NCBI RefSeq assembly: GCF_021631985.1
Contig: NZ_CP070225.1
Coordinates: forward strand, 5,022,001-5,086,000
From: Sandaracinus amylolyticus
Lineage (GTDB): Bacteria; Myxococcota_A; Polyangia; Polyangiales; Sandaracinaceae
Direction of reading: 5' to 3'
DNA: 64,000 nt
Shown here: positions 1 through 64,000 of the stretch, one piece after another
Numbering within the stretch: position 1 is the stretch's first letter
Layout of the letters: the number at the start of each line of letters is the position of its first letter
Notes under the pieces: generated by a model
Databases searched by the model: none
Told to the model about the DNA's origin: nothing
Seen by the model: the letters and a program-made list of their open reading frames with translations, nothing else
Position numbers and translations under genes: made by a program

Positions 1-132
<132 letters not shown>

Positions 133-262
133 CTGCGAAGCGAGCGGAGAGCGCGGCCCGAAGAGGGCCGCGCCGTCTCCGACCGGCGTTCCGCTTTCGG
201 CGCAATCCTCCGTGTTGGATGCAGACACGCGAGACGCACGCGGCGTAGGCTCGAAGTCAGCC

Positions 263-700
263 ATGCCGCAGGCCACACGCTGGCGCGTCTTACTCGTCGA
301 TGACGAAGACGTGTTGTTGCAGTCGATGAGCGCCGTGCTCGAGGACGACTTCGAGGTCGTCGTCGCATCCGACGGAGCGCGCGCGCTCGAGCGCATCGAG
401 GAGCAGCCCTTCGACGTCGTCTGCAGCGACTACAAGATGCCGCGGATGGACGGGCTCGAGCTGCTGCGGAGGCTGCGCGAGCGCGCCATCGACGTCGGCT
501 TCGTGCTCGTCACCGGCATGCGCGACTACAAGCTCGCGACGCAGCCCGATGGCGATCAATTCCACTGCGTCCTGCTCAAGCCCTGCGACCCCGCGCAGCT
601 GATCGAGTCGATCCAGCGCGCCGCGACGTTCGCCCAGATGCGACGCGCCGTCGACGCCGCGCAGACCGCGAGCAGTCGCCTGCGAAAGCGCGGCGCGTGA
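263..700 (+). CDS. Single-domain response regulator (CheY-like receiver)
   Basis: A 145-residue protein consisting of one receiver domain and a short tail. Visible are the acidic pair D13/D14 in the LVDDE motif, the phospho-acceptor D56 in CSDYKMPRMDG, T84 in LVTG and K107 in LKPCDP. There is no output domain, so it probably acts by protein-protein contact in a relay. I chose ATG 263, directly before the receiver fold, rather than the in-frame start at 212, which would add 17 residues of poor composition. Its stop overlaps the GTG start of the next gene by four bases. It is the first of five end-overlapping signalling genes up to 4452. Confidence 0.85.
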   Translation: MPQATRWRVLLVDDEDVLLQSMSAVLEDDFEVVVASDGARALERIEEQPFDVVCSDYKMPRMDGLELLRRLRERAIDVGFVLVTGMRDYKLATQPDGDQFHCVLLKPCDPAQLIESIQRAATFAQMRRAVDAAQTASSRLRKRGA

Positions 701-1341
701 GCGCGCCCGACGAGCTCGAGACGCTCGCGGGTGAAGCGCCCGACTCCGCTCGTCCTCGGTCACGCGCGCTCCCGATCGCGATTGCGGTGTGGGCCCTCGT
801 CGTCGCGGGCGGGATGGGCGTGTTGATGAACCACGCGGCGACGCCGGGCGCGCGCGCCGAGGCACCGCCGACGTGGCCCGCGTCCGACGCGCTCGCGCTC
901 GATCCGAGCCTGCCGACGCTCGTGCTGGTCGCGCACCCGCGCTGCACCTGCACGCGCGCGAGCCTCTCCGAGCTCGCGGTGATCACGACGCGCCTCGCGG
1001 GACGCATCCGCGCGTACGTGCTCTTCGTGCATCCCGAGGGTGTCGACTGGGACGACTCCGATCTCCAGCGGCGCGCCGAGAGCCTCGCCGGCGTGATCAC
1101 GGTGCGCGACGAGGGCGGTCGCGAGGCTGCGCGCTTCGGCGCCGCGACCTCGGGCCAGACGTACCTCTACGCGCGCGATGGACGCCTGCTCTTCTCGGGC
1201 GGCATCACGCCGATGCGCGCCCACGAGGGCGACAACCTCGGGCGCCGCCGCATCGTCGCGCTGGTCGAGGGAGAACGAGTCGATGGCTCGGAGAGCGCGG
1301 TGTTCGGCTGCGCGCTCGCCGAGCGCGAGGGGGGACCATGA
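697..1341 (+). CDS. Membrane-anchored thioredoxin-fold protein, RedB-like
   Basis: A 214-residue protein with one N-terminal membrane segment (about residues 25-45) and an extracytoplasmic domain. That domain resembles a thioredoxin fold: a beta strand LVLVAHPRC leads into a C-T-C pair at residues 83 and 85. This pattern, together with a position next to signalling genes, resembles proteins annotated as RedB in myxobacteria and planctomycetes. A redox or metal-linked sensory role is inference. GTG start at 697 overlaps the preceding stop, and its own stop overlaps the ATG of the downstream histidine kinase, so translational coupling is likely. The CxC spacing differs from the usual CxxC, so disulfide oxidoreductase activity is uncertain. 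Confidence 0.6.
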   Translation: MSAPDELETLAGEAPDSARPRSRALPIAIAVWALVVAGGMGVLMNHAATPGARAEAPPTWPASDALALDPSLPTLVLVAHPRCTCTRASLSELAVITTRLAGRIRAYVLFVHPEGVDWDDSDLQRRAESLAGVITVRDEGGREAARFGAATSGQTYLYARDGRLLFSGGITPMRAHEGDNLGRRRIVALVEGERVDGSESAVFGCALAEREGGP

Positions 1342-2669
1342 CGACGTCGGAGCAGGAGCGCGCGGAGCGCATCTTCCGAGAGGACTACGATCGCCACCTG
1401 CGCCGCACCGATCGGCCCTTCGCGGCGCTGATGATGCTGCAGTGGATCGCGGCCGTGCTGATCGCGTGGATCGCGTCGCCGCTCGCGTGGGAGGGACGTG
1501 AGAGCTCGGTGCACGCGCACCTCTACGCGGCCGTGCTGCTCGGCGGCGCAATCACCGCGCTGCCGGTCGCGCTCGTCGTGCTGCAGCCCGGTCGCGCGAC
1601 CACGCGCTACGTCGTCGCGTGCGCGCAGATGCTGTGGTCCGCGCTGCTCATCCACCTCACGGGCGGACGCATCGAGACCCACTTCCACGTCTTCGGCTCG
1701 CTCGCGATCCTCGCGTTCTATCGCGACGTCACGGTGCTGATCCCCGCGACCATCGTCGTGGCGGCCGATCACTTCGTGCGCGGCGCGCTCTGGCCCGAGT
1801 CGGTCTACGGCCTCTCGAGCCCGGAGTGGTGGCGCTTCCTCGAGCACGCGGGCTGGGTCGTGTTCATCGACGTGTTCCTCGTGCTCAACTGCCTGCAGGG
1901 CTATCGCGAGCTCCGGGCGCTCGCGCTGCGTCAGGCGCAGATCGAGGGCCAGCAGGAGAAGCTGCTGCGCGTCGAGCGCCTCGCGGCGGTGGGCCAGCTC
2001 GCGGCGAGCGTCGGCCACGAGCTGCGCAATCCGCTCGCCGCGGTGCGCAACGCGCACACGTTCATCGCGAAGAAGCTCGCGGGACACACCGAGCTCGATC
2101 CCAAGGTGCCGACGTTCCTCCGCATCGCGGAGCGCGAGATCGACGCGAGCGAGAAGATCATCGCGAACCTCCTCGACTTCTCGCGCCCACGCACGCCCCA
2201 GATGACGTCGTGCCCGCTGCGCGAGCTGGTCGACGAGGCGTTCGACGTGGTCCCGCACCGCGACGACGTCGCGCTCGTCAACGAAGTCCCGCCGGATCTC
2301 CCGGTGCCCGAGCTCGATCGCGATCAGTTCCGGCAGATCGTGATGAACCTCGTGCAGAACGCGGCCGAGGCGGTGCCCGAGGATCGACGGGGGAGCGTCG
2401 TCGTGGGCGCGTCGGGCGGCGGCGACGTGCCGTGGCGCATCGAGGTGCGCGACGACGGAACCGGCATGCCGAAGGACGTGATGGAGAAGGTGTTCCAGCC
2501 GCTCTTCAGCACGAAGACCAAGGGCACCGGGCTCGGCCTCGCGGTGGTCGCGAGCCTCGTCGAGCGACACGGCGGAACGATCTCGGTCGCGAGCGAGGTC
2601 GGCCGCGGCACGACGTTCACCATCGAGCTCCCTGCGGCACGCGCCGCGCGCGCGGAGGCAGCGGAATGA
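1338..2669 (+). CDS. Membrane sensor histidine kinase
   Basis: A 443-residue kinase. The first ~185 residues contain several hydrophobic segments and the motif ETHFHVFG followed by YRD and DHFVRG (about residues 112-150), a conserved signature of a multi-pass sensor module seen in bacterial kinases. A helix leads to the H-box SVGHELRNPLAAVR with phospho-accepting H227, then an N-box (NLVQNAAEAV), a G1 box (DDGTGMP) and a G2 box (TKGTGLGLAV). The ATG at 1338 overlaps the previous stop as ATGA. The in-frame open frame runs further upstream inside the RedB-like gene, but this is a GC-driven shadow. The stop overlaps the start of a double-receiver protein, its likely partner. The ligand sensed is unknown. 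Confidence 0.88.
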   Translation: MTTSEQERAERIFREDYDRHLRRTDRPFAALMMLQWIAAVLIAWIASPLAWEGRESSVHAHLYAAVLLGGAITALPVALVVLQPGRATTRYVVACAQMLWSALLIHLTGGRIETHFHVFGSLAILAFYRDVTVLIPATIVVAADHFVRGALWPESVYGLSSPEWWRFLEHAGWVVFIDVFLVLNCLQGYRELRALALRQAQIEGQQEKLLRVERLAAVGQLAASVGHELRNPLAAVRNAHTFIAKKLAGHTELDPKVPTFLRIAEREIDASEKIIANLLDFSRPRTPQMTSCPLRELVDEAFDVVPHRDDVALVNEVPPDLPVPELDRDQFRQIVMNLVQNAAEAVPEDRRGSVVVGASGGGDVPWRIEVRDDGTGMPKDVMEKVFQPLFSTKTKGTGLGLAVVASLVERHGGTISVASEVGRGTTFTIELPAARAARAEAAE

Positions 2670-3403
2670 CGATCCGGACGATCCTGGTGGTCGACGACGA
2701 AGAAGGCGTGCGCACCACGCTCGCCGCGAACCTCGAGCTCGAGGGCTTCCAGGTGGTCGAGGCGGACGGAGTCGCGTCCGCGGTCGCCGCGCTCGATCGC
2801 GCCGACGTCTCGCTCGTCCTCTCCGACATCCGCATGCCCGGCGAGAGCGGGATCGATCTGCTGCGTCGCGTGCGCGCGATGCGCCCCGGGCTCCCGGTCG
2901 TGCTCATGACCGCGTTCACCGCCGAGGAGCTGATCGCCGACGCGGTCGACGGCGGCGTCTTCGCGGTGCTGCCCAAGCCCTTCGATCTCGAGCGCGCGTG
3001 CACCGTGCTCACGCGCGCGCTGCGCCTGCCGATGGTGCTCGTGGTCGACGACGTGCGCGACGACGCCGAGCAGATCGCCGTGGCGCTGCGCGAGTCGGGG
3101 CTGCGCGCGAGCGCCGCGCACGGAGGCCGCGAGGCGATCACGATCCTCGAGAGCGCCGACGTCGACGTGTGCGTGACCGACCTGCGGCTGCGCGAGATGG
3201 ACGGGCTCGAGCTCGTCGCCCGCGTGCGCGCGCTCGATCCGCGCATCGCGGTGATCACGCTCTGCGCCGACGACACCGGCGCGCTGGTGCGGCAGGCGTT
3301 CGCGCGCGGCGCGTTCGGCTGCTTCCGCGAGCCGGTCGCGGCCCGCGAGCTCATGCGCGCGATCGCACGTGCCCGCGCATCCGAGCCGCGAGGCCCGCGA
3401 TGA
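2666..3403 (+). CDS. Double-receiver response regulator (REC-REC)
   Basis: A 245-residue protein made of two receiver domains and nothing else. Receiver 1 (about residues 4-120) has acidic D10/D11, phospho-acceptor D54 in LSDIRMPGESG and the KP pair in LPKPFD. Receiver 2 (about residues 123-240) has VDD, D172 in VTDLRLREMDG, but the conserved lysine position reads FREPV, so the usual Lys appears replaced. That may alter phosphorylation kinetics (inference). There is no DNA-binding output, so it probably passes phosphate or contacts a partner. It overlaps both neighbours through ATGA junctions, between the membrane kinase upstream and the hybrid kinase downstream. Confidence 0.85.
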   Translation: MTIRTILVVDDEEGVRTTLAANLELEGFQVVEADGVASAVAALDRADVSLVLSDIRMPGESGIDLLRRVRAMRPGLPVVLMTAFTAEELIADAVDGGVFAVLPKPFDLERACTVLTRALRLPMVLVVDDVRDDAEQIAVALRESGLRASAAHGGREAITILESADVDVCVTDLRLREMDGLELVARVRALDPRIAVITLCADDTGALVRQAFARGAFGCFREPVAARELMRAIARARASEPRGPR

Positions 3404-4452
3404 CGACGCGCCCGCTGGCCCTCGCGATCCGCGCCGCGATCGCCGACGAGCTCACGTCGGCGCTGCGCCACGACCTGCGCAACCGGCTCGCCGCGATCCG
3501 CAACGCCGCGTTCTACCTGCGGCGCCGCACCTCGAAGACGCCGCTGTGGGAGGAGGACGCGCGTGTCTCCACGTTCTTCGACGTCATCGCGAGCGAAGCG
3601 CAGCGCGCCGACGAGCTGGTCGGCTCGAGCGCCGCGGTCGCGACCGGCCCGACCGAGCACGCGCGCGTGAGCGTGGCGCTGCGTCGCGCGCTCGACGATC
3701 TCGCGCCCGAGATCGCGCCCGGCGTCGCGGTGCGGGTCGAGGTGCCCGACGGGCTCGTCGCGAGCGGGAGCGAAGAGGACCTCGCGATCGCGCTGCGCAT
3801 GCTGCTCGAGAACGCCCACGACGCGGTCGGGAGCGCGGGCGAGATCGCGCTCTCCGCGCGCGCCGACGACGGATCGATCCTGCTCGAGGTGCGCGACACC
3901 GGCCCGGGATTCGGGGACATCGCGGCCGCACGCACGCCGCTTCGATCCACCAAGCCCGGCCACCTCGGGCTCGGCCTAGCGATCGCAGAGCGCGCGCTGC
4001 GTCGCATGGGCGGCGAGCTCGCGATCCAGCCCGCGCCCCGCGGTGCGTGCGTGGCGTTGCGCGTCACACGGGTGATCGCCTCCGACGCGCCGCACGCCCG
4101 AGCGCATCTGCTCCTGCTCGACGACGACGAGGGGAATCGCCTCACGCTCGCCGCGCTCCTCGAGGACGAGGGCTACACGGTCGACACCGCCGAGTCGCTC
4201 GCAGCCGCACGCGCACGGCTCGCCGAGGGCGCGCGGTGGGACGCGGCCCTCCTCGACCTGCACCTCGACGACGGTCGCGGCACCGACCTCGTGCCGGCGC
4301 TGCGATCCCATGCGCCGGAGGTCGTCGTGCTCCTGCTCAGCGGCGCACCGATCGACCCTCGACCGCCGGGCGTCGACGCGACGATCACGAAGGCAGTCGC
4401 GTTCGCCTCGATCGTCGCCGAGCTCGCGCGCCGCGGCTGCACGCCACGGTGA
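3400..4452 (+). CDS. Soluble hybrid histidine kinase with C-terminal receiver
   Basis: A 350-residue cytoplasmic protein. The N-terminus begins almost immediately with the phospho-acceptor helix (LRHDLRNRLAAIRN, H24), so no sensor domain is present. The ATPase domain follows, with LLENAHDAVG, DTGPGFGD and HLGLGLAIAE, then a receiver with DDDEGNR and phospho-acceptor Asp in ALLDLHLDDG. The lack of sensor input suggests that it works downstream of another protein, probably the membrane kinase at 1338 and the double receiver with which it overlaps. The gene ends 3 bases before the convergent mscL stop. No transcription terminator is evident in that tiny gap. Confidence 0.85.
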   Translation: MTTRPLALAIRAAIADELTSALRHDLRNRLAAIRNAAFYLRRRTSKTPLWEEDARVSTFFDVIASEAQRADELVGSSAAVATGPTEHARVSVALRRALDDLAPEIAPGVAVRVEVPDGLVASGSEEDLAIALRMLLENAHDAVGSAGEIALSARADDGSILLEVRDTGPGFGDIAAARTPLRSTKPGHLGLGLAIAERALRRMGGELAIQPAPRGACVALRVTRVIASDAPHARAHLLLLDDDEGNRLTLAALLEDEGYTVDTAESLAAARARLAEGARWDAALLDLHLDDGRGTDLVPALRSHAPEVVVLLLSGAPIDPRPPGVDATITKAVAFASIVAELARRGCTPR

Positions 4453-4455
4453 TCG

Positions 4456-4833
4456 TCACATCGTGGGCGTCGGCGTCCGCAGCGCGTCGCGGATCTGCAC
4501 CAGCACGTCGTGATCGCTCTCGACCGGCGCGGCGGGAGTGGGCCTGCGCAGCGCGTTCACGCCCTTCACCACGACGAAGAGCGCGGTGCCGACGAGCAGC
4601 AGGCTCACCAGCGCGGTGAGGAACACGCCGTAGCGGATCGGCGTGCCGTTCAGATCGACCGCGAGGTCGTCGAAGTTCGGCTCGCCCACCGCCGCCGCGA
4701 CGAGCGCCATGAGGATGCCCTCGGTGAACGCGGTCACGACGCGCGTGAAGGCCGCGCCCATCACGAACGCGACCGCGAGATCGAGGACGTTCCCGCGCAG
4801 CAGGAAATCGCGGAGCTCCTTCAGCATGCCCAT
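4456..4833 (-). CDS. mscL: Large-conductance mechanosensitive channel MscL
   Basis: A 125-residue protein with two membrane helices separated by a periplasmic loop. The start MGMLKELRDFLLRGNVLDLA aligns position by position with the N-terminus of known MscL, including the conserved RGNV(L/V)DLAV segment before TM1. TM2 is VFLTALVSLLLVGTALFVVV, followed by a charged cytoplasmic tail. MscL opens under membrane tension to release solutes during hypo-osmotic shock. I chose ATG at 4833 on this alignment; the frame stays open to 4899 but the extra residues do not fit the family. It is divergent from uvrA and convergent with the signalling operon. Confidence 0.93.
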   Translation of the reverse strand: MGMLKELRDFLLRGNVLDLAVAFVMGAAFTRVVTAFTEGILMALVAAAVGEPNFDDLAVDLNGTPIRYGVFLTALVSLLLVGTALFVVVKGVNALRRPTPAAPVESDHDVLVQIRDALRTPTPTM

Positions 4834-4874
4834 GTAGATGGGCTCCACACGTCCACACACCAGCCACGGCAATC

Positions 4875-4892
4875 CTGACAGCACACTGTCAG
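4875..4892. promoter_or_regulatory. Perfect inverted repeat between mscL and uvrA
   Basis: CTGACAG and CTGTCAG are exact reverse complements separated by four bases (CACA). The element sits in the ~107-base gap between the divergent mscL and uvrA starts, where an operator could serve both. It does not match the E. coli LexA box spacing (CTG-N10-CAG), since the outer CTG and CAG are 12 apart. An SOS role is therefore only a possibility suggested by uvrA. It could instead be a short RNA hairpin. Confidence 0.45.
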
Positions 4893-4940
4893 AGAACATG
4901 CGTTCAGGACGCGATCACCCGTGCTAGATCGGGCGCGCCC

Positions 4941-7868
<2,928 letters not shown>

Positions 7869-7981
7869 CCGGAGCGCACGCCGCAACTGCCGAGCACAGG
7901 GGCGCCATCGTCGAGTGACTCACCACGCGGCGGCCCGTCGCCGTCGTGGGTGCTGCGAACCCTCCACACCGCGCGGCTTCC

Positions 7982-8016
7982 CACCGGTGAGAATCAGATT
8001 CTCACCGGTGAGAATC
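7982..8016. repeat. Alternating inverted copies of GGTGAGAATC
   Basis: Three copies of the decamer GGTGAGAATC lie side by side in alternating orientation at 7986-7995 (+), 7997-8006 (-) and 8007-8016 (+). The first two form a 29-base palindrome with 14-base arms around one central base (7982-8010). The second and third form an exact 20-base palindrome (7997-8016). It could be a recombination site, a protein-binding array or a folded 3' end of uvrA mRNA. No T-run follows, so a classical terminator is unlikely. Confidence 0.75.
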
Positions 8017-8030
8017 GATTCCACGACGCC

Positions 8031-8098
8031 GAGTCCGCAATTCGACTCACGATGCCCGAAGGGCGAGTCCGCAATTCGACTCACGATGCCCGAAGGGC
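8031..8098. repeat. 34-bp direct tandem repeat, two exact copies
   Basis: The 34-base unit starting GAGTCCGCAATTCGAC occurs twice without change (8031-8064 and 8065-8098) and is followed by a partial third start (GAGTC). Each unit ends in GCCCGAAGGGC, a small hairpin with a GAA loop. The identity of the copies indicates recent duplication or selection. It lies 15 bases after the GGTGAGAATC palindromes. Confidence 0.8.
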
Positions 8099-8425
8099 GA
8101 GTCGGTCCGCGTGACGCGCGAGGTCGCGAAGCGCCCTCGCTCGTCACGCGTCCCCCACCACCACCGAGGACCGCTCATCCTTCCCGCGCGGCCGAAGCCT
8201 CACCAGCCGGGGCGCGGGGTGGGGGCCCGCGCGCAGTTCCGCAGCGCCCACCAGCCACCGCGAGAGCCCCGAATGCGAGTCAGCGCGGTCGCGAAGCGCC
8301 CGCGCTGACGAGAACCCCGCGCATCAGTCACCACGACCGCAGCAGGACGCAATCGCGAGGACTGTCCGAGCACGGGCCCCCACCCCGCGCCCCACACCGA
8401 AGCCTCTCCGCGCGCGGCGATCAGC

Positions 8426-9532
8426 TCAAGTGAGATGAGCCACCCACCACAAGAGCACCCAGGCAATCACCCCGCTCGTAGCGACCAGCCCCAGTCGCGC
8501 CACGAGCTCCACCGAAGCCCCGACCAGCCGCCGCCGCCGCAACCGCCGATCGAACTCCGTCTCGATCGCCTCCACCGCGCGCGCCACCAGCCCATCGCGA
8601 TAGGGCCCCACTTCCGCCGCGATCGCCCCGAGCCGCGCGAACACCCGACCCCGCGGCCGCTCGACCAGCGACGCGTCCGACGCCCGCCATCCGCGCGCAT
8701 CGATCCGCACCACCGCGCCATCCTCGTCGTGCGCGACGAGCACTCCACCTTCGCGCCGCGCGAGCACGAACGGCCGCAGATCGCGCATCGACCACGACGC
8801 GCGCGTCAGCCGCGCGAGCTCGATCGCCGCAGGCAGCGTCGTCAGCACGCACGCGGCCGTGAGCGCGATCCCGAACAGCGCCCACGCCGGCGGCATGCAC
8901 GCGCACCCGATCGACGCGAGCACGATGAACGGGAACACCACGCGCGACTGCATCCACCACGCGTCGGGTCGCACGCGGTCACGCGCATCGGGCCGCGCGA
9001 TCCCTCGCGGCAGCGCGCGCAGCCGCCCCGCGAGCTGCTCGAGCCCGCGCGTCGTGCACGCGCGATCGGGCTGCCACTCCGGGAACGTGCCCTCGCTCGT
9101 GAGCATCGAGATGCAGCGCCCGTCGTCGTCGAACACGTGCGCCCACGCGATGCGCGCGTCGCGCGTCCCGAGCTCGGCGCGCGCGCGCTCCCACGCGATC
9201 GCGGTGCGCACGTGGAGCCCGTCCAGCTCGTGGATGCCCCAGTCGTCCCAGCTCACGCGCAGCCTGCGCGCCGCCACGCGTCGCGCTGCGACGAAGAGCA
9301 GCGCCCACAGCACGCTCGCCGGCGCGAGCGCACGTAGCGCATCTCCCCAGCGCGGCCCCTCGGAGGCGAACGCGCTCGACTCGCCCGCGATCGCCCATAT
9401 GGCGATCGGCACTCCGATCATCGTGGCCAGCCCTGCTCCTCCGAAGAGGGCGAGCATCCACAACGGAGCGGGCTCGTGGAGCTCGAGCTCGCCCAACACC
9501 CCGGCGTCGTCTCGGTCCATCTCGAACAGCAT
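8426..9532 (-). CDS. Predicted membrane protein of unknown function
   Basis: A 368-residue protein that I do not recognise. Hydrophobic segments are visible at about residues 25-45 (LALFGGAGLATMIGVPIAIW), 60-80 (LAPASVLWALLFVAARRVA), in the middle (VVFPFIVLASIGCACM and WALFGIALTAACVLTTL) and at the C-terminus (LVATSGVIAWVLLWWVA). Between them are soluble parts, one with a WDDWGIHELDGLHV stretch and one with FVLARREGGVLVAHDEDG. The open frame extends upstream to 10075, but that extension overlaps the divergent gene in a shadow frame. I chose the Met at 9532, just before the first plausible helix; 9520 is an alternative. It converges on uvrA. Confidence 0.65.
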   Translation of the reverse strand: MLFEMDRDDAGVLGELELHEPAPLWMLALFGGAGLATMIGVPIAIWAIAGESSAFASEGPRWGDALRALAPASVLWALLFVAARRVAARRLRVSWDDWGIHELDGLHVRTAIAWERARAELGTRDARIAWAHVFDDDGRCISMLTSEGTFPEWQPDRACTTRGLEQLAGRLRALPRGIARPDARDRVRPDAWWMQSRVVFPFIVLASIGCACMPPAWALFGIALTAACVLTTLPAAIELARLTRASWSMRDLRPFVLARREGGVLVAHDEDGAVVRIDARGWRASDASLVERPRGRVFARLGAIAAEVGPYRDGLVARAVEAIETEFDRRLRRRRLVGASVELVARLGLVATSGVIAWVLLWWVAHLT

Positions 9533-9806
9533 GGGTGCCGATCCGTCGCGCGTCACGCGACCACGAGGGCACGCGCGGATCTCCTCGCGATGCGACCACG
9601 GGCTCGATCGACCTCGTGCCGCCGGTGCGCCCACACGCTCGCACGACGCTTGCGTTCCGTCCTCGAGGTCACCATCGAAAAGACACGACGGTGCGGTCGC
9701 CCACCGTACCGCGGCGTGTCGCGGCGCCTCACCTCGAACCGGCCCGTTGGCCGGTTCGGAGCTCCCGAAATGCGGAGCGCGAACGCGGTGTTGGGACGGG
9801 CATCCG

Positions 9807-12005
<2,199 letters not shown>

Positions 12006-12044
12006 GATCTCGCGCTGGCCCGGCTCGTGTGTCACGAGCACGGG

Positions 12045-12617
12045 ATGGCCCGATTCCAATGCACGAAGTGCGGTCGCCCCTGCGACCTCCGATCCGGCGC
12101 GCTCGTCCTGTTCCACGTCCCGAGCGGCGATGGCGGCGTGCTCTGCTCCGATGCGTGCTCGAGCGCGCTGCTCGCGGCGCACCCAGACCTGCAGCGGTTG
12201 CTCCCAGCCGAGCGGCACGTCGCGCGTGCCCTCGATGCCTTGCGAGATGCGCTGAGCCGAGTCGTTCCCGCGCGATCGCGCGCGACCGAGAACGCCTTGA
12301 TGCCGGCGGTGAATTTCGCGCTCGCGCTGGGCGGCGCGCCGGTGCGGATCGACACCGGAGGTGCGGGCACGCAGCAGGCGGTGCTCTTCGACATGACGGC
12401 CGGCGCCGAGCGCGCGCTGCAGCAGGCCGTGCTTCACCTCGCGGCGCTGCGCGCGCACGGCTTCGTGGTCGACCCCCACCTCGCGGCGATCAGCGGATGC
12501 GACGTCGACGCAGCGTGCGACCCGAGCGTCGCCGAAGGGATGCTCGGCGTGATCGAGGAGCGCATCCGACTCGCAGGCCGCTGGTTGAGCTCGCAGGGCG
12601 GTCGACCCGTTCGGTGA
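12045..12617 (+). CDS. Small putative zinc-ribbon protein
   Basis: A 190-residue protein of unknown function. The first 45 residues contain CTKCGRPC and, 24 residues later, LCSDAC, four to six cysteines spaced like a treble-clef or ribbon zinc site. The rest is helical, with LDALRDALSRV and VLFDMTAGAERALQQAVLHL. ATG at 12045 is preferred over an in-frame GTG at 12027, since the cysteine module starts directly after it. The gene lies 40 bases after the SEC-C gene on the same strand and may be cotranscribed. It converges with the SDR gene at 12641. Confidence 0.6.
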   Translation: MARFQCTKCGRPCDLRSGALVLFHVPSGDGGVLCSDACSSALLAAHPDLQRLLPAERHVARALDALRDALSRVVPARSRATENALMPAVNFALALGGAPVRIDTGGAGTQQAVLFDMTAGAERALQQAVLHLAALRAHGFVVDPHLAAISGCDVDAACDPSVAEGMLGVIEERIRLAGRWLSSQGGRPVR

Positions 12618-12640
12618 CTCGGCGAGCCCGTCGCGACGCG

Positions 12641-13357
12641 TCAGAAGCGCGCGAATGCGCGCTCGACCTCTTTCGGGCTCGTCTTCCAGAGCGCAGCGAT
12701 CTGCTGCGCCATCGGGTCGGGGAAGATCTCTTCGTCGCCGCGTGCGATGCCGGCCAGCAGCCCCGCCGCTGCCTCGGCGGCGCTCGTCTTCTTCGGAAGC
12801 GGGAAGCTCCTGATCATGTCGGTGTCGATCGGCCCGGGGAGCGCAGCGAGGATGTCGATGTCCTTCGCCCTCAGCTCCGGGCGCAGCGCCTGGGTGATCG
12901 AGTAGGCCGCGGCTTTCGATGCCGAGTACCCGCCGAAGACCGGAACGCTCGCCAACGACATCAGCGACAGGACGTTCACGATCGTCGCGCCCCGCGTGCG
13001 CTCGAGCACGGGGAGAAACGCTCGGATCATGTCGAGCGTGCCGTGGACGTGCGTACGGAAGTCGGCGTCGAGAGCCTCACGGCTCGTCGTCAGCACGTGG
13101 AACGACGTCAGCACGCCCGCGTTGTTGATGAGCAGCGTCACGTCGTGCGCCTTCGTCGCGGCCGCTGCGATCTGCTCCGGGCGCGTGATGTCGAGCGTCA
13201 GGGGCACGACGCGTGACTCTTCTGCGTGAGCCGTTCGTCCGTCCCTCGCAGCCGCGTAGACCTTGGCCGCTCCAGCCGCGACGAGCGCCGACACGAGCGC
13301 CTTTCCGAGCCCTCGATTCGCGCCCGTGACGAGCGCGACGGATCCCTTGATGTTCAT
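12641..13357 (-). CDS. Short-chain dehydrogenase/reductase (SDR)
   Basis: A 238-residue classical SDR. The cofactor motif is TGANRGLG near residue 12, NNAG occurs in LLINNAGVL, and the catalytic Ser and YxxxK are in SLMSLASVPVFGGYSASK. The length fits the family, and NAD(P)H-dependent oxidation or reduction of an alcohol or ketone is expected; the substrate is unknown. The start is decided by the ribosome site: AAGGAG lies nine bases upstream of ATG 13357, whereas the ATG at 13366 abuts it. It is followed upstream on the same strand by an SRPBCC protein, with a 30-base gap, suggesting an operon. Confidence 0.85.
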   Translation of the reverse strand: MNIKGSVALVTGANRGLGKALVSALVAAGAAKVYAAARDGRTAHAEESRVVPLTLDITRPEQIAAAATKAHDVTLLINNAGVLTSFHVLTTSREALDADFRTHVHGTLDMIRAFLPVLERTRGATIVNVLSLMSLASVPVFGGYSASKAAAYSITQALRPELRAKDIDILAALPGPIDTDMIRSFPLPKKTSAAEAAAGLLAGIARGDEEIFPDPMAQQIAALWKTSPKEVERAFARF

Positions 13358-13387
13358 GACCGTCATCTCCTTCTGAGAGCGCGCGGA

Positions 13388-13852
13388 CTAAGCAGCTCCA
13401 CGCGCGAACGCTTCGGGGTCGGGCTTCCCGACTCCGGTCGTGATCAATCGACGGAGGCTGTCGCCGACATAGAAATCCCACCCTCGCGCGCACGCCTCGA
13501 AGCAGTCGAGCCCACGCGAGAGGCCGACGTGCGTGAAGCGGAGCTCCGTCCGACCGTGCTTTCTCACGAGGTCGAACTGCAGCTCCGTGCCGGTCCACTC
13601 GGTGCGATTCTCCGCGTGGGACAGCTCGGCCGCGACGACGCGCCAGACGACCCTTCGCGCCGGAACGGCCTCGCTCATCCGCTGCGTGGAGCGGTGGAGT
13701 CGCTTGTGGCGATAGGTGAACTCGTCACCGACCTTCGCAGTGTCGCCTTCGATTCCGCGCGACCACCAGCCGCGAACGTTCGTGATGGCTGCGAAGACCT
13801 CCTCCGGAGTCTCGTCGACGACGAACGTGATCGCGAAGTCCTGATTGCTCAT
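13388..13852 (-). CDS. SRPBCC / AHSA1-like domain protein
   Basis: A 154-residue protein with the start DFAITFVVDETPEEVFAAIT and the core GWWSRGIEGD, which mark the START-like hydrophobic-cavity fold of the SRPBCC superfamily. The region ELRFTHVGLSRGLDCFEACARGW near the C-terminus is the typical last strand and long helix. AAGGGA precedes ATG 13852 at a suitable distance, so the longer frame up to 13900 is rejected. It is the first gene of a minus-strand pair with the SDR and is divergent from a sigma factor gene across a gap with overlapping inverted repeats. The ligand is unknown. Confidence 0.8.
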   Translation of the reverse strand: MSNQDFAITFVVDETPEEVFAAITNVRGWWSRGIEGDTAKVGDEFTYRHKRLHRSTQRMSEAVPARRVVWRVVAAELSHAENRTEWTGTELQFDLVRKHGRTELRFTHVGLSRGLDCFEACARGWDFYVGDSLRRLITTGVGKPDPEAFARGAA

Positions 13853-13877
13853 GATGCCGTCCCTTCTGTCGCTAGGA

Positions 13878-13919
13878 CGACGAGCGCATCGCGATTTCAT
13901 CGCTCGTCGCGCGAAATCG
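13878..13919. promoter_or_regulatory. Overlapping inverted repeats between divergent SRPBCC and sigma genes
   Basis: Two inverted repeats interlock in the 89-base divergent gap. CGACGAGCG (13878-13886) pairs with CGCTCGTCG (13901-13909). CGATTTC (13892-13898) pairs with GAAATCG (13913-13919). Both have 14-base spacers, and the offset arrangement resembles an operator bound on one face of the helix. No regulator can be assigned. Confidence 0.45.
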
Positions 13920-13941
13920 TCGCGAGGCCGCGATCCGTGGC

Positions 13942-14916
13942 ATGAGTGAGCGGATGAAGGACGAGGCCTTCCGGACGCACGTCGAAGTCCATCGTCGCGC
14001 GATCACGCTGCACTGCTATCGGATGCTCGGCTCGCTGCAGGACGCCGAAGAGGTCGCGCAGGAGAGCTTGCTCCGCGCATGGCAGGCGCTGGACGATCTG
14101 CGATCGAGCGGAGCGACCAAGGCGTGGCTCTACAAGATCGCGACGAACGCGTGTCTGGATCTGTTGAAGAGCCGCCGCCGGCGGGCACTCCCGCGCGAGC
14201 TCGCGCGCCCCGCCGACCCGGAGCATCCGTTCGGTGCACCGACGAGCGAGGCGGTCTGGATCGAGCCCGCGCCGGACGCACTGCTCGAGGTCCCCGACGA
14301 CTCGGCACCGCGACCCGATGCGCGCTTGTCGATGCGCGAGAGCATCGGCCTGGCGTTCGTCACCGCGCTCCAGATCCTGCCGCCGAAGCAGCGAGCGGCG
14401 CTCTTGCTCGTCGACGTTCTCGGGTGGACACCGCGCGAGACCGCACCGCTCCTGGAGACGACCGAGGTCTCCGTGAATTCTCTCCTGCAGCGAGCGCGCA
14501 AGAATCTCGAGACGCGCCGGGAGGAGGCGAGCGCATCGATGACTCCCGAGGAGGAGGCGCTGGTGCAGCGCTTCGTCACGACGTGGGAGAGCCGCGACCT
14601 CGACGCGTTCACGGCGCTGATCGCGGAGGACGCCGTTCTGTCGATGCCCCCGCAGCCGGAGTGGTACGCGGGGATCGCTGCCATTCGGCGCTTCTACGAG
14701 CGATTCCTCGCCGCCGATCCGAGGGCATATCGATTGGTGCCGATCGCCGCGAACGGCTCGCCGGCGGTCGCCAAGTACGCGCGGTCCAGCGCGGGCGATC
14801 ACGAGCCCGTCGCGATCACGGTGCTCTCCTTCCGTGAGGGTCGCGTCTCGGAGATCACGAACTTCCTGCTGCCGCGGCTCTTTCCGCTCTTCGGCCTGCC
14901 CGAACGAATCGCGTAA
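13942..14916 (+). CDS. RNA polymerase sigma-70 (ECF-type) factor with SnoaL-like C-terminal domain
   Basis: A 324-residue sigma factor. Region 2 is HCYRMLGSLQDAEEVAQESLLRAW with KAWLYKIATNACLDLLKSRRR. The linker AGAPTSEA-type segment followed by WIEPAPDALL is typical of the TIGR02960 (SigX5-like) group. Region 4 is LQILPPKQRAALLLVDVLGW with ETTEVSVNSLLQRARKNL. From about residue 197 a SnoaL-like domain follows (VQRFVTTWESRDLDAFTALI). In related factors this C-terminal domain modulates activity and there is usually no classical anti-sigma. None is seen here. Its stop lies within the first operator copy of the downstream SRPBCC/ArsR operon. Confidence 0.88.
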   Translation: MSERMKDEAFRTHVEVHRRAITLHCYRMLGSLQDAEEVAQESLLRAWQALDDLRSSGATKAWLYKIATNACLDLLKSRRRRALPRELARPADPEHPFGAPTSEAVWIEPAPDALLEVPDDSAPRPDARLSMRESIGLAFVTALQILPPKQRAALLLVDVLGWTPRETAPLLETTEVSVNSLLQRARKNLETRREEASASMTPEEEALVQRFVTTWESRDLDAFTALIAEDAVLSMPPQPEWYAGIAAIRRFYERFLAADPRAYRLVPIAANGSPAVAKYARSSAGDHEPVAITVLSFREGRVSEITNFLLPRLFPLFGLPERIA

Positions 14917-14954
14917 CCGATTGGTTCCGCTTGACGCGTAACCCATTGGTTCCG
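14911..14954. promoter_or_regulatory. Two 19-bp operator copies (probable ArsR binding sites)
   Basis: GCGTAACCnATTGGTTCCG occurs at 14911-14929 and 14936-14954, differing at one base, with 25 bases from start to start. Each copy has an AACC...GGTT dyad typical of winged-helix ArsR dimers. Copy 1 covers the stop codon of the sigma gene; copy 2 lies in the spacer of the promoter at 14931. The obvious candidate ligand is the ArsR protein encoded at 15434. Confidence 0.7.
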
Positions 14955-14960
14955 TATATC
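14931..14960 (+). promoter_or_regulatory. Sigma-70-type promoter for the SRPBCC-ArsR-SRPBCC operon
   Basis: TTGACG (14931-14936) and TATATC (14955-14960) are separated by 18 bases. The second operator copy fills the spacer, which would allow repression by occlusion. A strong ribosome site, AGGAGGAGG, follows just before ATG 14984. Confidence 0.65.
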
Positions 14961-14983
14961 CGAGGCATCAGGAGGAGGCCCCG

Positions 14984-15412
14984 ATGCCGACGCAGACCTA
15001 CGAGCTCTTCATCCGCGCCGCGCCGCAGCAGGTCTGGGACGCAATCACGCGCCCCGAGCACACCGAGCGCTATTTCTTCGGAACGCGCGTCGCGTTCGAG
15101 AACGGGCGCATCGAGTACACCGCGGGGCCCCAGCTGGTCGTCGACGGCGAGGTGCTGAAGCGCGAGAACGGTCGCGAGCTCGTGACGACGTGGCGCATCC
15201 ACTACGCCCCGGCGTGCGCGAGCGAGATCTCGAGGGTCACTTGGCGCGTCGAGCCGCGTGGCGAGGCGACGAAGCTCACCGCGATCCACGAGCTCGACGG
15301 GGCACCGAACACCGCGGAGAGCGTCGGCACGAACGGATGGAGCGTCGTGCTCTCGGGCCTGAAGACGCTGCTCGAGACCGGCACGCCGCTGGTCGTCGGT
15401 CAGCCCGGCTGA
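14984..15412 (+). CDS. SRPBCC (AHSA1-like) domain protein
   Basis: A 142-residue SRPBCC protein with YELFIRAAPQQVWDAITRPEHTERYFFG at the start, a standard AHSA1-type opening in which a helix caps the ligand cavity. The C-terminal helix contains GTNGWSVVLSGLKTLLETG. AGGAGGAGG before the ATG makes the start secure. It is the first gene of a three-gene operon, with the ArsR regulator 21 bases downstream. Such SRPBCC/ArsR pairs are common in bacteria; the ligand is usually not known. Confidence 0.85.
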   Translation: MPTQTYELFIRAAPQQVWDAITRPEHTERYFFGTRVAFENGRIEYTAGPQLVVDGEVLKRENGRELVTTWRIHYAPACASEISRVTWRVEPRGEATKLTAIHELDGAPNTAESVGTNGWSVVLSGLKTLLETGTPLVVGQPG

Positions 15413-15433
15413 GGCGCGCGCTACGATGCCTCC

Positions 15434-15778
15434 ATGACCGCGTCCCGAGCGACCTCCGACGTGTTCCAAGCCGTGTCCGATCCCACGCGCCGCGCGATCC
15501 TCGATCGCCTGCGCGAGGGACGGCTCCCGGTGAACGACATCGCGTCGGGCTTCGACATGTCGCGGCCCGCGGTCTCGAAGCACCTCCGCCTGCTGCGCGA
15601 GGCGAACCTGGTGCGCGAGCAGAAGGAAGGTCGTCAGCGCTTCTACGAGCTGACGCCCGGACCGCTGCGCGACGTCGCGGACTGGGCCGAGTCGTATCGC
15701 GCGCTCTGGGCGGCGAACCTCGCGTCGCTCAAGCGCCACGTCGAAGGTCGCAAGAAGCGCAAAGGAGCGGAACGATGA
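15434..15778 (+). CDS. ArsR-family transcriptional regulator
   Basis: A 114-residue winged-helix repressor. The sequence DVFQAVSDPTRRAILDRLREG is the first helix pair, DMSRPAVSKHLRLLREANLV is the recognition helix-turn-helix and EGRQRFYELTPGPLRDVADW the wing. No cysteine metal-binding box is present, so it belongs with the SRPBCC-associated, non-metal-sensing members. Its stop overlaps the next ATG as ATGA. The duplicated dyad upstream of the operon is the likely target, giving autoregulation (inference). Confidence 0.9.
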   Translation: MTASRATSDVFQAVSDPTRRAILDRLREGRLPVNDIASGFDMSRPAVSKHLRLLREANLVREQKEGRQRFYELTPGPLRDVADWAESYRALWAANLASLKRHVEGRKKRKGAER

Positions 15779-16224
15779 GGTCGATCGCCGACGTCACCAC
15801 CGGCACCGTGCGCGCCGTGGTCGAGATCGACGCGCCGCCGGCCGACGTGTTCGCGGCGCTCACCGAGCCCGAGCAGCTCGCGTTGTGGTGGGGCGGCGAT
15901 CTCTACCGCACCTACGACTGGCAGATGGACCTGCGCCCGGGCGGTGCGTGGAGCGTGAAGACGGAAGGACGTCAGGGGCACTCCGAGGTGCGCGGCGAGA
16001 TCCTCGAGGTCGACCCTCCGCACGCGCTCACGCTCACGTGGCAGGCGAGTTGGGACGGATTCGCGCGCACGACGATCCGCTACCGGCTCGATGCGGTGTC
16101 GAGCGGCACGCGCGTCACCGTCGTGCACGACGGCTTCGCGGGACGCCCGGAGCAGTGCGAGAACCACGCGCAGGGCTGGGACCTCGTGCTGGGCTGGCTC
16201 GCGGCGCACGCCGCGCGGCGCTGA
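15775..16224 (+). CDS. SRPBCC (AHSA1-like) domain protein
   Basis: A 149-residue SRPBCC protein with VRAVVEIDAPPADVFAALTEPEQLALWWG at the start and RVTVVHDGFAGRPEQCENHA near the end. It is a distant paralogue of the proteins at 13388 and 14984. The ATG at 15775 overlaps the ArsR stop and has AAAGGAG about eight bases upstream, so translation is coupled and independent initiation is also possible. A ligand-binding role in the same regulatory unit is inferred. Confidence 0.85.
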   Translation: MRSIADVTTGTVRAVVEIDAPPADVFAALTEPEQLALWWGGDLYRTYDWQMDLRPGGAWSVKTEGRQGHSEVRGEILEVDPPHALTLTWQASWDGFARTTIRYRLDAVSSGTRVTVVHDGFAGRPEQCENHAQGWDLVLGWLAAHAARR

Positions 16225-16587
16225 TCGCGATCACTCCGAGTGCGGCGGTCGAGATCCGTCTCGTGAGCAGACGGATCGAGCGAGGGCGCGACGTGCGAGC
16301 GCGTTCGGAACGGCACGCCGCCGCATCCGCATGACGCAGCGCGCGAGGCGTGTCGCGATCACGCGAACGCGCGGTCGACCGCGCCCGTCTGGCGCAGCAC
16401 ACGGGAGCTGTCGCGGAGGCGCGACATCGTCGTGGTGCACGGCGCGAAGATCTCCGTCGTTTTCGCGGTGGGCACGTTCTTGCTGATGCGTGTCGCCGGT
16501 CCCTGCCCGAGCCCAGGGGAGACTCCGGATTCCCGGCCGCGAAGCTCCCCTGGGCTCACCCTTCCCACGCTCGACTGCTCCTCCCGA
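16225..16587. other. Gap upstream of the NtrC-type regulator
   Basis: About 360 bases with no supportable gene. The regulator's frame remains open back to 16432, but the added residues do not resemble a domain. Apart from the long hairpin at 16509-16557, I see no clear promoter or repeat. Confidence 0.5.
16509..16557. other. 13-bp perfect GC-rich stem-loop
   Basis: GAGCCCAGGGGAG (16509-16521) and CTCCCCTGGGCTC (16545-16557) are exact reverse complements around a 23-base loop. The element lies 30 bases before the ATG of the NtrC-type regulator. It could be a leader RNA structure or a terminator for upstream transcription. No T-run follows on the plus strand. Confidence 0.6.
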
Positions 16588-17970
16588 ATGCCGATGCGCG
16601 GCCGTGTTCTCGTCGTCGACGACGACCCGAGCAGCTGCGAGATGCTCGACGAAGCGCTCTCGCACGCCGGGTTCGAAGTGATCTGGCGCATCTCCGCGGA
16701 GGACGCGCTGCCGATCGTGCGCGAGCACCACGCGCTCGACGTCGTGCTCACGGATCTCCGGATGAGCGGCGCGTCGGGCCTCGATCTCTGCCGCGCGATC
16801 CTCGAGCACGATCCGGCGCTACCGGTGGTCGTGATCACGGCGTTCGGCAGCATCCGCACCGCGGTCGACGCGATCCGGAGCGGCGCGTACGACTTCATCA
16901 CGAAGCCGTTCGACCTCACCGTCGTCGCGCTGGCGCTCGATCGTGCGATCGCCCACCGCGCGATGCGTCTCGAGCTCGATCGCCTTCGCTCGCGCGTGGC
17001 CGCCGAGGATCACGGCGACCTGCTGGTCGGTCGCACCGACGCGATGCGCCGGGTGATCGACCTGATCGGGCGCGCCGCGAAGTCCGACGCGACGGTGCTC
17101 GTCACCGGCGAGAGCGGGACCGGCAAGGAGCTCGCCGCGCGCACGCTCCACGACAAGAGCTCGCGCGCGCAGGGCCCCTTCGTCGCGATCAACTGCGCCG
17201 CGCTCCCCGAGGCGCTGCTCGAGAGCGAGCTCTTCGGGCACGCGAAGGGCGCGTTCACCGACGCTCGCAGCGAGCGCCCCGGCCTCTTCGTGAGCGCGAG
17301 CGGCGGCACGCTCTTCCTCGACGAGATCGGCGACATGCCGCAAGGCATGCAGGTGAAGGTGTTGCGCGCGATCCAGGAGCGCAGCGTGCGACCGGTCGGC
17401 AGCGACCGCGAGGTCCCGTTCGACACGCGCATCATCGCGGCGACGCATCGCGATCTCGAGACCGAGGTCGCAGCGGGGCGCTTCCGCCAGGATCTCTTCT
17501 TCCGCATCCACGTGATCGAGATCGGCCTGCCGCCGCTGCGCGCGCGCGGCGGCGACGTGCTCGCGCTCGCCCAGACGTTCGTCGATCGGATCGCCGCGCG
17601 CACCGGGCGCACCGGCCTCCGGATCACCCACGAGGCGGCGGAGCGGCTGCTCGCGTACGAGTGGCCCGGCAACGTGCGCGAGCTCGAGAGCTCGATCGAG
17701 CGCGCCGTGGCGCTCGCGCGGGGCGACGAGCTCCGCCCCGAGGATCTGCCCGGCCGCGTGCGCCGGAGCACCGCGGGCGCGAGCGATCCGGACACCAGCG
17801 GCACCACCGAGCTCGTCCCGCTCGAGGAGATGGAGCGCCGCTACATCCTGCGCGTGATCCGCGCCGTTCGCGGCAACAAGAAGCTCGCTGCGCAGGTGCT
17901 CGGCATGGATCGCAGCACGCTCTATCGGAAGCTCGATCGGTGGAAGGCGCCCGAGCGCGACGAGACCTGA
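16588..17970 (+). CDS. Sigma-54-dependent response regulator (NtrC family)
   Basis: A 460-residue REC-AAA-Fis protein. The receiver has VVDDD and phospho-acceptor D56 in VLTDLRMSGASG. The central AAA domain has Walker A GESGTGKE, the sigma-54 contact loop GAFTDA, Walker B GGTLFLDEIGDM and sensor region ATHRDLE. The C-terminal Fis-type helix-turn-helix contains NKKLAAQVLGMDRSTLYRKL. It should activate RpoN-dependent promoters when phosphorylated. ATG 16588 is used; 16594 is an equally good alternative. The membrane histidine kinase 16 bases downstream is the likely partner. No -24/-12 element was recognised nearby. Confidence 0.93.
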   Translation: MPMRGRVLVVDDDPSSCEMLDEALSHAGFEVIWRISAEDALPIVREHHALDVVLTDLRMSGASGLDLCRAILEHDPALPVVVITAFGSIRTAVDAIRSGAYDFITKPFDLTVVALALDRAIAHRAMRLELDRLRSRVAAEDHGDLLVGRTDAMRRVIDLIGRAAKSDATVLVTGESGTGKELAARTLHDKSSRAQGPFVAINCAALPEALLESELFGHAKGAFTDARSERPGLFVSASGGTLFLDEIGDMPQGMQVKVLRAIQERSVRPVGSDREVPFDTRIIAATHRDLETEVAAGRFRQDLFFRIHVIEIGLPPLRARGGDVLALAQTFVDRIAARTGRTGLRITHEAAERLLAYEWPGNVRELESSIERAVALARGDELRPEDLPGRVRRSTAGASDPDTSGTTELVPLEEMERRYILRVIRAVRGNKKLAAQVLGMDRSTLYRKLDRWKAPERDET

Positions 17971-17986
17971 TCGCGCGGGTGCGCGC

Positions 17987-19501
17987 ATGAAGCTCACGTG
18001 GAAGCTTTCGCTCGCGATCGGCCTGGGCATCTGCCTGGTCCTCGGAGCCAATGCCTACGTCCGCGTGCGCACCGACAGCGCGGCGTACCGCGACGACGTG
18101 CGGCGCGACCACGACATCACCGGGCGCAGCCTCGCGACCGCCGTCGAGCTGCTCTGGCGCACCGACGGAGAAGCGCGCGCGAGGGAGATGGTCGAGGAGC
18201 TGAACCTCCGGACGAGCCACGCGACGATCCGCTGGGTGTGGCGCGCCGCGGGGCCCGACGAGCCGGAAGCGCCGCAGCGCCGCGATCTCGTCCCCGTGCT
18301 CGACGCCGGCACGAGGTCCGAGATCATCGAGCGGGACGGTGACGCGCCTCGCATGCTCAGCTACACGCCGGTCGATCTGCCCGGCGATCGCGACGGCGCG
18401 ATCGAGATCGACGAGTCGCTCGCGGACGAGCGCGAGCACGAGCACGCGACGCTGGTGCGCACCGCGACGACGACCGGCGTGCTGATCGTGCTCTGCGCCG
18501 GGCTCACGCTCGCGTTCGGCACGCTCTTCGTCGCGCGCCCGCTGCGGCGGCTCGCCGAGAAGGCGCGGCGCATCGGCGAGGGCGACCTCTCGGGGCCGCT
18601 GGACATCCGGCAGGACGACGAGATCCGCGACGTCGCGCGCGCCATGAACGACATGTGCGATCGGCTCGGCGAGGCGCGCACGCGCCTCGAGCGCGAGACC
18701 GACGCGAAGATGCGCGCGCTCGAGCAGCTCCGGCACGCCGACCGACTGCGCACGGTGGGACAGCTCGCGTCGACGATCGCGCACGAGCTCGGGACGCCCA
18801 TCAACGTGGTGCGTGCGCGCGCCGCGATGGTCGCGGATGGCTCGGTGTCCGAGAGCCGCGTGCGCGAGCTCGGTGGGGTGATCGTGGTGCAGTGCGATCG
18901 GATGACCGGGATCATCCGGGGCCTGCTCGACTACGCGCGGCGCGATCCGCCCGATCGCTTCGAGAGCGATCTGGTGCGCGCGGTGCGCGAGTCGGTCCAG
19001 TGGCTCCGGGACGTCGCGCGCGAGCGAAAGGTCTCGATCGAGCTCGACGCCGCGCCGGGCGAGCTCCTCGCGTGGATCGATCCGCGGCAGATGCAGCAGG
19101 CGGTCACGAACCTGGTGCTCAACGCGGTGCAGGCGTCGCACTCGGGCGCGACGGTCACGGTGCGCGTGCGCGCCGCGGACGACGAGCGCGAAGCGGTGGT
19201 CGAGGTCAGCGATCACGGTCCGGGCATCGCGCCCGAGCATCGCGACCGGGTCTTCGAGCCCTTCTTCACGACGAAGAGCGCGGGCGAAGGCACCGGGCTC
19301 GGGCTCCCGATCGTCGACGGCATCGTGCGCGAGCACGGCGGTGTGATCGACGTGACGAGCGTGCCCGGTGGCGGCGCGTGCTTCCGCATCCGCCTCCCGC
19401 GACGGAGCGCGGAGCCGATCACCGAGGCGAGCCCCACGACGCCGGCCGGTCCCCGTGGGAGCGCGCTGCGGGACTCGTGGCGCGGCACCGCGCAGAGCTG
19501 A
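17987..19501 (+). CDS. Membrane sensor histidine kinase with HAMP domain
   Basis: A 504-residue kinase. TM1 spans about residues 7-25 and TM2 163-183, enclosing a ~135-residue periplasmic sensor. HAMP follows at about 184-236, then a coiled segment and the H-box STIAHELGTPINVVRARA with H266. The catalytic domain has NLVLNAVQAS, DHGPGIAPEH and GEGTGLGLPIVDGIVREHGG. The tail after residue 475 is low complexity. The organisation matches NtrB/ZraS-type partners of NtrC regulators, and the gene directly follows such a regulator. The signal is unknown. Confidence 0.92.
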   Translation: MKLTWKLSLAIGLGICLVLGANAYVRVRTDSAAYRDDVRRDHDITGRSLATAVELLWRTDGEARAREMVEELNLRTSHATIRWVWRAAGPDEPEAPQRRDLVPVLDAGTRSEIIERDGDAPRMLSYTPVDLPGDRDGAIEIDESLADEREHEHATLVRTATTTGVLIVLCAGLTLAFGTLFVARPLRRLAEKARRIGEGDLSGPLDIRQDDEIRDVARAMNDMCDRLGEARTRLERETDAKMRALEQLRHADRLRTVGQLASTIAHELGTPINVVRARAAMVADGSVSESRVRELGGVIVVQCDRMTGIIRGLLDYARRDPPDRFESDLVRAVRESVQWLRDVARERKVSIELDAAPGELLAWIDPRQMQQAVTNLVLNAVQASHSGATVTVRVRAADDEREAVVEVSDHGPGIAPEHRDRVFEPFFTTKSAGEGTGLGLPIVDGIVREHGGVIDVTSVPGGGACFRIRLPRRSAEPITEASPTTPAGPRGSALRDSWRGTAQS

Positions 19502-19546
19502 GACGCCGCGCGGACTCCCGCGCTACGCTGCGCGGACGCGGAGCGA

Positions 19547-20815
19547 ATGTCGCCTTCCCAACGCCGCGAGCGCATCGTCGACGTCGATCGCCGCCTCGTC
19601 GCGATCGCGAAGGAGATCCGCGTTCTCGGCGAGCTCTCGTGGCCAGCCGAGACGGTCGATGCGTTCCTCGCGTCGTGGCGGCGCGGCGAGCCCGAGCTGC
19701 CCGCGGTCACGTACCCGCACGGCCGCCATCGCACCCAGCTCGAGGCCCTGCTCGAGCTCCGCCGCGAGCTCGACGTTCACGACCCGGTGCAGAGCTTCCT
19801 CGACGACACCGCGGGCTCGTATCGCGCCGCGGGGCGCATGCTCGAGCACGCGGGCACGCCCTCGTTCCTCGAGCTCTCGCAGACGCTCTACGGCAAGCCC
19901 GACGACCGCCTGCCGGGCGCGTCGATCACGCACCTCGAGGCCGCGGATCAGCTCCTCGCCGCGACCGACAAGCTCGCAGACGCCGGGCTCGACTTCGATC
20001 CCGGCGCGACGATCCCCAGCGAGGAAGCCGCCGCGCGCATGCGCGATCGGCTCGCGTCGTTCTTCACGAAGCACGACGTCGAGGTCGTCGTCGATCCCCA
20101 CCTCGGCGCGAAGGCGATGGCGGGCGCGAAGCGCGTGCGCCTGCGCGGCGACACGCTGTTCTCCGAGCTCGATCTCGATCAGCTCGTCGAGCACGAGGCG
20201 TTCATCCACTCCGCGACCGCGCTGAACGGTCGCGAGCAGCCCGTGCTCACGGTGCTCGGCCTCGGCGCGCCGCGCACCACGCTGACACAAGAGGGCCTCG
20301 CCACGGTCGCCGAGCTCGCGACGCGCGCGATCGATCTCGCGCGGCTGCGCCGCATCGCGCTGCGCATCCGCGCGATCCATCTCGCGATCGAGGGCGCGGA
20401 CTTCGTCGAGGTGTTCCGCTTCTTCCTCGAGCGCGGGCAGAGCGACGAAGAGTCGGTGCGCTCCGCGATGCGCGTCTTCCGCGGCGGCGACGTGCGCGGG
20501 CGCTGGGTGTTCACGAAGGACGTCGTGTACCTCCAGGGCCTGGTCGCGGTGCACACGTTCCTGCGCAAGTCGATCGCGGACCACAAGCCGTTCCTGATCG
20601 AGCGCCTCTTCGCGGGCCGCATGGCGCTCTCCGACGTGTTCCTGCTCGAAGAAGCGTTCACCGACGGGCTCGTCGCGCCCGCGCTCTACGTGCCCGCGTG
20701 GGCGCGCAACCTGCGCGCGCTCGCCGCGTACCTCGCCTTCACCGCGGTCGCGTACTCGATCGATCTCGGCGCGATCGAGCTCGAGCAGATCCTTCCGGCA
20801 TACGACTTCGAGTGA
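19547..20815 (+). CDS. DUF1704 metallopeptidase-like protein (MATCAP-related)
   Basis: A 422-residue protein of the DUF1704 family, also named for its QEGLA motif. Key residues are the HExxxH-like site H216-E217-A-F-I-H221 in VEHEAFIHSATALNG and TQEGLAT at about 247-253. The family includes eukaryotic tyrosine carboxypeptidases acting on tubulin (MATCAP), which use this zinc site. Bacterial members are annotated as flavohemoglobin-expression-modulating proteins or left uncharacterised. The length and both motifs are intact, so activity is plausible. No partner gene suggests a substrate. ATG 19547 is the only start near the beginning of conserved sequence. Confidence 0.82.
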   Translation: MSPSQRRERIVDVDRRLVAIAKEIRVLGELSWPAETVDAFLASWRRGEPELPAVTYPHGRHRTQLEALLELRRELDVHDPVQSFLDDTAGSYRAAGRMLEHAGTPSFLELSQTLYGKPDDRLPGASITHLEAADQLLAATDKLADAGLDFDPGATIPSEEAAARMRDRLASFFTKHDVEVVVDPHLGAKAMAGAKRVRLRGDTLFSELDLDQLVEHEAFIHSATALNGREQPVLTVLGLGAPRTTLTQEGLATVAELATRAIDLARLRRIALRIRAIHLAIEGADFVEVFRFFLERGQSDEESVRSAMRVFRGGDVRGRWVFTKDVVYLQGLVAVHTFLRKSIADHKPFLIERLFAGRMALSDVFLLEEAFTDGLVAPALYVPAWARNLRALAAYLAFTAVAYSIDLGAIELEQILPAYDFE

Positions 20816-20880
20816 GCGAATGCGGGGGCTCGGGGCCCCGACGATTGCGAGCGCAACGAACGCTTGTGCACACTGGCCCG

Positions 20881-22194
20881 ATGCTCGCGTTCCGCCCACT
20901 CGCGCTCTCCATCGCGCTCGTGCTGCTCGCTGCATGTGATGCCGAGGGAGCCGCCGCGGAGCGCGACGGCGGGATGGACGCGGGCGCGACGCGCGATGCG
21001 GGCGGACGGCCCCCACCGGTCGACGGCGGCGGCGCGTGCGTTCCGCCTGCGGCGCCTTCGGTGCACGAGGGGTGCAATCCCGAGAACGGCTTCGAGTGCG
21101 ACGGCGACTACGACGCTCGCTGCAATCCCGCGTGCCCCGACACGCACTGTTGCAGTCCGCAGGAAGGACGATTCCAGTGCGTTCCGCGCGACGAGTCCGG
21201 TGATTGTCCCGCCGCCGATCTCTGGGTCGACGACGCGCGCATCGCGCCGTACTTCGAATATCGCTACATCGGTCCCAGCGACTGCGCGCTGGTCGAGGGG
21301 TGCGTCGTCGCGCCGGGCATGCGGCGCCTCTTGCGATTCGACGCGTGGACGCCGAACACCGGTGGTGCCGACATGTACCTCGGCGTGCCGACGGCGAGCT
21401 CGCCGAACTTCGAGTACTCGTCGTGCCATCGCCACTATCACTTCGAGACCTACGCCGCGTACGAGCTGCTCGACGCGGAGGACGACTGCGTCGTCGCCGA
21501 GGGTCACAAGCAGGCCTTCTGCCTGCTCGACTACTACACGTATCCCTGCGACGAGGACGACACGAATCCCGATCCCGACGTGCCCGACTGCCGTCGTCTG
21601 AGCGGCTATACGTGCCTCAACCAAGGCATCCGCCGCGGCGCACAGGACGTCTACGAGGCGGACATCGACTGTCAGTGGGTCGACGTCACCGGCCTGCCTC
21701 CGGGCGACTACCGACTCCGCGTGCGCATCAACACCGACCATCTCCTGCGCGAGTCGGACTACGGCAACAACGAAGTGACCGTCCCGGTCACGATCCCCGA
21801 AGATCCCGGCCCGCCGCCCACCGACATCAGCACGCCCTGCGAGGACGAGACGCTCGGGCTCGATCGCACCTGCGGCTTCACGCGCAGCTACGACGGCGAG
21901 TGCGAGCCCGGCACGACGGTGACGCTCGGCTGCTCCGCGACGTGCGGATACGGCGAGTGCAGCGGCGACACGATCCTGATGGTGTGCGAGACCGCGCTCG
22001 GCTCGTCGTGCACGTCGGCCGCGGCGATCGCGACCAACGACGCGTCGGGATGCGGCGCCGGCGCGTGCCGCGGTGGCGCGGACTGCTGCTCGAGCGCGAC
22101 GTTCGAGTGCCCCACGACCGGCAGCTACACCGTGTGGACCGGCCCGCGCGACACCTCGCGCAACGCGACCTGCGAGATCGCGCTGGCTCCCTGA
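20881..22194 (+). CDS. Lysyl oxidase-like lipoprotein
   Basis: A 437-residue exported protein. The signal peptide ends in LVLLAACDA, a lipobox with C19, followed by a DGGMDAG linker. The core carries the lysyl-oxidase copper motif region SSCHRHYHFETYAAYEL and the following EGHKQAFCLLDYY, then GYTCLNQGI and a GNNEVTVPV strand. Lysyl oxidases oxidise primary amines using copper and a lysine-tyrosylquinone; whether the cofactor forms here is unknown. The last ~110 residues, starting at CEDETLGLDRTCGF, are cysteine-rich and not recognised. The frame is open far upstream only as a shadow. ATG 20881 gives a textbook signal peptide. Confidence 0.85.
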   Translation: MLAFRPLALSIALVLLAACDAEGAAAERDGGMDAGATRDAGGRPPPVDGGGACVPPAAPSVHEGCNPENGFECDGDYDARCNPACPDTHCCSPQEGRFQCVPRDESGDCPAADLWVDDARIAPYFEYRYIGPSDCALVEGCVVAPGMRRLLRFDAWTPNTGGADMYLGVPTASSPNFEYSSCHRHYHFETYAAYELLDAEDDCVVAEGHKQAFCLLDYYTYPCDEDDTNPDPDVPDCRRLSGYTCLNQGIRRGAQDVYEADIDCQWVDVTGLPPGDYRLRVRINTDHLLRESDYGNNEVTVPVTIPEDPGPPPTDISTPCEDETLGLDRTCGFTRSYDGECEPGTTVTLGCSATCGYGECSGDTILMVCETALGSSCTSAAAIATNDASGCGAGACRGGADCCSSATFECPTTGSYTVWTGPRDTSRNATCEIALAP

Positions 22195-22213
22195 TCGCAC
22201 GCCACCGCGTCGA

Positions 22214-22777
22214 TCAGATGCCGTAGCGCATCGTGATCGAGAGCGAGCGCACCGAGCGACCGTCGTAGTCGAACGCCGCCGAGTCGAACGAGGGCGCACC
22301 GAGCGTCCCGCGCGCGTCGCGCGAGAACCCGTAGCCTTCCTCGGGGACGCCCATGAATCCCTGGTCGAACACGGTGTCGTCGTCCTCGTCGTGCATCATG
22401 CCGATCGCGAAGCGCCCCGCGGGCACGCTCTCGAAGCGACACCGCGCGACGCCGTTGGTGATCGTCGTGCTGCACGTCGCGACCTCCTGGCCGCCGTGCG
22501 TGAACGTCGACTGCGAGCCGTAGAGCCCGCCGCGCACGTGACCTCGCTCGGAGCGTAGCCCGCGCACCACTGCGATGACCGCGGGCGACGCCGGAGGCTC
22601 CACCCGCAACGCGCCGCGCGCGCGCAGCGCGTCCTGCCCGTGCGATGGTGTCGGCCCGAATGCCGCGAGCAGGAGCGCAGACGCAGCGATCGTGAGCGCC
22701 GCGATCGACCCCGCTCGTGCCCGCCCCCCGACGTTGCTGCGAGTCACCGCTCGACTATGGGCTCGCTCTCGTGCCAT
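22214..22777 (-). CDS. DUF2141-type exported protein
   Basis: A 187-residue protein with an N-terminal signal-like helix (AALTIAASALLLAAFG) and a beta-sandwich region. The region contains IAVVRGLRSERGHVRGGLYG and the diagnostic DUF2141 pattern FAIGMMHDEDDDTVFDQGFMGVPEEGYGFSRDA, in which D-x-N/D and GxPxEGYGFS recur. Members are usually periplasmic or lipoprotein-like with unknown role. Start Met at 22777 precedes the signal helix. The frame extends to 22903, but the extra residues are less hydrophobic and low quality. It is convergent with the lysyl-oxidase gene. Confidence 0.75.
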   Translation of the reverse strand: MARERAHSRAVTRSNVGGRARAGSIAALTIAASALLLAAFGPTPSHGQDALRARGALRVEPPASPAVIAVVRGLRSERGHVRGGLYGSQSTFTHGGQEVATCSTTITNGVARCRFESVPAGRFAIGMMHDEDDDTVFDQGFMGVPEEGYGFSRDARGTLGAPSFDSAAFDYDGRSVRSLSITMRYGI

Positions 22778-22905
22778 CGCGAGCCCCCCTCCGCTCGATG
22801 ATGCGCTTTGATCGGCTTTGACCAGCATCGACGCGCGCTCCTCGACAGATCTCCGCTCGACCCAGCGCCACGTTCGGACGCGCTGTGGAGACGGAGACCA
22901 CACGA

Positions 22906-23298
22906 ATGACCCGCTCGATTCCCACGCTCGTCGTGCTCGCGCTCGTCGCGAGCGCGTGCTGCTTCAGCGGCACCACCGACGCGACGACCACCACCAGCAC
23001 CGATCCCCCGCCCGCGTCCGGCGACACGCGCGCGAGCTGCGACATCGTCGCGACGCTGAGCACATGTCGCGACCTCGGCCCATCGGCGTTCGCGCTGGGC
23101 GAGGACTTCGCGCGCGGGCTCTGCACCGGCACGTACACGTCGGGCGGCACGTGCCCGACCGAGAGCCGCGTGGGCAGCTGCGACGAAGGTGGCGGGCAGA
23201 TCCGACGTTACTACTCGACCGGCGGACTGCCCTACACGCTCGAGACGGCGCAGCAGGACTGTCAGCTGATGCCGGGCGCCACCTTCACCGCGAGCTGA
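22906..23298 (+). CDS. Small predicted lipoprotein of unknown function
   Basis: A 130-residue protein with a lipoprotein signal (TLVVLALVASACC) and a Thr/Pro-rich linker. The small domain that follows has four or more cysteines (SCDIVATLSTC, LCTGTY, TCPTESRVGSC, DCQL). GGAGACGGAGA lies upstream of ATG 22906, so the GTG at 22885 is rejected. I do not recognise the family. It abuts the convergent gene at 23299 without a gap. Secretion and disulfide bonding are inferred. Confidence 0.65.
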   Translation: MTRSIPTLVVLALVASACCFSGTTDATTTTSTDPPPASGDTRASCDIVATLSTCRDLGPSAFALGEDFARGLCTGTYTSGGTCPTESRVGSCDEGGGQIRRYYSTGGLPYTLETAQQDCQLMPGATFTAS

Positions 23299-23742
23299 TC
23301 ACGACGAGGGATCGGGCGGTGCGCCGTACGCGGGCACCGCACCGCCACCCGCGTCGGGCGCGCTCCCGGCGTCGACCGGCGTGGGGCCACCGTAGAGCGG
23401 GCCGACGGCACCGGCGTCCTGCTCGGTGCCCGAGTCGATCGCCGGGGTGCCCGAGTCGATCGCGGGCGCGCCGTATGCGGGCACCGGACCCCCGGAGTCG
23501 ACCTGTGCGCCACCGTCGGGCGCGCGCTCTTCGCTCTCTGCGCAGCCGGTCACGCTCAGCGTCGTCGCGACCGCCGCGCCGAACGCGAACGTCGCGGCAC
23601 GACCGAGGCGTGTCGTCGGTGCACGCAGTGGCGGTGCGCTCGCGAGCGCGTCACCGAGCGACTCGCCGCAGAACGGACAGGCGCTCTCGCTCGCACGCAC
23701 GTGTCGCGTGCAGCCCGGACAAGGAAGCAATCGATTCGTCAT
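23299..23742 (-). CDS. Zinc-ribbon / lipobox protein with three P-x-Y-G-x-P motifs (candidate rSAM substrate)
   Basis: A 147-residue protein. Residues 8-25 form a zinc ribbon (CPGC...CPFCG; ligands C8, C11, C22, C25) with the block RHVRASE. A hydrophobic helix (about 49-65) ends in the lipobox-like SVTGC (C67). The rest is an Asp/Gly/Ser-rich spacer carrying PAYGAP (88-93), PLYGGP (115-120) and PAYGAP (137-142). GGGGAC just upstream supports ATG 23742 over 23754. It is a paralogue of the 105-residue protein 24 bases upstream and third in an operon led by a radical SAM enzyme. That the motif tyrosines are modified is inference. Function otherwise unknown. Confidence 0.72.
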   Translation of the reverse strand: MTNRLLPCPGCTRHVRASESACPFCGESLGDALASAPPLRAPTTRLGRAATFAFGAAVATTLSVTGCAESEERAPDGGAQVDSGGPVPAYGAPAIDSGTPAIDSGTEQDAGAVGPLYGGPTPVDAGSAPDAGGGAVPAYGAPPDPSS

Positions 23743-23766
23743 CTCGTCCCCCATCGTGCGGTCGGT

Positions 23767-24084
23767 TCAGTCGGCAGGCGCCGCGCCGTACGCGGGCGCG
23801 ACGGCTCCCGCGTCGACGCCCGCATCGCTCCCTGCATCCCGCGGCGGTCCGCCGTAGAGCGGCACCGGCGCCAGCGTCTCACACCCTGCGAGACCGACGA
23901 TCGCCGTCGCGATCGCGACCGCGCCCGCCTTCGCGCGGAACGACACGAGCTGCGCACGGCTCGTGATCACGACCTCGCGTGTCGTCGCGTCGATCGTGAT
24001 GGGCTCGATCGCAGCGCCGCAGAACGGACACTGCGCCTCGCTCGCGCGCACGTGGCGATGGCACGACTCACACGGTGTCAGCAT
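23767..24084 (-). CDS. Zinc-ribbon / lipobox protein with two P-x-Y-G motifs (candidate rSAM substrate)
   Basis: A 105-residue paralogue of the protein at 23299. Zinc ligands are C5, C8, C19 and C22 around the same RHVRASE block. A hydrophobic segment at 53-67 ends in GLAGC, a perfect lipobox (C68). The tail carries PLYGGP (75-80) and PAYGAA (97-102), separated by DAGSDAGVDAG. Its start overlaps the 3' end of the radical SAM gene by 17 bases, with GGAGAG upstream, so the two are translated from one mRNA. A zinc ribbon in front of a lipoprotein signal is unusual and might act as a recognition leader (inference). Confidence 0.72.
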   Translation of the reverse strand: MLTPCESCHRHVRASEAQCPFCGAAIEPITIDATTREVVITSRAQLVSFRAKAGAVAIATAIVGLAGCETLAPVPLYGGPPRDAGSDAGVDAGAVAPAYGAAPAD

Positions 24085-25417
24085 CTCGGCTCTCCTCGTC
24101 CTCGACGATCAGCTCGAAGCGTGCGTGATCGAAGGGCTGTCCCGGCGCGCTCTCCACCTTCACCACGCGCTCGCGCTTGCCCGCGCGCTGCATCTCGAGC
24201 GCGCGATGGTGGCAGTACGGATTGTTCCCCGGGCGCCCGAAGAGGACGAATCCCGTCCACGTGCACCCAGCGCGGCACTCGTCGGCGTAATAACAAGTGC
24301 GGCAATAGCCCCAGAGATCCTCGACGGTGCGATCGCGCGTGTATCGCATCGCGCTGCCGCCGCGCTCCCAGATGTCGACGAGCTTCGCGTCGCGGATGTT
24401 GCCGCCGGTCCACGCGAGCGTCGGGAGCGACGGGCATCCCTTGATCGATCCGTCCGCTTCGATGCCGAGCGTCGAGCGCCCCGCGCCGCACGAGTACATG
24501 TGGCCCTTGGGCAAGCTCCCGCGGAGCACGTGCTCGTGCGGCCCGAAGTACCCGACGTTGTTGCCCGGCCAGAGCCGCACGCCGCGCTCGCGACATCGCT
24601 CCGCGAGGCGCGCGAGCATCGGGAACACCTCGAGCAGATCGTAGGGCTGCAGCAGCACCTCGGGCTCGTCCGCGGCGCGCCCCATCGCGACGGTGAGCTG
24701 GATCTGCCAGCTGTGCGCGCCGTGATCCGCGATCGTCTCGAGCACGCTCGGCAGCTCGGGCGCGCTGAGCCGATTGATCTGCGTGTTCGCGCTCACCTGC
24801 ACGCCCGCGGCGCGCAGGTTCTTCATCGCGTCGAGCGCCGCGCGATAGCTGCCCGCGACACCGCGCAGGCGATCGTGCGTGGCCTCGTCGCCGTCGATCG
24901 ACACGCTCGCGCTCTGCAGGCCCGCCGCCGCGGCATCACGCGCGCGCTCCGGCGTGATCCCGCGCCCGCCGGTCGTGAGGATCGCCATCATGCCGCGCGC
25001 GCGGATGCGCCGGATGATGTCGGTCCAGTCGTCGCGCAGGTACGCCTCGCCGCCGATCAGCGAGACCTCCTTCACGCCGAGGTCCGCCATCTGATCGACG
25101 AGATCGAGGCACTGCTCGGTCGAGAGCTCGTCCGGTCGATCGCGCCCCGCGCGCGAGCCGCAGTGACGGCACGCGAGATCACACGCGAGCGTGATCTCCC
25201 AGACCGCGTAGATCGGGCGCACGCGTCGATCGATCGCGCGCGCGTCGTCGGCGAGCGGCAGGCGACGTCGCGCGGGCTCGGCCATCGGTGCGAGCGGCAG
25301 GGACTTCGGGCGAGGCGCGCGGAGGAGCGCGTCGCGCTCCTCCGCGCTGACCAGCTCGCGGCGCTCGGTCCGCGAACCGACAGACACCGCGGGCCCCTTG
25401 TGCTGCGAGTCCGACAC
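24068..25417 (-). CDS. Radical SAM / SPASM domain enzyme
   Basis: A 449-residue enzyme. The radical SAM cluster motif CxxxCxxC is TLACDLACRHC (C79, C83, C86), followed by LIGGEAYLRDD. The C-terminal SPASM region has YSCGAGRSTLGIEADGSIKGCP and WGYCRTCYYADECRAGCTW plus a later YCHH, enough cysteines for auxiliary clusters. SPASM enzymes typically modify peptides or proteins (RiPP maturases, anaerobic sulfatase maturases). The two downstream genes encode small paralogous proteins with repeated tyrosine motifs, and the nearest overlaps this gene's end. They are the best substrate candidates. It starts with GTG at 25417; a later Met at residue 45 is possible, since the first 55 residues are unconserved-looking. 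Confidence 0.88.
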   Translation of the reverse strand: MSDSQHKGPAVSVGSRTERRELVSAEERDALLRAPRPKSLPLAPMAEPARRRLPLADDARAIDRRVRPIYAVWEITLACDLACRHCGSRAGRDRPDELSTEQCLDLVDQMADLGVKEVSLIGGEAYLRDDWTDIIRRIRARGMMAILTTGGRGITPERARDAAAAGLQSASVSIDGDEATHDRLRGVAGSYRAALDAMKNLRAAGVQVSANTQINRLSAPELPSVLETIADHGAHSWQIQLTVAMGRAADEPEVLLQPYDLLEVFPMLARLAERCRERGVRLWPGNNVGYFGPHEHVLRGSLPKGHMYSCGAGRSTLGIEADGSIKGCPSLPTLAWTGGNIRDAKLVDIWERGGSAMRYTRDRTVEDLWGYCRTCYYADECRAGCTWTGFVLFGRPGNNPYCHHRALEMQRAGKRERVVKVESAPGQPFDHARFELIVEDEESRDADTV

Positions 25418-25462
25418 GTCGACCGATGGTAGTGGCCACGGTCGGCGGGATCCATCGCGCGA

Positions 25463-26329
25463 TCAGAATCGATATCCGACGGCGAAGCTCAGCTGCGGCG
25501 TGAAGCCGTACGTCTCGAGCGCATCCTCCACGTCGCGCTCGATGTCGTCGAACATCTCCGGCGCGAGCCCCCGCACCTCGTCGGGCACCACGATCGACGT
25601 CGACGCGCCGAGCGTGTGGGCCCATCCGATCGAGCCACGGATCACGAGGTGATCCCACACGAGCGCGCTCCAACCGAGCTCGACGTGCAGCATGTGGAGC
25701 TCCGCGTCGATGCCGACCTCGTCGAGCCCCGGATACCTCATCGTCTGTCCGACCGCAGCCTCGAAATCGTCGATCCCCACGCGCGTCTCCGCGCCGATGC
25801 GCGTGTAGCCCGCGAGGATCTCGAAGCCGTAGCCCGGCACCGGCCGGATGCCGCCCGACACGCGCACCACGAGCGCGTTCGAGCCCGAGCGATCGACGAG
25901 CGACGCGATCTCGTCGCCGTACGCGCCGATGCCGTGCACGACGTCGTTCATCAAGCCGAGGTAGGGCTCGGGCATGAACCCGAGGTGGCCGCGGATCAGC
26001 AGACCGAGCGGCAGCTCGATGTTCGCCTCGACGCCGACGGTGAGCGGCACCTGCGTCGCGATCGCGAGATCGAGCCCGATCGGGAATGGCTCTCGGCGTG
26101 GTGGCTCGACCATCGGATCCGCGAGGTCGTCCGCGCGTTCACGATCGGGGCGTGAACGCGGCACGCCGCGCGACGTGGACGTGGCGCCGGCGCGCGCTGC
26201 GGCAGGCACCGCGAGCACGCTCGCCTCACCTCGTTGCGCCGAGACGGTCGATGGCTGGAGCGCGCACGCCGCCAGCACCGCGATCGAGACGAGGAGCCCA
26301 CGTGCCGAGTCGCGCCAACTGCAGTGCAC
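25463..26329 (-). CDS. Outer-membrane beta-barrel-like protein
   Basis: A 288-residue exported protein. A signal peptide (LLVSIAVLAACALQPSTVSAQ) precedes an Arg/Asp-rich linker. Alternating amphipathic strands follow, such as GLDLAIATQVPLTVGVEANI, LVVRVSGGIRPVPGYGFEIL and HVELGWSALVWDHLVIRGSIGW. It ends in SFAVGYRF, the aromatic C-terminal signature of outer-membrane barrels. The specific function is not recognised. It lies 45 bases upstream of the radical SAM gene on the same strand and could be cotranscribed. Involvement in export or surface display of the modified proteins is speculative. Confidence 0.7.
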   Translation of the reverse strand: MHCSWRDSARGLLVSIAVLAACALQPSTVSAQRGEASVLAVPAAARAGATSTSRGVPRSRPDRERADDLADPMVEPPRREPFPIGLDLAIATQVPLTVGVEANIELPLGLLIRGHLGFMPEPYLGLMNDVVHGIGAYGDEIASLVDRSGSNALVVRVSGGIRPVPGYGFEILAGYTRIGAETRVGIDDFEAAVGQTMRYPGLDEVGIDAELHMLHVELGWSALVWDHLVIRGSIGWAHTLGASTSIVVPDEVRGLAPEMFDDIERDVEDALETYGFTPQLSFAVGYRF

Positions 26330-26352
26330 GCGACGGGACGGAGCAGCGCTCG

Positions 26353-26378
26353 TGCCATCTCGATCGCGCGAGATGGCA
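26353..26378. other. 10-bp perfect stem-loop between GMC and barrel genes
   Basis: TGCCATCTCG and CGAGATGGCA pair exactly around a six-base loop (ATCGCG), 24 bases before the barrel gene's start on the minus strand. The palindrome GAACGTTC lies next to it at 26380-26387. It may be an operator or a partial attenuator inside the minus-strand gene run. No T-run follows. Confidence 0.55.
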
Positions 26379-26410
26379 TGAACGTTCGCTCGATCGCGCG
26401 CGACGGTGGA

Positions 26411-28396
26411 TCAGAGACGCGCGGCGATGCGCTCGGCGGCGCGCGTCGCCATCGCCATGATCGTCAGCTGCGGGTTCACGCCGAGCGGGCCCGGCACCGT
26501 GCTGCCGTCGACGATGAAGAACCCCGGCAGGTCGTGCGCCTCGTGATCGAGCGACACCACGCTCGTCCTCGGATCCTTGCCCATCTTGCAAGTGCCGAGC
26601 GGGTGATAGCTCGTCAGCAGGCACTGGCTGGGCGCAAGCGTCTGCTTGCGGAAGCGCTCCCACTCGCGACGGCTCTCGAACGTGTGCGCGCCGAGGAGCG
26701 CGGGCCACACCTTCTTCGCGCCCGCCTCCCAGCAGATGTCGCCCATCGCCATCACGCCGCGGTGATACCGATCCGCGTCCTTCTGCGTGAGGTTGTAGAG
26801 CACGGTCGCGGAACCCTGGACGTCGAACGCGATGCGCCCGCGCGACTCGTCCGAGATGAGGATGCCGAACGACGCGATGTGCTCGAGCTCGTTGAGGCGC
26901 TCCATCAGGCGTCGACCGCCGACGGGATACATGAGCGCGGCGTAGTTCCAATCGGGCTGGGCCGCGCTCAGCAGGATGCCGTCGTCGAGGTGCTCGTCGC
27001 AGCCGTAGCCCTGCGGGATGTGATCCATCCCGCGGATCGCGTCGTCGAAGAGCGCGTTGAGCCCGCCGCTCGGATGCAGCGTGAGGTTGCGACCGACCTG
27101 ACCGCTCGAGTTGCAGAGGCCGTTCTTGAGCAAGAAGAGCGGCGTCGGCAGCGCGCCTCCCGCGAACACCACGGCGCGGCCGCGCACGCGGATCGTCTTG
27201 CCGTTCTTCGCGACGCCCTCGATGCCGACGGCGCGCCCCTTCTCGACGATCACGCGCTTCGCGGTGAGCCCGGTGAAGAGCATCGCTCCGCGCTCGAGCG
27301 CAGGCGGCACGTAGCTGATGTTCGTCGAGCGACGCGCGTCGGTGCGGCACCCGAAGTCGCAGAACCCCGAGCCCTCGCAGCCCGGCGCGTTGCGCACGAT
27401 CGAGAAGTGGCTCCAGCCGAGCTTGTCGCAGCCGCGCGCGAACACGTCGGCGATGCGCCCGATGTGCTGCCGCGCCGCGGGCTGCACCTGCAGGATGCTC
27501 TCGACGCGCTCGAAGTAGCCCTGCATGTGCTCGCGCGCGAAGTCGTCGGTGCCGATGTCCTCGCACCATCGATCGAGCACCGCGCTCGGCGTGCGGAAGC
27601 ACGTGCCGCCGTTCACCGCGGTCGAGCCGCCGACGAGGCGACCCATGAACACCGGCATCAGGTTGCTGCCGACCGCCATGCCGCCGCGATAGAAGTCGCG
27701 ATGCGCCTTCTGCGAGCTGCCGGTGAACGCATCGCGCCGGTGCAGCTCGCCCTCTTCGACGAAGCACACCGCGAAGCCGCGCTCCGCGAGCTCGCGACCG
27801 ACGACCGCGCCGCCCGCGCCGGTGCCGACGACGACGACCTCGCACTCGACGTCGCCGTCGTCCCACGTCTCGGCGCGCACGACCTGCTCGAGCCAGCGAG
27901 GCTGCTCGAGCGTCTTCACGACGTTGAGCTTGCCGCCCATGCGCTCGTACACGGGCTCGCGATCGAAGTGCGCGAACTTGATCGCGAACTGCATCACCTG
28001 GAAGGGCGCGCGCAGCACGGGATCGCTCTCCCACGCGCGCATCACGTCTTCCTGATCGTCGGCGCTCAGATCACGGAAGCGACGACCCTTCTTCGCGATG
28101 GCCGCGTGGTCGTACGCGAGCGCGACCGCACCGAGCGCCTTCGGCAGCTGCGGGAAGAGATGCGCGACCGTCTCCTCGACCAGCGCGATCGTCTGCTCGT
28201 CGGCGCGCTGCACGCGACCACCGCCGGGGATCGTCGCCTCGGCGAACGCCAGGAGCGCTTCGTACTCACGCGGACCGAGCTGACTCTGGTCCGCCGGATG
28301 CGTGGCTCGCGCACGGCGCGCGGAGGATCGGCGCGAGCCCGAGAGGGCATCCGAAACGTCCGCATCGATCGCCGTACGACGCAACAGGTCGATCAT
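26411..28396 (-). CDS. GMC-family FAD oxidoreductase with N-terminal gluconate-dehydrogenase-subunit-3-like region
   Basis: A 661-residue flavoprotein. Residues ~38-165 (LGPREYEALLAFAEATIPGG onward) resemble the small helical subunit 3 of gluconate 2-dehydrogenase. The FAD-binding motif GTGAGGAVVGRELAERG begins at residue 191. A VGGSTAVNGGTC loop and a cysteine-rich CEGSGFCDFGC region follow. The C-terminus has YHPLGTCKMG and VNPQLTIMAMATRAAERI with the catalytic His and Asn. It probably oxidises an alcohol; the substrate is unknown. Start ATG 28396 precedes the conserved part, although the open frame extends to 28699 in shadow. The fusion of the small subunit to the catalytic part is notable. 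Confidence 0.85.
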   Translation of the reverse strand: MIDLLRRTAIDADVSDALSGSRRSSARRARATHPADQSQLGPREYEALLAFAEATIPGGGRVQRADEQTIALVEETVAHLFPQLPKALGAVALAYDHAAIAKKGRRFRDLSADDQEDVMRAWESDPVLRAPFQVMQFAIKFAHFDREPVYERMGGKLNVVKTLEQPRWLEQVVRAETWDDGDVECEVVVVGTGAGGAVVGRELAERGFAVCFVEEGELHRRDAFTGSSQKAHRDFYRGGMAVGSNLMPVFMGRLVGGSTAVNGGTCFRTPSAVLDRWCEDIGTDDFAREHMQGYFERVESILQVQPAARQHIGRIADVFARGCDKLGWSHFSIVRNAPGCEGSGFCDFGCRTDARRSTNISYVPPALERGAMLFTGLTAKRVIVEKGRAVGIEGVAKNGKTIRVRGRAVVFAGGALPTPLFLLKNGLCNSSGQVGRNLTLHPSGGLNALFDDAIRGMDHIPQGYGCDEHLDDGILLSAAQPDWNYAALMYPVGGRRLMERLNELEHIASFGILISDESRGRIAFDVQGSATVLYNLTQKDADRYHRGVMAMGDICWEAGAKKVWPALLGAHTFESRREWERFRKQTLAPSQCLLTSYHPLGTCKMGKDPRTSVVSLDHEAHDLPGFFIVDGSTVPGPLGVNPQLTIMAMATRAAERIAARL

Positions 28397-28505
28397 GCAG
28401 CGGCCGAGTATTGGGCGGCTCCGGCCGATCGGCCAGCCTGGCTCCGGCCGCTCGTGACGATTCTCCGCGCGTGCGTAGTAGGCTTCGCACCTTCGAGCGC
28501 TGCGC

Positions 28506-29420
28506 ATGATCGTCGGCACACAGGGATCGCTCCTCGGCATGCTGCGATGGCAGCAACACTCGGTGGTTCTGTTCGCGGCATCGGCGGGGCTCGTGATCGC
28601 CCTACGCGAAGTGTTGGGATGGCACTGGCTGCGCATCCCGTCGGTCCCCGTCGCGATCGTCGGCGGCGCGCTCGGCATCTTCGTCAGCTTCCGCACCAAC
28701 GCGGCGTACGCGCGGTGGTGGGAAGGCCGTCAGCTCTGGGGCCGGCTGATCAACGTCTCGCGCATGTTCTGCTCGCAGGTGCTCGCGTACCTGCCGCGCG
28801 CCGAGAACGGCGCACCCAGCGCGCTGCAGCGACGATTGATCGAGCGTCACGTGCTCTACGTGCACGTGCTGCGATGTCTGCTGCGCGATCAGGTCCCGTG
28901 GAGCGACGACGACGTGGTCCGCTTCAGCGACGCGCCGACGCGCGAGTCGCTCTCGCACGAGACGAACGCGACGCACGCGCTGCTCGATCGACAGCTCGCG
29001 GAGCTCGCGCGCGAGGCCGACGAAGGACGTCTCGCGCCGCTGCGGATGGACGCGCTCGATCGCAGCATCGCGGCGCTGCTCGACGTGCAGGGCGGATGCG
29101 AGCGCATCAAGCGCACGCCGATGCCGCGCGGCTACGGGTACTTCGCGGAGCAGCTGATCCGCGCGTTCGGCGTGCTCTTCCCGATGGCGATCGCGGAGGA
29201 GCTCTGGGTGATGGCGATCCCGATCAACGTGCTCGTGTGCCTCGCGTTCATGATGATCAGCGAGGTCGGTCGCGTGCTCGAAGATCCGTTCACGCTCTTC
29301 TGGAACGCGCTGCCGCTCTCGGCGCTGACGCGCACCATCGAGAGCAACGTGAGGCAGCGGCTCGGCGACGAGGACATCCGCCCGATGCTGCGCCCCGACG
29401 GCAACGGCGTGTTGATGTGA
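28506..29420 (+). CDS. Bestrophin-like (UPF0187) membrane channel
   Basis: A 304-residue protein of the bestrophin/YneE family. Characteristic are VSFRTNAAYARWWEGRQLWGRLINVSR near residue 60-85, the two N-terminal helices before it, and the GYGYFAEQLIRAFGVLFPMAI helix pair later. The segment EVGRVLEDPFTLFWNALPL matches the family's conserved E-I-E-x-P-F-G-x-x-x-N-D-L-P motif. Bacterial homologues form pentameric ion channels. It is divergent from the GMC gene and precedes a MYXO-CTERM protein by ten bases, so the two may be cotranscribed. Confidence 0.88.
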   Translation: MIVGTQGSLLGMLRWQQHSVVLFAASAGLVIALREVLGWHWLRIPSVPVAIVGGALGIFVSFRTNAAYARWWEGRQLWGRLINVSRMFCSQVLAYLPRAENGAPSALQRRLIERHVLYVHVLRCLLRDQVPWSDDDVVRFSDAPTRESLSHETNATHALLDRQLAELAREADEGRLAPLRMDALDRSIAALLDVQGGCERIKRTPMPRGYGYFAEQLIRAFGVLFPMAIAEELWVMAIPINVLVCLAFMMISEVGRVLEDPFTLFWNALPLSALTRTIESNVRQRLGDEDIRPMLRPDGNGVLM

Positions 29421-29430
29421 GGGAGGACCG

Positions 29431-29931
29431 ATGAGAGCGGCGATCGCGGTGCTCGTCTCGATCGCATGGGTCGGCGTCGCGCACGCCGATGCGATCATGC
29501 CGTTCGACGGCGAGTGCCCACCCGGGCTGCGCGAGGGCATCTCGGGGCACGCCGAGGCGTGCATCCCGATCGCGTGCTCGAGCGACGCGGAGTGCGGCAG
29601 CGACGCGGCGTGTCGCGACGTGCACGAGTGCTTCGCGCCGCGCGAATTCACGTCCGACGGGCGCGTGGTCTACGAGACGCCGGTGGTGCGCGACGTGGTC
29701 GTCGGCGCGTGCCGCGCCGATCGCACGTGTGCGGAGGGCGAGTGCCGCTCGCGTCGTCAGTGCGAGCCCACGGACGACACGCCCGCATGGGATCCGCGCA
29801 TGCGACGGTGGACGGGCGAGACCCATCGCGGCTCGACGTGCAGCGTCGCGCACGGGGGCGGCTCGTCGACGTGGATCGCGCTCGTGGGGCTGGTCGCGCT
29901 GGTGACGCTGCGAGCGCGGCGATCGCGTTAG
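29431..29931 (+). CDS. Cysteine-rich exported protein with MYXO-CTERM-like tail
   Basis: A 166-residue protein with a signal peptide (IAVLVSIAWVGVAHADA) and a domain with many cysteines (CPPGL, CIPIACSSDAECGSDAACRDVHEC, CRADRTCAEGECRSRRQC). The C-terminal tail is a Cys (STCSVAHGGG), a hydrophobic helix (WIALVGLVALVTL) and Arg-rich end. That tail is the MYXO-CTERM sorting pattern, processed by myxosortase in myxobacteria so that the protein is surface-anchored. GAGGGAGGA precedes the ATG. The function of the Cys-rich domain is unknown. Confidence 0.78.
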   Translation: MRAAIAVLVSIAWVGVAHADAIMPFDGECPPGLREGISGHAEACIPIACSSDAECGSDAACRDVHECFAPREFTSDGRVVYETPVVRDVVVGACRADRTCAEGECRSRRQCEPTDDTPAWDPRMRRWTGETHRGSTCSVAHGGGSSTWIALVGLVALVTLRARRSR

Positions 29932-29940
29932 GATCGGCCC

Positions 29941-31714
29941 ATGTGGACGCCGTGGCGCAAGCGTCGTGAGCCGGTGACGCCGGCCGAGACGAGCGCGCCG
30001 TCACCACCGAGCGCGCACGTCGGTTGGTGGTTCGCGCCCGCGGGAGACGTGCCGCGTGAGGGGCGCGTCGAGCGATTCGAGGGCGAGCTCGCGCCGGGCC
30101 GGTCGGGGCTGCACGCCGCGCGCACGGTGCTCGATGCGCTCCCCTTCGCGCGCAGCGCGCACCTCTGTCGTGTCGCGCTCGGTGGTCGCGTCGTCGAGCG
30201 TGGACCGCTGATCGCGGCGAGCGAGCGGACGATCGAGCGACGCTTCGATCCGCGCGCGCTCCTGCGCTCGATCGCGATCGAGATCGCCGAGCGCGCGATC
30301 GACGTGGATGCGCTCGACGAGCCCGCGCGCGAGGCGCTCCGCGTCATCGTGCACGTGCCGCTCTCGAGCGACGCGCTCCGCGCGATCGAGCGCGCACGCG
30401 AGCGCGCCGCGGACCGGATGGTGGACGCGGACGAGCGGCTCCGCGACGTGACCTGGCGCATCGAGCGCGGCGTCGCGCCCGGAGACGCTGCGCGATGCAT
30501 CGCGCGACGCACAGCGCGAGGCCGCGCGAGCCCGCGCGCACTCCGTCGCGCTCGAGAGCCTCGCGACGATCGATCGACGCGGCTCTTCGGAGCTCGAGCC
30601 GATGATCGAAGGCGCGCTGCGCGCGCTCGCGTGGCGCAGCGCCGCCGACGCGGAGACCATCGACAGCGCGGCCCTCGACGACGCGCTCGTGCAGGTGCGC
30701 ACCGAGTGGAGCGCGACGCTCGACGCGCGCGTGCTCGCGATCCTCGAGACGACGCGTCCGAGCGAGCCCGAGCTGCCGAGATCGAGCTCCGACGCGATCG
30801 TCGAGGTGCCCGACGAGCCCGTCGAGATCCCCGAGATCCCGCCGCGCGCGGCGGCCGACGTCGCGCCCGAGCCGCCTCCCGATCCCACGCCGAGCGCGAT
30901 GCGCGAGGTGCGCGTCCGGCGCACGACCGATCGCGCGAGCCAGGATCTCTGGGAGCGCCTCGGTTCGTTCATCCCGCCGCTCGCACCCGACGCGACGCCC
31001 CCCACGCTCGTCGAGGCGCGAGAGCCCGTCGCACCGCTGCGCGATCCGCTCCGCGAGTGGAAGCTCGAGATCGAGCGCAACGCGGCGCTGATGGGGGTCA
31101 TCACGCGCATCGCGCTCCTCGACCTCGTGCCACGAGGCATCTTCGGTGTGCACGATCCGACGTTCGCGATCGTGATCGTCATCTCGGACTGGACGTTCTG
31201 CGAGCGCGTCGTCGAGCACCTCGCGGAGATCGATGCGCCCGGCGGGATGCCGACCGAGTGCGTCGTGCTGGGACGCGTCGCGCCACGAGAGGCGATCGAA
31301 CGCGGCGAATTCCACGTGACCCGCGGCATCGAGTCGCTGCGCGCCGAGTGGAGGCGCGGCCTCGTCGAGGGCGCGATCGAGCGCGCATGGCGCGCGCCCC
31401 CGATCTACACGTGGCGGCGTCGGACGACGCCCTTCGACCTCGCGACGGGCTTCGTCACGTTCACACCGATGCGGATCCGCTGCACCGGATGCGACCGCTG
31501 CTACCTGATCCCGCACGGCACGTCGCTCCGCGGCGTCGCATGTCTCTGCGGGCGCGAGGACGAGCTCGTCTCGTACGAGACCGATCCGGTGCCGCGCGTC
31601 GCGACGCCACGCGAGGTCGAGTGCGCGCGCTGCTCGTGGCGCTTCTTCCAGGCCGCGCCCACGCCCGACGACGTGTGCCCGAAATGCCGTCACTTCGTGA
31701 TCATCGAGCCCTGA
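29941..31714 (+). pseudogene. Unknown protein with C-terminal zinc ribbons, apparent frameshift near 30480
   Basis: Coding character runs in one frame from ATG 29941 (WWFAPAGDVPREGRV, later ERLRDVTWRIERG) and continues in the +1 frame from about 30480 (LRDASRDAQREAARARAHS, then MIEGALRAL at 30602) to the stop at 31714. In the second frame a TGA at 30449-30451 limits the junction to 30452-30510. The C-terminal half ends in two zinc-ribbon-like pairs: CTGCDRC / CLCG and CARCSW / CPKCRHF. I do not recognise the family. A one-base indel (real mutation or sequencing error) explains it best. Two separate overlapping genes, the second from ATG 30602, are the alternative. Confidence 0.6.
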
Positions 31715-31730
31715 TGCACACTCGCGCGCC

Positions 31731-32663
31731 ATGCATCGCGCTTCGCTCTTCTTGATCTGCTTGTCTCTCGCCGCGTGCGGCGACGACGACGCGCCCGCCC
31801 CCACCGACGCCGGCATCGACGCGCCGCCCGCCGACGCCGGCCCGACGCTCGAGGCATTCGCCGACGTTCGCGCGTTCACCGAAGGGCTCGCGATCGGCCG
31901 CACGCCCGAAGGCAGCTCCGTGCTCTACGCGAGCACGCGCGACGATCGCATCGTGCGCATCACGCCCGAAGGCGTCGTGAGCGACTTCGTCGCGATGAAC
32001 GATCCGCTCGGCATCGCGGTGCGCGACGACGGCTCGCTGGTCGTGTGCGCCAAGCGCGACGACGACGTCCCCGTGCTCTTCGCGATCACCGCGGCGGGGC
32101 AGATCTCCGAGCTGATCCCCGCAGGCCCCGGAGACGTGTCCTTCGGCCTCACCAACTTCGTCGCGATCGCGCCCGATGGATCGCTCGTCTTCACCGACTC
32201 GATGAGCGACCACGTCTTCCGCGCCGACGCCGATGGCGCGAACGTCACGCTGATCACCGACACGATCACGTATCCCAACGGCCTCGCGTTCTCGCCCGAC
32301 GACGCCACGCTCTACGTCGCCTCGTGGGACGGCCGCACCGTGCACGCGCTCTCCTTCGACGCGTCCACGTCCACCTACGGCGCGCCGAGCGTCGCGATCG
32401 CGAACGTGCTGAACGTCGACGGCGTCGTCGCGACCAGCGAGGGCGCGCTCTACCTCGTCACGTCCTCGCGAGGCCTGCTCCGCGCCGATCCCGCGTCGAG
32501 CGATCCCCCGCTCACCGTCTTCCCGATGGCCGCGCTCGCGCTCCCCGCGAACGGCGTGTTCGGCGACGACGCGTTCGGCACGAGCACGCTCTACCTCACG
32601 AGCCTCGCGAACGCGTCGATCCACCGCATCACCACCCCCGATACCGGCGCGCCCCTGCCCTGA
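31731..32663 (+). CDS. SMP-30/gluconolactonase-like beta-propeller lipoprotein
   Basis: A 310-residue lipoprotein with the signal SLFLICLSLAACG and an Asp/Pro-rich linker. The mature part is a beta-propeller with repeated strands such as LYASTRDDRIVRITPEG, NFVAIAPDGSLVFTDSM and YPNGLAFSPDDATLYVASWDGRTVHAL. The YPNGLAFSPDDxTLYV motif is characteristic of SMP-30/gluconolactonase-like (LRE) proteins. Hydrolysis of a lactone or a structural sensing role cannot be distinguished here. It follows the frameshifted gene by 16 bases. Confidence 0.8.
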   Translation: MHRASLFLICLSLAACGDDDAPAPTDAGIDAPPADAGPTLEAFADVRAFTEGLAIGRTPEGSSVLYASTRDDRIVRITPEGVVSDFVAMNDPLGIAVRDDGSLVVCAKRDDDVPVLFAITAAGQISELIPAGPGDVSFGLTNFVAIAPDGSLVFTDSMSDHVFRADADGANVTLITDTITYPNGLAFSPDDATLYVASWDGRTVHALSFDASTSTYGAPSVAIANVLNVDGVVATSEGALYLVTSSRGLLRADPASSDPPLTVFPMAALALPANGVFGDDAFGTSTLYLTSLANASIHRITTPDTGAPLP

Positions 32664-32795
32664 TCGGCAGGCCGGAGCCAAGATCACACCGGCACCCGAC
32701 GTAGACTCCGTCGTGATGCCCTCGCTCGCGCCCCGCGTTCTGCTCTACGCTGCACGCGATCCCGAGCGCGCGGCGCGCGAACGACGGAGGAGCAC

Positions 32796-34547
<1,752 letters not shown>

Positions 34548-34569
34548 CGCCGGGTCGTCGCTCGACCGC

Positions 34570-34995
34570 TCAGACCGGCAGCTTCTTCAAGAGCTCGCGC
34601 GCCTGATCGGTGCCCGCCGCGAAGAACGCGGCGACCGGCGCGGCGACGTAGCAGAAGATGATGTCGAACATCTGCGTGTGATACTCGAGCCAGCTCCAGC
34701 CCTCGGGCGCGCCCACGATCACCTTCGCGAAGAGCACCGCCGCGAGCGTCGACGCCGCCGCGATCCCGCCCGCGACCATCGAGCGTCCACCGCCGAGCTT
34801 CATCGCGCCCACGCCCGACGCCGCGCCGATCAGGAACGCGACGTACGAGTACTCGCCGACGAAGCGCCCGATGATGCCGTAGAGCAGCCCGACCGCGAAC
34901 GCGCCGGCGACTGCACCGATCGCCGCCTTCGGCAGGCTCACGCTGCCCTCGCCCGCATCCGCCGTCGTGAATCCGCCCATGTTCAGGTTCGCCAT
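34570..34995 (-). CDS. Small membrane protein of unknown function
   Basis: A 141-residue protein with a short N-terminal cytoplasmic part (MANLNMGGFTTADAG) and three or four hydrophobic segments: AAIGAVAGAFAVGLLYGIIG, YVAFLIGAASGVGAM, VAGGIAAASTLAAVLFAKVIV and FDIIFCYVAAPVAAFFAAG. GAGGAGAGAG precedes ATG 34995, so the longer open frame to 35163 is rejected. I do not recognise a family. It converges with the kinase gene, 22 bases apart. Confidence 0.7.
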   Translation of the reverse strand: MANLNMGGFTTADAGEGSVSLPKAAIGAVAGAFAVGLLYGIIGRFVGEYSYVAFLIGAASGVGAMKLGGGRSMVAGGIAAASTLAAVLFAKVIVGAPEGWSWLEYHTQMFDIIFCYVAAPVAAFFAAGTDQARELLKKLPV

Positions 34996-35193
34996 GACTC
35001 GCTCTCTCCTCGTGGAGCGTCCGCGCGTCCGGCGCGTCGCTGGATGCCCTTCGGTGCAACGACCGCCGCACCGACCACGCCCCGCGAGCCATCTCGTAAC
35101 CGAGCGAAACCACGCTTGAATCAGCGACTCGCGCCGACCCCGGATCGACGCACACACGCGCAACTCTTGCGCGAACGCGCAGCGTCCGCGTGC

Positions 35194-35862
35194 TCACCCG
35201 CGCACGCTGGCGAGGATCTTCGCGTGGTGCTTCGCGAACGCCGAGCCCTGCGGCAGCAACGCCGCGACGGTGCGCGATGCTTCCATCGGATCCATCGCGC
35301 CCGCCTCGTCCCACAGATCCTCGAAGAGCGTGCGCGTCGCGCCGATCGCGAGCGACGGGAACGCGCCCTCGTCGATCTCGCCGAACCCGACGATCAACAT
35401 GCGCGCGAAGAGCTCGCGCAGCGCGCGCTGGTACGCGCTCTCGAACGCGCGCCCGGTGAGCCCGGCCGCCCCGCGCAGCTGCTTCGCCCCGAGCGGCGAG
35501 TCCGACTCGAGCGCGGTGAGCACGTCGATCGCGTCGGGCTCGAGCCCCTCGCGGATGCGCCCGGTCGCGCGCAGCTCGCAGAGCATCGCGGTGAAGAGCG
35601 CGCGCGAGAACAACGTCGCGCGGTTGCGGAACCACTTCGAGTACACGACGCGCCGCGACCGCGCGAGCCGCTCGCGAAGGCGCCACATCGCGACCACGCG
35701 CTCGTCGCCGCTCTCGTCCCAGTCCCACCGCATCGTCTCGCCGGGATGGAAGCGATGCCACAGCGACGGCGGCTCGAGCCGGTTCTCGATCGGATAGACG
35801 AGCAGCGCGCCCGCGCGATCGATCGCAGCGATGGCCGAGGCGAACGTCGGCGCACGAGCCAT
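35194..35862 (-). CDS. AlkZ-related protein
   Basis: A 222-residue protein. The opening AIAAIDRAGALLVYPIENRLEPPSLWHRFHPG, the later RVVYSKWFRNRATLFSRALF and the winged-helix part LGAKQLRGAAGLTGRAFESAYQRAL resemble proteins annotated as AlkZ-related, distant relatives of the interstrand-crosslink DNA glycosylase AlkZ/YcaQ. The catalytic QxQ/QxD motif of true AlkZ is not evident, so a glycosylase activity should not be assumed. The start is ATG 35862. Neighbours do not point to a pathway. Confidence 0.5.
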   Translation of the reverse strand: MARAPTFASAIAAIDRAGALLVYPIENRLEPPSLWHRFHPGETMRWDWDESGDERVVAMWRLRERLARSRRVVYSKWFRNRATLFSRALFTAMLCELRATGRIREGLEPDAIDVLTALESDSPLGAKQLRGAAGLTGRAFESAYQRALRELFARMLIVGFGEIDEGAFPSLAIGATRTLFEDLWDEAGAMDPMEASRTVAALLPQGSAFAKHHAKILASVRG

Positions 35863-35933
35863 TCACGAAGCTACGTAGGCGCGCTCGAAGAGCGTCGAAA
35901 ACCGCCTCGCCCGCGCTCCCGTCCGGCAGGGGC

Positions 35934-38339
35934 TCACTGCGCGGGGCAGGTCGCGACGCGCTCGCGCACCGCGGTCGCGATCCCGCCGTCGGGCGCGGCG
36001 CGCAGATAGCGACGCCCGAATCCGCAGCGCTCCGCGTTCATCTCGCCGATCAGCGCGAGACGGCCGTAGGCCTCGATGCTCGGCGACGCGGCTTCCATCG
36101 CGCGCCGATACCGCGCCGTGCCGTCGCGCCGCTGTTGATCTTCGATCGCGCCCATCAGCACCAGCGCGTCCGCGTTCGTCGGATCGAGATCGAGGGCGCG
36201 ACGCCCGTACACGCTCGCACGCGGGATCGTCTCGTCCATGAAGGCGAGCCACGCCTCGGCCGTGAGCAGCCGCGCCTCTTCGACCCGCGTCATCGGCGCC
36301 TCGGCCGCGCCCTCGCGAAGCTGCTCCGCGAGCTGCTCGACCATCGTCTCGCGCCGTGCACGCGCGAGCGCGAGCGCGCGCCACAGGAACACGTCGCGTC
36401 GCTCGGTCGCGCCCGACTCGGGCAGCGCGTCCTGGAACGCCTCGATCGCCTCGAACCAGCGCTCGGCCTGCATGTAGAGGCGGCCCTGCGAGTGCGCGAG
36501 CGCGAGATCGCGACGCGAAGTGCGACGCGCCCGACGAAGCGCCGTGAGCCCCTCGGCCCCCGCGAGCGTGTCCACGAGCCATCGCGCGCGGAGCTGCTCG
36601 ATCTCGAGGCTCGTGACGTTCGCCGCGTCGATGCGCGCGACCGTCGCGCCCGCGGCTTCGAGATCGCGCTGCTGGAGCTGGATCGAGAGCAGCGCGCGGA
36701 GCACCTCGGGCTGCGCGGGCTCGACCTCGATCGACGTCTCGTACGCCCGGCGCGCCTCGTCGAGCTGCCCGAGCTCCATCGCGGCGCGACCTCGCTCGGC
36801 CTGGAGCGCGGGATCGCGCGGCGCGACCTCGGTCGCGGTCCGCAGCGCATCGAGCGCGGGCTGCCACTCGCCCGACGCGAGGTGCACGCGCGCCTTCGCC
36901 GCGAGCAGGAGCGGCTCGCGCGGGTGCGCCTCGAGCGCGCGCTGTGCGATCGCGAGCCCACGCGCGCGATCCCCTGCGCCTGCATGCGCGCCCGCCGCGG
37001 TCGCGGCGATCCGCGGGTGCGTCGCGCGCTGCTCGAGCAAGGGATCGACGAGCGCGATCGCGTCCTGGGCAGCACCGGTGCGCACCAGCATCGCCGCGAG
37101 ACCGACGCTCGCCGCCACGCGCTCGGCCGGCGAGCGCGCCGCTTCTTCGTAGAGCGCACGGGCCGGCGCGACCTGGCCGCGCGCATCGGCGATCCGCGCG
37201 CGCAGCAGCGACGTCCTCGGCCCCGCGGGCGCGCCGCTCAGCGCGCTCTCCGCCTGATCCAAGCGGCCCGACGCGAGGTGCAGCTCGGACGCGAGCTGCG
37301 CGCGCCGTCCCGCATCGGTCGAGATCCCCGGCGAGAGCGCGTCCGCGATCGCCTGTGCCTCGGTGCGACGTCCCAGCGCGAGCCACGCCTCCGCGAGCTG
37401 CACCCGGAAGAGCTCGTCCCCCGGCGGCGGCGCGCCCGCGGCCGCTTCGATCGCGCGCGTCGCGGTCTCGGTGTCCCCGGCGTCGATCGCCGAGAGCCCG
37501 GTGAGCAGCTGCGCCCACGCGCGCTCGGCCGGCGTCGCGCTCGCTTCCTCCGCGATCGGCGCGACCTCGCCGCCCACCTGATCGCGCTGCTCGCCCGCGT
37601 CCCAGCGCACCCGCGCCCGCGCGAGCCGCAGCGGGACCGCGTCTCCGTCGATCGCGGTCGGCGCACCGCTGCGCGCGGACACCAGCCCGAGCAGCGCGCG
37701 CACGCGCGGCGCGTCCTGGCGATCCATCTCCTGCGCCGAGCCCTGCGCCGCCGCGAGCGCCTGGGGCACGTTGCCGATCGCCAGCGCCACGAGCGCCCGC
37801 GCGTAGCCCGCCTCGGCCGCGCGCGGCCCGCGCGCGACCAGCGCCGACGCGTGCTGCGCCGCTGCGGTCGGATCACCCTGGGCGAGCGCGAGGTACGTCT
37901 GCGCGATGCGATGATCCGACGCGCCGTCCGCCGCCGGATCGTGCGACGCGAGGAGCTGCTCCGCGGGCGCGCGATGGCCCGTGATCCCCGCGAGCTCGGC
38001 CGTCGCGTGGATGCGCGCCGCGAGCGCGACGTCGCCGGGGCCGGTCTCGCCGTCGAGCGCCGAGAGCGCGTCGTCGATCGCGTCGGCGCGACCGGTCCGC
38101 TCCACCTCGAGCCGCGCCTGATCGATCTCCCGACGGTGCAGGAGGTACACCGCGAGCCAGATCAGCAAGAGCGCGCTGATCGTGCTCGCGACCGCGATCG
38201 ACACGCGCCGGACGCGCCTGCGACGGATCTCTTCCTTCGTCTCGGGGACCGCGGTGATCTTCGGGATCGACCGCTTCGCTTCCTCGACCGAGAAGAAGTC
38301 GGATCGCTCGCGCTTCTCGCTGTCGCCGTGCTGAGGCAC
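35934..38339 (-). CDS. Membrane-anchored TPR-repeat protein
   Basis: An 801-residue protein. An N-terminal cytoplasmic segment (~44 residues, Lys/Arg-rich) leads to one TM helix (VSIAVASTISALLLIWLAVYLL, about 46-67). A long array of TPR-like helical pairs follows: repeats such as AEAWLALGRRTEAQAIADAL, ALDALRTATEVAPRDPALQAERGRAAMELGQLDEARRAYE and ALDLDPTNADALVLMGAIED. TPR arrays assemble protein complexes; a periplasmic scaffold is inferred from the topology. The partner is unknown. It is divergent from the hrcA region across a 764-base gap. Confidence 0.78.
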   Translation of the reverse strand: MPQHGDSEKRERSDFFSVEEAKRSIPKITAVPETKEEIRRRRVRRVSIAVASTISALLLIWLAVYLLHRREIDQARLEVERTGRADAIDDALSALDGETGPGDVALAARIHATAELAGITGHRAPAEQLLASHDPAADGASDHRIAQTYLALAQGDPTAAAQHASALVARGPRAAEAGYARALVALAIGNVPQALAAAQGSAQEMDRQDAPRVRALLGLVSARSGAPTAIDGDAVPLRLARARVRWDAGEQRDQVGGEVAPIAEEASATPAERAWAQLLTGLSAIDAGDTETATRAIEAAAGAPPPGDELFRVQLAEAWLALGRRTEAQAIADALSPGISTDAGRRAQLASELHLASGRLDQAESALSGAPAGPRTSLLRARIADARGQVAPARALYEEAARSPAERVAASVGLAAMLVRTGAAQDAIALVDPLLEQRATHPRIAATAAGAHAGAGDRARGLAIAQRALEAHPREPLLLAAKARVHLASGEWQPALDALRTATEVAPRDPALQAERGRAAMELGQLDEARRAYETSIEVEPAQPEVLRALLSIQLQQRDLEAAGATVARIDAANVTSLEIEQLRARWLVDTLAGAEGLTALRRARRTSRRDLALAHSQGRLYMQAERWFEAIEAFQDALPESGATERRDVFLWRALALARARRETMVEQLAEQLREGAAEAPMTRVEEARLLTAEAWLAFMDETIPRASVYGRRALDLDPTNADALVLMGAIEDQQRRDGTARYRRAMEAASPSIEAYGRLALIGEMNAERCGFGRRYLRAAPDGGIATAVRERVATCPAQ

Positions 38340-38401
38340 CCGCGGCGATGATGCGACAACCGCCCGGATGCTTCCAGAGAAAGGCGATCCGCTTAAAAGG
38401 C

Positions 38402-38437
38402 GAGAGGGTGGTGGGCTGCCAGACCCGCCACCCTCTC
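38402..38437 (-). terminator. Strong hairpin, possible terminator on the minus strand
   Basis: GAGAGGGTGG (38402-38411) pairs with CCACCCTCTC (38428-38437), extended by GGG/CCC inside around an eight-base loop. On the minus strand the stem is followed by GCCTTTTAAG, a short T-run, as in an intrinsic terminator. It would stop antisense transcription before the TPR gene start; an operator or leader role is also possible. Confidence 0.4.
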
Positions 38438-39059
38438 AGCTCATCGGGGAGGGGCCGTCAGTCCGACAGAACCTCCAGCGAGAGCGCGAACACGATCTTC
38501 GAGAAACACTGCGTACTATTCACTGGCCTTCTCCCTCCCCGGCAAATGCCGGCGCCTCCGGGCTGCGGCAGCGAATGGCCGCGCTCGCGTCGAGGCGTTC
38601 CATGGCGGGGGGGCGCTCATGCACGAACGCCGGCGCGCCGATCGTCGACGCTCCTCCGAGCACGGCTCGGAAGAGACGAGACGAGGCGAACGCATCCTGC
38701 GCTCGAGCCGCGAGCACCCCCTCGTGCGTCACGGCAGGAATCCCCGGGAGCCTTTCGACGCCCGTTCGGGGAAACCTTTCGGTTTCCTCGGGATTTCGCA
38801 CCATTGCGGGGCTGTGGTGGCCCATCCGCCGTGCTCTGTGGGGTGTCCGCTCCGGAGAATCCGGATCGAACAGGCCAGAGGATAGCGGCCTCGCTCGGTG
38901 TCAACAAGGCTTCGGCACGAGACGCCTGCACGAAGGCACAGGTGCGATCGGAAAAACGAGTGTTTTCGCGAGACGCACCGCGCGCGCTCCCGCTCCGATC
39001 CGAATTCGACGCTCGCCCGGCACGCGATCCGTGGATCCGGGGGCGATTTGCCATCTCGC

Positions 39060-39088
39060 TTGACACCAGCGGTGTGTACTTCTAGCAA
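39060..39088 (+). promoter_or_regulatory. Candidate promoter of hrcA-grpE-dnaK
   Basis: TTGACA (39060-39065) is a perfect -35; 17 bases later TAGCAA (39083-39088) is a weak -10. ACACC-AGC-GGTGT (39063-39075) forms a dyad overlapping the -35. No CIRCE element (TTAGCACTC-N9-GAGTGCTAA) is visible here or before grpE or dnaK. Confidence 0.5.
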
Positions 39089-39103
39089 TTCCGTAGTCGT
39101 CAC

Positions 39104-40237
39104 ATGACGATGCCGTCCGCGCCCTTCCAACCGACCGTGGTCCCGCTGCGAAGGCCCGAGCTGAGCTATCGGGCCCGTCGGATCCTCTACGCGGTCGTGT
39201 CGGAGTACATCGCGACCGGCGAGCCCGTCGGATCGCGCCGGCTCTCGAAGCGCTACGGCATCAATCTCTCGCCCGCGACGATCCGCAACGAGCTCGCGGA
39301 CCTCGAGGAAGCGGGCTGTCTCGCCCAGCCGCACCACAGCGCGGGCCGGGTGCCCACCGAGGTCGGCTTCCGCGTGTTCATCGACGCGCTCTCGCAGATG
39401 CGCGAGGTCGCGGCCGAGGATCGTGCGGCGATCCTGGCGCGCATGCGGCAGCTCCGTCCCGGCGTGGACGACGTGCTTCGCGAGGCGGGACGGCTGCTCG
39501 CGTCGCTCACCGGCGCGGCAGCGCTCGTGTCGCGGCCGCGCACCGAGGTCGAGCAGGTCACGCAGATCCGCTTCATGCCGCTCTCGGAGAAGCAGGTCCT
39601 CGCGGTGATCGTGACGCGCTCGGGCACGATCCAGAACCGCATCGTCGAGGTGCCGGAGCTCCCCGACGCGAGCGACATGGAGCGCATCCACAACCTGCTC
39701 TCGTCGCTGCTCACCGAGCGCACGCTGCGCGAGGTGCGCGAGGAGCTCGCGCGCGCGATGGCCGACGAGCGCGGCGCGTACGATCGCCTCGGGCGGCGCG
39801 CCAAGCAGATGCTCGACGCCGCGACGGCGGGACCGGCGCGCGAAGAGGACGTGATCATCGAGGGCCAGGGTGTGCTCTTCGATCGCCCGGAGTTCGTGGA
39901 TGCCGAGAAGATCCGCGGCTTCCTGCGCGCGTTCGAGGAGAAGGAGAAGCTCCTCGATCTGCTCGATCGCACCCTCGCCGCGGGCGGCGTGCAGGTGCTG
40001 CTCGGGTCCGAGGCGAACATCGTCGACGTGCCCGACGTCGGCGTGATCTCCGCGAACTACCGCGCGGGCGGCGTGCGCGCGGGGAGCCTCGGGATCATCG
40101 GCCCGACGCGCATGGACTACGCGAAGCTGATGCCCCTCGTGAGCTTCGCCGCGCAGATCACGACCGACGTGCTGAACGGCGACTCGCTGCGCGACGACGA
40201 CGACGAGCCCCCGCTCGGCGAAGCATCGGGAGCGTGA
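39104..40237 (+). CDS. hrcA: Heat-inducible transcription repressor HrcA
   Basis: A 377-residue protein. The N-terminal winged helix contains RRILYAVVSEYIATGEPVGSRRLSKRYGINLSPATIRNELADLEEAGCL, which is diagnostic for HrcA, followed by HHSAGRVPTEVGFR. The middle inserted dimerisation region includes IVTRSGTIQNRIVEV, and the C-terminus has GSEANIVDVPDVGVISANY and IGPTRMDYAKLMPLV. HrcA represses chaperone operons, with GroE favouring its active form. It heads a cluster with grpE and dnaK, the usual order. The family's CIRCE operator is not visible upstream. Confidence 0.95.
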   Translation: MTMPSAPFQPTVVPLRRPELSYRARRILYAVVSEYIATGEPVGSRRLSKRYGINLSPATIRNELADLEEAGCLAQPHHSAGRVPTEVGFRVFIDALSQMREVAAEDRAAILARMRQLRPGVDDVLREAGRLLASLTGAAALVSRPRTEVEQVTQIRFMPLSEKQVLAVIVTRSGTIQNRIVEVPELPDASDMERIHNLLSSLLTERTLREVREELARAMADERGAYDRLGRRAKQMLDAATAGPAREEDVIIEGQGVLFDRPEFVDAEKIRGFLRAFEEKEKLLDLLDRTLAAGGVQVLLGSEANIVDVPDVGVISANYRAGGVRAGSLGIIGPTRMDYAKLMPLVSFAAQITTDVLNGDSLRDDDDEPPLGEASGA

Positions 40238-40360
40238 GCACCCGAGCACCGTCCGCGCTCTCGAACGTGCGGGGTGCTTGAGGTGGAGAGGATGGCTGCT
40301 TACAGTCGGGGGCCCCATGCCACTCGATCTCGAGCGATCGAGTCGAAGGAGCCTCAGGAC

Positions 40361-40921
40361 GTGAGCGGAGAAGAACGGGACGACACCACGGCCACGCTGA
40401 TCGACGCGGAGGACGCGCCGAGCGGGACCGAGACGCTGACCGACGCCGATTCCGCCGGGCTCGCGAACGCGCTGCGCGAGGAGCGCGATCGCCTGAAGGA
40501 GCAGCTCCTGCGCACGGCGGCGGACTACGACAATTTCCGGAAGCGCACGAAGAAGGAGCTGGAGGACGCGGAGCGTCGCGGGCGCGAGGACGCCGTGCGC
40601 GAGATGCTGCCCGTCTTCGACAACCTCGAGCGCGCGGTGCAGGCGGCGGGCGCGGCGAGCGACGTCGCGGCGATCGTCGACGGCATCAAGATGGTCCTCA
40701 AGCTCTTCGAGGATCAGACCCAGCGCATCGGCATCACGCGCGTGCCCACGGTCGGTCAGCGCTTCGATCCCTCGGTGCACGACGCCATCCAGCAGACCGA
40801 GACCGACGAGCACCCGCCGGGAACGGTGATCGCGGAGGTCGTCCCCGGCTACAAGCTCGGTGATCGCCTGGTCCGTCCCGCGATGGTCGTGGTCGCGCGC
40901 AAGCCGAGCGCGAGCGCCTGA
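40361..40921 (+). CDS. grpE: Nucleotide exchange factor GrpE
   Basis: A 186-residue protein. After an acidic N-terminus comes the long helix [29 protein letters not shown], then [32 protein letters not shown] and the beta domain [18 protein letters not shown] ... [24 protein letters not shown]. All are GrpE hallmarks. GrpE releases ADP from DnaK and acts as a thermosensor. I chose GTG 40361, since AAGGAG lies nine bases upstream and the codons before it lack the G/C third-position bias. Earlier in-frame starts at 40274 and 40292 are less likely. Confidence 0.93.
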
Positions 40922-40976
40922 TTCGCCCGCGCCCCCGCGCGGCACTTGTGTACGATTGGGCTCTCGTTCGGGCGTC

Positions 40977-42782
40977 ATGAGCAAGGTCATCGGCATCGAT
41001 CTCGGCACGACGAACTCGTGCGTCGCGATCGTCGAGAACGGCGAGCCGATCGTGATCCCGAACGCCGAGGGCTCGCGCACCACGCCGTCCGTCGTCGCGT
41101 TCACGCGCGACGGCGAGCGGCGGGTGGGCAGCGTCGCGCGGCGTCAGGCGGTCACGAACCCGGAGAACACCGTGTTCGCGGTGAAGCGCCTGATGGGCCG
41201 GCGCTTCGAGAGCTCGGAGGCGAAGCGCCACGCGCAGTCGGTGCCGTACCGCGTCGTGCAGGCGATGAACGGCGATGCGTGGGTGGCGATCGGCGAGCGC
41301 GAGCTCTCGCCACCCGAGGTCTCCGCGATGGTGCTCGCGAAGATGAAGGAGACGGCCGAGGCCTACCTCGGCACGAAGGTCGACGGCGCGGTGGTCACGG
41401 TGCCCGCGTACTTCGACGACGCGCAGCGCCAGGCGACGCGCGACGCGGGCAAGATCGCCGGGCTCGAGATCAAGCGGATCATCAACGAGCCGACCGCCGC
41501 GGCGCTCGCGTACGGGCTCGAGAAGAAGAAGAACGGGCGCATCGCGGTCTACGACCTCGGCGGCGGCACGTTCGACATCTCGATCCTCGAGATCGCCGAC
41601 GGCGTGTTCAAGGTGCTCTCGACGAACGGCGACACGCACCTCGGTGGCGAGGACTTCGATCGCGTGCTCGTCGATCACCTCGCGAGCACGTTCGCGAAGG
41701 AGAACCGCGGGCTCGATCTGCGCAAGGATCGGGTCGCGCTGCAGCGCCTCAAGGAGCAGGCGGAGAAGGCGAAGCACGAGCTCTCCACCGCGCTCGAGAC
41801 CGAGATCAACCTGCCCTTCATCGCGGCGGACGCGACCGGGCCGAAGCACCTCGTGAGCGCGCTGCGGCGGAGCGAGCTCGAGATCCTCGTGGGCGATCTC
41901 GTCGAGGGCACGCTCGGGCCCTGCGCGAAGGCGCTCAAGGACGCGGGCGTCGCGACGAAGGACATCGACGAGGTGATCCTCGTCGGCGGCATGACGCGCA
42001 TGCCGCTCGTCGTGCGCAAGGTGAGCGAGTTCTTCGGGCGCGCGCCGCACAAGGGCGTGAACCCCGACGAGGTCGTCGCGGTGGGGGCCGCGATCCAGGC
42101 GGCGGCGATGGAAGGTCAGATGGAGGAGGTGCTGCTCCTCGACGTCACGCCGCTCTCGCTCGGCGTCGAGGTCGGCGGCGGGATCTTCCACACGCTGATC
42201 ACGCGCAACACGACGATCCCCAGCGCCGCGTCGGAGATCTTCACGACGAGCGTCGACAACCAGCCCTTCGTGCCGATCCACGTGCTCCAGGGCGAGCGCC
42301 AGATGGCGGCGGACAACAAGTCGCTCGCGAAGTTCGAGCTCGCGCCGATCCCGCCCGCGCCACGCGGCGTGCCGGAGATCGAGGTGCGCTTCGAGATCGA
42401 CGCCGACGGCATCGTGCACGTCGCGGCGAAGGACATCCGCAGCGGGCGCGAGCAGAAGGTGCGCGTCGTCGCGTCGAGCGGTCTGACCAAGGAACAGATC
42501 GAAGGGCTCGTCGGCGACGCGGAGAAGCACAAGCAGAGCGACGCGAAGCGCAAGGAGCTCGCCGAGCTGAAGAACAGCGCCGCCGCGCTGCTCTACACGA
42601 GCGAGAAGGCGGTCGTGGAGTGCGCCGAGCTCGTGCCGCCGAACGTGATCGACGTCGTCAAGCGGGACATCGCGACGCTGAAGGCGACGCTCGAGGAGGG
42701 CGACGCGATCGCGATCCGCGAGGCGCTGCAGTCGCTCGAGCTGAGCGCGTACAAGATCGCCGAGTCGATGTACGGAGGCTGA
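40977..42782 (+). CDS. dnaK: Chaperone protein DnaK (Hsp70)
   Basis: A 601-residue Hsp70. The ATPase domain has [77 protein letters not shown] and VGGMTRMP. The linker is [14 protein letters not shown]. The substrate-binding domain follows and the helical lid ends at [12 protein letters not shown]. It is about 30-40 residues shorter than typical DnaK because the flexible Gly/Asp-rich C-terminal tail is missing. Together with GrpE and a DnaJ (not in this window) it folds proteins. Its stop overlaps the ATG of a TraB/GumN-like lipoprotein. Confidence 0.95.
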
Positions 42783-43828
42783 TGGCGTTGCGTCGCGCGT
42801 GCGTGATCGGGCTCGTGGTCGCGCTCTGCGCGTGCGGCGGGAGCGCTCCACGGCGCGTCGAGAGCGCCGACGTGTCGCGACAGGAGACGCTCGAGGAGAC
42901 GCGGCTCGCAGAGCGTCAGCGCGACGCGTGGACGCCGCCGGTGCTGCTCTGGGAGATCGGCGACGAGGCCGAGGCGAGCTACGTGCACGCGGCGTTGCCG
43001 TTCGGGACGACGATGCGGCACGCGCTGCCCGAGCCGCACGACGGCGCGCTCGATCTGTCGCGCGCGATCGTCACGACGTTCGATCCGCGCGAGGCGGTGC
43101 CGCTCGATCAGGTGCCCGAGAGCGCGCTGATGGGCCGGCGCGATCGGCTCGATCGGATGCTCGGCGCGGAGGAGTGGACGGCGCTGCGCGCGCAGCTCGG
43201 CCCGGCGCTCCCCGACGAGTCGCTGCGGCGCATCCCGCCGATGATCCTGGTCGAGCACCTGGTGCGGGTGCGGATGGCGGAGGTCGAGGCCGAGGCGGAC
43301 GGACGCAACCCGGTGCCGCACGCGATCTCGACCTCGAGCGTGATCGGCGACGTGCTCGCGTGGGCGAGGATGCAGGGCGCGCCGATCGTGGCGATCGACA
43401 CCCACGAGCAGGCGGCGGCGCGGCTCGCGGCGATCCCGCGCGAGGCGTCGCTCGAAGGGCTCCGCGACGCGCTGGCGAACGTGGAGGCGTGGCGCGCGCG
43501 ATGGAGCACGCTGCGGAGCGCGTATGCGTCGGCGGACGATCACGCGCTCGCGAGCGCGTGCGAGGCGTCGCTCGGCGAAGGTGCGCTCGCGGACGCGCGC
43601 CGGGCCGAGCGTGCGGCGCGCATCGATGCGTGGTCGGCGCTGATCACGGCGCAGCTCGAGGAAGGCCGCGCGTTCGTGGCGCTGCCGGCGTGCGACGTGG
43701 TCGGCGAGGACGGCGCGCTCGCGCGGATCGCGGCGAGCGGAGTGCGCGTTCGCCGGCTCGGCGCGGCGCCGGGGAGCGCGCCGCCACGCGATCTCGGGCG
43801 ATCGCGCGAAGCGGGCGTGCTGCCCTGA
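42782..43828 (+). CDS. TraB/GumN-like lipoprotein
   Basis: A 348-residue exported protein with a lipobox (GLVVALCACGG). The mature part contains PVLLWEIGDEAEASYVHAALPFGTT near residue 50. It then has DLSRAIVTTFDPREAVPL, MLGAEEWTALRAQLGPALPDESLRRIPPMI and later ALITAQLEEGRAFVALPACDVVGEDG. The order matches the TraB/GumN family, whose signature is an initial S-Y-L-x-G-x-x-H-x strand, a W-x-x-L region and a G-x-x-F-V-A-L-P-A-x-H-L-x-G-x-x-G end. Here the final motif reads ALPACDVVGEDG, so the usual catalytic-looking His is Cys/Asp. The function is uncertain. It overlaps dnaK as ATGA. Confidence 0.7.
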   Translation: MALRRACVIGLVVALCACGGSAPRRVESADVSRQETLEETRLAERQRDAWTPPVLLWEIGDEAEASYVHAALPFGTTMRHALPEPHDGALDLSRAIVTTFDPREAVPLDQVPESALMGRRDRLDRMLGAEEWTALRAQLGPALPDESLRRIPPMILVEHLVRVRMAEVEAEADGRNPVPHAISTSSVIGDVLAWARMQGAPIVAIDTHEQAAARLAAIPREASLEGLRDALANVEAWRARWSTLRSAYASADDHALASACEASLGEGALADARRAERAARIDAWSALITAQLEEGRAFVALPACDVVGEDGALARIAASGVRVRRLGAAPGSAPPRDLGRSREAGVLP

Positions 43829-44266
43829 TCACTCGCCCGCGCGGGCGCGGCGCGGGACACGCATCGGGAGCCTCGCCTCGCGCAGCACGAGCGCGTCGTC
43901 GATCGCGCGCACGAGGTCGGCGACGCGGGCCGGCTTGCGCAGGATCACGTCGTAGGCGCGGCGTGCGATCGGGCCGAGCGCCGCGGGAGAGCGCGCGATC
44001 GCGACGAACGCGGGCGCATCGTCGCCGCGCGCGGCGCGGATGCGATCGGCGAGCGCGAGACCCTCGACGTGGATCCCGGAGTGCGCGACCACGATCGCGT
44101 CGGGACGGCGCGAGAGCGCGGCCGCGAGCGCGGGGCTCGCCGCGGTGAACGCGAGCACGCGAAGCCCGATCTCCTCGAGCACGCGACGCATCTCGCGCAG
44201 GGTCGTCAGGTCGTCGTCGACGAGCAGCACGAGCTCCGCGACGTCGGTGTTCTCGGTGTTCTGCAT
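43829..44266 (-). CDS. Degenerate receiver-domain protein (phospho-acceptor Asp missing)
   Basis: A 145-residue receiver-fold protein. The acidic site LLVDDDLTTLREMRRVLEE and the conserved lysine in VILRKPARVADLV are present. The phospho-acceptor position, normally D in LVLLDxxLPxxxG, reads IVVAHSGIHVEG with Ala aligned to the Asp. The Thr/Ser switch position also reads Ala (FVAIARSP). It is therefore likely a pseudo-receiver that does not accept phosphate. GGAGGAG precedes ATG 44266, which rejects a much longer open frame. It abuts the convergent TraB/GumN gene and follows terC by 74 bases on the same strand. Confidence 0.8.
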   Translation of the reverse strand: MQNTENTDVAELVLLVDDDLTTLREMRRVLEEIGLRVLAFTAASPALAAALSRRPDAIVVAHSGIHVEGLALADRIRAARGDDAPAFVAIARSPAALGPIARRAYDVILRKPARVADLVRAIDDALVLREARLPMRVPRRARAGE

Positions 44267-44340
44267 CAGCTCCTCCAGACGCGAAAAAAAGACGACGCGC
44301 GCCGCGACGAGCGCGGCGCGCGCCAGGGGAAGACACGGGA

Positions 44341-45273
44341 TCAGGCGCGGCGAGCGCGGCCGAGCACGAAGGGCAGCCCGAGCATCGTCGCGACGATCGC
44401 GAGCGAGGCGAGCGGCGAGATCGACACGACGTCGACGAGCGCCATCTTCGCGCCGACGAACACGAGCACCGCGGAGAGACCGAGCTTGAGGTGATGGAGC
44501 TTCTCGACCGCGCCCGCGAGCAGGAAGTAGAGGTTCCGCAGGCCGAGGATCGCGAAGACGTTCGACGTGAAGACGATGAAGGGATCGCGGCTCACCGCGA
44601 CCACCGCGGGGATCGAGTCGAGCGCGAACACGACGTCGGTGAGCTCGACGAGCACGAGCGCGACGAGCAGCGGCGTGGCGAGGCGACGCCCGTTCTCGAC
44701 GACGAAGAAGCGTCCGCCGTGGAGCGACGGTGTCGACGGGATCCAGCGGCGCACGAAGCGGAACAAGCGCCCGTTCTCGAGCGCCGCCTCTTCGTCCTCT
44801 TCGCCGCGGAACCAGCCGCGCAGCAGCTTGAGCCCGGTGACGACGAGGACGCCGCCGAACACGTAGATCAGCCAGTGGAAGCGCGAGAGCAGCTCGAGCC
44901 CGGCCGCGATCATCGCGCCGCGCATGACGAGCGCGCCGAGGATGCCCCAGAAGAGCACGCGGTGTTGGTGCTCGGGGCCGATGCGCAGCGCGCCGAACAC
45001 GACGAGGAACACGAAGAGGTTGTCGACCGAGAGTGATTTCTCGATGACGTACGCGGTCGCGAAGTCGATCGCGGGGCCCGCGCCGAGCGTGGCCCACACC
45101 AGCCCGTCGAAGCCGATGGCGAGCCCCACCCAGATCGCGCTCCAGCGCGCCGCCTCGCGCATCGACACGGTGCGCGTCGACCGGTGGAGGACACCGAGGT
45201 CGAGCGCGAGCATCGCGACGACGAACGCGAAGAACGCGAGCCAGGCGATCAGTGGTAGCGGTCGTTCGGACAA
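44341..45273 (-). CDS. TerC-family integral membrane protein
   Basis: A 310-residue protein with about eight hydrophobic helices. Conserved TerC features include the acidic residues in membrane segments AFVVAMLALDLGV and YVIEKSLSVDNLFVFLVVF, GILGALVMRGAM, and LVELTDVVFALDSIPAVVAVSRDPFIVFTSNVFAILGLR. TerC proteins handle metal ions such as manganese during secretion and are linked to tellurite resistance. I chose TTG 45273 because AAGGAG lies seven bases upstream; the frame has no ATG near the first helix. An upstream small membrane gene overlaps its start by 25 bases. Confidence 0.9.
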   Translation of the reverse strand: MSERPLPLIAWLAFFAFVVAMLALDLGVLHRSTRTVSMREAARWSAIWVGLAIGFDGLVWATLGAGPAIDFATAYVIEKSLSVDNLFVFLVVFGALRIGPEHQHRVLFWGILGALVMRGAMIAAGLELLSRFHWLIYVFGGVLVVTGLKLLRGWFRGEEDEEAALENGRLFRFVRRWIPSTPSLHGGRFFVVENGRRLATPLLVALVLVELTDVVFALDSIPAVVAVSRDPFIVFTSNVFAILGLRNLYFLLAGAVEKLHHLKLGLSAVLVFVGAKMALVDVVSISPLASLAIVATMLGLPFVLGRARRA

Positions 45274-45539
45274 CGCGGGATCTCCTTGGAGGCATCGCGG
45301 GGAAGCGGGCGCCGCTGCACCTCGACACGGCTCTCGGCGTGCGCGACGAGCGCCCACCCGACGAGGAACGCGACGATCGCGAGGGCGCGCGCGGGCTGAT
45401 CGCGCGACATCGTCGTGAGCGCGGCGGCCGCCCCGACCGCGAGCAGATGACCGAGCGCTGCCCCGATCTCCGAGCCGTTCGCGCTCGGCGCACGTCCGTC
45501 GAAGCCCGGCCCACGACCGGGCTCACGGCGCCGCCTCAT
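45249..45539 (-). CDS. Small two-helix membrane protein
   Basis: A 96-residue predicted protein that overlaps the terC start by 25 bases in another frame. Residues after a basic N-terminus form two hydrophobic stretches, IGAALGHLLAVGAAAALTTM and ALAIVAFLVGWALVAHAES, followed by a charged tail. Third-position G/C bias is high in the middle, supporting coding. The start (Met at 45539) is tentative; the frame runs further to 45704. No family is recognised. An overlapping arrangement with terC suggests cotranscription. Confidence 0.45.
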   Translation of the reverse strand: MRRRREPGRGPGFDGRAPSANGSEIGAALGHLLAVGAAAALTTMSRDQPARALAIVAFLVGWALVAHAESRVEVQRRPLPRDASKEIPRCPNDRYH

Positions 45540-45700
45540 GCCGACCGCGCGGGACTCCGACCCGGCTCGAGCACGCACCGATCCGGCGACGATGCGCGGA
45601 TTGCTCCATCCACGACGTCCATCACGCCCTCCGCCACAAGCAGACATCCTGTTCCTAGTGGCTCGCGCGCCTATTGGCGAAGAGATAAATAGAGCAACGT

Positions 45701-45719
45701 CCATCGCGAAAACCGATGG
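45701..45719. promoter_or_regulatory. Inverted repeat before the NhaR-like gene
   Basis: CCATCG and CGATGG pair around seven bases, 15 bases before the ATG at 45735. It could be a LysR-type operator or a leader hairpin close to the ribosome site (GGAGGCG). Confidence 0.4.
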
Positions 45720-45734
45720 TCACGGAGGCGCGGG

Positions 45735-46637
45735 ATGAAGTGGCTGAACTACCACCACCTGCTCTACTTCTGGACCATCGCGCGCGAGGGCAGCGTGTCC
45801 GCGGCGAGCCGCAAGCTGCGCCTCGCGCAGCCGACGCTCAGCGGACAGCTCAAGGCGCTCGAGGACGCGCTCGAGGTGCAGCTCTTCCACCGGCGCGGCG
45901 GCAAGCTCGTGCTCACCGACACGGGCGCGCACGTGATGCGCTACGCCGACGAGATCTTCTCGCTCGGCAGCGAGCTGCAGGAGTCGCTCGAGGGGCTGCC
46001 CACGCGGCGACACCCGCGTCTCGTGGTGGGCGCGGCCGACGAGGTGCCGAAGCTGATCGTGCAGCGCCTGCTCCAGCCCGCGCTCGAGCTCGCGAGCGAG
46101 CTGCGCCTCGTCTGCTACGAGGATCGTCAGGATCGGCTGCTCGCCGATCTCGCGGTGCACGCGATCGACGCGGTGATCGCCGAGGCGCCGGTCGAGTCGG
46201 GCTCTCCGATCCGCGCGTACAGCCACTTGCTCGGCGAGTGCGGCGTCACGTTCTTCGCGGCGCCCGCGACCGCGCGCCGACTCCGCCGGCGTTTCCCGCA
46301 CTCGCTCGAGGGCGAGCCGCTGCTCGTGCCGATCGAGAGCACGTTCATGCGCCGCGCGATCGAGCGATGGCTCGAGGAGCGCTCGATCCGTCCGCGGATC
46401 CGCGGGGAATTCCAGGACTACGCGCTGCTCGGCGCGTTCGGGCGCGCGGGCGTCGGGGTGTTCGCGGCGCCCTCGGTCATCGAGGACGAGATCCGCGAGC
46501 AGTACCGCGTGCAGCGAGTCGGTGAGCTCGAGGACGTGCGGCAGCGCTTCTACGTCATCACGGTGGATCGCCGCATCAAGCACCCGGCGGTGCTGGCGAT
46601 CACGGAGCGCGCGCGCGACGAGCTCTTCGCGCGCTGA
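45735..46637 (+). CDS. LysR-family regulator, NhaR-like
   Basis: A 300-residue LysR-type protein. The first residues MKWLNYHHLLYFWTIAREGSV with AASRKLRLAQPTLSGQLKALEDALEVQLFHRRGG are close to NhaR, the sodium-responsive activator of the nhaA antiporter gene. The effector domain (RLVVGAADEVPKLIVQRLL) also fits. No antiporter gene is nearby; divergent terC and a small membrane gene are the closest candidates for control, which would fit ion or metal stress (inference). Confidence 0.85.
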   Translation: MKWLNYHHLLYFWTIAREGSVSAASRKLRLAQPTLSGQLKALEDALEVQLFHRRGGKLVLTDTGAHVMRYADEIFSLGSELQESLEGLPTRRHPRLVVGAADEVPKLIVQRLLQPALELASELRLVCYEDRQDRLLADLAVHAIDAVIAEAPVESGSPIRAYSHLLGECGVTFFAAPATARRLRRRFPHSLEGEPLLVPIESTFMRRAIERWLEERSIRPRIRGEFQDYALLGAFGRAGVGVFAAPSVIEDEIREQYRVQRVGELEDVRQRFYVITVDRRIKHPAVLAITERARDELFAR

Positions 46638-46650
46638 GCCCTTGCATGAG

Positions 46651-46680
46651 TGCTCGTCCCGCGGGTCCCGGACGGGAGCA
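46651..46680. terminator. Possible bidirectional terminator hairpin
   Basis: TGCTC-(GT)-CCCG pairs with CGGGAGCA with a two-base bulge between convergent genes ending at 46637 and 46726. The position suits a shared terminator, but there is no T-run and the stem is imperfect. Confidence 0.3.
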
Positions 46681-46725
46681 GAGCGCGAGGGCGAGCCGAT
46701 CTTCCGACGGCGCGGCTCGATCCGT

Positions 46726-48336
46726 TCAATCGAACGAGTAGAAGCGGGGGCGGGGGCGCGCGACGGGGCGCTCCCGCAGGCGCACGACGAGCCGTTGATC
46801 GCGCTCGGGGATGATCGTGTGCTCGCTCGGCTGGTGGTTGATGCGCTCGACGACGACCTCGACCGGCGCGGTGTCGCGCGGCAGCTCGATGGTGAGCGGC
46901 GTCGTGCCGCGGAGCTCGCCGCCGATCGTGACCTGTGCGCGCGGTGGGGTGCTCTCGATCTGGATCGAGACCGTCGCGGGGATGGGCGCGGGCGCGGGCT
47001 CGAGCGGTGGCGGCGAGATCTCGAGCGGCGGCGACGGTCGCACCGGCTCGGAGGGGGCGCGCTCGGCGATCGGCGGCGCGGTCGTCGTTCCCGCGTTCGC
47101 GCGCGGCAGGAGGGCGAACCCGAACGCACCGAGCAGCGCGAGCCCGACGAGCGAACCGGCGAAGGCCCAGCCGCGCAGCGATCGCTCGTACAGCCGCACC
47201 GGGCGCTGCGGCGACGTGGGGCGATCGCCGTCGAGCACGACCTGCACGTCGATGTCGCCCGAGCGCGGCGGACCGTCGGTCGAGACGAGCCCGGAGAGCT
47301 CGGTGACGGTCATCGCGTCGAACTCTTCCGACGGGCTGTTGCGCGCCGCGCAGCGCATCAGCTCCTCGGTCTCCGCGAAGCGATGCGGGAGCACGCGCCG
47401 CGTGAGCTCGACGAGCCGCTCGTGCGCGCGCTGTCGCGGGTCGAGCTGCGGCATCAGCTCGCGCAGCGCATCGCGCATCGCCTCGGCGGTCGGGAAACGA
47501 TCCACGCGATCGCGCGCGAGCGCCTTCATGCAGATCTCGTCGAGCGACTCGGGGATCAGCACGTCGTCGTCCGCGACCTGGCTCGGCAGCGGGATCGGAT
47601 CGTGGAGGACCGCCTTGAGCACCTGCGCCTCCGACTCGCGCGCGAAGAGGCGCTTGCCGGTGAGGAGCTCGTGGAGCATCGCGCCCGCGGCGAACACGTC
47701 GGCGCGGCGATCGAGCTTCTCGCCCGCGAACTGCTCGGGCGACATGTATGCGAACTTGCCCTTCGTCATCCCGGTCTTCGTGTGCGCCGAGCGGTCCTCG
47801 AAGCACGCGATGCCGAAGTCGAGGAGCTTCACCTCTCCGTCGAAGGTGATGAAGACGTTCTGCGGAGAGACGTCACGATGGACGACCTGCAGTGGCTTGC
47901 CCGACTCGTCGCAGACCTCGTGCGCGGCGTGCAGGCCTGCGCACATCTCGGAGATGATCAGCGTCCCGAGCGCGGGATCGAGGCGCTCGTTGCGACCGAG
48001 CAGCTCACGGCGGATCCCCGAGAGGCTCTCGCCGCGCAGGTACTCCATCACGAGATAGAAGTCGCGCGAGTCGCGCGAGAACTCCTGCACGCTGACGATG
48101 TTCGGATGACGCAGGCGCGACATCAGGCGCGCTTCGTCGAGCAGCGTCGTGCGTAGCTCTGGCTCGTGCGCGAGGTGCGGGAGCATGCGCTTGATGACGA
48201 CCGCACGCTCGAAGCCTGCGACGCCACTGCGCTTGGCGAGATAGATCTCCGCCATGCCGCCCGCCGCGAGCCTCGCGAGAACGCGGTAAGGCCCGATGCG
48301 CAAAGGAATCGATTCGTCGACCGCTGCCACCCCCAT
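46726..48336 (-). CDS. Ser/Thr protein kinase with C-terminal PEGA domain
   Basis: A 536-residue Hanks-type kinase. The catalytic domain (about 12-285) has LAAGGMAEIYLAKR, VVIKRM, VVHRDVSPQNVFI (the D-V-S-P-Q-N variant common in myxobacteria), DFGIACFED and MSPEQ. A linker leads to one TM helix (GWAFAGSLVGLALLGAFGFAL, about 388-410), a Pro-rich stretch and a PEGA-type module (ATVSIQIESTPPRAQVTIGGELRGTTPL). I placed the start at ATG 48336. A Met at 48372 would overlap the divergent gene's start. The intergenic distance to that gene is only 24 bases, so promoters must overlap. Confidence 0.88.
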   Translation of the reverse strand: MGVAAVDESIPLRIGPYRVLARLAAGGMAEIYLAKRSGVAGFERAVVIKRMLPHLAHEPELRTTLLDEARLMSRLRHPNIVSVQEFSRDSRDFYLVMEYLRGESLSGIRRELLGRNERLDPALGTLIISEMCAGLHAAHEVCDESGKPLQVVHRDVSPQNVFITFDGEVKLLDFGIACFEDRSAHTKTGMTKGKFAYMSPEQFAGEKLDRRADVFAAGAMLHELLTGKRLFARESEAQVLKAVLHDPIPLPSQVADDDVLIPESLDEICMKALARDRVDRFPTAEAMRDALRELMPQLDPRQRAHERLVELTRRVLPHRFAETEELMRCAARNSPSEEFDAMTVTELSGLVSTDGPPRSGDIDVQVVLDGDRPTSPQRPVRLYERSLRGWAFAGSLVGLALLGAFGFALLPRANAGTTTAPPIAERAPSEPVRPSPPLEISPPPLEPAPAPIPATVSIQIESTPPRAQVTIGGELRGTTPLTIELPRDTAPVEVVVERINHQPSEHTIIPERDQRLVVRLRERPVARPRPRFYSFD

Positions 48337-48360
48337 GTCCGTTGTAGATAGGGAGGACGT

Positions 48361-49260
48361 TTGGAGCGCCAAGGTCCGCGTCTACATGCGGCAAGCGTGC
48401 GAGCAATCGGGGGGTTGCAGGTCGCGGGCGTGATCGCGCTCGTCTTCGCGTCGACGTGGACGCAGCTCGTGCCGCGTGCGGCGGCACAGGAGGTCGCGCC
48501 GCCACCGACGCGCGAGGAGGTCGAGCGCGCATCGGTGCTCTTCGAGCGCTCGGCGCTCGCGTACTCCGAGGGGCGCTTCGACGCGGCTGCAGCGCTCCTC
48601 GGCGAGGCGTACGCGCTGAGCCACGAGCCCATCCTGCTCTACAACCTCGGACGCGCACACGAAGGGGCACGTGCGCTCGAGCGCGCGCGCGACGCGTATC
48701 GGCTCTACCTCGAGCAGGCACCGGCCGCGGAGAACGCATCGCTCGTGCGCGAGCGCGTCGACGCGATCGAGCGCGAGCTCGCGGATGCCGAGGCGGAGCG
48801 GGTGCGCGTGCGTCGCGAGGAGGAAGACGCGACGCGTGCGAGAGAGGCCGAGGCGGAGCGAGCGCGTGTCGCGGCCGAGCAGGCGGAGGCGCGAAGGCGC
48901 GCCGAAGCCGAGGAGCGCCGTCGTCGCGACGCGGAGCCGAGCCCGTGGCCGTGGGTCGTCGCGGGCGTGGGCGTGGCGGGGCTGGGCGCGGCGCTCGCGG
49001 TGGGCATCGTCGCGATGGAGCGTCACGCCGAAGCGGCCGACGCGGAGACGCAGGTCGAGGCGGTGGGGCTCTTCGACGAGGCGCAGACCCTCGCGATCGG
49101 CGCGAACATCGGGCTCGTCGCCGGCGGCGTGTTGCTCGGCGTCGGCGTGGCGTGGGGCGTGGTCGATCTGACCGGCGCGGCGGACGGCGAGCAGGAGCCG
49201 CAGGGGAACGTCGAGGTGACGGTCGGGCCCGGCAGCGTCGGCGTGCGCGGGACGTTCTAG
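48361..49260 (+). CDS. Exported TPR-like / coiled-coil protein with C-terminal membrane segments
   Basis: A 299-residue protein. The signal-like segment GVIALVFASTWTQLVPRAAAQ is followed by a short TPR-like helical region (FERSALAYSEGRFDAAAALLGEAYALSHEPILLYNLGRAHEG). A charged coiled coil rich in Glu/Arg (about 140-190) leads to two hydrophobic helices (VVAGVGVAGLGAALAVGIVAM and IGLVAGGVLLGVGVAWGVV). The layout is common in myxobacterial proteins encoded next to PEGA kinases. TTG 48361 is chosen because GGGAGG lies five bases upstream. The function is unknown; pairing with the divergent kinase is inferred from context. Confidence 0.72.
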   Translation: MERQGPRLHAASVRAIGGLQVAGVIALVFASTWTQLVPRAAAQEVAPPPTREEVERASVLFERSALAYSEGRFDAAAALLGEAYALSHEPILLYNLGRAHEGARALERARDAYRLYLEQAPAAENASLVRERVDAIERELADAEAERVRVRREEEDATRAREAEAERARVAAEQAEARRRAEAEERRRRDAEPSPWPWVVAGVGVAGLGAALAVGIVAMERHAEAADAETQVEAVGLFDEAQTLAIGANIGLVAGGVLLGVGVAWGVVDLTGAADGEQEPQGNVEVTVGPGSVGVRGTF

Positions 49261-50285
49261 TCAGCGCCAGAGCACCGGCTCGCGGTGGAGCTCGACGCCG
49301 AAGCGTGCGCGCACCGCGTCCTGCACCTCGCTCGCGAGCGCGAGCAGCTCGGTCGTGGTGCCGCCGCCGTGGTGCACCAGCGCGAGCGCGTGCTTCGTCG
49401 AGATGCCGACGTGGCCGCGACGCAGGCCCTTGGTGATCCCCGCGCGCTCGATGAGCCAGCCCGCCGCGAGCTTCACGCGACCGTCGGGCTGCGGCCATCG
49501 CGGCATGTTCTCGTGCTGCGCGGAGAGCGCGTCGGCGATCGACGCGTCGACGATCGGGTTCGTGAAGAACGAGCCCGCGCTGCGGCGGTTCGGATCGACG
49601 GGATCGATCACCATCGACTTGGCGCGGCGCAGCGCGATCACGGTCTCGCGCACCGTGCGCACGTCGCGCGGCCGGCCCTCGAGCGCGCGCGCGAGCTCGG
49701 CGTACCTCACGGTCGCGGCGCCGTCGGGCACCAGCGCGAACACGACCGAGAGCACGACGTAGCGCTCGGGGTCGCGCTTGAACATCGAGTCGCGGTACCC
49801 GAATTCGCACTGCGCGGGCGTGAGCTCGACGACGCGCTTCTCGACGCGATCGAGCACGCGCACCGACGCGATCGTGTCGGCGACCTCCTGGCCGTAGGCG
49901 CCGACGTTCTGGATCGGTGTGGCGCCGACGAGACCGGGGATGCCGCTCAGGCACTCGAGCCCGGCGAGCCCCTCGAGCGTCGTGCGATCGACGAGCTCGT
50001 CCCAGGGCTCACCCGCCGCGGCCTCGACGAGCACGACGTCGCCCTGCCGCGTCGTGGTCACGCCGCGCATGCGCATCGCGATCACGAGCCCGTCGAAGCC
50101 GGTGTCCGCGACGACGAGGTTGGAGCCGCCGCCGAGGATCACGACGGGCATCTCGCGCTCCTCGGCGTGCGCGAGCAGGCGCGTCAGCGAGGCGACGTCG
50201 TGCGCGCTCGCGAAGCACGCGGCGGGCCCGCCGAGCTCGAGCGTCGTGTACGGCGCCAGCGGGACGCGCGTGCCGAGGTCCTCCA

Positions 50286-50286
<1 letters not shown>
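49261..50286 (-). CDS. murB: UDP-N-acetylenolpyruvoylglucosamine reductase
   Basis: A 341-residue flavoenzyme of peptidoglycan synthesis, reducing the enolpyruvyl group to form UDP-MurNAc with NADPH. Visible motifs are TTLELGGPAACF, VVILGGGSNLVV (FAD phosphate), LSGIPGLVGATPIQNVGAYGQEV, FGYRDSMFK, the catalytic serine loop RRSAGSFFTNP and the C-terminal LHREPVLW with the catalytic Glu. ATG 50286 overlaps the serS stop by one base (TGATG), so translation is coupled. The frame's extension to 50508 is a shadow inside serS. It stops next to the convergent TPR-like gene. Confidence 0.95.
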
Positions 50287-51617
<1,331 letters not shown>

Positions 51618-51645
51618 AGAGGCGCGGCTATACCACGGCGGGGCT

Positions 51646-52030
51646 TCGGCGTGAGGCGGGGGGTGGTGCCTCCGACGCCCGGTGTGCTCGCGGGCTGCTG
51701 TTCGATCGCGGCGCGAGCGTCGGGACGCGGTGGGCGCATCGCGGCGCGCGCGTTGCGCTCTGCCGCGATGCTGTCGTCAGTCTGTGGTCGGAGTCTGCGA
51801 GCCCCCGTCGCACGAGGGCGTCGGAGGCACCACCCCCCGCCCGGTACCGCGGTTCTGCCGTCTTGATTGGTGAGGACGAGACGGCTCGCGGCCGGTCCGC
51901 GCTTCGCCGCTGCCCGGGCGCTCGCGGTTCGGGCTCTGCTGCGCACTCGCCCGGACTGGGCCGGGCTCCGCTTCGCGTTCGCGCTGATCGAGAAGGAGCG
52001 GGCGCGCGCGAACGCGCGGGACCGCGACGA
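51646..52030. repeat. Dispersed repeat copy A with 26-bp internal inverted termini
   Basis: A ~385-base noncoding repeat. Its inverse copy lies at 58295-58255 plus 56505-56158, interrupted by an IS element. Inside it a perfect 26-base inverted repeat occurs at 51655-51680 and 51816-51841 (ends GGCGGGGGGTGGTGCC / GGCACCACCCCCCGCC), enclosing 135 bases, a MITE-like arrangement. The right edge grades into the 53/54-base tandem array. It separates divergent serS and the gene at 52392. Confidence 0.75.
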
Positions 52031-52349
52031 GCCGCGTGCAGTCGAGACGGCGCGGGCGCGCGCGTAGCGCGGGACCGCGACGAGCCGCGTGCAGTCGAGA
52101 CGGCGCGGGCACGCGCGAACGCGCGGGACCGCGACGAGCCGCGTGCAGTCGAGACGGCGCGGGCGCGCGCGTAGCGCGGGACCGCGACGAGCCGCGTGCA
52201 GTCGAGACGGCGCGGGCGCGCGCGAACGCGCGGGACCGCGACGAGCCGCGTGCAGTCGAGACGGCGCGGGCACGCGCGAACGCGCGGGACCGCGACGAGC
52301 CGCGTGCAGTCGAGACGGCGCGGGCGCGCGCGTAGCGCGGGACGCGACG
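51992..52349. repeat. 53/54-bp tandem repeat array, about six and a half units
   Basis: Units beginning GCCGCGTGCAGTCGAGACGG start at 52031, 52084, 52138, 52191, 52245 and 52299, with a partial unit before. Spacing alternates 53 and 54 bases because units contain either GCGTAGCGC or GCGAACGCGC. The period is not a multiple of three, and no frame reads through consistently, so it is noncoding. It seems to have expanded from the end of dispersed repeat copy A. Confidence 0.85.
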
Positions 52350-52391
52350 GGCGGTGTGGAGGGCTCGGTCTCGGACTACAGTGCGCGCCGC

Positions 52392-53342
52392 ATGAGTGGC
52401 AGAGAACCGATCTCCGGGTTGAAGAGCGAGGAGCTGCGCGCGGCGCTCGCGGATGCGCTCGCAGGGCGCGAGCAGCGGCTCGGAGAGCTCCTGGCGCGCC
52501 ACGGAGGGCTGCCCGGGCCGAATCCGAACCTCGCGCTCGCGGCCGCGTTCGGCGAGGCGATCGGCACCGAGGGCAAGGGCGCGCGGCGCGTGCTCGCGAC
52601 CTTCGCCGCCGATCCCGCGAAGGCCGACGAGGCGCGGGTGTTCCTCGCGATCGCCGCGGCCCACGGATATGCGGCGCGCCTCGACGCCGATGCCCGCGAC
52701 GCGTGGAACGGCGTGTTCGAGCTCACCGCGGACGATCGCGCGCCGGTGCGCATCGGGCTCATCGCGGCGCTCGGCACGTGGGCGGCGCGCGCTCCGGGGC
52801 GCATCGATCGTCTCGTCGCCGAGGCCGACGGTTGGCTCGCGCACGACGATCGCGACCACCGCTACGCAGCGGCCGCGCTGGTGCTCGACGTGATCGCCGA
52901 GACCCGCGCGATCGACGGCTCGGAGGATCGCCCTGCCCTGCTCGCCTGGATCGAGCGCACGATCGAAGAAGTGCGCGACGCACCGCGCGCGGCCGAGCGC
53001 TCGCCCGCGCGCCGCCGCATCCTCGCGTCGCTGCCCGGCGCCCTCGCGCACGTCGCGGTCGCGATGCGCGGCGAGCCCGACGGCATCGAGTGGCTGCGCG
53101 TGCGCTGCACCGAGGCGACGCATCCCGACGTGCGCGCCGCGATCGAGCAGGCGATCGAGAGGCTGCGCCGCGGCGCGGGCGCGCAGTCGAGCGCGACCAT
53201 CGACATGCTGCGCGCGGCGCTCGCCTCGAGCGCGAAGCCGCCGCGCGATCCCAGCCGCATCCGCGAGGGCACCGGCCGCGGCAAGCACGGCAAGAGCGCG
53301 GGCGGCGGCAGCGTCAAGAAGGGCAAGAGCCGCTCGCGCTGA
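52392..53342 (+). CDS. Helical (HEAT-like) protein of unknown function with basic tail
   Basis: A 316-residue Ala/Leu/Arg-rich helical protein. Segments such as APVRIGLIAALGTWAARAP and RYAAAALVLDVIAETRAI have the spacing of HEAT-like repeats. The C-terminal ~35 residues are Gly/Lys/Arg-rich (RGKHGKSAGGGSVKKGKSRSR), suggesting nucleic-acid contact. ATG 52392 starts the coding-like part; the open frame upstream runs through the tandem repeat and is discarded. It is bounded on both sides by repeats. No family recognised. Confidence 0.65.
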   Translation: MSGREPISGLKSEELRAALADALAGREQRLGELLARHGGLPGPNPNLALAAAFGEAIGTEGKGARRVLATFAADPAKADEARVFLAIAAAHGYAARLDADARDAWNGVFELTADDRAPVRIGLIAALGTWAARAPGRIDRLVAEADGWLAHDDRDHRYAAAALVLDVIAETRAIDGSEDRPALLAWIERTIEEVRDAPRAAERSPARRRILASLPGALAHVAVAMRGEPDGIEWLRVRCTEATHPDVRAAIEQAIERLRRGAGAQSSATIDMLRAALASSAKPPRDPSRIREGTGRGKHGKSAGGGSVKKGKSRSR

Positions 53343-53386
53343 GCCGAGCTGTCCCCGTTCTTGGGCATGCGCCTCATCGCCCGCCA

Positions 53387-53701
53387 GGCGTCGCGACTCC
53401 CGCCGCGCGATGCGCCCGAGCGCCCGCGAGGACTCGCGACTCCCGGAGGACGACGCCTCTCGGCGCCCGCGAGGGGTCGCGACTTCCTCGCCGCGATGCG
53501 GGCCGGCATCCGCCAGGAGTCACGACTCCCGACGGCCGGCGCCCCGCGGCACCCGCCGGCGGTCGCGACTCCTTCCCGGCGACGCCCCGCAGCGCCCGAC
53601 GGGAGCCTCGACTCCTGGCTCGCGATGCGCCGCGGCGCTCGACGGGAGTCTCGACTCCTCGCGGGCGCTGCGCCCCGGCGCGCGCCGGGACTCTCGAGCC
53701 C
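53387..53701. repeat. Eight palindromic cores at exactly 43-bp spacing
   Basis: Eight versions of the 14-base palindrome GGAGTCGCGACTCC occur with their CGACTCC-type half starting at 53394, 53437, 53480, 53523, 53566, 53609, 53652 and 53695, every interval exactly 43. The cores vary (for example GGAGTCTCGACTCC, GGAGTCACGACTCC) and the 29-base spacers vary more. The spacing is about four helical turns. It fills the gap between convergent genes ending at 53342 and 53736. The open frames across it are not coding-like. Confidence 0.88.
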
Positions 53702-53735
53702 TCCCCGGCGCTCGCCGGCGATCGCGATCGAGCGC

Positions 53736-54440
53736 TCAGCTGGGACGCGGCTCGCTCGGGGCGGGCGGCGCGGGCGCGCGCTCCTTCGAGCCACGCGCGC
53801 GCATGCCCACGATCGTGTCGACGTAGCCGAAGAGACGCTGGTCCGCCGAGCTGCTCGGCTCGACGATGCCGCGCGCCCGCGCGATGCGCTTGGACGCGAT
53901 GCCGCGCAGCTTGATCGCCGGCGTGCGATCGACCCCGGCGTCGGCGCGATCGACGAGCAGCCGCCCGAGCAGGTCGCCGGCGTCGAAGAACGCGATCGCC
54001 CAGTCGACGAGCGTGCGCGCGCCGATCCGCACCGCGGAGAGCGCGGCGCGGTGGGTGTCGAGCTGCGCGCGCCGCTCGCGCGCCCGCGACGCCTCGGTCA
54101 CGTAGCTGTCGCGCAGCTCGCGCAGCCCGCCGGGAAGCAGGAAGTCGAGCCCGGCGCGCGCGCCGGCGCGCTCTTCGGGCGTCGAGCCCGGGCACTCGAG
54201 CACCGCGTTGCACAGCGAGTGGATCGCGGCGCCCCACGCGTCGTGCTGCGCGTCGGCGGCGGAGAGCTCCTCGGAGAGCGGCGCATCGACAACAGCGGCC
54301 GGGAGGGCGTCGATCTGGGTCAGTGTCTCTTCGAGCGTGCGCGCGTACGCCGCGCCGACCGCGGCCTCGAGCTCGGCGCGGCGATCGCGCACGAGGAAGG
54401 CGAGGATCATCTGGAGATCACGGAGCGTGAGGTGGTTCAT
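53736..54440 (-). CDS. Conserved-looking helical protein of unknown function
   Basis: A 234-residue mostly helical soluble protein: LTLRDLQMILAFLVRDRRAELEAAVG at the start, LETLTQIDALPA-type helices, ARTLVDWAIAFFDAGDLLGRLL in the middle and a Pro/Ala/Ser-rich tail. ATG 54440 begins the coding-like part; the frame extends to 56084 as a shadow. No motif identifies a function. Its stop lies just after the 43-base palindrome array, and the LysR gene lies 50 bases upstream on the same strand. Confidence 0.65.
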   Translation of the reverse strand: MNHLTLRDLQMILAFLVRDRRAELEAAVGAAYARTLEETLTQIDALPAAVVDAPLSEELSAADAQHDAWGAAIHSLCNAVLECPGSTPEERAGARAGLDFLLPGGLRELRDSYVTEASRARERRAQLDTHRAALSAVRIGARTLVDWAIAFFDAGDLLGRLLVDRADAGVDRTPAIKLRGIASKRIARARGIVEPSSSADQRLFGYVDTIVGMRARGSKERAPAPPAPSEPRPS

Positions 54441-54490
54441 GCGGCGAGGGGAGCACACGTCTCGCGCGCTGAGAAGAGACCCCGAGCGCG

Positions 54491-55378
54491 TCACACCGCC
54501 GCGTACGCGCTCACCAGGAAGTCGCGCACCACCGCGACGCGGGTGGGCACGCGCTTGGCGCTCGTGGTCACGAGGTAGAGCGCCGGCGCGCGCAGCTCGT
54601 GGTCGGGCAGCACGCGCACCAGGCGCGCGTCGGCGGGCTCGCGCGCGCCGGGCGCGATCGCGAGCACGCCGATGCCCGCGCCCGCGATCACCAGGTCGCG
54701 CGCGAAGCGCAGGTCGTCGCACGCGACCCGGCCGCGCACGTCGACCTCGTGCTCGCCGCCGGGCCCGATCAGCGGCAGGCGCGAGACACCGTCGCGCGGC
54801 GCCATCAGCACGACCTCGTGGCGCGCGAGATCCTCGGGGCGCTCGGGCGCGCCCCGCCGCGCGACGTAGTCCGGCGACGCGACGAGCCACGCGCGATAGC
54901 GCCCGAGCGGCCGCGCGACGAGCGAGGAGTCCGGCAGGCCGTAGCTGACGCGCAGCGCGAGATCGAAGCGCTCGCCGACGAGGTCGACGTAGCGGCTGCT
55001 GAGCGAGCAGGTCACGCGGATGCGCGGATGCGCGATCGCGAGATCGGCGAGGCAACGCGCGAAGAAGCCGTCGTCGAGATCGCCGGGCGCGGTGATGCGC
55101 ACCTCGCCGCGGGGATCGCGCTGGAGCTCGGTGACGCGGCGCTCGCCCTCGGAGAGCTCGCCGAGCGCGCGCGAGGCGTGCTCGTAGAACGCGCGTCCGA
55201 CCGCGGTGAGCGCGATGCGACGCGTCGTGCGCTCGAAGAGCTTGGCGCCGAGATCGCGCTCGAGGTGCGCGATCATGCGGCTGATCGACGAGGTCGGGAC
55301 CGCGAGCGAGCGCGCGACCTCGCTGAAGCTCCGCGCCTCCGCGACGCGCACGAAGGTCTCGACGTGGCTGAGGTTCAT
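54491..55378 (-). CDS. LysR-family transcriptional regulator
   Basis: A 295-residue LysR protein of the LTTR subgroup acting alone on small promoters. The helix-turn-helix is MNLSHVETFVRVAEARSFSEVARSLAVPTSSISRMIAHLERDLGAKLFERTTRRIALT. The effector domain starts GEVRITAPGDLDDGFF and includes RVSYGLPDSSLVARPLG. ATG 55378 is standard; the longer frame to 55660 is a shadow in the divergent gene. It probably controls the divergent metallo-hydrolase-like gene at 55455 (inference from the 76-base shared gap). Confidence 0.9.
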   Translation of the reverse strand: MNLSHVETFVRVAEARSFSEVARSLAVPTSSISRMIAHLERDLGAKLFERTTRRIALTAVGRAFYEHASRALGELSEGERRVTELQRDPRGEVRITAPGDLDDGFFARCLADLAIAHPRIRVTCSLSSRYVDLVGERFDLALRVSYGLPDSSLVARPLGRYRAWLVASPDYVARRGAPERPEDLARHEVVLMAPRDGVSRLPLIGPGGEHEVDVRGRVACDDLRFARDLVIAGAGIGVLAIAPGAREPADARLVRVLPDHELRAPALYLVTTSAKRVPTRVAVVRDFLVSAYAAV

Positions 55379-55454
55379 CGTTGCCGAATGGGTTAACAGA
55401 CCGATGCCGGACGATCGACTGCCCATGCGCGGCGCGATCGGCGAAGGTGCGCGC

Positions 55455-56147
55455 ATGACCGAAGGCTGGAACGTCGTCGACGAGGAGCGCGGGATCCTGT
55501 GGCGCGAGTATCCGTTCACGAGAGGCGCGTACGCGACGACGCTCGTGGTGCGCGGCCCCGAGGGGCTCATCGTGATCAGCCCGGGCGCGGGGCTCGACGC
55601 GCGCGCGTTCGACGCGCTGCGCGAGCACGGCGAGGTGCGCGCGCTCGTCGCGAACAACACGTTCCATCACCTCGGCCAGAAGGACTGGCGCGCGCGCTTC
55701 CCGGACGCGACGAGCCACTGCCCGAGCGCCGCGATCACCACGCTCGCGAAGAAGGTGCCCGGCGTGCCGTGGCGCCCGCTCTCGGAGCTCGCGTCGGGCG
55801 CGGGCGCGCGCTTCCACGAGCCGCCCGGCTTCAAGACCGGCGAGACGATCGTGCAGGCCGACACCAAGCGCGGCGCGGTGTGGTGGAGCGGCGATCTGCT
55901 GGCGAACATCCAGCGCATGCCGGGGCCGCCGATCCGCTGGCTCTTCTCGCTGACCGACAGCGCGCCCGGGTTCCGGCTGTTCAAGCTCGCGGTGTGGACG
56001 CTGGTGAAGGACCGCGCGGCGGTGCGCGACGCGCTCCTGCGCGAGCTCGACGCGCATCCCCCGGCGATCGTCGTCCCCGCGCACGGCCCGCCGGTCGACA
56101 CGGCCGACGTCGCAGAGCGCGCGCGGGCGCAGCTGAAGAAGCTCTAG
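55455..56147 (+). CDS. Metallo-beta-lactamase-fold-like protein (DUF4336-like)
   Basis: A 230-residue protein with the opening WNVVDEERGILWREYPFTRG, then a strand-loop NNTFHHLGQKDWRARFPDA, VWWSGDLLANIQ and the late HPPAIVVPAHGPPVD. The order (initial strands, His-containing loop, Asp before a helix, final AHG) resembles MBL-fold hydrolases, most like DUF4336-type. The canonical HxHxDH motif is absent, so catalytic activity is doubtful. ATG 55455 is chosen; in-frame starts at 55404 and 55425 are possible. It is divergent from the LysR gene and followed by repeat copy B. Confidence 0.6.
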   Translation: MTEGWNVVDEERGILWREYPFTRGAYATTLVVRGPEGLIVISPGAGLDARAFDALREHGEVRALVANNTFHHLGQKDWRARFPDATSHCPSAAITTLAKKVPGVPWRPLSELASGAGARFHEPPGFKTGETIVQADTKRGAVWWSGDLLANIQRMPGPPIRWLFSLTDSAPGFRLFKLAVWTLVKDRAAVRDALLRELDAHPPAIVVPAHGPPVDTADVAERARAQLKKL

Positions 56148-56157
56148 CTGCTCCTCC

Positions 56158-56505
56158 CCGACGCCCGTCGCGGTCCCGCGCTTCCGCGCGTGCCCGCTCC
56201 TCGTTCAGCGCGAACGCGAAGCGGAGCCCGTCCGATCCAGGCGAACGCGAAGCGGAGCCCGAACCGCGAGCGTCGGGGCCGCGGCGAAGCGCGGACCCGT
56301 CGCGAGTCACCTCAGCCCAACCACCCGAGACGGCAGAACCGCGGTACCGGGCGGGGGGTGGTGCCTCCGCCGCCCTCGTGCGACGGGGGCTCGCAGAGGC
56401 CGACCACGGACTGACCACAGCATCGCGGCGGCGCGGCAGCGCGCGCGCCGCGATGCGCCCACCGCGTCCCGACGCTCTCACCGCGGTCGAACAGCAGCCC
56501 GCGAG
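56158..56505. repeat. Dispersed repeat copy B, main part (inverted relative to copy A)
   Basis: The reverse complement matches copy A from about 51687 to 52030 over its whole length with scattered substitutions, including the GGTACCGCGGTTCTGCC block and the GCTCCGCTTCGCGTTCGC block. It stops abruptly after CCCGCGAG at 56505, where the IS110 element begins, and the missing end reappears at 58255. It starts ~10 bases after the MBL-like stop codon. Confidence 0.8.
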
Positions 56506-56572
56506 TCGGCTGTAGGAGAGTTGGGGACGCCTCGAATAGACAGTCGAAACTGCCGTGCAGGAGGTCGTCCCC

Positions 56573-57892
56573 GTGGGCAAGCGTACCTATCGAACCGTCG
56601 AGATCCAACACGTCGACGCGAGCAAGCTCGCCAGTGCGCTCGGAGCGAGCTGCATCGTCGCGATCGACCTCGCGAAGACGAAGATGTTCGCTGGCTTCGC
56701 GAGCGCAGCGGGTCGCTGCGTCGAGATCGTGCGCTTCGAGCATCCGAAGCAGACGCGACTGTTCCTCGAGCTGCTCTGCCGTCTCCGCGAGCTCGGCGTC
56801 GCGCTCGAGGTCGCGATGGAGCCGACGGGCGTCTACGGCGACGCGCTCCGCTACCAGCTCACGCTGCGCGAGATTCCCGTGTTCCGCGTGGACGCCAAGA
56901 AGGTCCACGATGCAGCCGAGCTGCTCGACGGAGTGCCGAGCCTGCACGACGCCAAGGCGTGCACGCTGCTCGCGCATCTCCACGCGCAAGGCATCTCGAA
57001 GCGCTGGAAAGAGCGGAGCGCAGTCCAGAGGGCGATGCGCAGTCTGATCGACGAGCGCGACCTCTACGCTCGACCTTTCGAGACCGCGTACGGACGGCTC
57101 GAAGCGCTCGTCGCGCGTCACTGGCCCGAGCTCTCCCAGCACCTCGACATGGACGCCGCGTGGCACCTGCACTTGCTCTGCGAGATGCCCGGGCCTGCCG
57201 AGGTCCGCGCCAGACGCGGCGATGCGGTCGAGCTGCTCCGACGCGTCTCGCGCGCGGCGCTCTCCTTCGAGCGCATCGAGCAGATCGTCGGCTGCGCCGT
57301 CGGCTCGCTCGGCGAGTCGATGCACGATCAGGAGCGCTCGTTCCTTCGCTCGCTCGCACGTCACATGCTCTCGTTGCGCGAGCACATCCGCGATGTCGAC
57401 AAGCGCATCGAAGCCGAGCTCGCCAATCATCGCGAGCTCCACTCGATGCGCGCCGCGTTCGGTGCCGTCACGACCGCTGCGCTCGTCGCCGACCTCGGCA
57501 ATCCCGCCGACTACGAATCGTCCGCGTCCTTCGAGAAGGCGATGGGCCTCAACCTCAGGGTCCAGAGCAGCGGCAACAACGCCGGGCAGCACACGATCCA
57601 CATCACGAAACGCGGCCCCGGACGGGCGCGTAGGTATCTCTTCCTCGCGGCGCTGCGCTTCGTGCAGAGCGACCCCGTCGCGCGTGAGTGGTACCGAGCG
57701 CGAAAGGGCTACCGCGCCGAGATCAAGCTCAAGGCAGTCGTCGCGCTGATGCGGAAGCTCGCGCGCGCGATGGTGCACGTCGCGCGAGGAGCGCCCTTCG
57801 ATGCGACCAAGCTCTTCGACACACGATCGATGACCGCCGTGACCGCGTCGCCTTCACGCGACGCGGGCCAATCTTCGCTCGTCGGCTCCTGA
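56573..57892 (+). CDS. IS110-family transposase (DEDD, bridge-RNA type)
   Basis: A 439-residue transposase. The N-terminal RuvC-like DEDD domain shows AIDLAKTKMFAG (D32), VAMEPTGVYGDALRY (E83), VFRVDAKKVHDA and LHDAKACTLLAHL (Asp ~126). The C-terminal Transposase_20 part has FGAVTTAALVADLGNPADY, AMGLNLRVQSSGNNAG with the serine expected for the nucleophile, and KRGPGRARRYLFLAAL. The length is slightly above the usual ~340-420. GTG 56573 is preferred because GGAGG lies eight bases upstream; GTG 56555 is the alternative. All recognisable motifs are intact, so the element may still be active. Confidence 0.88.
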   Translation: MGKRTYRTVEIQHVDASKLASALGASCIVAIDLAKTKMFAGFASAAGRCVEIVRFEHPKQTRLFLELLCRLRELGVALEVAMEPTGVYGDALRYQLTLREIPVFRVDAKKVHDAAELLDGVPSLHDAKACTLLAHLHAQGISKRWKERSAVQRAMRSLIDERDLYARPFETAYGRLEALVARHWPELSQHLDMDAAWHLHLLCEMPGPAEVRARRGDAVELLRRVSRAALSFERIEQIVGCAVGSLGESMHDQERSFLRSLARHMLSLREHIRDVDKRIEAELANHRELHSMRAAFGAVTTAALVADLGNPADYESSASFEKAMGLNLRVQSSGNNAGQHTIHITKRGPGRARRYLFLAALRFVQSDPVAREWYRARKGYRAEIKLKAVVALMRKLARAMVHVARGAPFDATKLFDTRSMTAVTASPSRDAGQSSLVGS

Positions 57893-58252
57893 CGGCGAGC
57901 TTCGCGCTCTCTTCCCTTCGCTTCCGCTCCAAGGCGCGAAGATCGAGCGGGTGACGCTCACCTGGAGTGCTGGAGCCCCGAGAGGCTGCACCGCGAGTCC
58001 CAGCGCACCCTCGAGATCGACGCGGCGGGCGAAATGCCCAACGAGGCCGACCCGACGCCGCTCACGTGGACGTCCGACAAGACAGTTCGGGCCTATCCGT
58101 CCCGTCGCTCTCCGATCCGACCGCCTGAAGCCACCGCACACCAAGCCTCGTTCGCGGCGAGTCACCTCGCGCAAGAAGGGCCCGGTGTGCGGATCAGCGG
58201 GTGCGAGAAGCGCCCGATCCGTCGATCACGCGCGTCCGCACTTGACTACGAC
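57893..58252 (+). ncRNA. Right flank of the IS element; candidate bridge-RNA region
   Basis: About 360 bases between the transposase stop and the inferred right end. IS110 relatives of the IS1111 group carry a long right flank that encodes the bridge RNA, and the short left flank here fits that layout. No structure was computed. 57950-58085 also has coding-like third positions in one frame (DAHLECWSPERLHRES), possibly a gene remnant, which weakens the noncoding RNA reading. Confidence 0.35.
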
Positions 58253-58254
58253 AG

Positions 58255-58295
58255 CACCCCGGGCGGCGGAGGCACCACCCCCCGCCTCACGCCGA
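58255..58295. repeat. Dispersed repeat copy B, displaced end
   Basis: These 41 bases match the reverse complement of copy A 51646-51686, including most of the internal inverted-repeat arm (GGCACCACCCCCCGCC). They complete copy B across the IS insertion. They end four bases before the convergent YkgJ-like stop codon. Confidence 0.75.
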
Positions 58296-58298
58296 GAC

Positions 58299-59306
58299 CT
58301 ATCCGATCGAGACCCGCGAGAGCACAGCGGTCCACGTCTCGCTCAGCCCGACCATCTCGACCACCGCGATCGCCTCGGCCATCGCGCGGTCGAGCCGCGT
58401 CCCTTCGGACTCGAGCCGCGCCGCGATCCATCGGGCCATCGCCACGCGCGTCGCGAGCTCGGCGCGCGCGAGCACGAAGCTCCCGCGCGTCGCCCACTCG
58501 AGCGTCCAGATCGCGTCGGCGATCCAGTCCGCGAGCATCGCGTCGGGCGAGAGCACCTCGGGCGTGCGCCTCTGCGCGCGCCCGAACGCGTCCGACCACG
58601 GCCGCGGCCGGGTCTCGCGGATCGCCTCGCCGTGCAGCGCGAGGATCGCGTCGCCCGCCCACTGGTGCGCGCGGGCCCAGCGCATCGGGCGATCGTCGTC
58701 CGCGAGCTCGAACCCGATCTGCGGCCACGAGCCGTCGCGCACCGCAGGGAACGGCGCGGCATCGAGCACGCTCTCGACCCGCTCGCCTTGCTCGAGCCGC
58801 GTCATCAGCGCGGCCTCTCGCGCGCGCCACGTCGCCCACGGCACCGAGCGCCCCGCGCTCACCGGGATCGACTCGGGCGCGCGCAGATCGACCGAGAGGC
58901 GACCGCCCGAGCCGAGCAGCGCGGGCTCCGCGTCGCTCTCGCGCAGCAGCGGACGCGCGCCCATCGTGCGGCACGGACAGCGGTGATCGGTGCCGATGCG
59001 CCCACCGTCGAGCGTCGCCGTGAGCAGGAACGGATAACGATGACAGGTGCGCGGCTTCAGCGGGCTCGTGTGGATCGCGCAGCGCCCGCCGCGCGTGAGG
59101 AACGAGCACGCGCCGTCGCGCTTCGTGCGCAGGAGCACCATGCCCTGCTCGCGCAGGATCGCGCTCTCGTGCTCGGCGCGGATCGCGCGTCCTTCCGCGG
59201 GGGAGAGCGGACCGAGCAGGTGCGCGTCGGCGCAGCACAAGCCGTCGCCCGCGCACGCGAAGCGCGCGCCGGGGCGGACGATCAGCGGACGGGCGCGCAC
59301 CGGCAT
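58299..59306 (-). CDS. YkgJ-type cysteine-cluster protein
   Basis: A 335-residue protein. The N-terminal ~120 residues contain the YkgJ-type metal-chelating cluster: FACAGDGLCCADAHLLGPLS, GACSFLTRGGRCAIHTSPLKPRTCHRYPF and DHRCPCRTMG. The remainder is helical with several Trp (WATWRAREAALM, AIWTLEWATRG). Metal (zinc or iron) binding is the family expectation; the biological role is unknown. ATG 59306 overlaps the stop of the gene before it by one base, so it is the last gene of an operon with rseP. Confidence 0.82.
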   Translation of the reverse strand: MPVRARPLIVRPGARFACAGDGLCCADAHLLGPLSPAEGRAIRAEHESAILREQGMVLLRTKRDGACSFLTRGGRCAIHTSPLKPRTCHRYPFLLTATLDGGRIGTDHRCPCRTMGARPLLRESDAEPALLGSGGRLSVDLRAPESIPVSAGRSVPWATWRAREAALMTRLEQGERVESVLDAAPFPAVRDGSWPQIGFELADDDRPMRWARAHQWAGDAILALHGEAIRETRPRPWSDAFGRAQRRTPEVLSPDAMLADWIADAIWTLEWATRGSFVLARAELATRVAMARWIAARLESEGTRLDRAMAEAIAVVEMVGLSETWTAVLSRVSIG

Positions 59307-59992
59307 CAGCGAACGAGATCGGTGTCGCGCGCCCAGGCGTGCACGCGCGCGCCGAGCGTGGTGCGCAGCGCGAGCCGCACCCACGCGCCACGCCGCGCGA
59401 GCTCCGCGAAGCGCGCGACCGCATCGGGAACCACGTCGATGCGCAGCGCGTCGGATCCGTCGGGCTGCGCGAACACCCAGAGCCGCTCGGTGCGCGCGCG
59501 CCAGCGCGGCCCGTACGACTCGAACGCATCGCGCGCGACGATCGGCACGTCCTCCGCGACCACGCGCAGCGCGTCGCACGGCAGCGGCGCGCGGCGCAGC
59601 ACCAGGCCGTCACCGAGCGACGCGTCGACGTCGGCCCAGGGCCCGCGCAGCGCCGGCTCGACGCGCGTGAGCGGCAGTCCCTCGGGCAGCTCCAGCGCGT
59701 GCTCGCGCAGACCGATCGCGCGGGCGAGCACGAAGCGCAGCGCGGTGCGCGTCGTCCCCTCGATCGTCTCGCCATCGAGGGTGCGCACCTGGGTGATGCC
59801 GCGGCGCAGCGGCGTGATCCGCACCCGCGTCCCCGCGGGCACCCGCACCCGACGCAGGCCGCGATCCTGGCGCACCGCGATCTCGATGCCGGGGACCGTG
59901 CCCTCGATCGCGCAGACGTCGTCGTCCGCGCGCGCCGGTGCTGCTGCGAAGAGCGATGCTGCGATCACGACGAGCGCGAGGCGCAACGTCAC
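59306..59992 (-). CDS. Exported protein of unknown function
   Basis: A 228-residue protein with a clear signal peptide (LALVVIAASLFAAAPARADDD). The mature part contains two cysteines (VCAIEG, LPCDALRV) and beta-rich stretches (IEIAVRQDRGLRRVRVPAGTRVRITPL, ERLWVFAQPDGSDALRIDVV). No family recognised. It overlaps rseP by four bases (ATGA) and the YkgJ-like gene by one, so the three are cotranslated. A role in envelope maintenance is suggested only by the company of RseP. Confidence 0.72.
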   Translation of the reverse strand: MTLRLALVVIAASLFAAAPARADDDVCAIEGTVPGIEIAVRQDRGLRRVRVPAGTRVRITPLRRGITQVRTLDGETIEGTTRTALRFVLARAIGLREHALELPEGLPLTRVEPALRGPWADVDASLGDGLVLRRAPLPCDALRVVAEDVPIVARDAFESYGPRWRARTERLWVFAQPDGSDALRIDVVPDAVARFAELARRGAWVRLALRTTLGARVHAWARDTDLVR

Positions 59993-61026
59993 CCCATCAC
60001 GTCTCGGAACGTCACCAGCACGATCACGCCGAGCAGGAACAAGAGGCCGACCATGTGCACCACGGCCTCCACCTTCTCGTTGGGCCGGCGCCGCGTGATC
60101 AGCTCGAACCCGAGGAACACCAGTCGCCCGCCGTCGAGCGCGGGGAACGGCAACAGGTTGAACAGACCGAGCGCCACCGAGATCAGCGCGATGAACGGGA
60201 TGAACGTGCGCGGCCCGCGCTCGGCGCTCTCGGTCGCCATGCGGGTCATCCCGACCGGGCCCTGGATGCCCTCGGTCGATCGATTGCGCACCAGCGCGGC
60301 CATGCCCTCGAGCTGCACGCGCGTCTGCACGAGCGGCCAGAGCAGCGCGCTGTACGCCGCGTCACCGACCGACACCGGCTCGAACACGTGCGCGCCGACG
60401 ACCCCGATGACGCCCTGGTCCTCGGGCCCGCGCATCGGCGTGATCATCATGGGCGGCATGCGCTGCCCGTCGCGCTCGACGACGTACTCGGTCGCCTGAT
60501 CGGCGCGCGGTCGCGTGACCGCCTGCAGCTCGTCGATGCTGGTGATCGCCTGCCCGTTCGCCTCGACGATGCGATCGCCCGGCTGGAGGCCCGCTTCCGC
60601 GGCGGGCGAGCCCGCGCCGACCTCGCCGACGACCATCGCGCCCGCGGTCTCGACCGTGCGCGGCATGCCGTAGCCGAGATAGAAGCCGAACATGATCAGC
60701 ATCGCCGCGAGGTAGTTCGCGAACGGCCCCGCGAAGATCGTGATCATCCGCGCGAGCACGCCCTTGTTGGGGAAGAGCGCGGGGTCGTCGCGATCGATCT
60801 CGTCGGCGGGGTTCATCCCGTCGATCTGCACGTACGCGAGGAAGGGGATCGCGCAGACCTGGAAGACGGTCGGGCTGCCCTTCGGCTGATAGCGGAAGAT
60901 CGGAGGTCCGAAGCCGATCGAGTACCGCAGCACGCGCATCCCGAAGGCACGCGCGGCGAGGTAGTGACCCGTTTCGTGGACGACGACCAGGAAAGAGATC
61001 CCGAGGATCGCGACCACGATGTTCAT
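59989..61026 (-). CDS. rseP: Site-2 intramembrane metalloprotease RseP
   Basis: A 345-residue S2P protease. The first helix holds the zinc site VVVHETGHYLAARAFGM (H17, E18, H21). A FGPPIFRY segment and a second conserved helix FAGPFANYLAAMLIMFG follow. One PDZ domain spans about residues 120-200 (GSPAAEAGLQPGDRIVEANG). The C-terminal LGLFNLLPFPALDGGRLVFL supplies the third zinc ligand. RseP cleaves anti-sigma factors and leftover signal peptides in the membrane. The start ATG 61026 is secure. Many homologues have two PDZ domains; here I see one. Confidence 0.93.
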   Translation of the reverse strand: MNIVVAILGISFLVVVHETGHYLAARAFGMRVLRYSIGFGPPIFRYQPKGSPTVFQVCAIPFLAYVQIDGMNPADEIDRDDPALFPNKGVLARMITIFAGPFANYLAAMLIMFGFYLGYGMPRTVETAGAMVVGEVGAGSPAAEAGLQPGDRIVEANGQAITSIDELQAVTRPRADQATEYVVERDGQRMPPMMITPMRGPEDQGVIGVVGAHVFEPVSVGDAAYSALLWPLVQTRVQLEGMAALVRNRSTEGIQGPVGMTRMATESAERGPRTFIPFIALISVALGLFNLLPFPALDGGRLVFLGFELITRRRPNEKVEAVVHMVGLLFLLGVIVLVTFRDVMG

Positions 61027-61197
61027 CCGGTGTCCCTTCCTCCGCGCCCTCCAGGAGAGGAGAACGACAGCACTGACTCTAGCCGCCGATGTCGCCGACG
61101 GCCACGGGGGGAACCTAAACGCGCCGGTAGGATGCTCCCCGCCCCTCGCACCAGAACTAGACACACGGGTCGGTGTCTCGAAGCGACGGTGCATGAC

Positions 61198-62889
61198 ATG
61201 ATTCGCGCGATGCGGCGCCTGCGCCCCCTCACGCTCGCCGCGCTCGTGATGCTCGGCGCGACCCTCGCGCGCGCCGACGACCCCATCGCGCACGAGTACG
61301 TGCCGGGCGTGGAGGCGGACGAGGGCACGATGCTCGTGTCGTCGGGCGGCGCCGCGCCCGAGGCGCTCGTCTACGACGGCGAGGTGATCCCAGCGCCCGA
61401 GGGCGGACCGATGCGCCCCGGCGAAGAGCGGGCGATGCAGGCCGCGCCGGGCGACGAGCGCGCGACCGAGGAGGTCGGTCGTCGCTCGCCCTCGTTCCGG
61501 CCCGACCGCGTGACCGAGCTGAACGGGCAGGTCGGGTACTTCGAGGTGTTCACGCCGACCATCTCGCCGTTCAAGCGGGTCACCGCGCTCGACGGGATCA
61601 CGCTCACGGATCGCACGCCGGTGCTCGCGATCGCGGATCGCGGTCCGCGTCGCGAGGTGCCCGTCGAAGGTGCCCAGGCGCAGGCACCCGACTGGAGGCC
61701 GCGTGATCTCTTCTGGGGCAGCGTGGTGCTCGACTTCTCGGGCGGGCGCGAGGTGCCCTTCCCTTCGGTGTCGCCGGAGTCGCGCCTGCTCACGGTGCGC
61801 ACCGAGCCCGAGACGCGGCTGCGCTTCGAGCGCGACGGCGCCGACAACTTCTACGCGATCGTCGACGAGCCGCGCGGCGCGGTGAGCGAGGTGCGCGTCG
61901 TGTTCCTCACCGACGCGCCGCGGACGTACTTCGGGACCGAGCTGCCGCGCACGCGCGCCGACGCGCTGATCGCGGAGGTGCCGCAGGTGCCCGCGAGCGT
62001 GCAGCGTCGCGGCGAGGAGTTCGCGGCGCGGCTCAACCTGCATCGCGGCATGCCCTTCGACGTCACGCTGAGCGAGCTCGTTCGCTGGTTCCGCGACTTC
62101 GAGGAGAGCGCCGAGCCCCCGCGCGACACCGGCGACATCTACTGGGATCTCGCGAACGGACAGCGCGGCGTGTGCCGCCATCGCGCGTACGGGTTCGTGA
62201 TCACCGCGCAGGCGCTCGGCATCCACGCGCGCTTCGTGCAGAACGAGGCGCACGCCTGGGTCGAGGTGCACCTGCCCGAGAACCGCGGGTGGCTGCGCAT
62301 CGATCTCGGCGGATCGCCGCGCGGTCTGTCGCCGCACAACACCGACGAGCGCCCGCGCTATCGGCCCGAGGTGCCCGATCCGCTGCCGCGCCCCGACGCC
62401 TACGTGCGCGCGTACCAGGAGGCGGCGCGGCTCAGCGAGGACGCGTCGTCGTCGTCGTCGGGCGGCGACGAAGGATCGTCGTCGAGCGGCGCCGAGGGCG
62501 CTACCTCGACCGGTCGAGGTAGCGGTGGGCCGCCGCAGGGCGGCGCAGTGCAGGCGCAGGTCGAGGAGGGCACCGCGGGCCGCGAGTCGCGCGCCGCGCT
62601 CGATCTGCGGCTCGATCTGCCGTCGACGATCGAGGTGCTGCGCGGTCGCACGCTCGAGGTGACGGGCACGGCGCGCTCGGCGGACCTCGGCATCGCGGGG
62701 CTGCGCATCGAGGTGCTGCTCGCATCGGAGAGCAGCGCGGTGGAGCGCATGCTCGGCGTGACGGTGACGAACGAGCACGGCGCGTTCCGCGGCAGCTTCG
62801 GCGTGCCGCCGGATCTCGCGGTCGGCGACTATCGCCTCGTCGTGCGCAGCCCGGGCAACGCGCAGGTGGGGCCCGCGGTGGCGCGGTGA
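61198..62889 (+). CDS. Exported transglutaminase-like protein
   Basis: A 563-residue protein with a signal peptide (RPLTLAALVMLGATLARADD). The transglutaminase-like core is near residue 320-385: Cys in GQRGVCRHRAYGFVITAQALG, His in FVQNEAHAWVEVHLPE and Asp in WLRIDLGG, an intact triad. A Ser/Gly-rich linker follows (about 415-445), and the C-terminal ~110 residues resemble a bacterial Ig-like or carboxypeptidase-regulatory fold (STIEVLRGRTLEVTGTARSADLGIAG). A protease or crosslinking activity on cell-wall or protein targets is possible. The GTGA overlap with the next gene suggests an operon. ATG 61210 is an alternative start. Confidence 0.8.
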   Translation: MIRAMRRLRPLTLAALVMLGATLARADDPIAHEYVPGVEADEGTMLVSSGGAAPEALVYDGEVIPAPEGGPMRPGEERAMQAAPGDERATEEVGRRSPSFRPDRVTELNGQVGYFEVFTPTISPFKRVTALDGITLTDRTPVLAIADRGPRREVPVEGAQAQAPDWRPRDLFWGSVVLDFSGGREVPFPSVSPESRLLTVRTEPETRLRFERDGADNFYAIVDEPRGAVSEVRVVFLTDAPRTYFGTELPRTRADALIAEVPQVPASVQRRGEEFAARLNLHRGMPFDVTLSELVRWFRDFEESAEPPRDTGDIYWDLANGQRGVCRHRAYGFVITAQALGIHARFVQNEAHAWVEVHLPENRGWLRIDLGGSPRGLSPHNTDERPRYRPEVPDPLPRPDAYVRAYQEAARLSEDASSSSSGGDEGSSSSGAEGATSTGRGSGGPPQGGAVQAQVEEGTAGRESRAALDLRLDLPSTIEVLRGRTLEVTGTARSADLGIAGLRIEVLLASESSAVERMLGVTVTNEHGAFRGSFGVPPDLAVGDYRLVVRSPGNAQVGPAVAR

Positions 62890-64000
62890 AGCGCGCGGGC
62901 GTCGTCGCGGCGATCGCGTGCGTGATCGTCGCGAGCGTGGTGCGCGCGGAGGACGGCGAGCTCGAGGTCGCGCCTCCGCCGACCGAGGTCGCGCTCGAGG
63001 AGCGGGTCGAGCCTCCTCCGGTCGACGATCGCTTCGTGCGGGTGTCGGGCACGCGCTTCGTCGCGGGCGGCGCGCCCTTCCACTTCGTCGGCGCGAACGT
63101 CGGCGTGGTGCACGGCCTGCCCCATCGCGCGGCGATGGAGCGCACGCTCGACGCGGTGCGCGCCGACGGGCTGCGGGTGATCCGCGTGTGGGCGCTCGGC
63201 GAGCGCGCCGAGGACGCGCCGGCGTGGGCCCGCGACTTCGCGTTCCGCACCGGCGAGGAGGGCTGGATCGCGACGTCGTTCGAGCACCTCGATCGCGTGA
63301 TCGATGCGGCGAAGGCGCGCGATCTGCGCGTGATCGTCGTGCTCGCGAACCGATGGCGCGACTACGGCGGGGTGCCCCAGTACCTGCGCTGGGCGGGCGT
63401 GCCCTTCGACGAGGGGAGCGCCGACGCGCCGGGCGGCCCGGGGCTCGCGCGCTTCTTCGACTGCACGCGCTGCGACGCGCTCTATCGCGCGCACGTGCGC
63501 CGGGTGGTGGAGCGGGTGAGCTCGACGAGCGGGATCGCGTACCGCGACGAGCCGACGATCCTCGCGTGGGAGCTGATGAACGAGTCGAGCGTGCCGGCGC
63601 GCTCCGCGCCCGCGCTCGTGCGCTGGACCCAGGAGAACGCGCGCTTCATCCGCTCCCTCGATCCGAACCATCTGATCGCGGCGGGCCACATCGGCTACGA
63701 GCGCGCCGCGGATCGCGACACCTGGCTCGCGATCCAGCGCCTGCCCGAGATCGACTACGCGGACGCGCACGCGTACCCCGCCGCGTACCAGCGGGTGCGC
63801 GACGTGCGCGAGCTGACGCGGTGGATCGACGATCGCGTCCAGCTCGCGCACCACGTCGCGCGCAAGCCGTTCGTGTTCGGTGAATTCGGGTTCAGCACGA
63901 GACAGCTCCGCGTGCTCGGTGTGCCGCGCGCGCGGTGGTACGACGCGTTCCTGCGCGCCGGGCATCGCGACGGCATCGCGGGCGCGCTGGTGTGGACGTA
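62886..64000 (+). CDS. Glycoside hydrolase family 5-like protein (partial, runs off the window)
   Basis: At least 371 codons, incomplete at the 3' end. A signal-like N-terminus (AGVVAAIACVIVASVVRAED) is followed by FVAGGAPFHFVGANV, GLRVIRVWALGE and HLDRVIDAAKARDLRVIVVLANRW, strands of a TIM barrel. Acid/base Glu lies in ILAWELMNESS and the nucleophile Glu in PFVFGEFGF. Together these resemble GH5 mannanases (beta-mannosidase type). GTG 62886 overlaps the previous stop. A Cys pair (FDCTRCDALYR) may form a disulfide. The substrate is uncertain. Confidence 0.82.
   Translation, partial: MKRAGVVAAIACVIVASVVRAEDGELEVAPPPTEVALEERVEPPPVDDRFVRVSGTRFVAGGAPFHFVGANVGVVHGLPHRAAMERTLDAVRADGLRVIRVWALGERAEDAPAWARDFAFRTGEEGWIATSFEHLDRVIDAAKARDLRVIVVLANRWRDYGGVPQYLRWAGVPFDEGSADAPGGPGLARFFDCTRCDALYRAHVRRVVERVSSTSGIAYRDEPTILAWELMNESSVPARSAPALVRWTQENARFIRSLDPNHLIAAGHIGYERAADRDTWLAIQRLPEIDYADAHAYPAAYQRVRDVRELTRWIDDRVQLAHHVARKPFVFGEFGFSTRQLRVLGVPRARWYDAFLRAGHRDGIAGALVWT

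Follow-up and report, generated by a model that had tools for sequence, protein, structure and literature searches.

A candidate PlpX-type splicease with predicted zinc-ribbon lipoprotein substrates in Sandaracinus amylolyticus and other Myxococcota

What does a radical SAM/SPASM enzyme modify when its gene runs into those of two small proteins, each joining a zinc ribbon to a lipobox-like helix and a tail dotted with tyrosines? This question is raised by a locus within the window, the whole 64,000-nucleotide stretch of Sandaracinus amylolyticus DNA that was analysed (71.6% GC; genome of 10.96 Mb), whose nearest named relatives in a genome-contig scan are Sandaracinaceae and other Polyangia of the Myxococcota.

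Gene layout and the two small proteins

All three genes lie on the minus strand. The enzyme, a candidate PlpX/TIGR04103-like splicease of 449 aa (24068..25417; GTG start as listed, conserved part from about residue 34), shares the last 17 nt of its gene with the gene for a 105-aa protein (23767..24084), and a gap of 24 bases separates the latter from the start of a 147-aa paralogue (23299..23742). The 147-aa start at 23742 is preceded by a GGGGGACGAG-type ribosome site; no such site stands before 23754, where an alternative start would give 151 aa. These coordinates confirm the three-gene layout described in the initial annotation, and each detail that it gave of the small proteins (paired ribbons with an RHVRASE block, lipobox-like cysteines, five tyrosine motifs) is present in the sequence.

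Both proteins begin with a C-x2-C-x10-C-x2-C ribbon with RHVRASE, assigned from sequence and alignment to C5-C8-C19-C22 of the first protein (24019..24072) and C8-C11-C22-C25 of the second (23668..23721). There is no nif11 or nitrile-hydratase-like leader in either; instead, the ribbon leads into a hydrophobic helix ending in a lipobox-like LAGC (105 aa; 23881..23892) or VTGC (147 aa; 23542..23553). The tails are rich in Asp, Gly and Pro and contain five [LA]-Y-G motifs and no further tyrosine. Two are in the 105-aa protein, Leu-Tyr-Gly at 23851..23859 and Ala-Tyr-Gly at 23785..23793, and three in its paralogue, Ala-Tyr-Gly at 23470..23478, Leu-Tyr-Gly at 23389..23397 and Ala-Tyr-Gly at 23323..23331. 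For the 147-aa protein, structure prediction gives a ribbon that is folded (pLDDT 76-86), a helix spanning residues 50-61 and a tail of low confidence; with only seven sequences behind it, the model is weak evidence. Across homologues, a cysteine of lipobox-like pattern closes the helix in 113 of 121 proteins.

A further block, R-[LM]-[SGT]-R-A-A, precedes the helix and is strongly conserved in the window proteins (23302-24084) and their homologues, with Arg48 invariant among 21 diverse heads; it may be a signal for export or for recognition by the enzyme.

Kinship of the enzyme

The enzyme matches the Pfam radical SAM (PF04055, 1.7e-22) and SPASM (PF13186, 5.5e-6) domains. Its CxxxCxxC motif is C79/C83/C86 and its SPASM set has seven cysteines (C310, C328, C372, C375, C381, C385 and C402); in an alignment of 19 sequences, the radical SAM and SPASM cysteines are invariant or nearly so. 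An AlphaFold model (pLDDT 85) has SkfB, PqqE and SuiB as nearest PDB folds, as expected of a peptide maturase.

The top NCBIfam matches were TIGR04103 (nif11-class maturase 3, the PlpX family) at 517.6 bits and TIGR03913 (GDL-peptide maturase) at 499.3 bits, with the next family at 158. Membership of either family was rejected: the curated cut-offs are 725 and 591.75 bits, respectively, and the TIGR03913 match spans positions 14-390 of a 477-position profile, the C-terminal ribbon of that family being absent from the enzyme. A maximum-likelihood tree groups Nostoc, GDL-type and myxobacterial enzymes on a long branch away from the other radical SAM rows, with moderate support (94/98, just below the star threshold) and a sub-order that is not firmly resolved. 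On these sequence comparisons, the window enzyme is a sister of PlpX-type spliceases and GDL-peptide maturases.

As the genome-contig scan yielded almost exclusively myxobacterial relatives, an enzyme on a plasmid of Nostoc sp. C057 served as stand-in for Pleurocapsa PlpX. It scores 853 bits on TIGR04103, above the cut-off, and is 54% identical to the window enzyme. The nif11 precursor beside it has the C-terminal end ...GGRGSIALYGLPPELF (ALYGLPPELF), and a 71-aa ORF sits where PlpY would be expected. Splicing by PlpX was reportedly first described by Morinaka et al. in 2018. The InterPro entry of TIGR04103 is, we take it, IPR026482. A review places PlpX in IPR026482 (PMC11002830); together with the RRE protein PlpY, this enzyme excises tyramine at Xaa-Tyr-Gly and the chain is rejoined as an alpha-ketoamide (PMC11002830, PMC10533398). 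The initial annotation had known of no described system with this combination of features, a claim that finds no support in view of these sister enzymes. Moreover, the Xaa-Tyr-Gly that recurs in the window proteins is also the target of close relatives whose reaction is established (PMC10533398, PMC11002830).

Neither Pfam nor NCBIfam recognised an RRE domain in the window enzyme, and the operon contains no PlpY-like partner; a one-sequence search for a PlpY-like RRE, run without a positive control, came back empty in the genomes of 19 relatives.

An enzyme in a record titled Verrucomicrobia (SZAS-18; locus L082) is 67% identical to the window enzyme and may reflect mis-binning, misnaming or transfer. 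Polyangium sp. y55x31 encodes two adjacent enzymes (L094:2888-4541), one of them GDL-like in the tree; TAAYGGPPIDG occurs in a divergent ribbon protein encoded there on the opposite strand.

Tyrosine motifs and linkage across genomes

We collected 121 ribbon proteins from 70 of 80 enzyme loci (78 from genome contigs, the window and the window's congener). In their tails, 290 of 320 tyrosines (91%) precede glycine, the remaining 9% or so lying outside YG, and 234 tail motifs have Pro at +3. Shuffled tails gave a mean of 60.9 (about 19%; sd 6.6, maximum 82), which, since the sequences are related, describes the enrichment and carries no independent probability. Elsewhere in the window, 31 coding-like ORFs gave a rate of 11% (23/214), and the heads of the 121 proteins have only two YG among 35 tyrosines. 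The residue before YG is most often Leu (80), followed by Ala (64), Pro (34), Met (30), Val (26) and Arg (19); the natural targets of PlpXY are MYG and LYG (PMC10533398). The myxobacterial tails carry P/A-X-Y-G-x-P and include the exact PLYGLP eight times, and published PlpXY test tags were GPIRPLYGLPI (RPLYGLPI) or a GYG version, only some placements of which were modified (PMC10533398). By this likeness, the P-[LA]-Y-G-[AG]-[PA] repeats are the Xaa-Tyr-Gly (XYG) splice motif of PlpX-type spliceases.

The ribbon genes are also linked to the enzyme. Among neighbouring ones, 111 of 121 lie on the enzyme strand, and in 47 of 48 loci no more than 100 nt separate the enzyme from the nearest downstream ribbon gene; overlaps of 4 nt are common. 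In 57 relatives, surveyed at order level with enzyme presence set at E<=1e-120, ribbon proteins accompanied the enzyme in 31 of the 34 genomes that have it and occurred in 0 of the 23 that do not (p 5e-13). Surveying the phylum, we found the enzyme in 59 of 189 sampled Myxococcota genomes (about one-third), with ribbon substrates in 31 of these 59 and in 0 of the 130 others (p 2e-19); the two surveys are not independent because they share genomes. Co-occurrence holds inside the enzyme-mixed families f4, f7, f9 and f12 (within-family product p 5e-6).

There were exceptions to this pairing. No ribbon match at E<=1e-5 was found in 28 of the 59 enzyme-bearing genomes, mostly distant ones, where the profile, tuned to nearer relatives, is perhaps at its limit. 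Ten of the 80 enzyme loci had no detected ribbon protein: several are contig ends, two (L080 and L092) have a cut-off XYG tail immediately upstream of the enzyme, and the remainder have no substrate nearby.

These data bear on whether the ribbon proteins are ordinary membrane proteins or lipoproteins whose YGxP motifs are a quirk of low complexity, the enzyme having some other target. The tails are of low complexity and rich in Gly and Pro, and low-complexity tails can drift into repeats, but the preference for YG far exceeds that in shuffled tails and other window ORFs, the ribbon proteins are absent from all enzyme-negative genomes of the phylum survey, and the motif is retained in scattered paralogues; we regard this explanation as very improbable. 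The 105-aa and 147-aa proteins are almost certainly substrates of the enzyme. The pairing of enzyme and substrates proposed in the initial annotation is thereby upheld by the absence of such proteins where the enzyme is missing, and its prediction that the motif tyrosines are the modified sites gains support from their conservation. None of the three outcomes named there as refuting the idea came about.

Proposed reaction, dispersed substrates and the zinc ribbon

We consider it rather likely that the enzyme carries out PlpX-type splicing at the XYG sites of zinc-ribbon lipoprotein precursors before export, and that the ribbon-helix part is lost when the lipoprotein matures. As the enzyme scores below both family cut-offs, conserved chemistry is something that we infer from enzyme family and motif. 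Radical SAM enzymes function in the cytoplasm, so modification must come before export. There, the enzyme would recognise its substrate by the zinc ribbon at the N-terminus, by the short [P/A]-X-Y-G-x-P motif or by both and, once docked through the ribbon, would splice every XYG of the precursor. The spliced precursor would then be exported with the ribbon inside, the lipobox Cys acylated, and the ribbon-helix leader released by lipoprotein signal peptidase cutting at that residue, leaving on the cell envelope a flexible, lipid-anchored tail of Asp and Gly that bears several ketoamides. The original view of ribbon and helix as a leader-like N-terminal part finds support here. Export and lipidation are predicted from sequence patterns, and it is unusual for an exported protein to carry a folded ribbon before its signal peptide, which counts against the proposal.

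Crosslinking was the chemistry first offered as an example for the tyrosine motifs; tyramine excision is likelier, given that the window enzyme and those of TIGR04103 and TIGR03913 are sisters. More broadly, an enzyme diverged from PlpX may act on the same tyrosines by other radical chemistry, such as crosslink or cyclophane formation, Tyr oxidation or epimerisation of X. Radical SAM/SPASM families switch chemistry readily, the nearest PDB folds are varied peptide maturases and SPASM enzymes, and both the sub-threshold TIGR04103 score and the empty PlpY search would fit such a divergence. Against this, the strict Xaa-Tyr-Gly context is that of spliceotides, down to identical PLYGLP cores, and a crosslink needs a conserved partner at fixed spacing, whereas nothing beyond X, Y, G, x and P stands out in the alignment columns and X is freely variable. 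Thus, a change of chemistry seems improbable to us.

Alternatively, XYG splicing may serve a conventional secreted RiPP pathway, in which small ketoamide peptides are cut out, the ribbon is a simple leader and there is no lipid anchor. This reading overlaps with splicing of lipoprotein precursors on chemistry and differs from it on fate. Small operonic precursors beside a maturase would suit it, as would the protease inhibition known for ketoamide spliceotides (PMC11117315, PMC10373908). We nevertheless think it unlikely, for there is no protease or transporter gene in the window operon, the lipobox-like Cys is widely conserved at the helix end, and some substrates encoded away from the enzyme (L132, L135 and L144) carry XYG attached to longer C-terminal regions that appear folded, which implies more than a peptide natural-product pathway.

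Returning to splicing of lipoprotein precursors, such distant substrates are numerous. Genomes encode up to 27 ribbon proteins, most of them distant from the enzyme, and all 40 remote loci sampled in six genomes encode ribbon proteins bearing XYG. At two of these (L143 and L160), XYG directly follows the helix. A third ribbon protein in the window's own genome (G000:C1:7578282) ends VAAYGGPSPQ. This distribution suggests that the enzyme probably acts in trans on scattered substrates and, in related genomes, would serve many more proteins encoded elsewhere. The initial expectation of substrates encoded nearby therefore holds for the two neighbours and fails as a limit, since many lie elsewhere in related genomes.

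The likely use of the modified tails would be covalent, reversible inhibition of surface proteases or display of a reactive carbonyl, for instance in surface attachment. The beta-residues (ketoamides) of spliceotides inhibit proteases (PMC10373908, PMC11117315), which makes surface protease inhibitors plausible in a predatory group; this analogy is the weakest step of the proposal.

The zinc ribbon itself may be a shared module. GDL-type enzymes of Azospirillum and Aureibacter have a C-terminal ribbon and a Tropicibacter enzyme has an N-terminal one. A profile of myxobacterial substrate ribbons matched the Tropicibacter enzyme at E 3e-7 and those of Azospirillum and Aureibacter at about 1e-4 (to 4e-4; Z=10000), and the NCBIfam model matched by the largest number of substrate heads was TIGR03913 (9 of 21, best 2.4e-4); the similarity is modest, and such knuckles are short. 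In the Nostoc pair, neither enzyme nor precursor has a ribbon and the PlpY-like ORF is present instead. That one branch has the ribbon on its enzyme and another has it on its substrates fits a recognition or docking module. The pattern suggests a portable module, a supported hypothesis for which so short a match is no proof. We see roughly even chances that myxobacteria use the splicease as a general modifier, the ribbon of each substrate (a homologue of that fused to the GDL-type enzymes) being the tag that draws it to dozens of lipoproteins from all over the genome, so that cell surfaces bear reactive ketoamide beta-residues.

The reaction type is already known. PlpX/PlpXY spliceases (TIGR04103, IPR026482; Pleurocapsa) share with the window system a radical SAM/SPASM family, Xaa-Tyr-Gly in a P-L-Y-G-L-P context, several sites per substrate and substrates adjoining the enzyme. 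The window system differs in its sub-threshold enzyme, in lacking a nif11 or nitrile-hydratase leader and any PlpY-like RRE that we could find, and in its substrates, which are predicted to be lipoprotein precursors with a zinc ribbon and are in many cases encoded in trans. Scott et al. 2022 (Chem 8:2659) are said, to judge by the title and citing papers, to describe beta-residue-containing peptides and proteins as widespread. No zinc-ribbon or myxobacterial spliceases were found in the open literature searched, though that paper may mention the class; in the same literature we did not find the enzyme subfamily, the substrate class, the ribbon tag or the apparent genome-wide substrate set. DAG-RiPPs are lipoprotein-RiPP hybrids made by MNIO enzymes and matured through the lipoprotein pathway (PMC12636315). 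They are modified ribosomal products with a signal peptidase II lipobox and a lipid anchor, as is proposed here for the window proteins from their lipobox-like pattern; they differ in enzyme class and chemistry, have no zinc ribbon before the signal, and their enzyme reads a C-terminal motif (PMC12636315).

Tyramine excision is among the most drastic modifications known, removing part of the backbone and leaving a beta-amino acid with a reactive ketone, and has so far been a matter of natural-product clusters and a labelling tool. If our reading is right, about a third of sampled Myxococcota genomes, those that encode the enzyme, would use this reaction as a general means of modifying surface lipoproteins, one to a few enzymes per genome serving as many as 27 proteins. 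That would also supply testable targets for the native role of beta-residues, a new recognition module (part of the enzyme in one lineage, of the substrate in another) and naturally occurring tags with which proteins could be labelled site-specifically.

Finally, the GDL-motif/DUF1843 systems (TIGR03913) combine sister enzymes (about 55% identity in Azospirillum, 49% in Aureibacter) and a similar ribbon with some associated peptides that have LYGG or PYGV near the N-terminus. They differ from the window system in having the ribbon fused to the enzyme and short DUF1843 peptides as substrates, and the window enzyme falls below their family cut-off. On Azospirillum plasmids (L171:1528-2243, L172:1537-2237 and L121:5287-5742), the DUF1843 peptides encoded next to GDL-type enzymes have LYGG, PYGV or PYGP close to the N-terminus, and a further paralogue has MYM in place of the YG motif; this suggests that these peptides are also splicease substrates, with one copy degenerate. 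The N-terminal-ribbon enzyme on a Tropicibacter plasmid (L122:5674-7296) is accompanied by genes for other radical SAM proteins, a trypsin-like peptidase and an M23 peptidase. A row of genes on an Aureibacter plasmid (L123:3595-7923) comprises one for a rimK-like ligase, then three for DUF1843 peptides, the enzyme gene and one for a methyltransferase.
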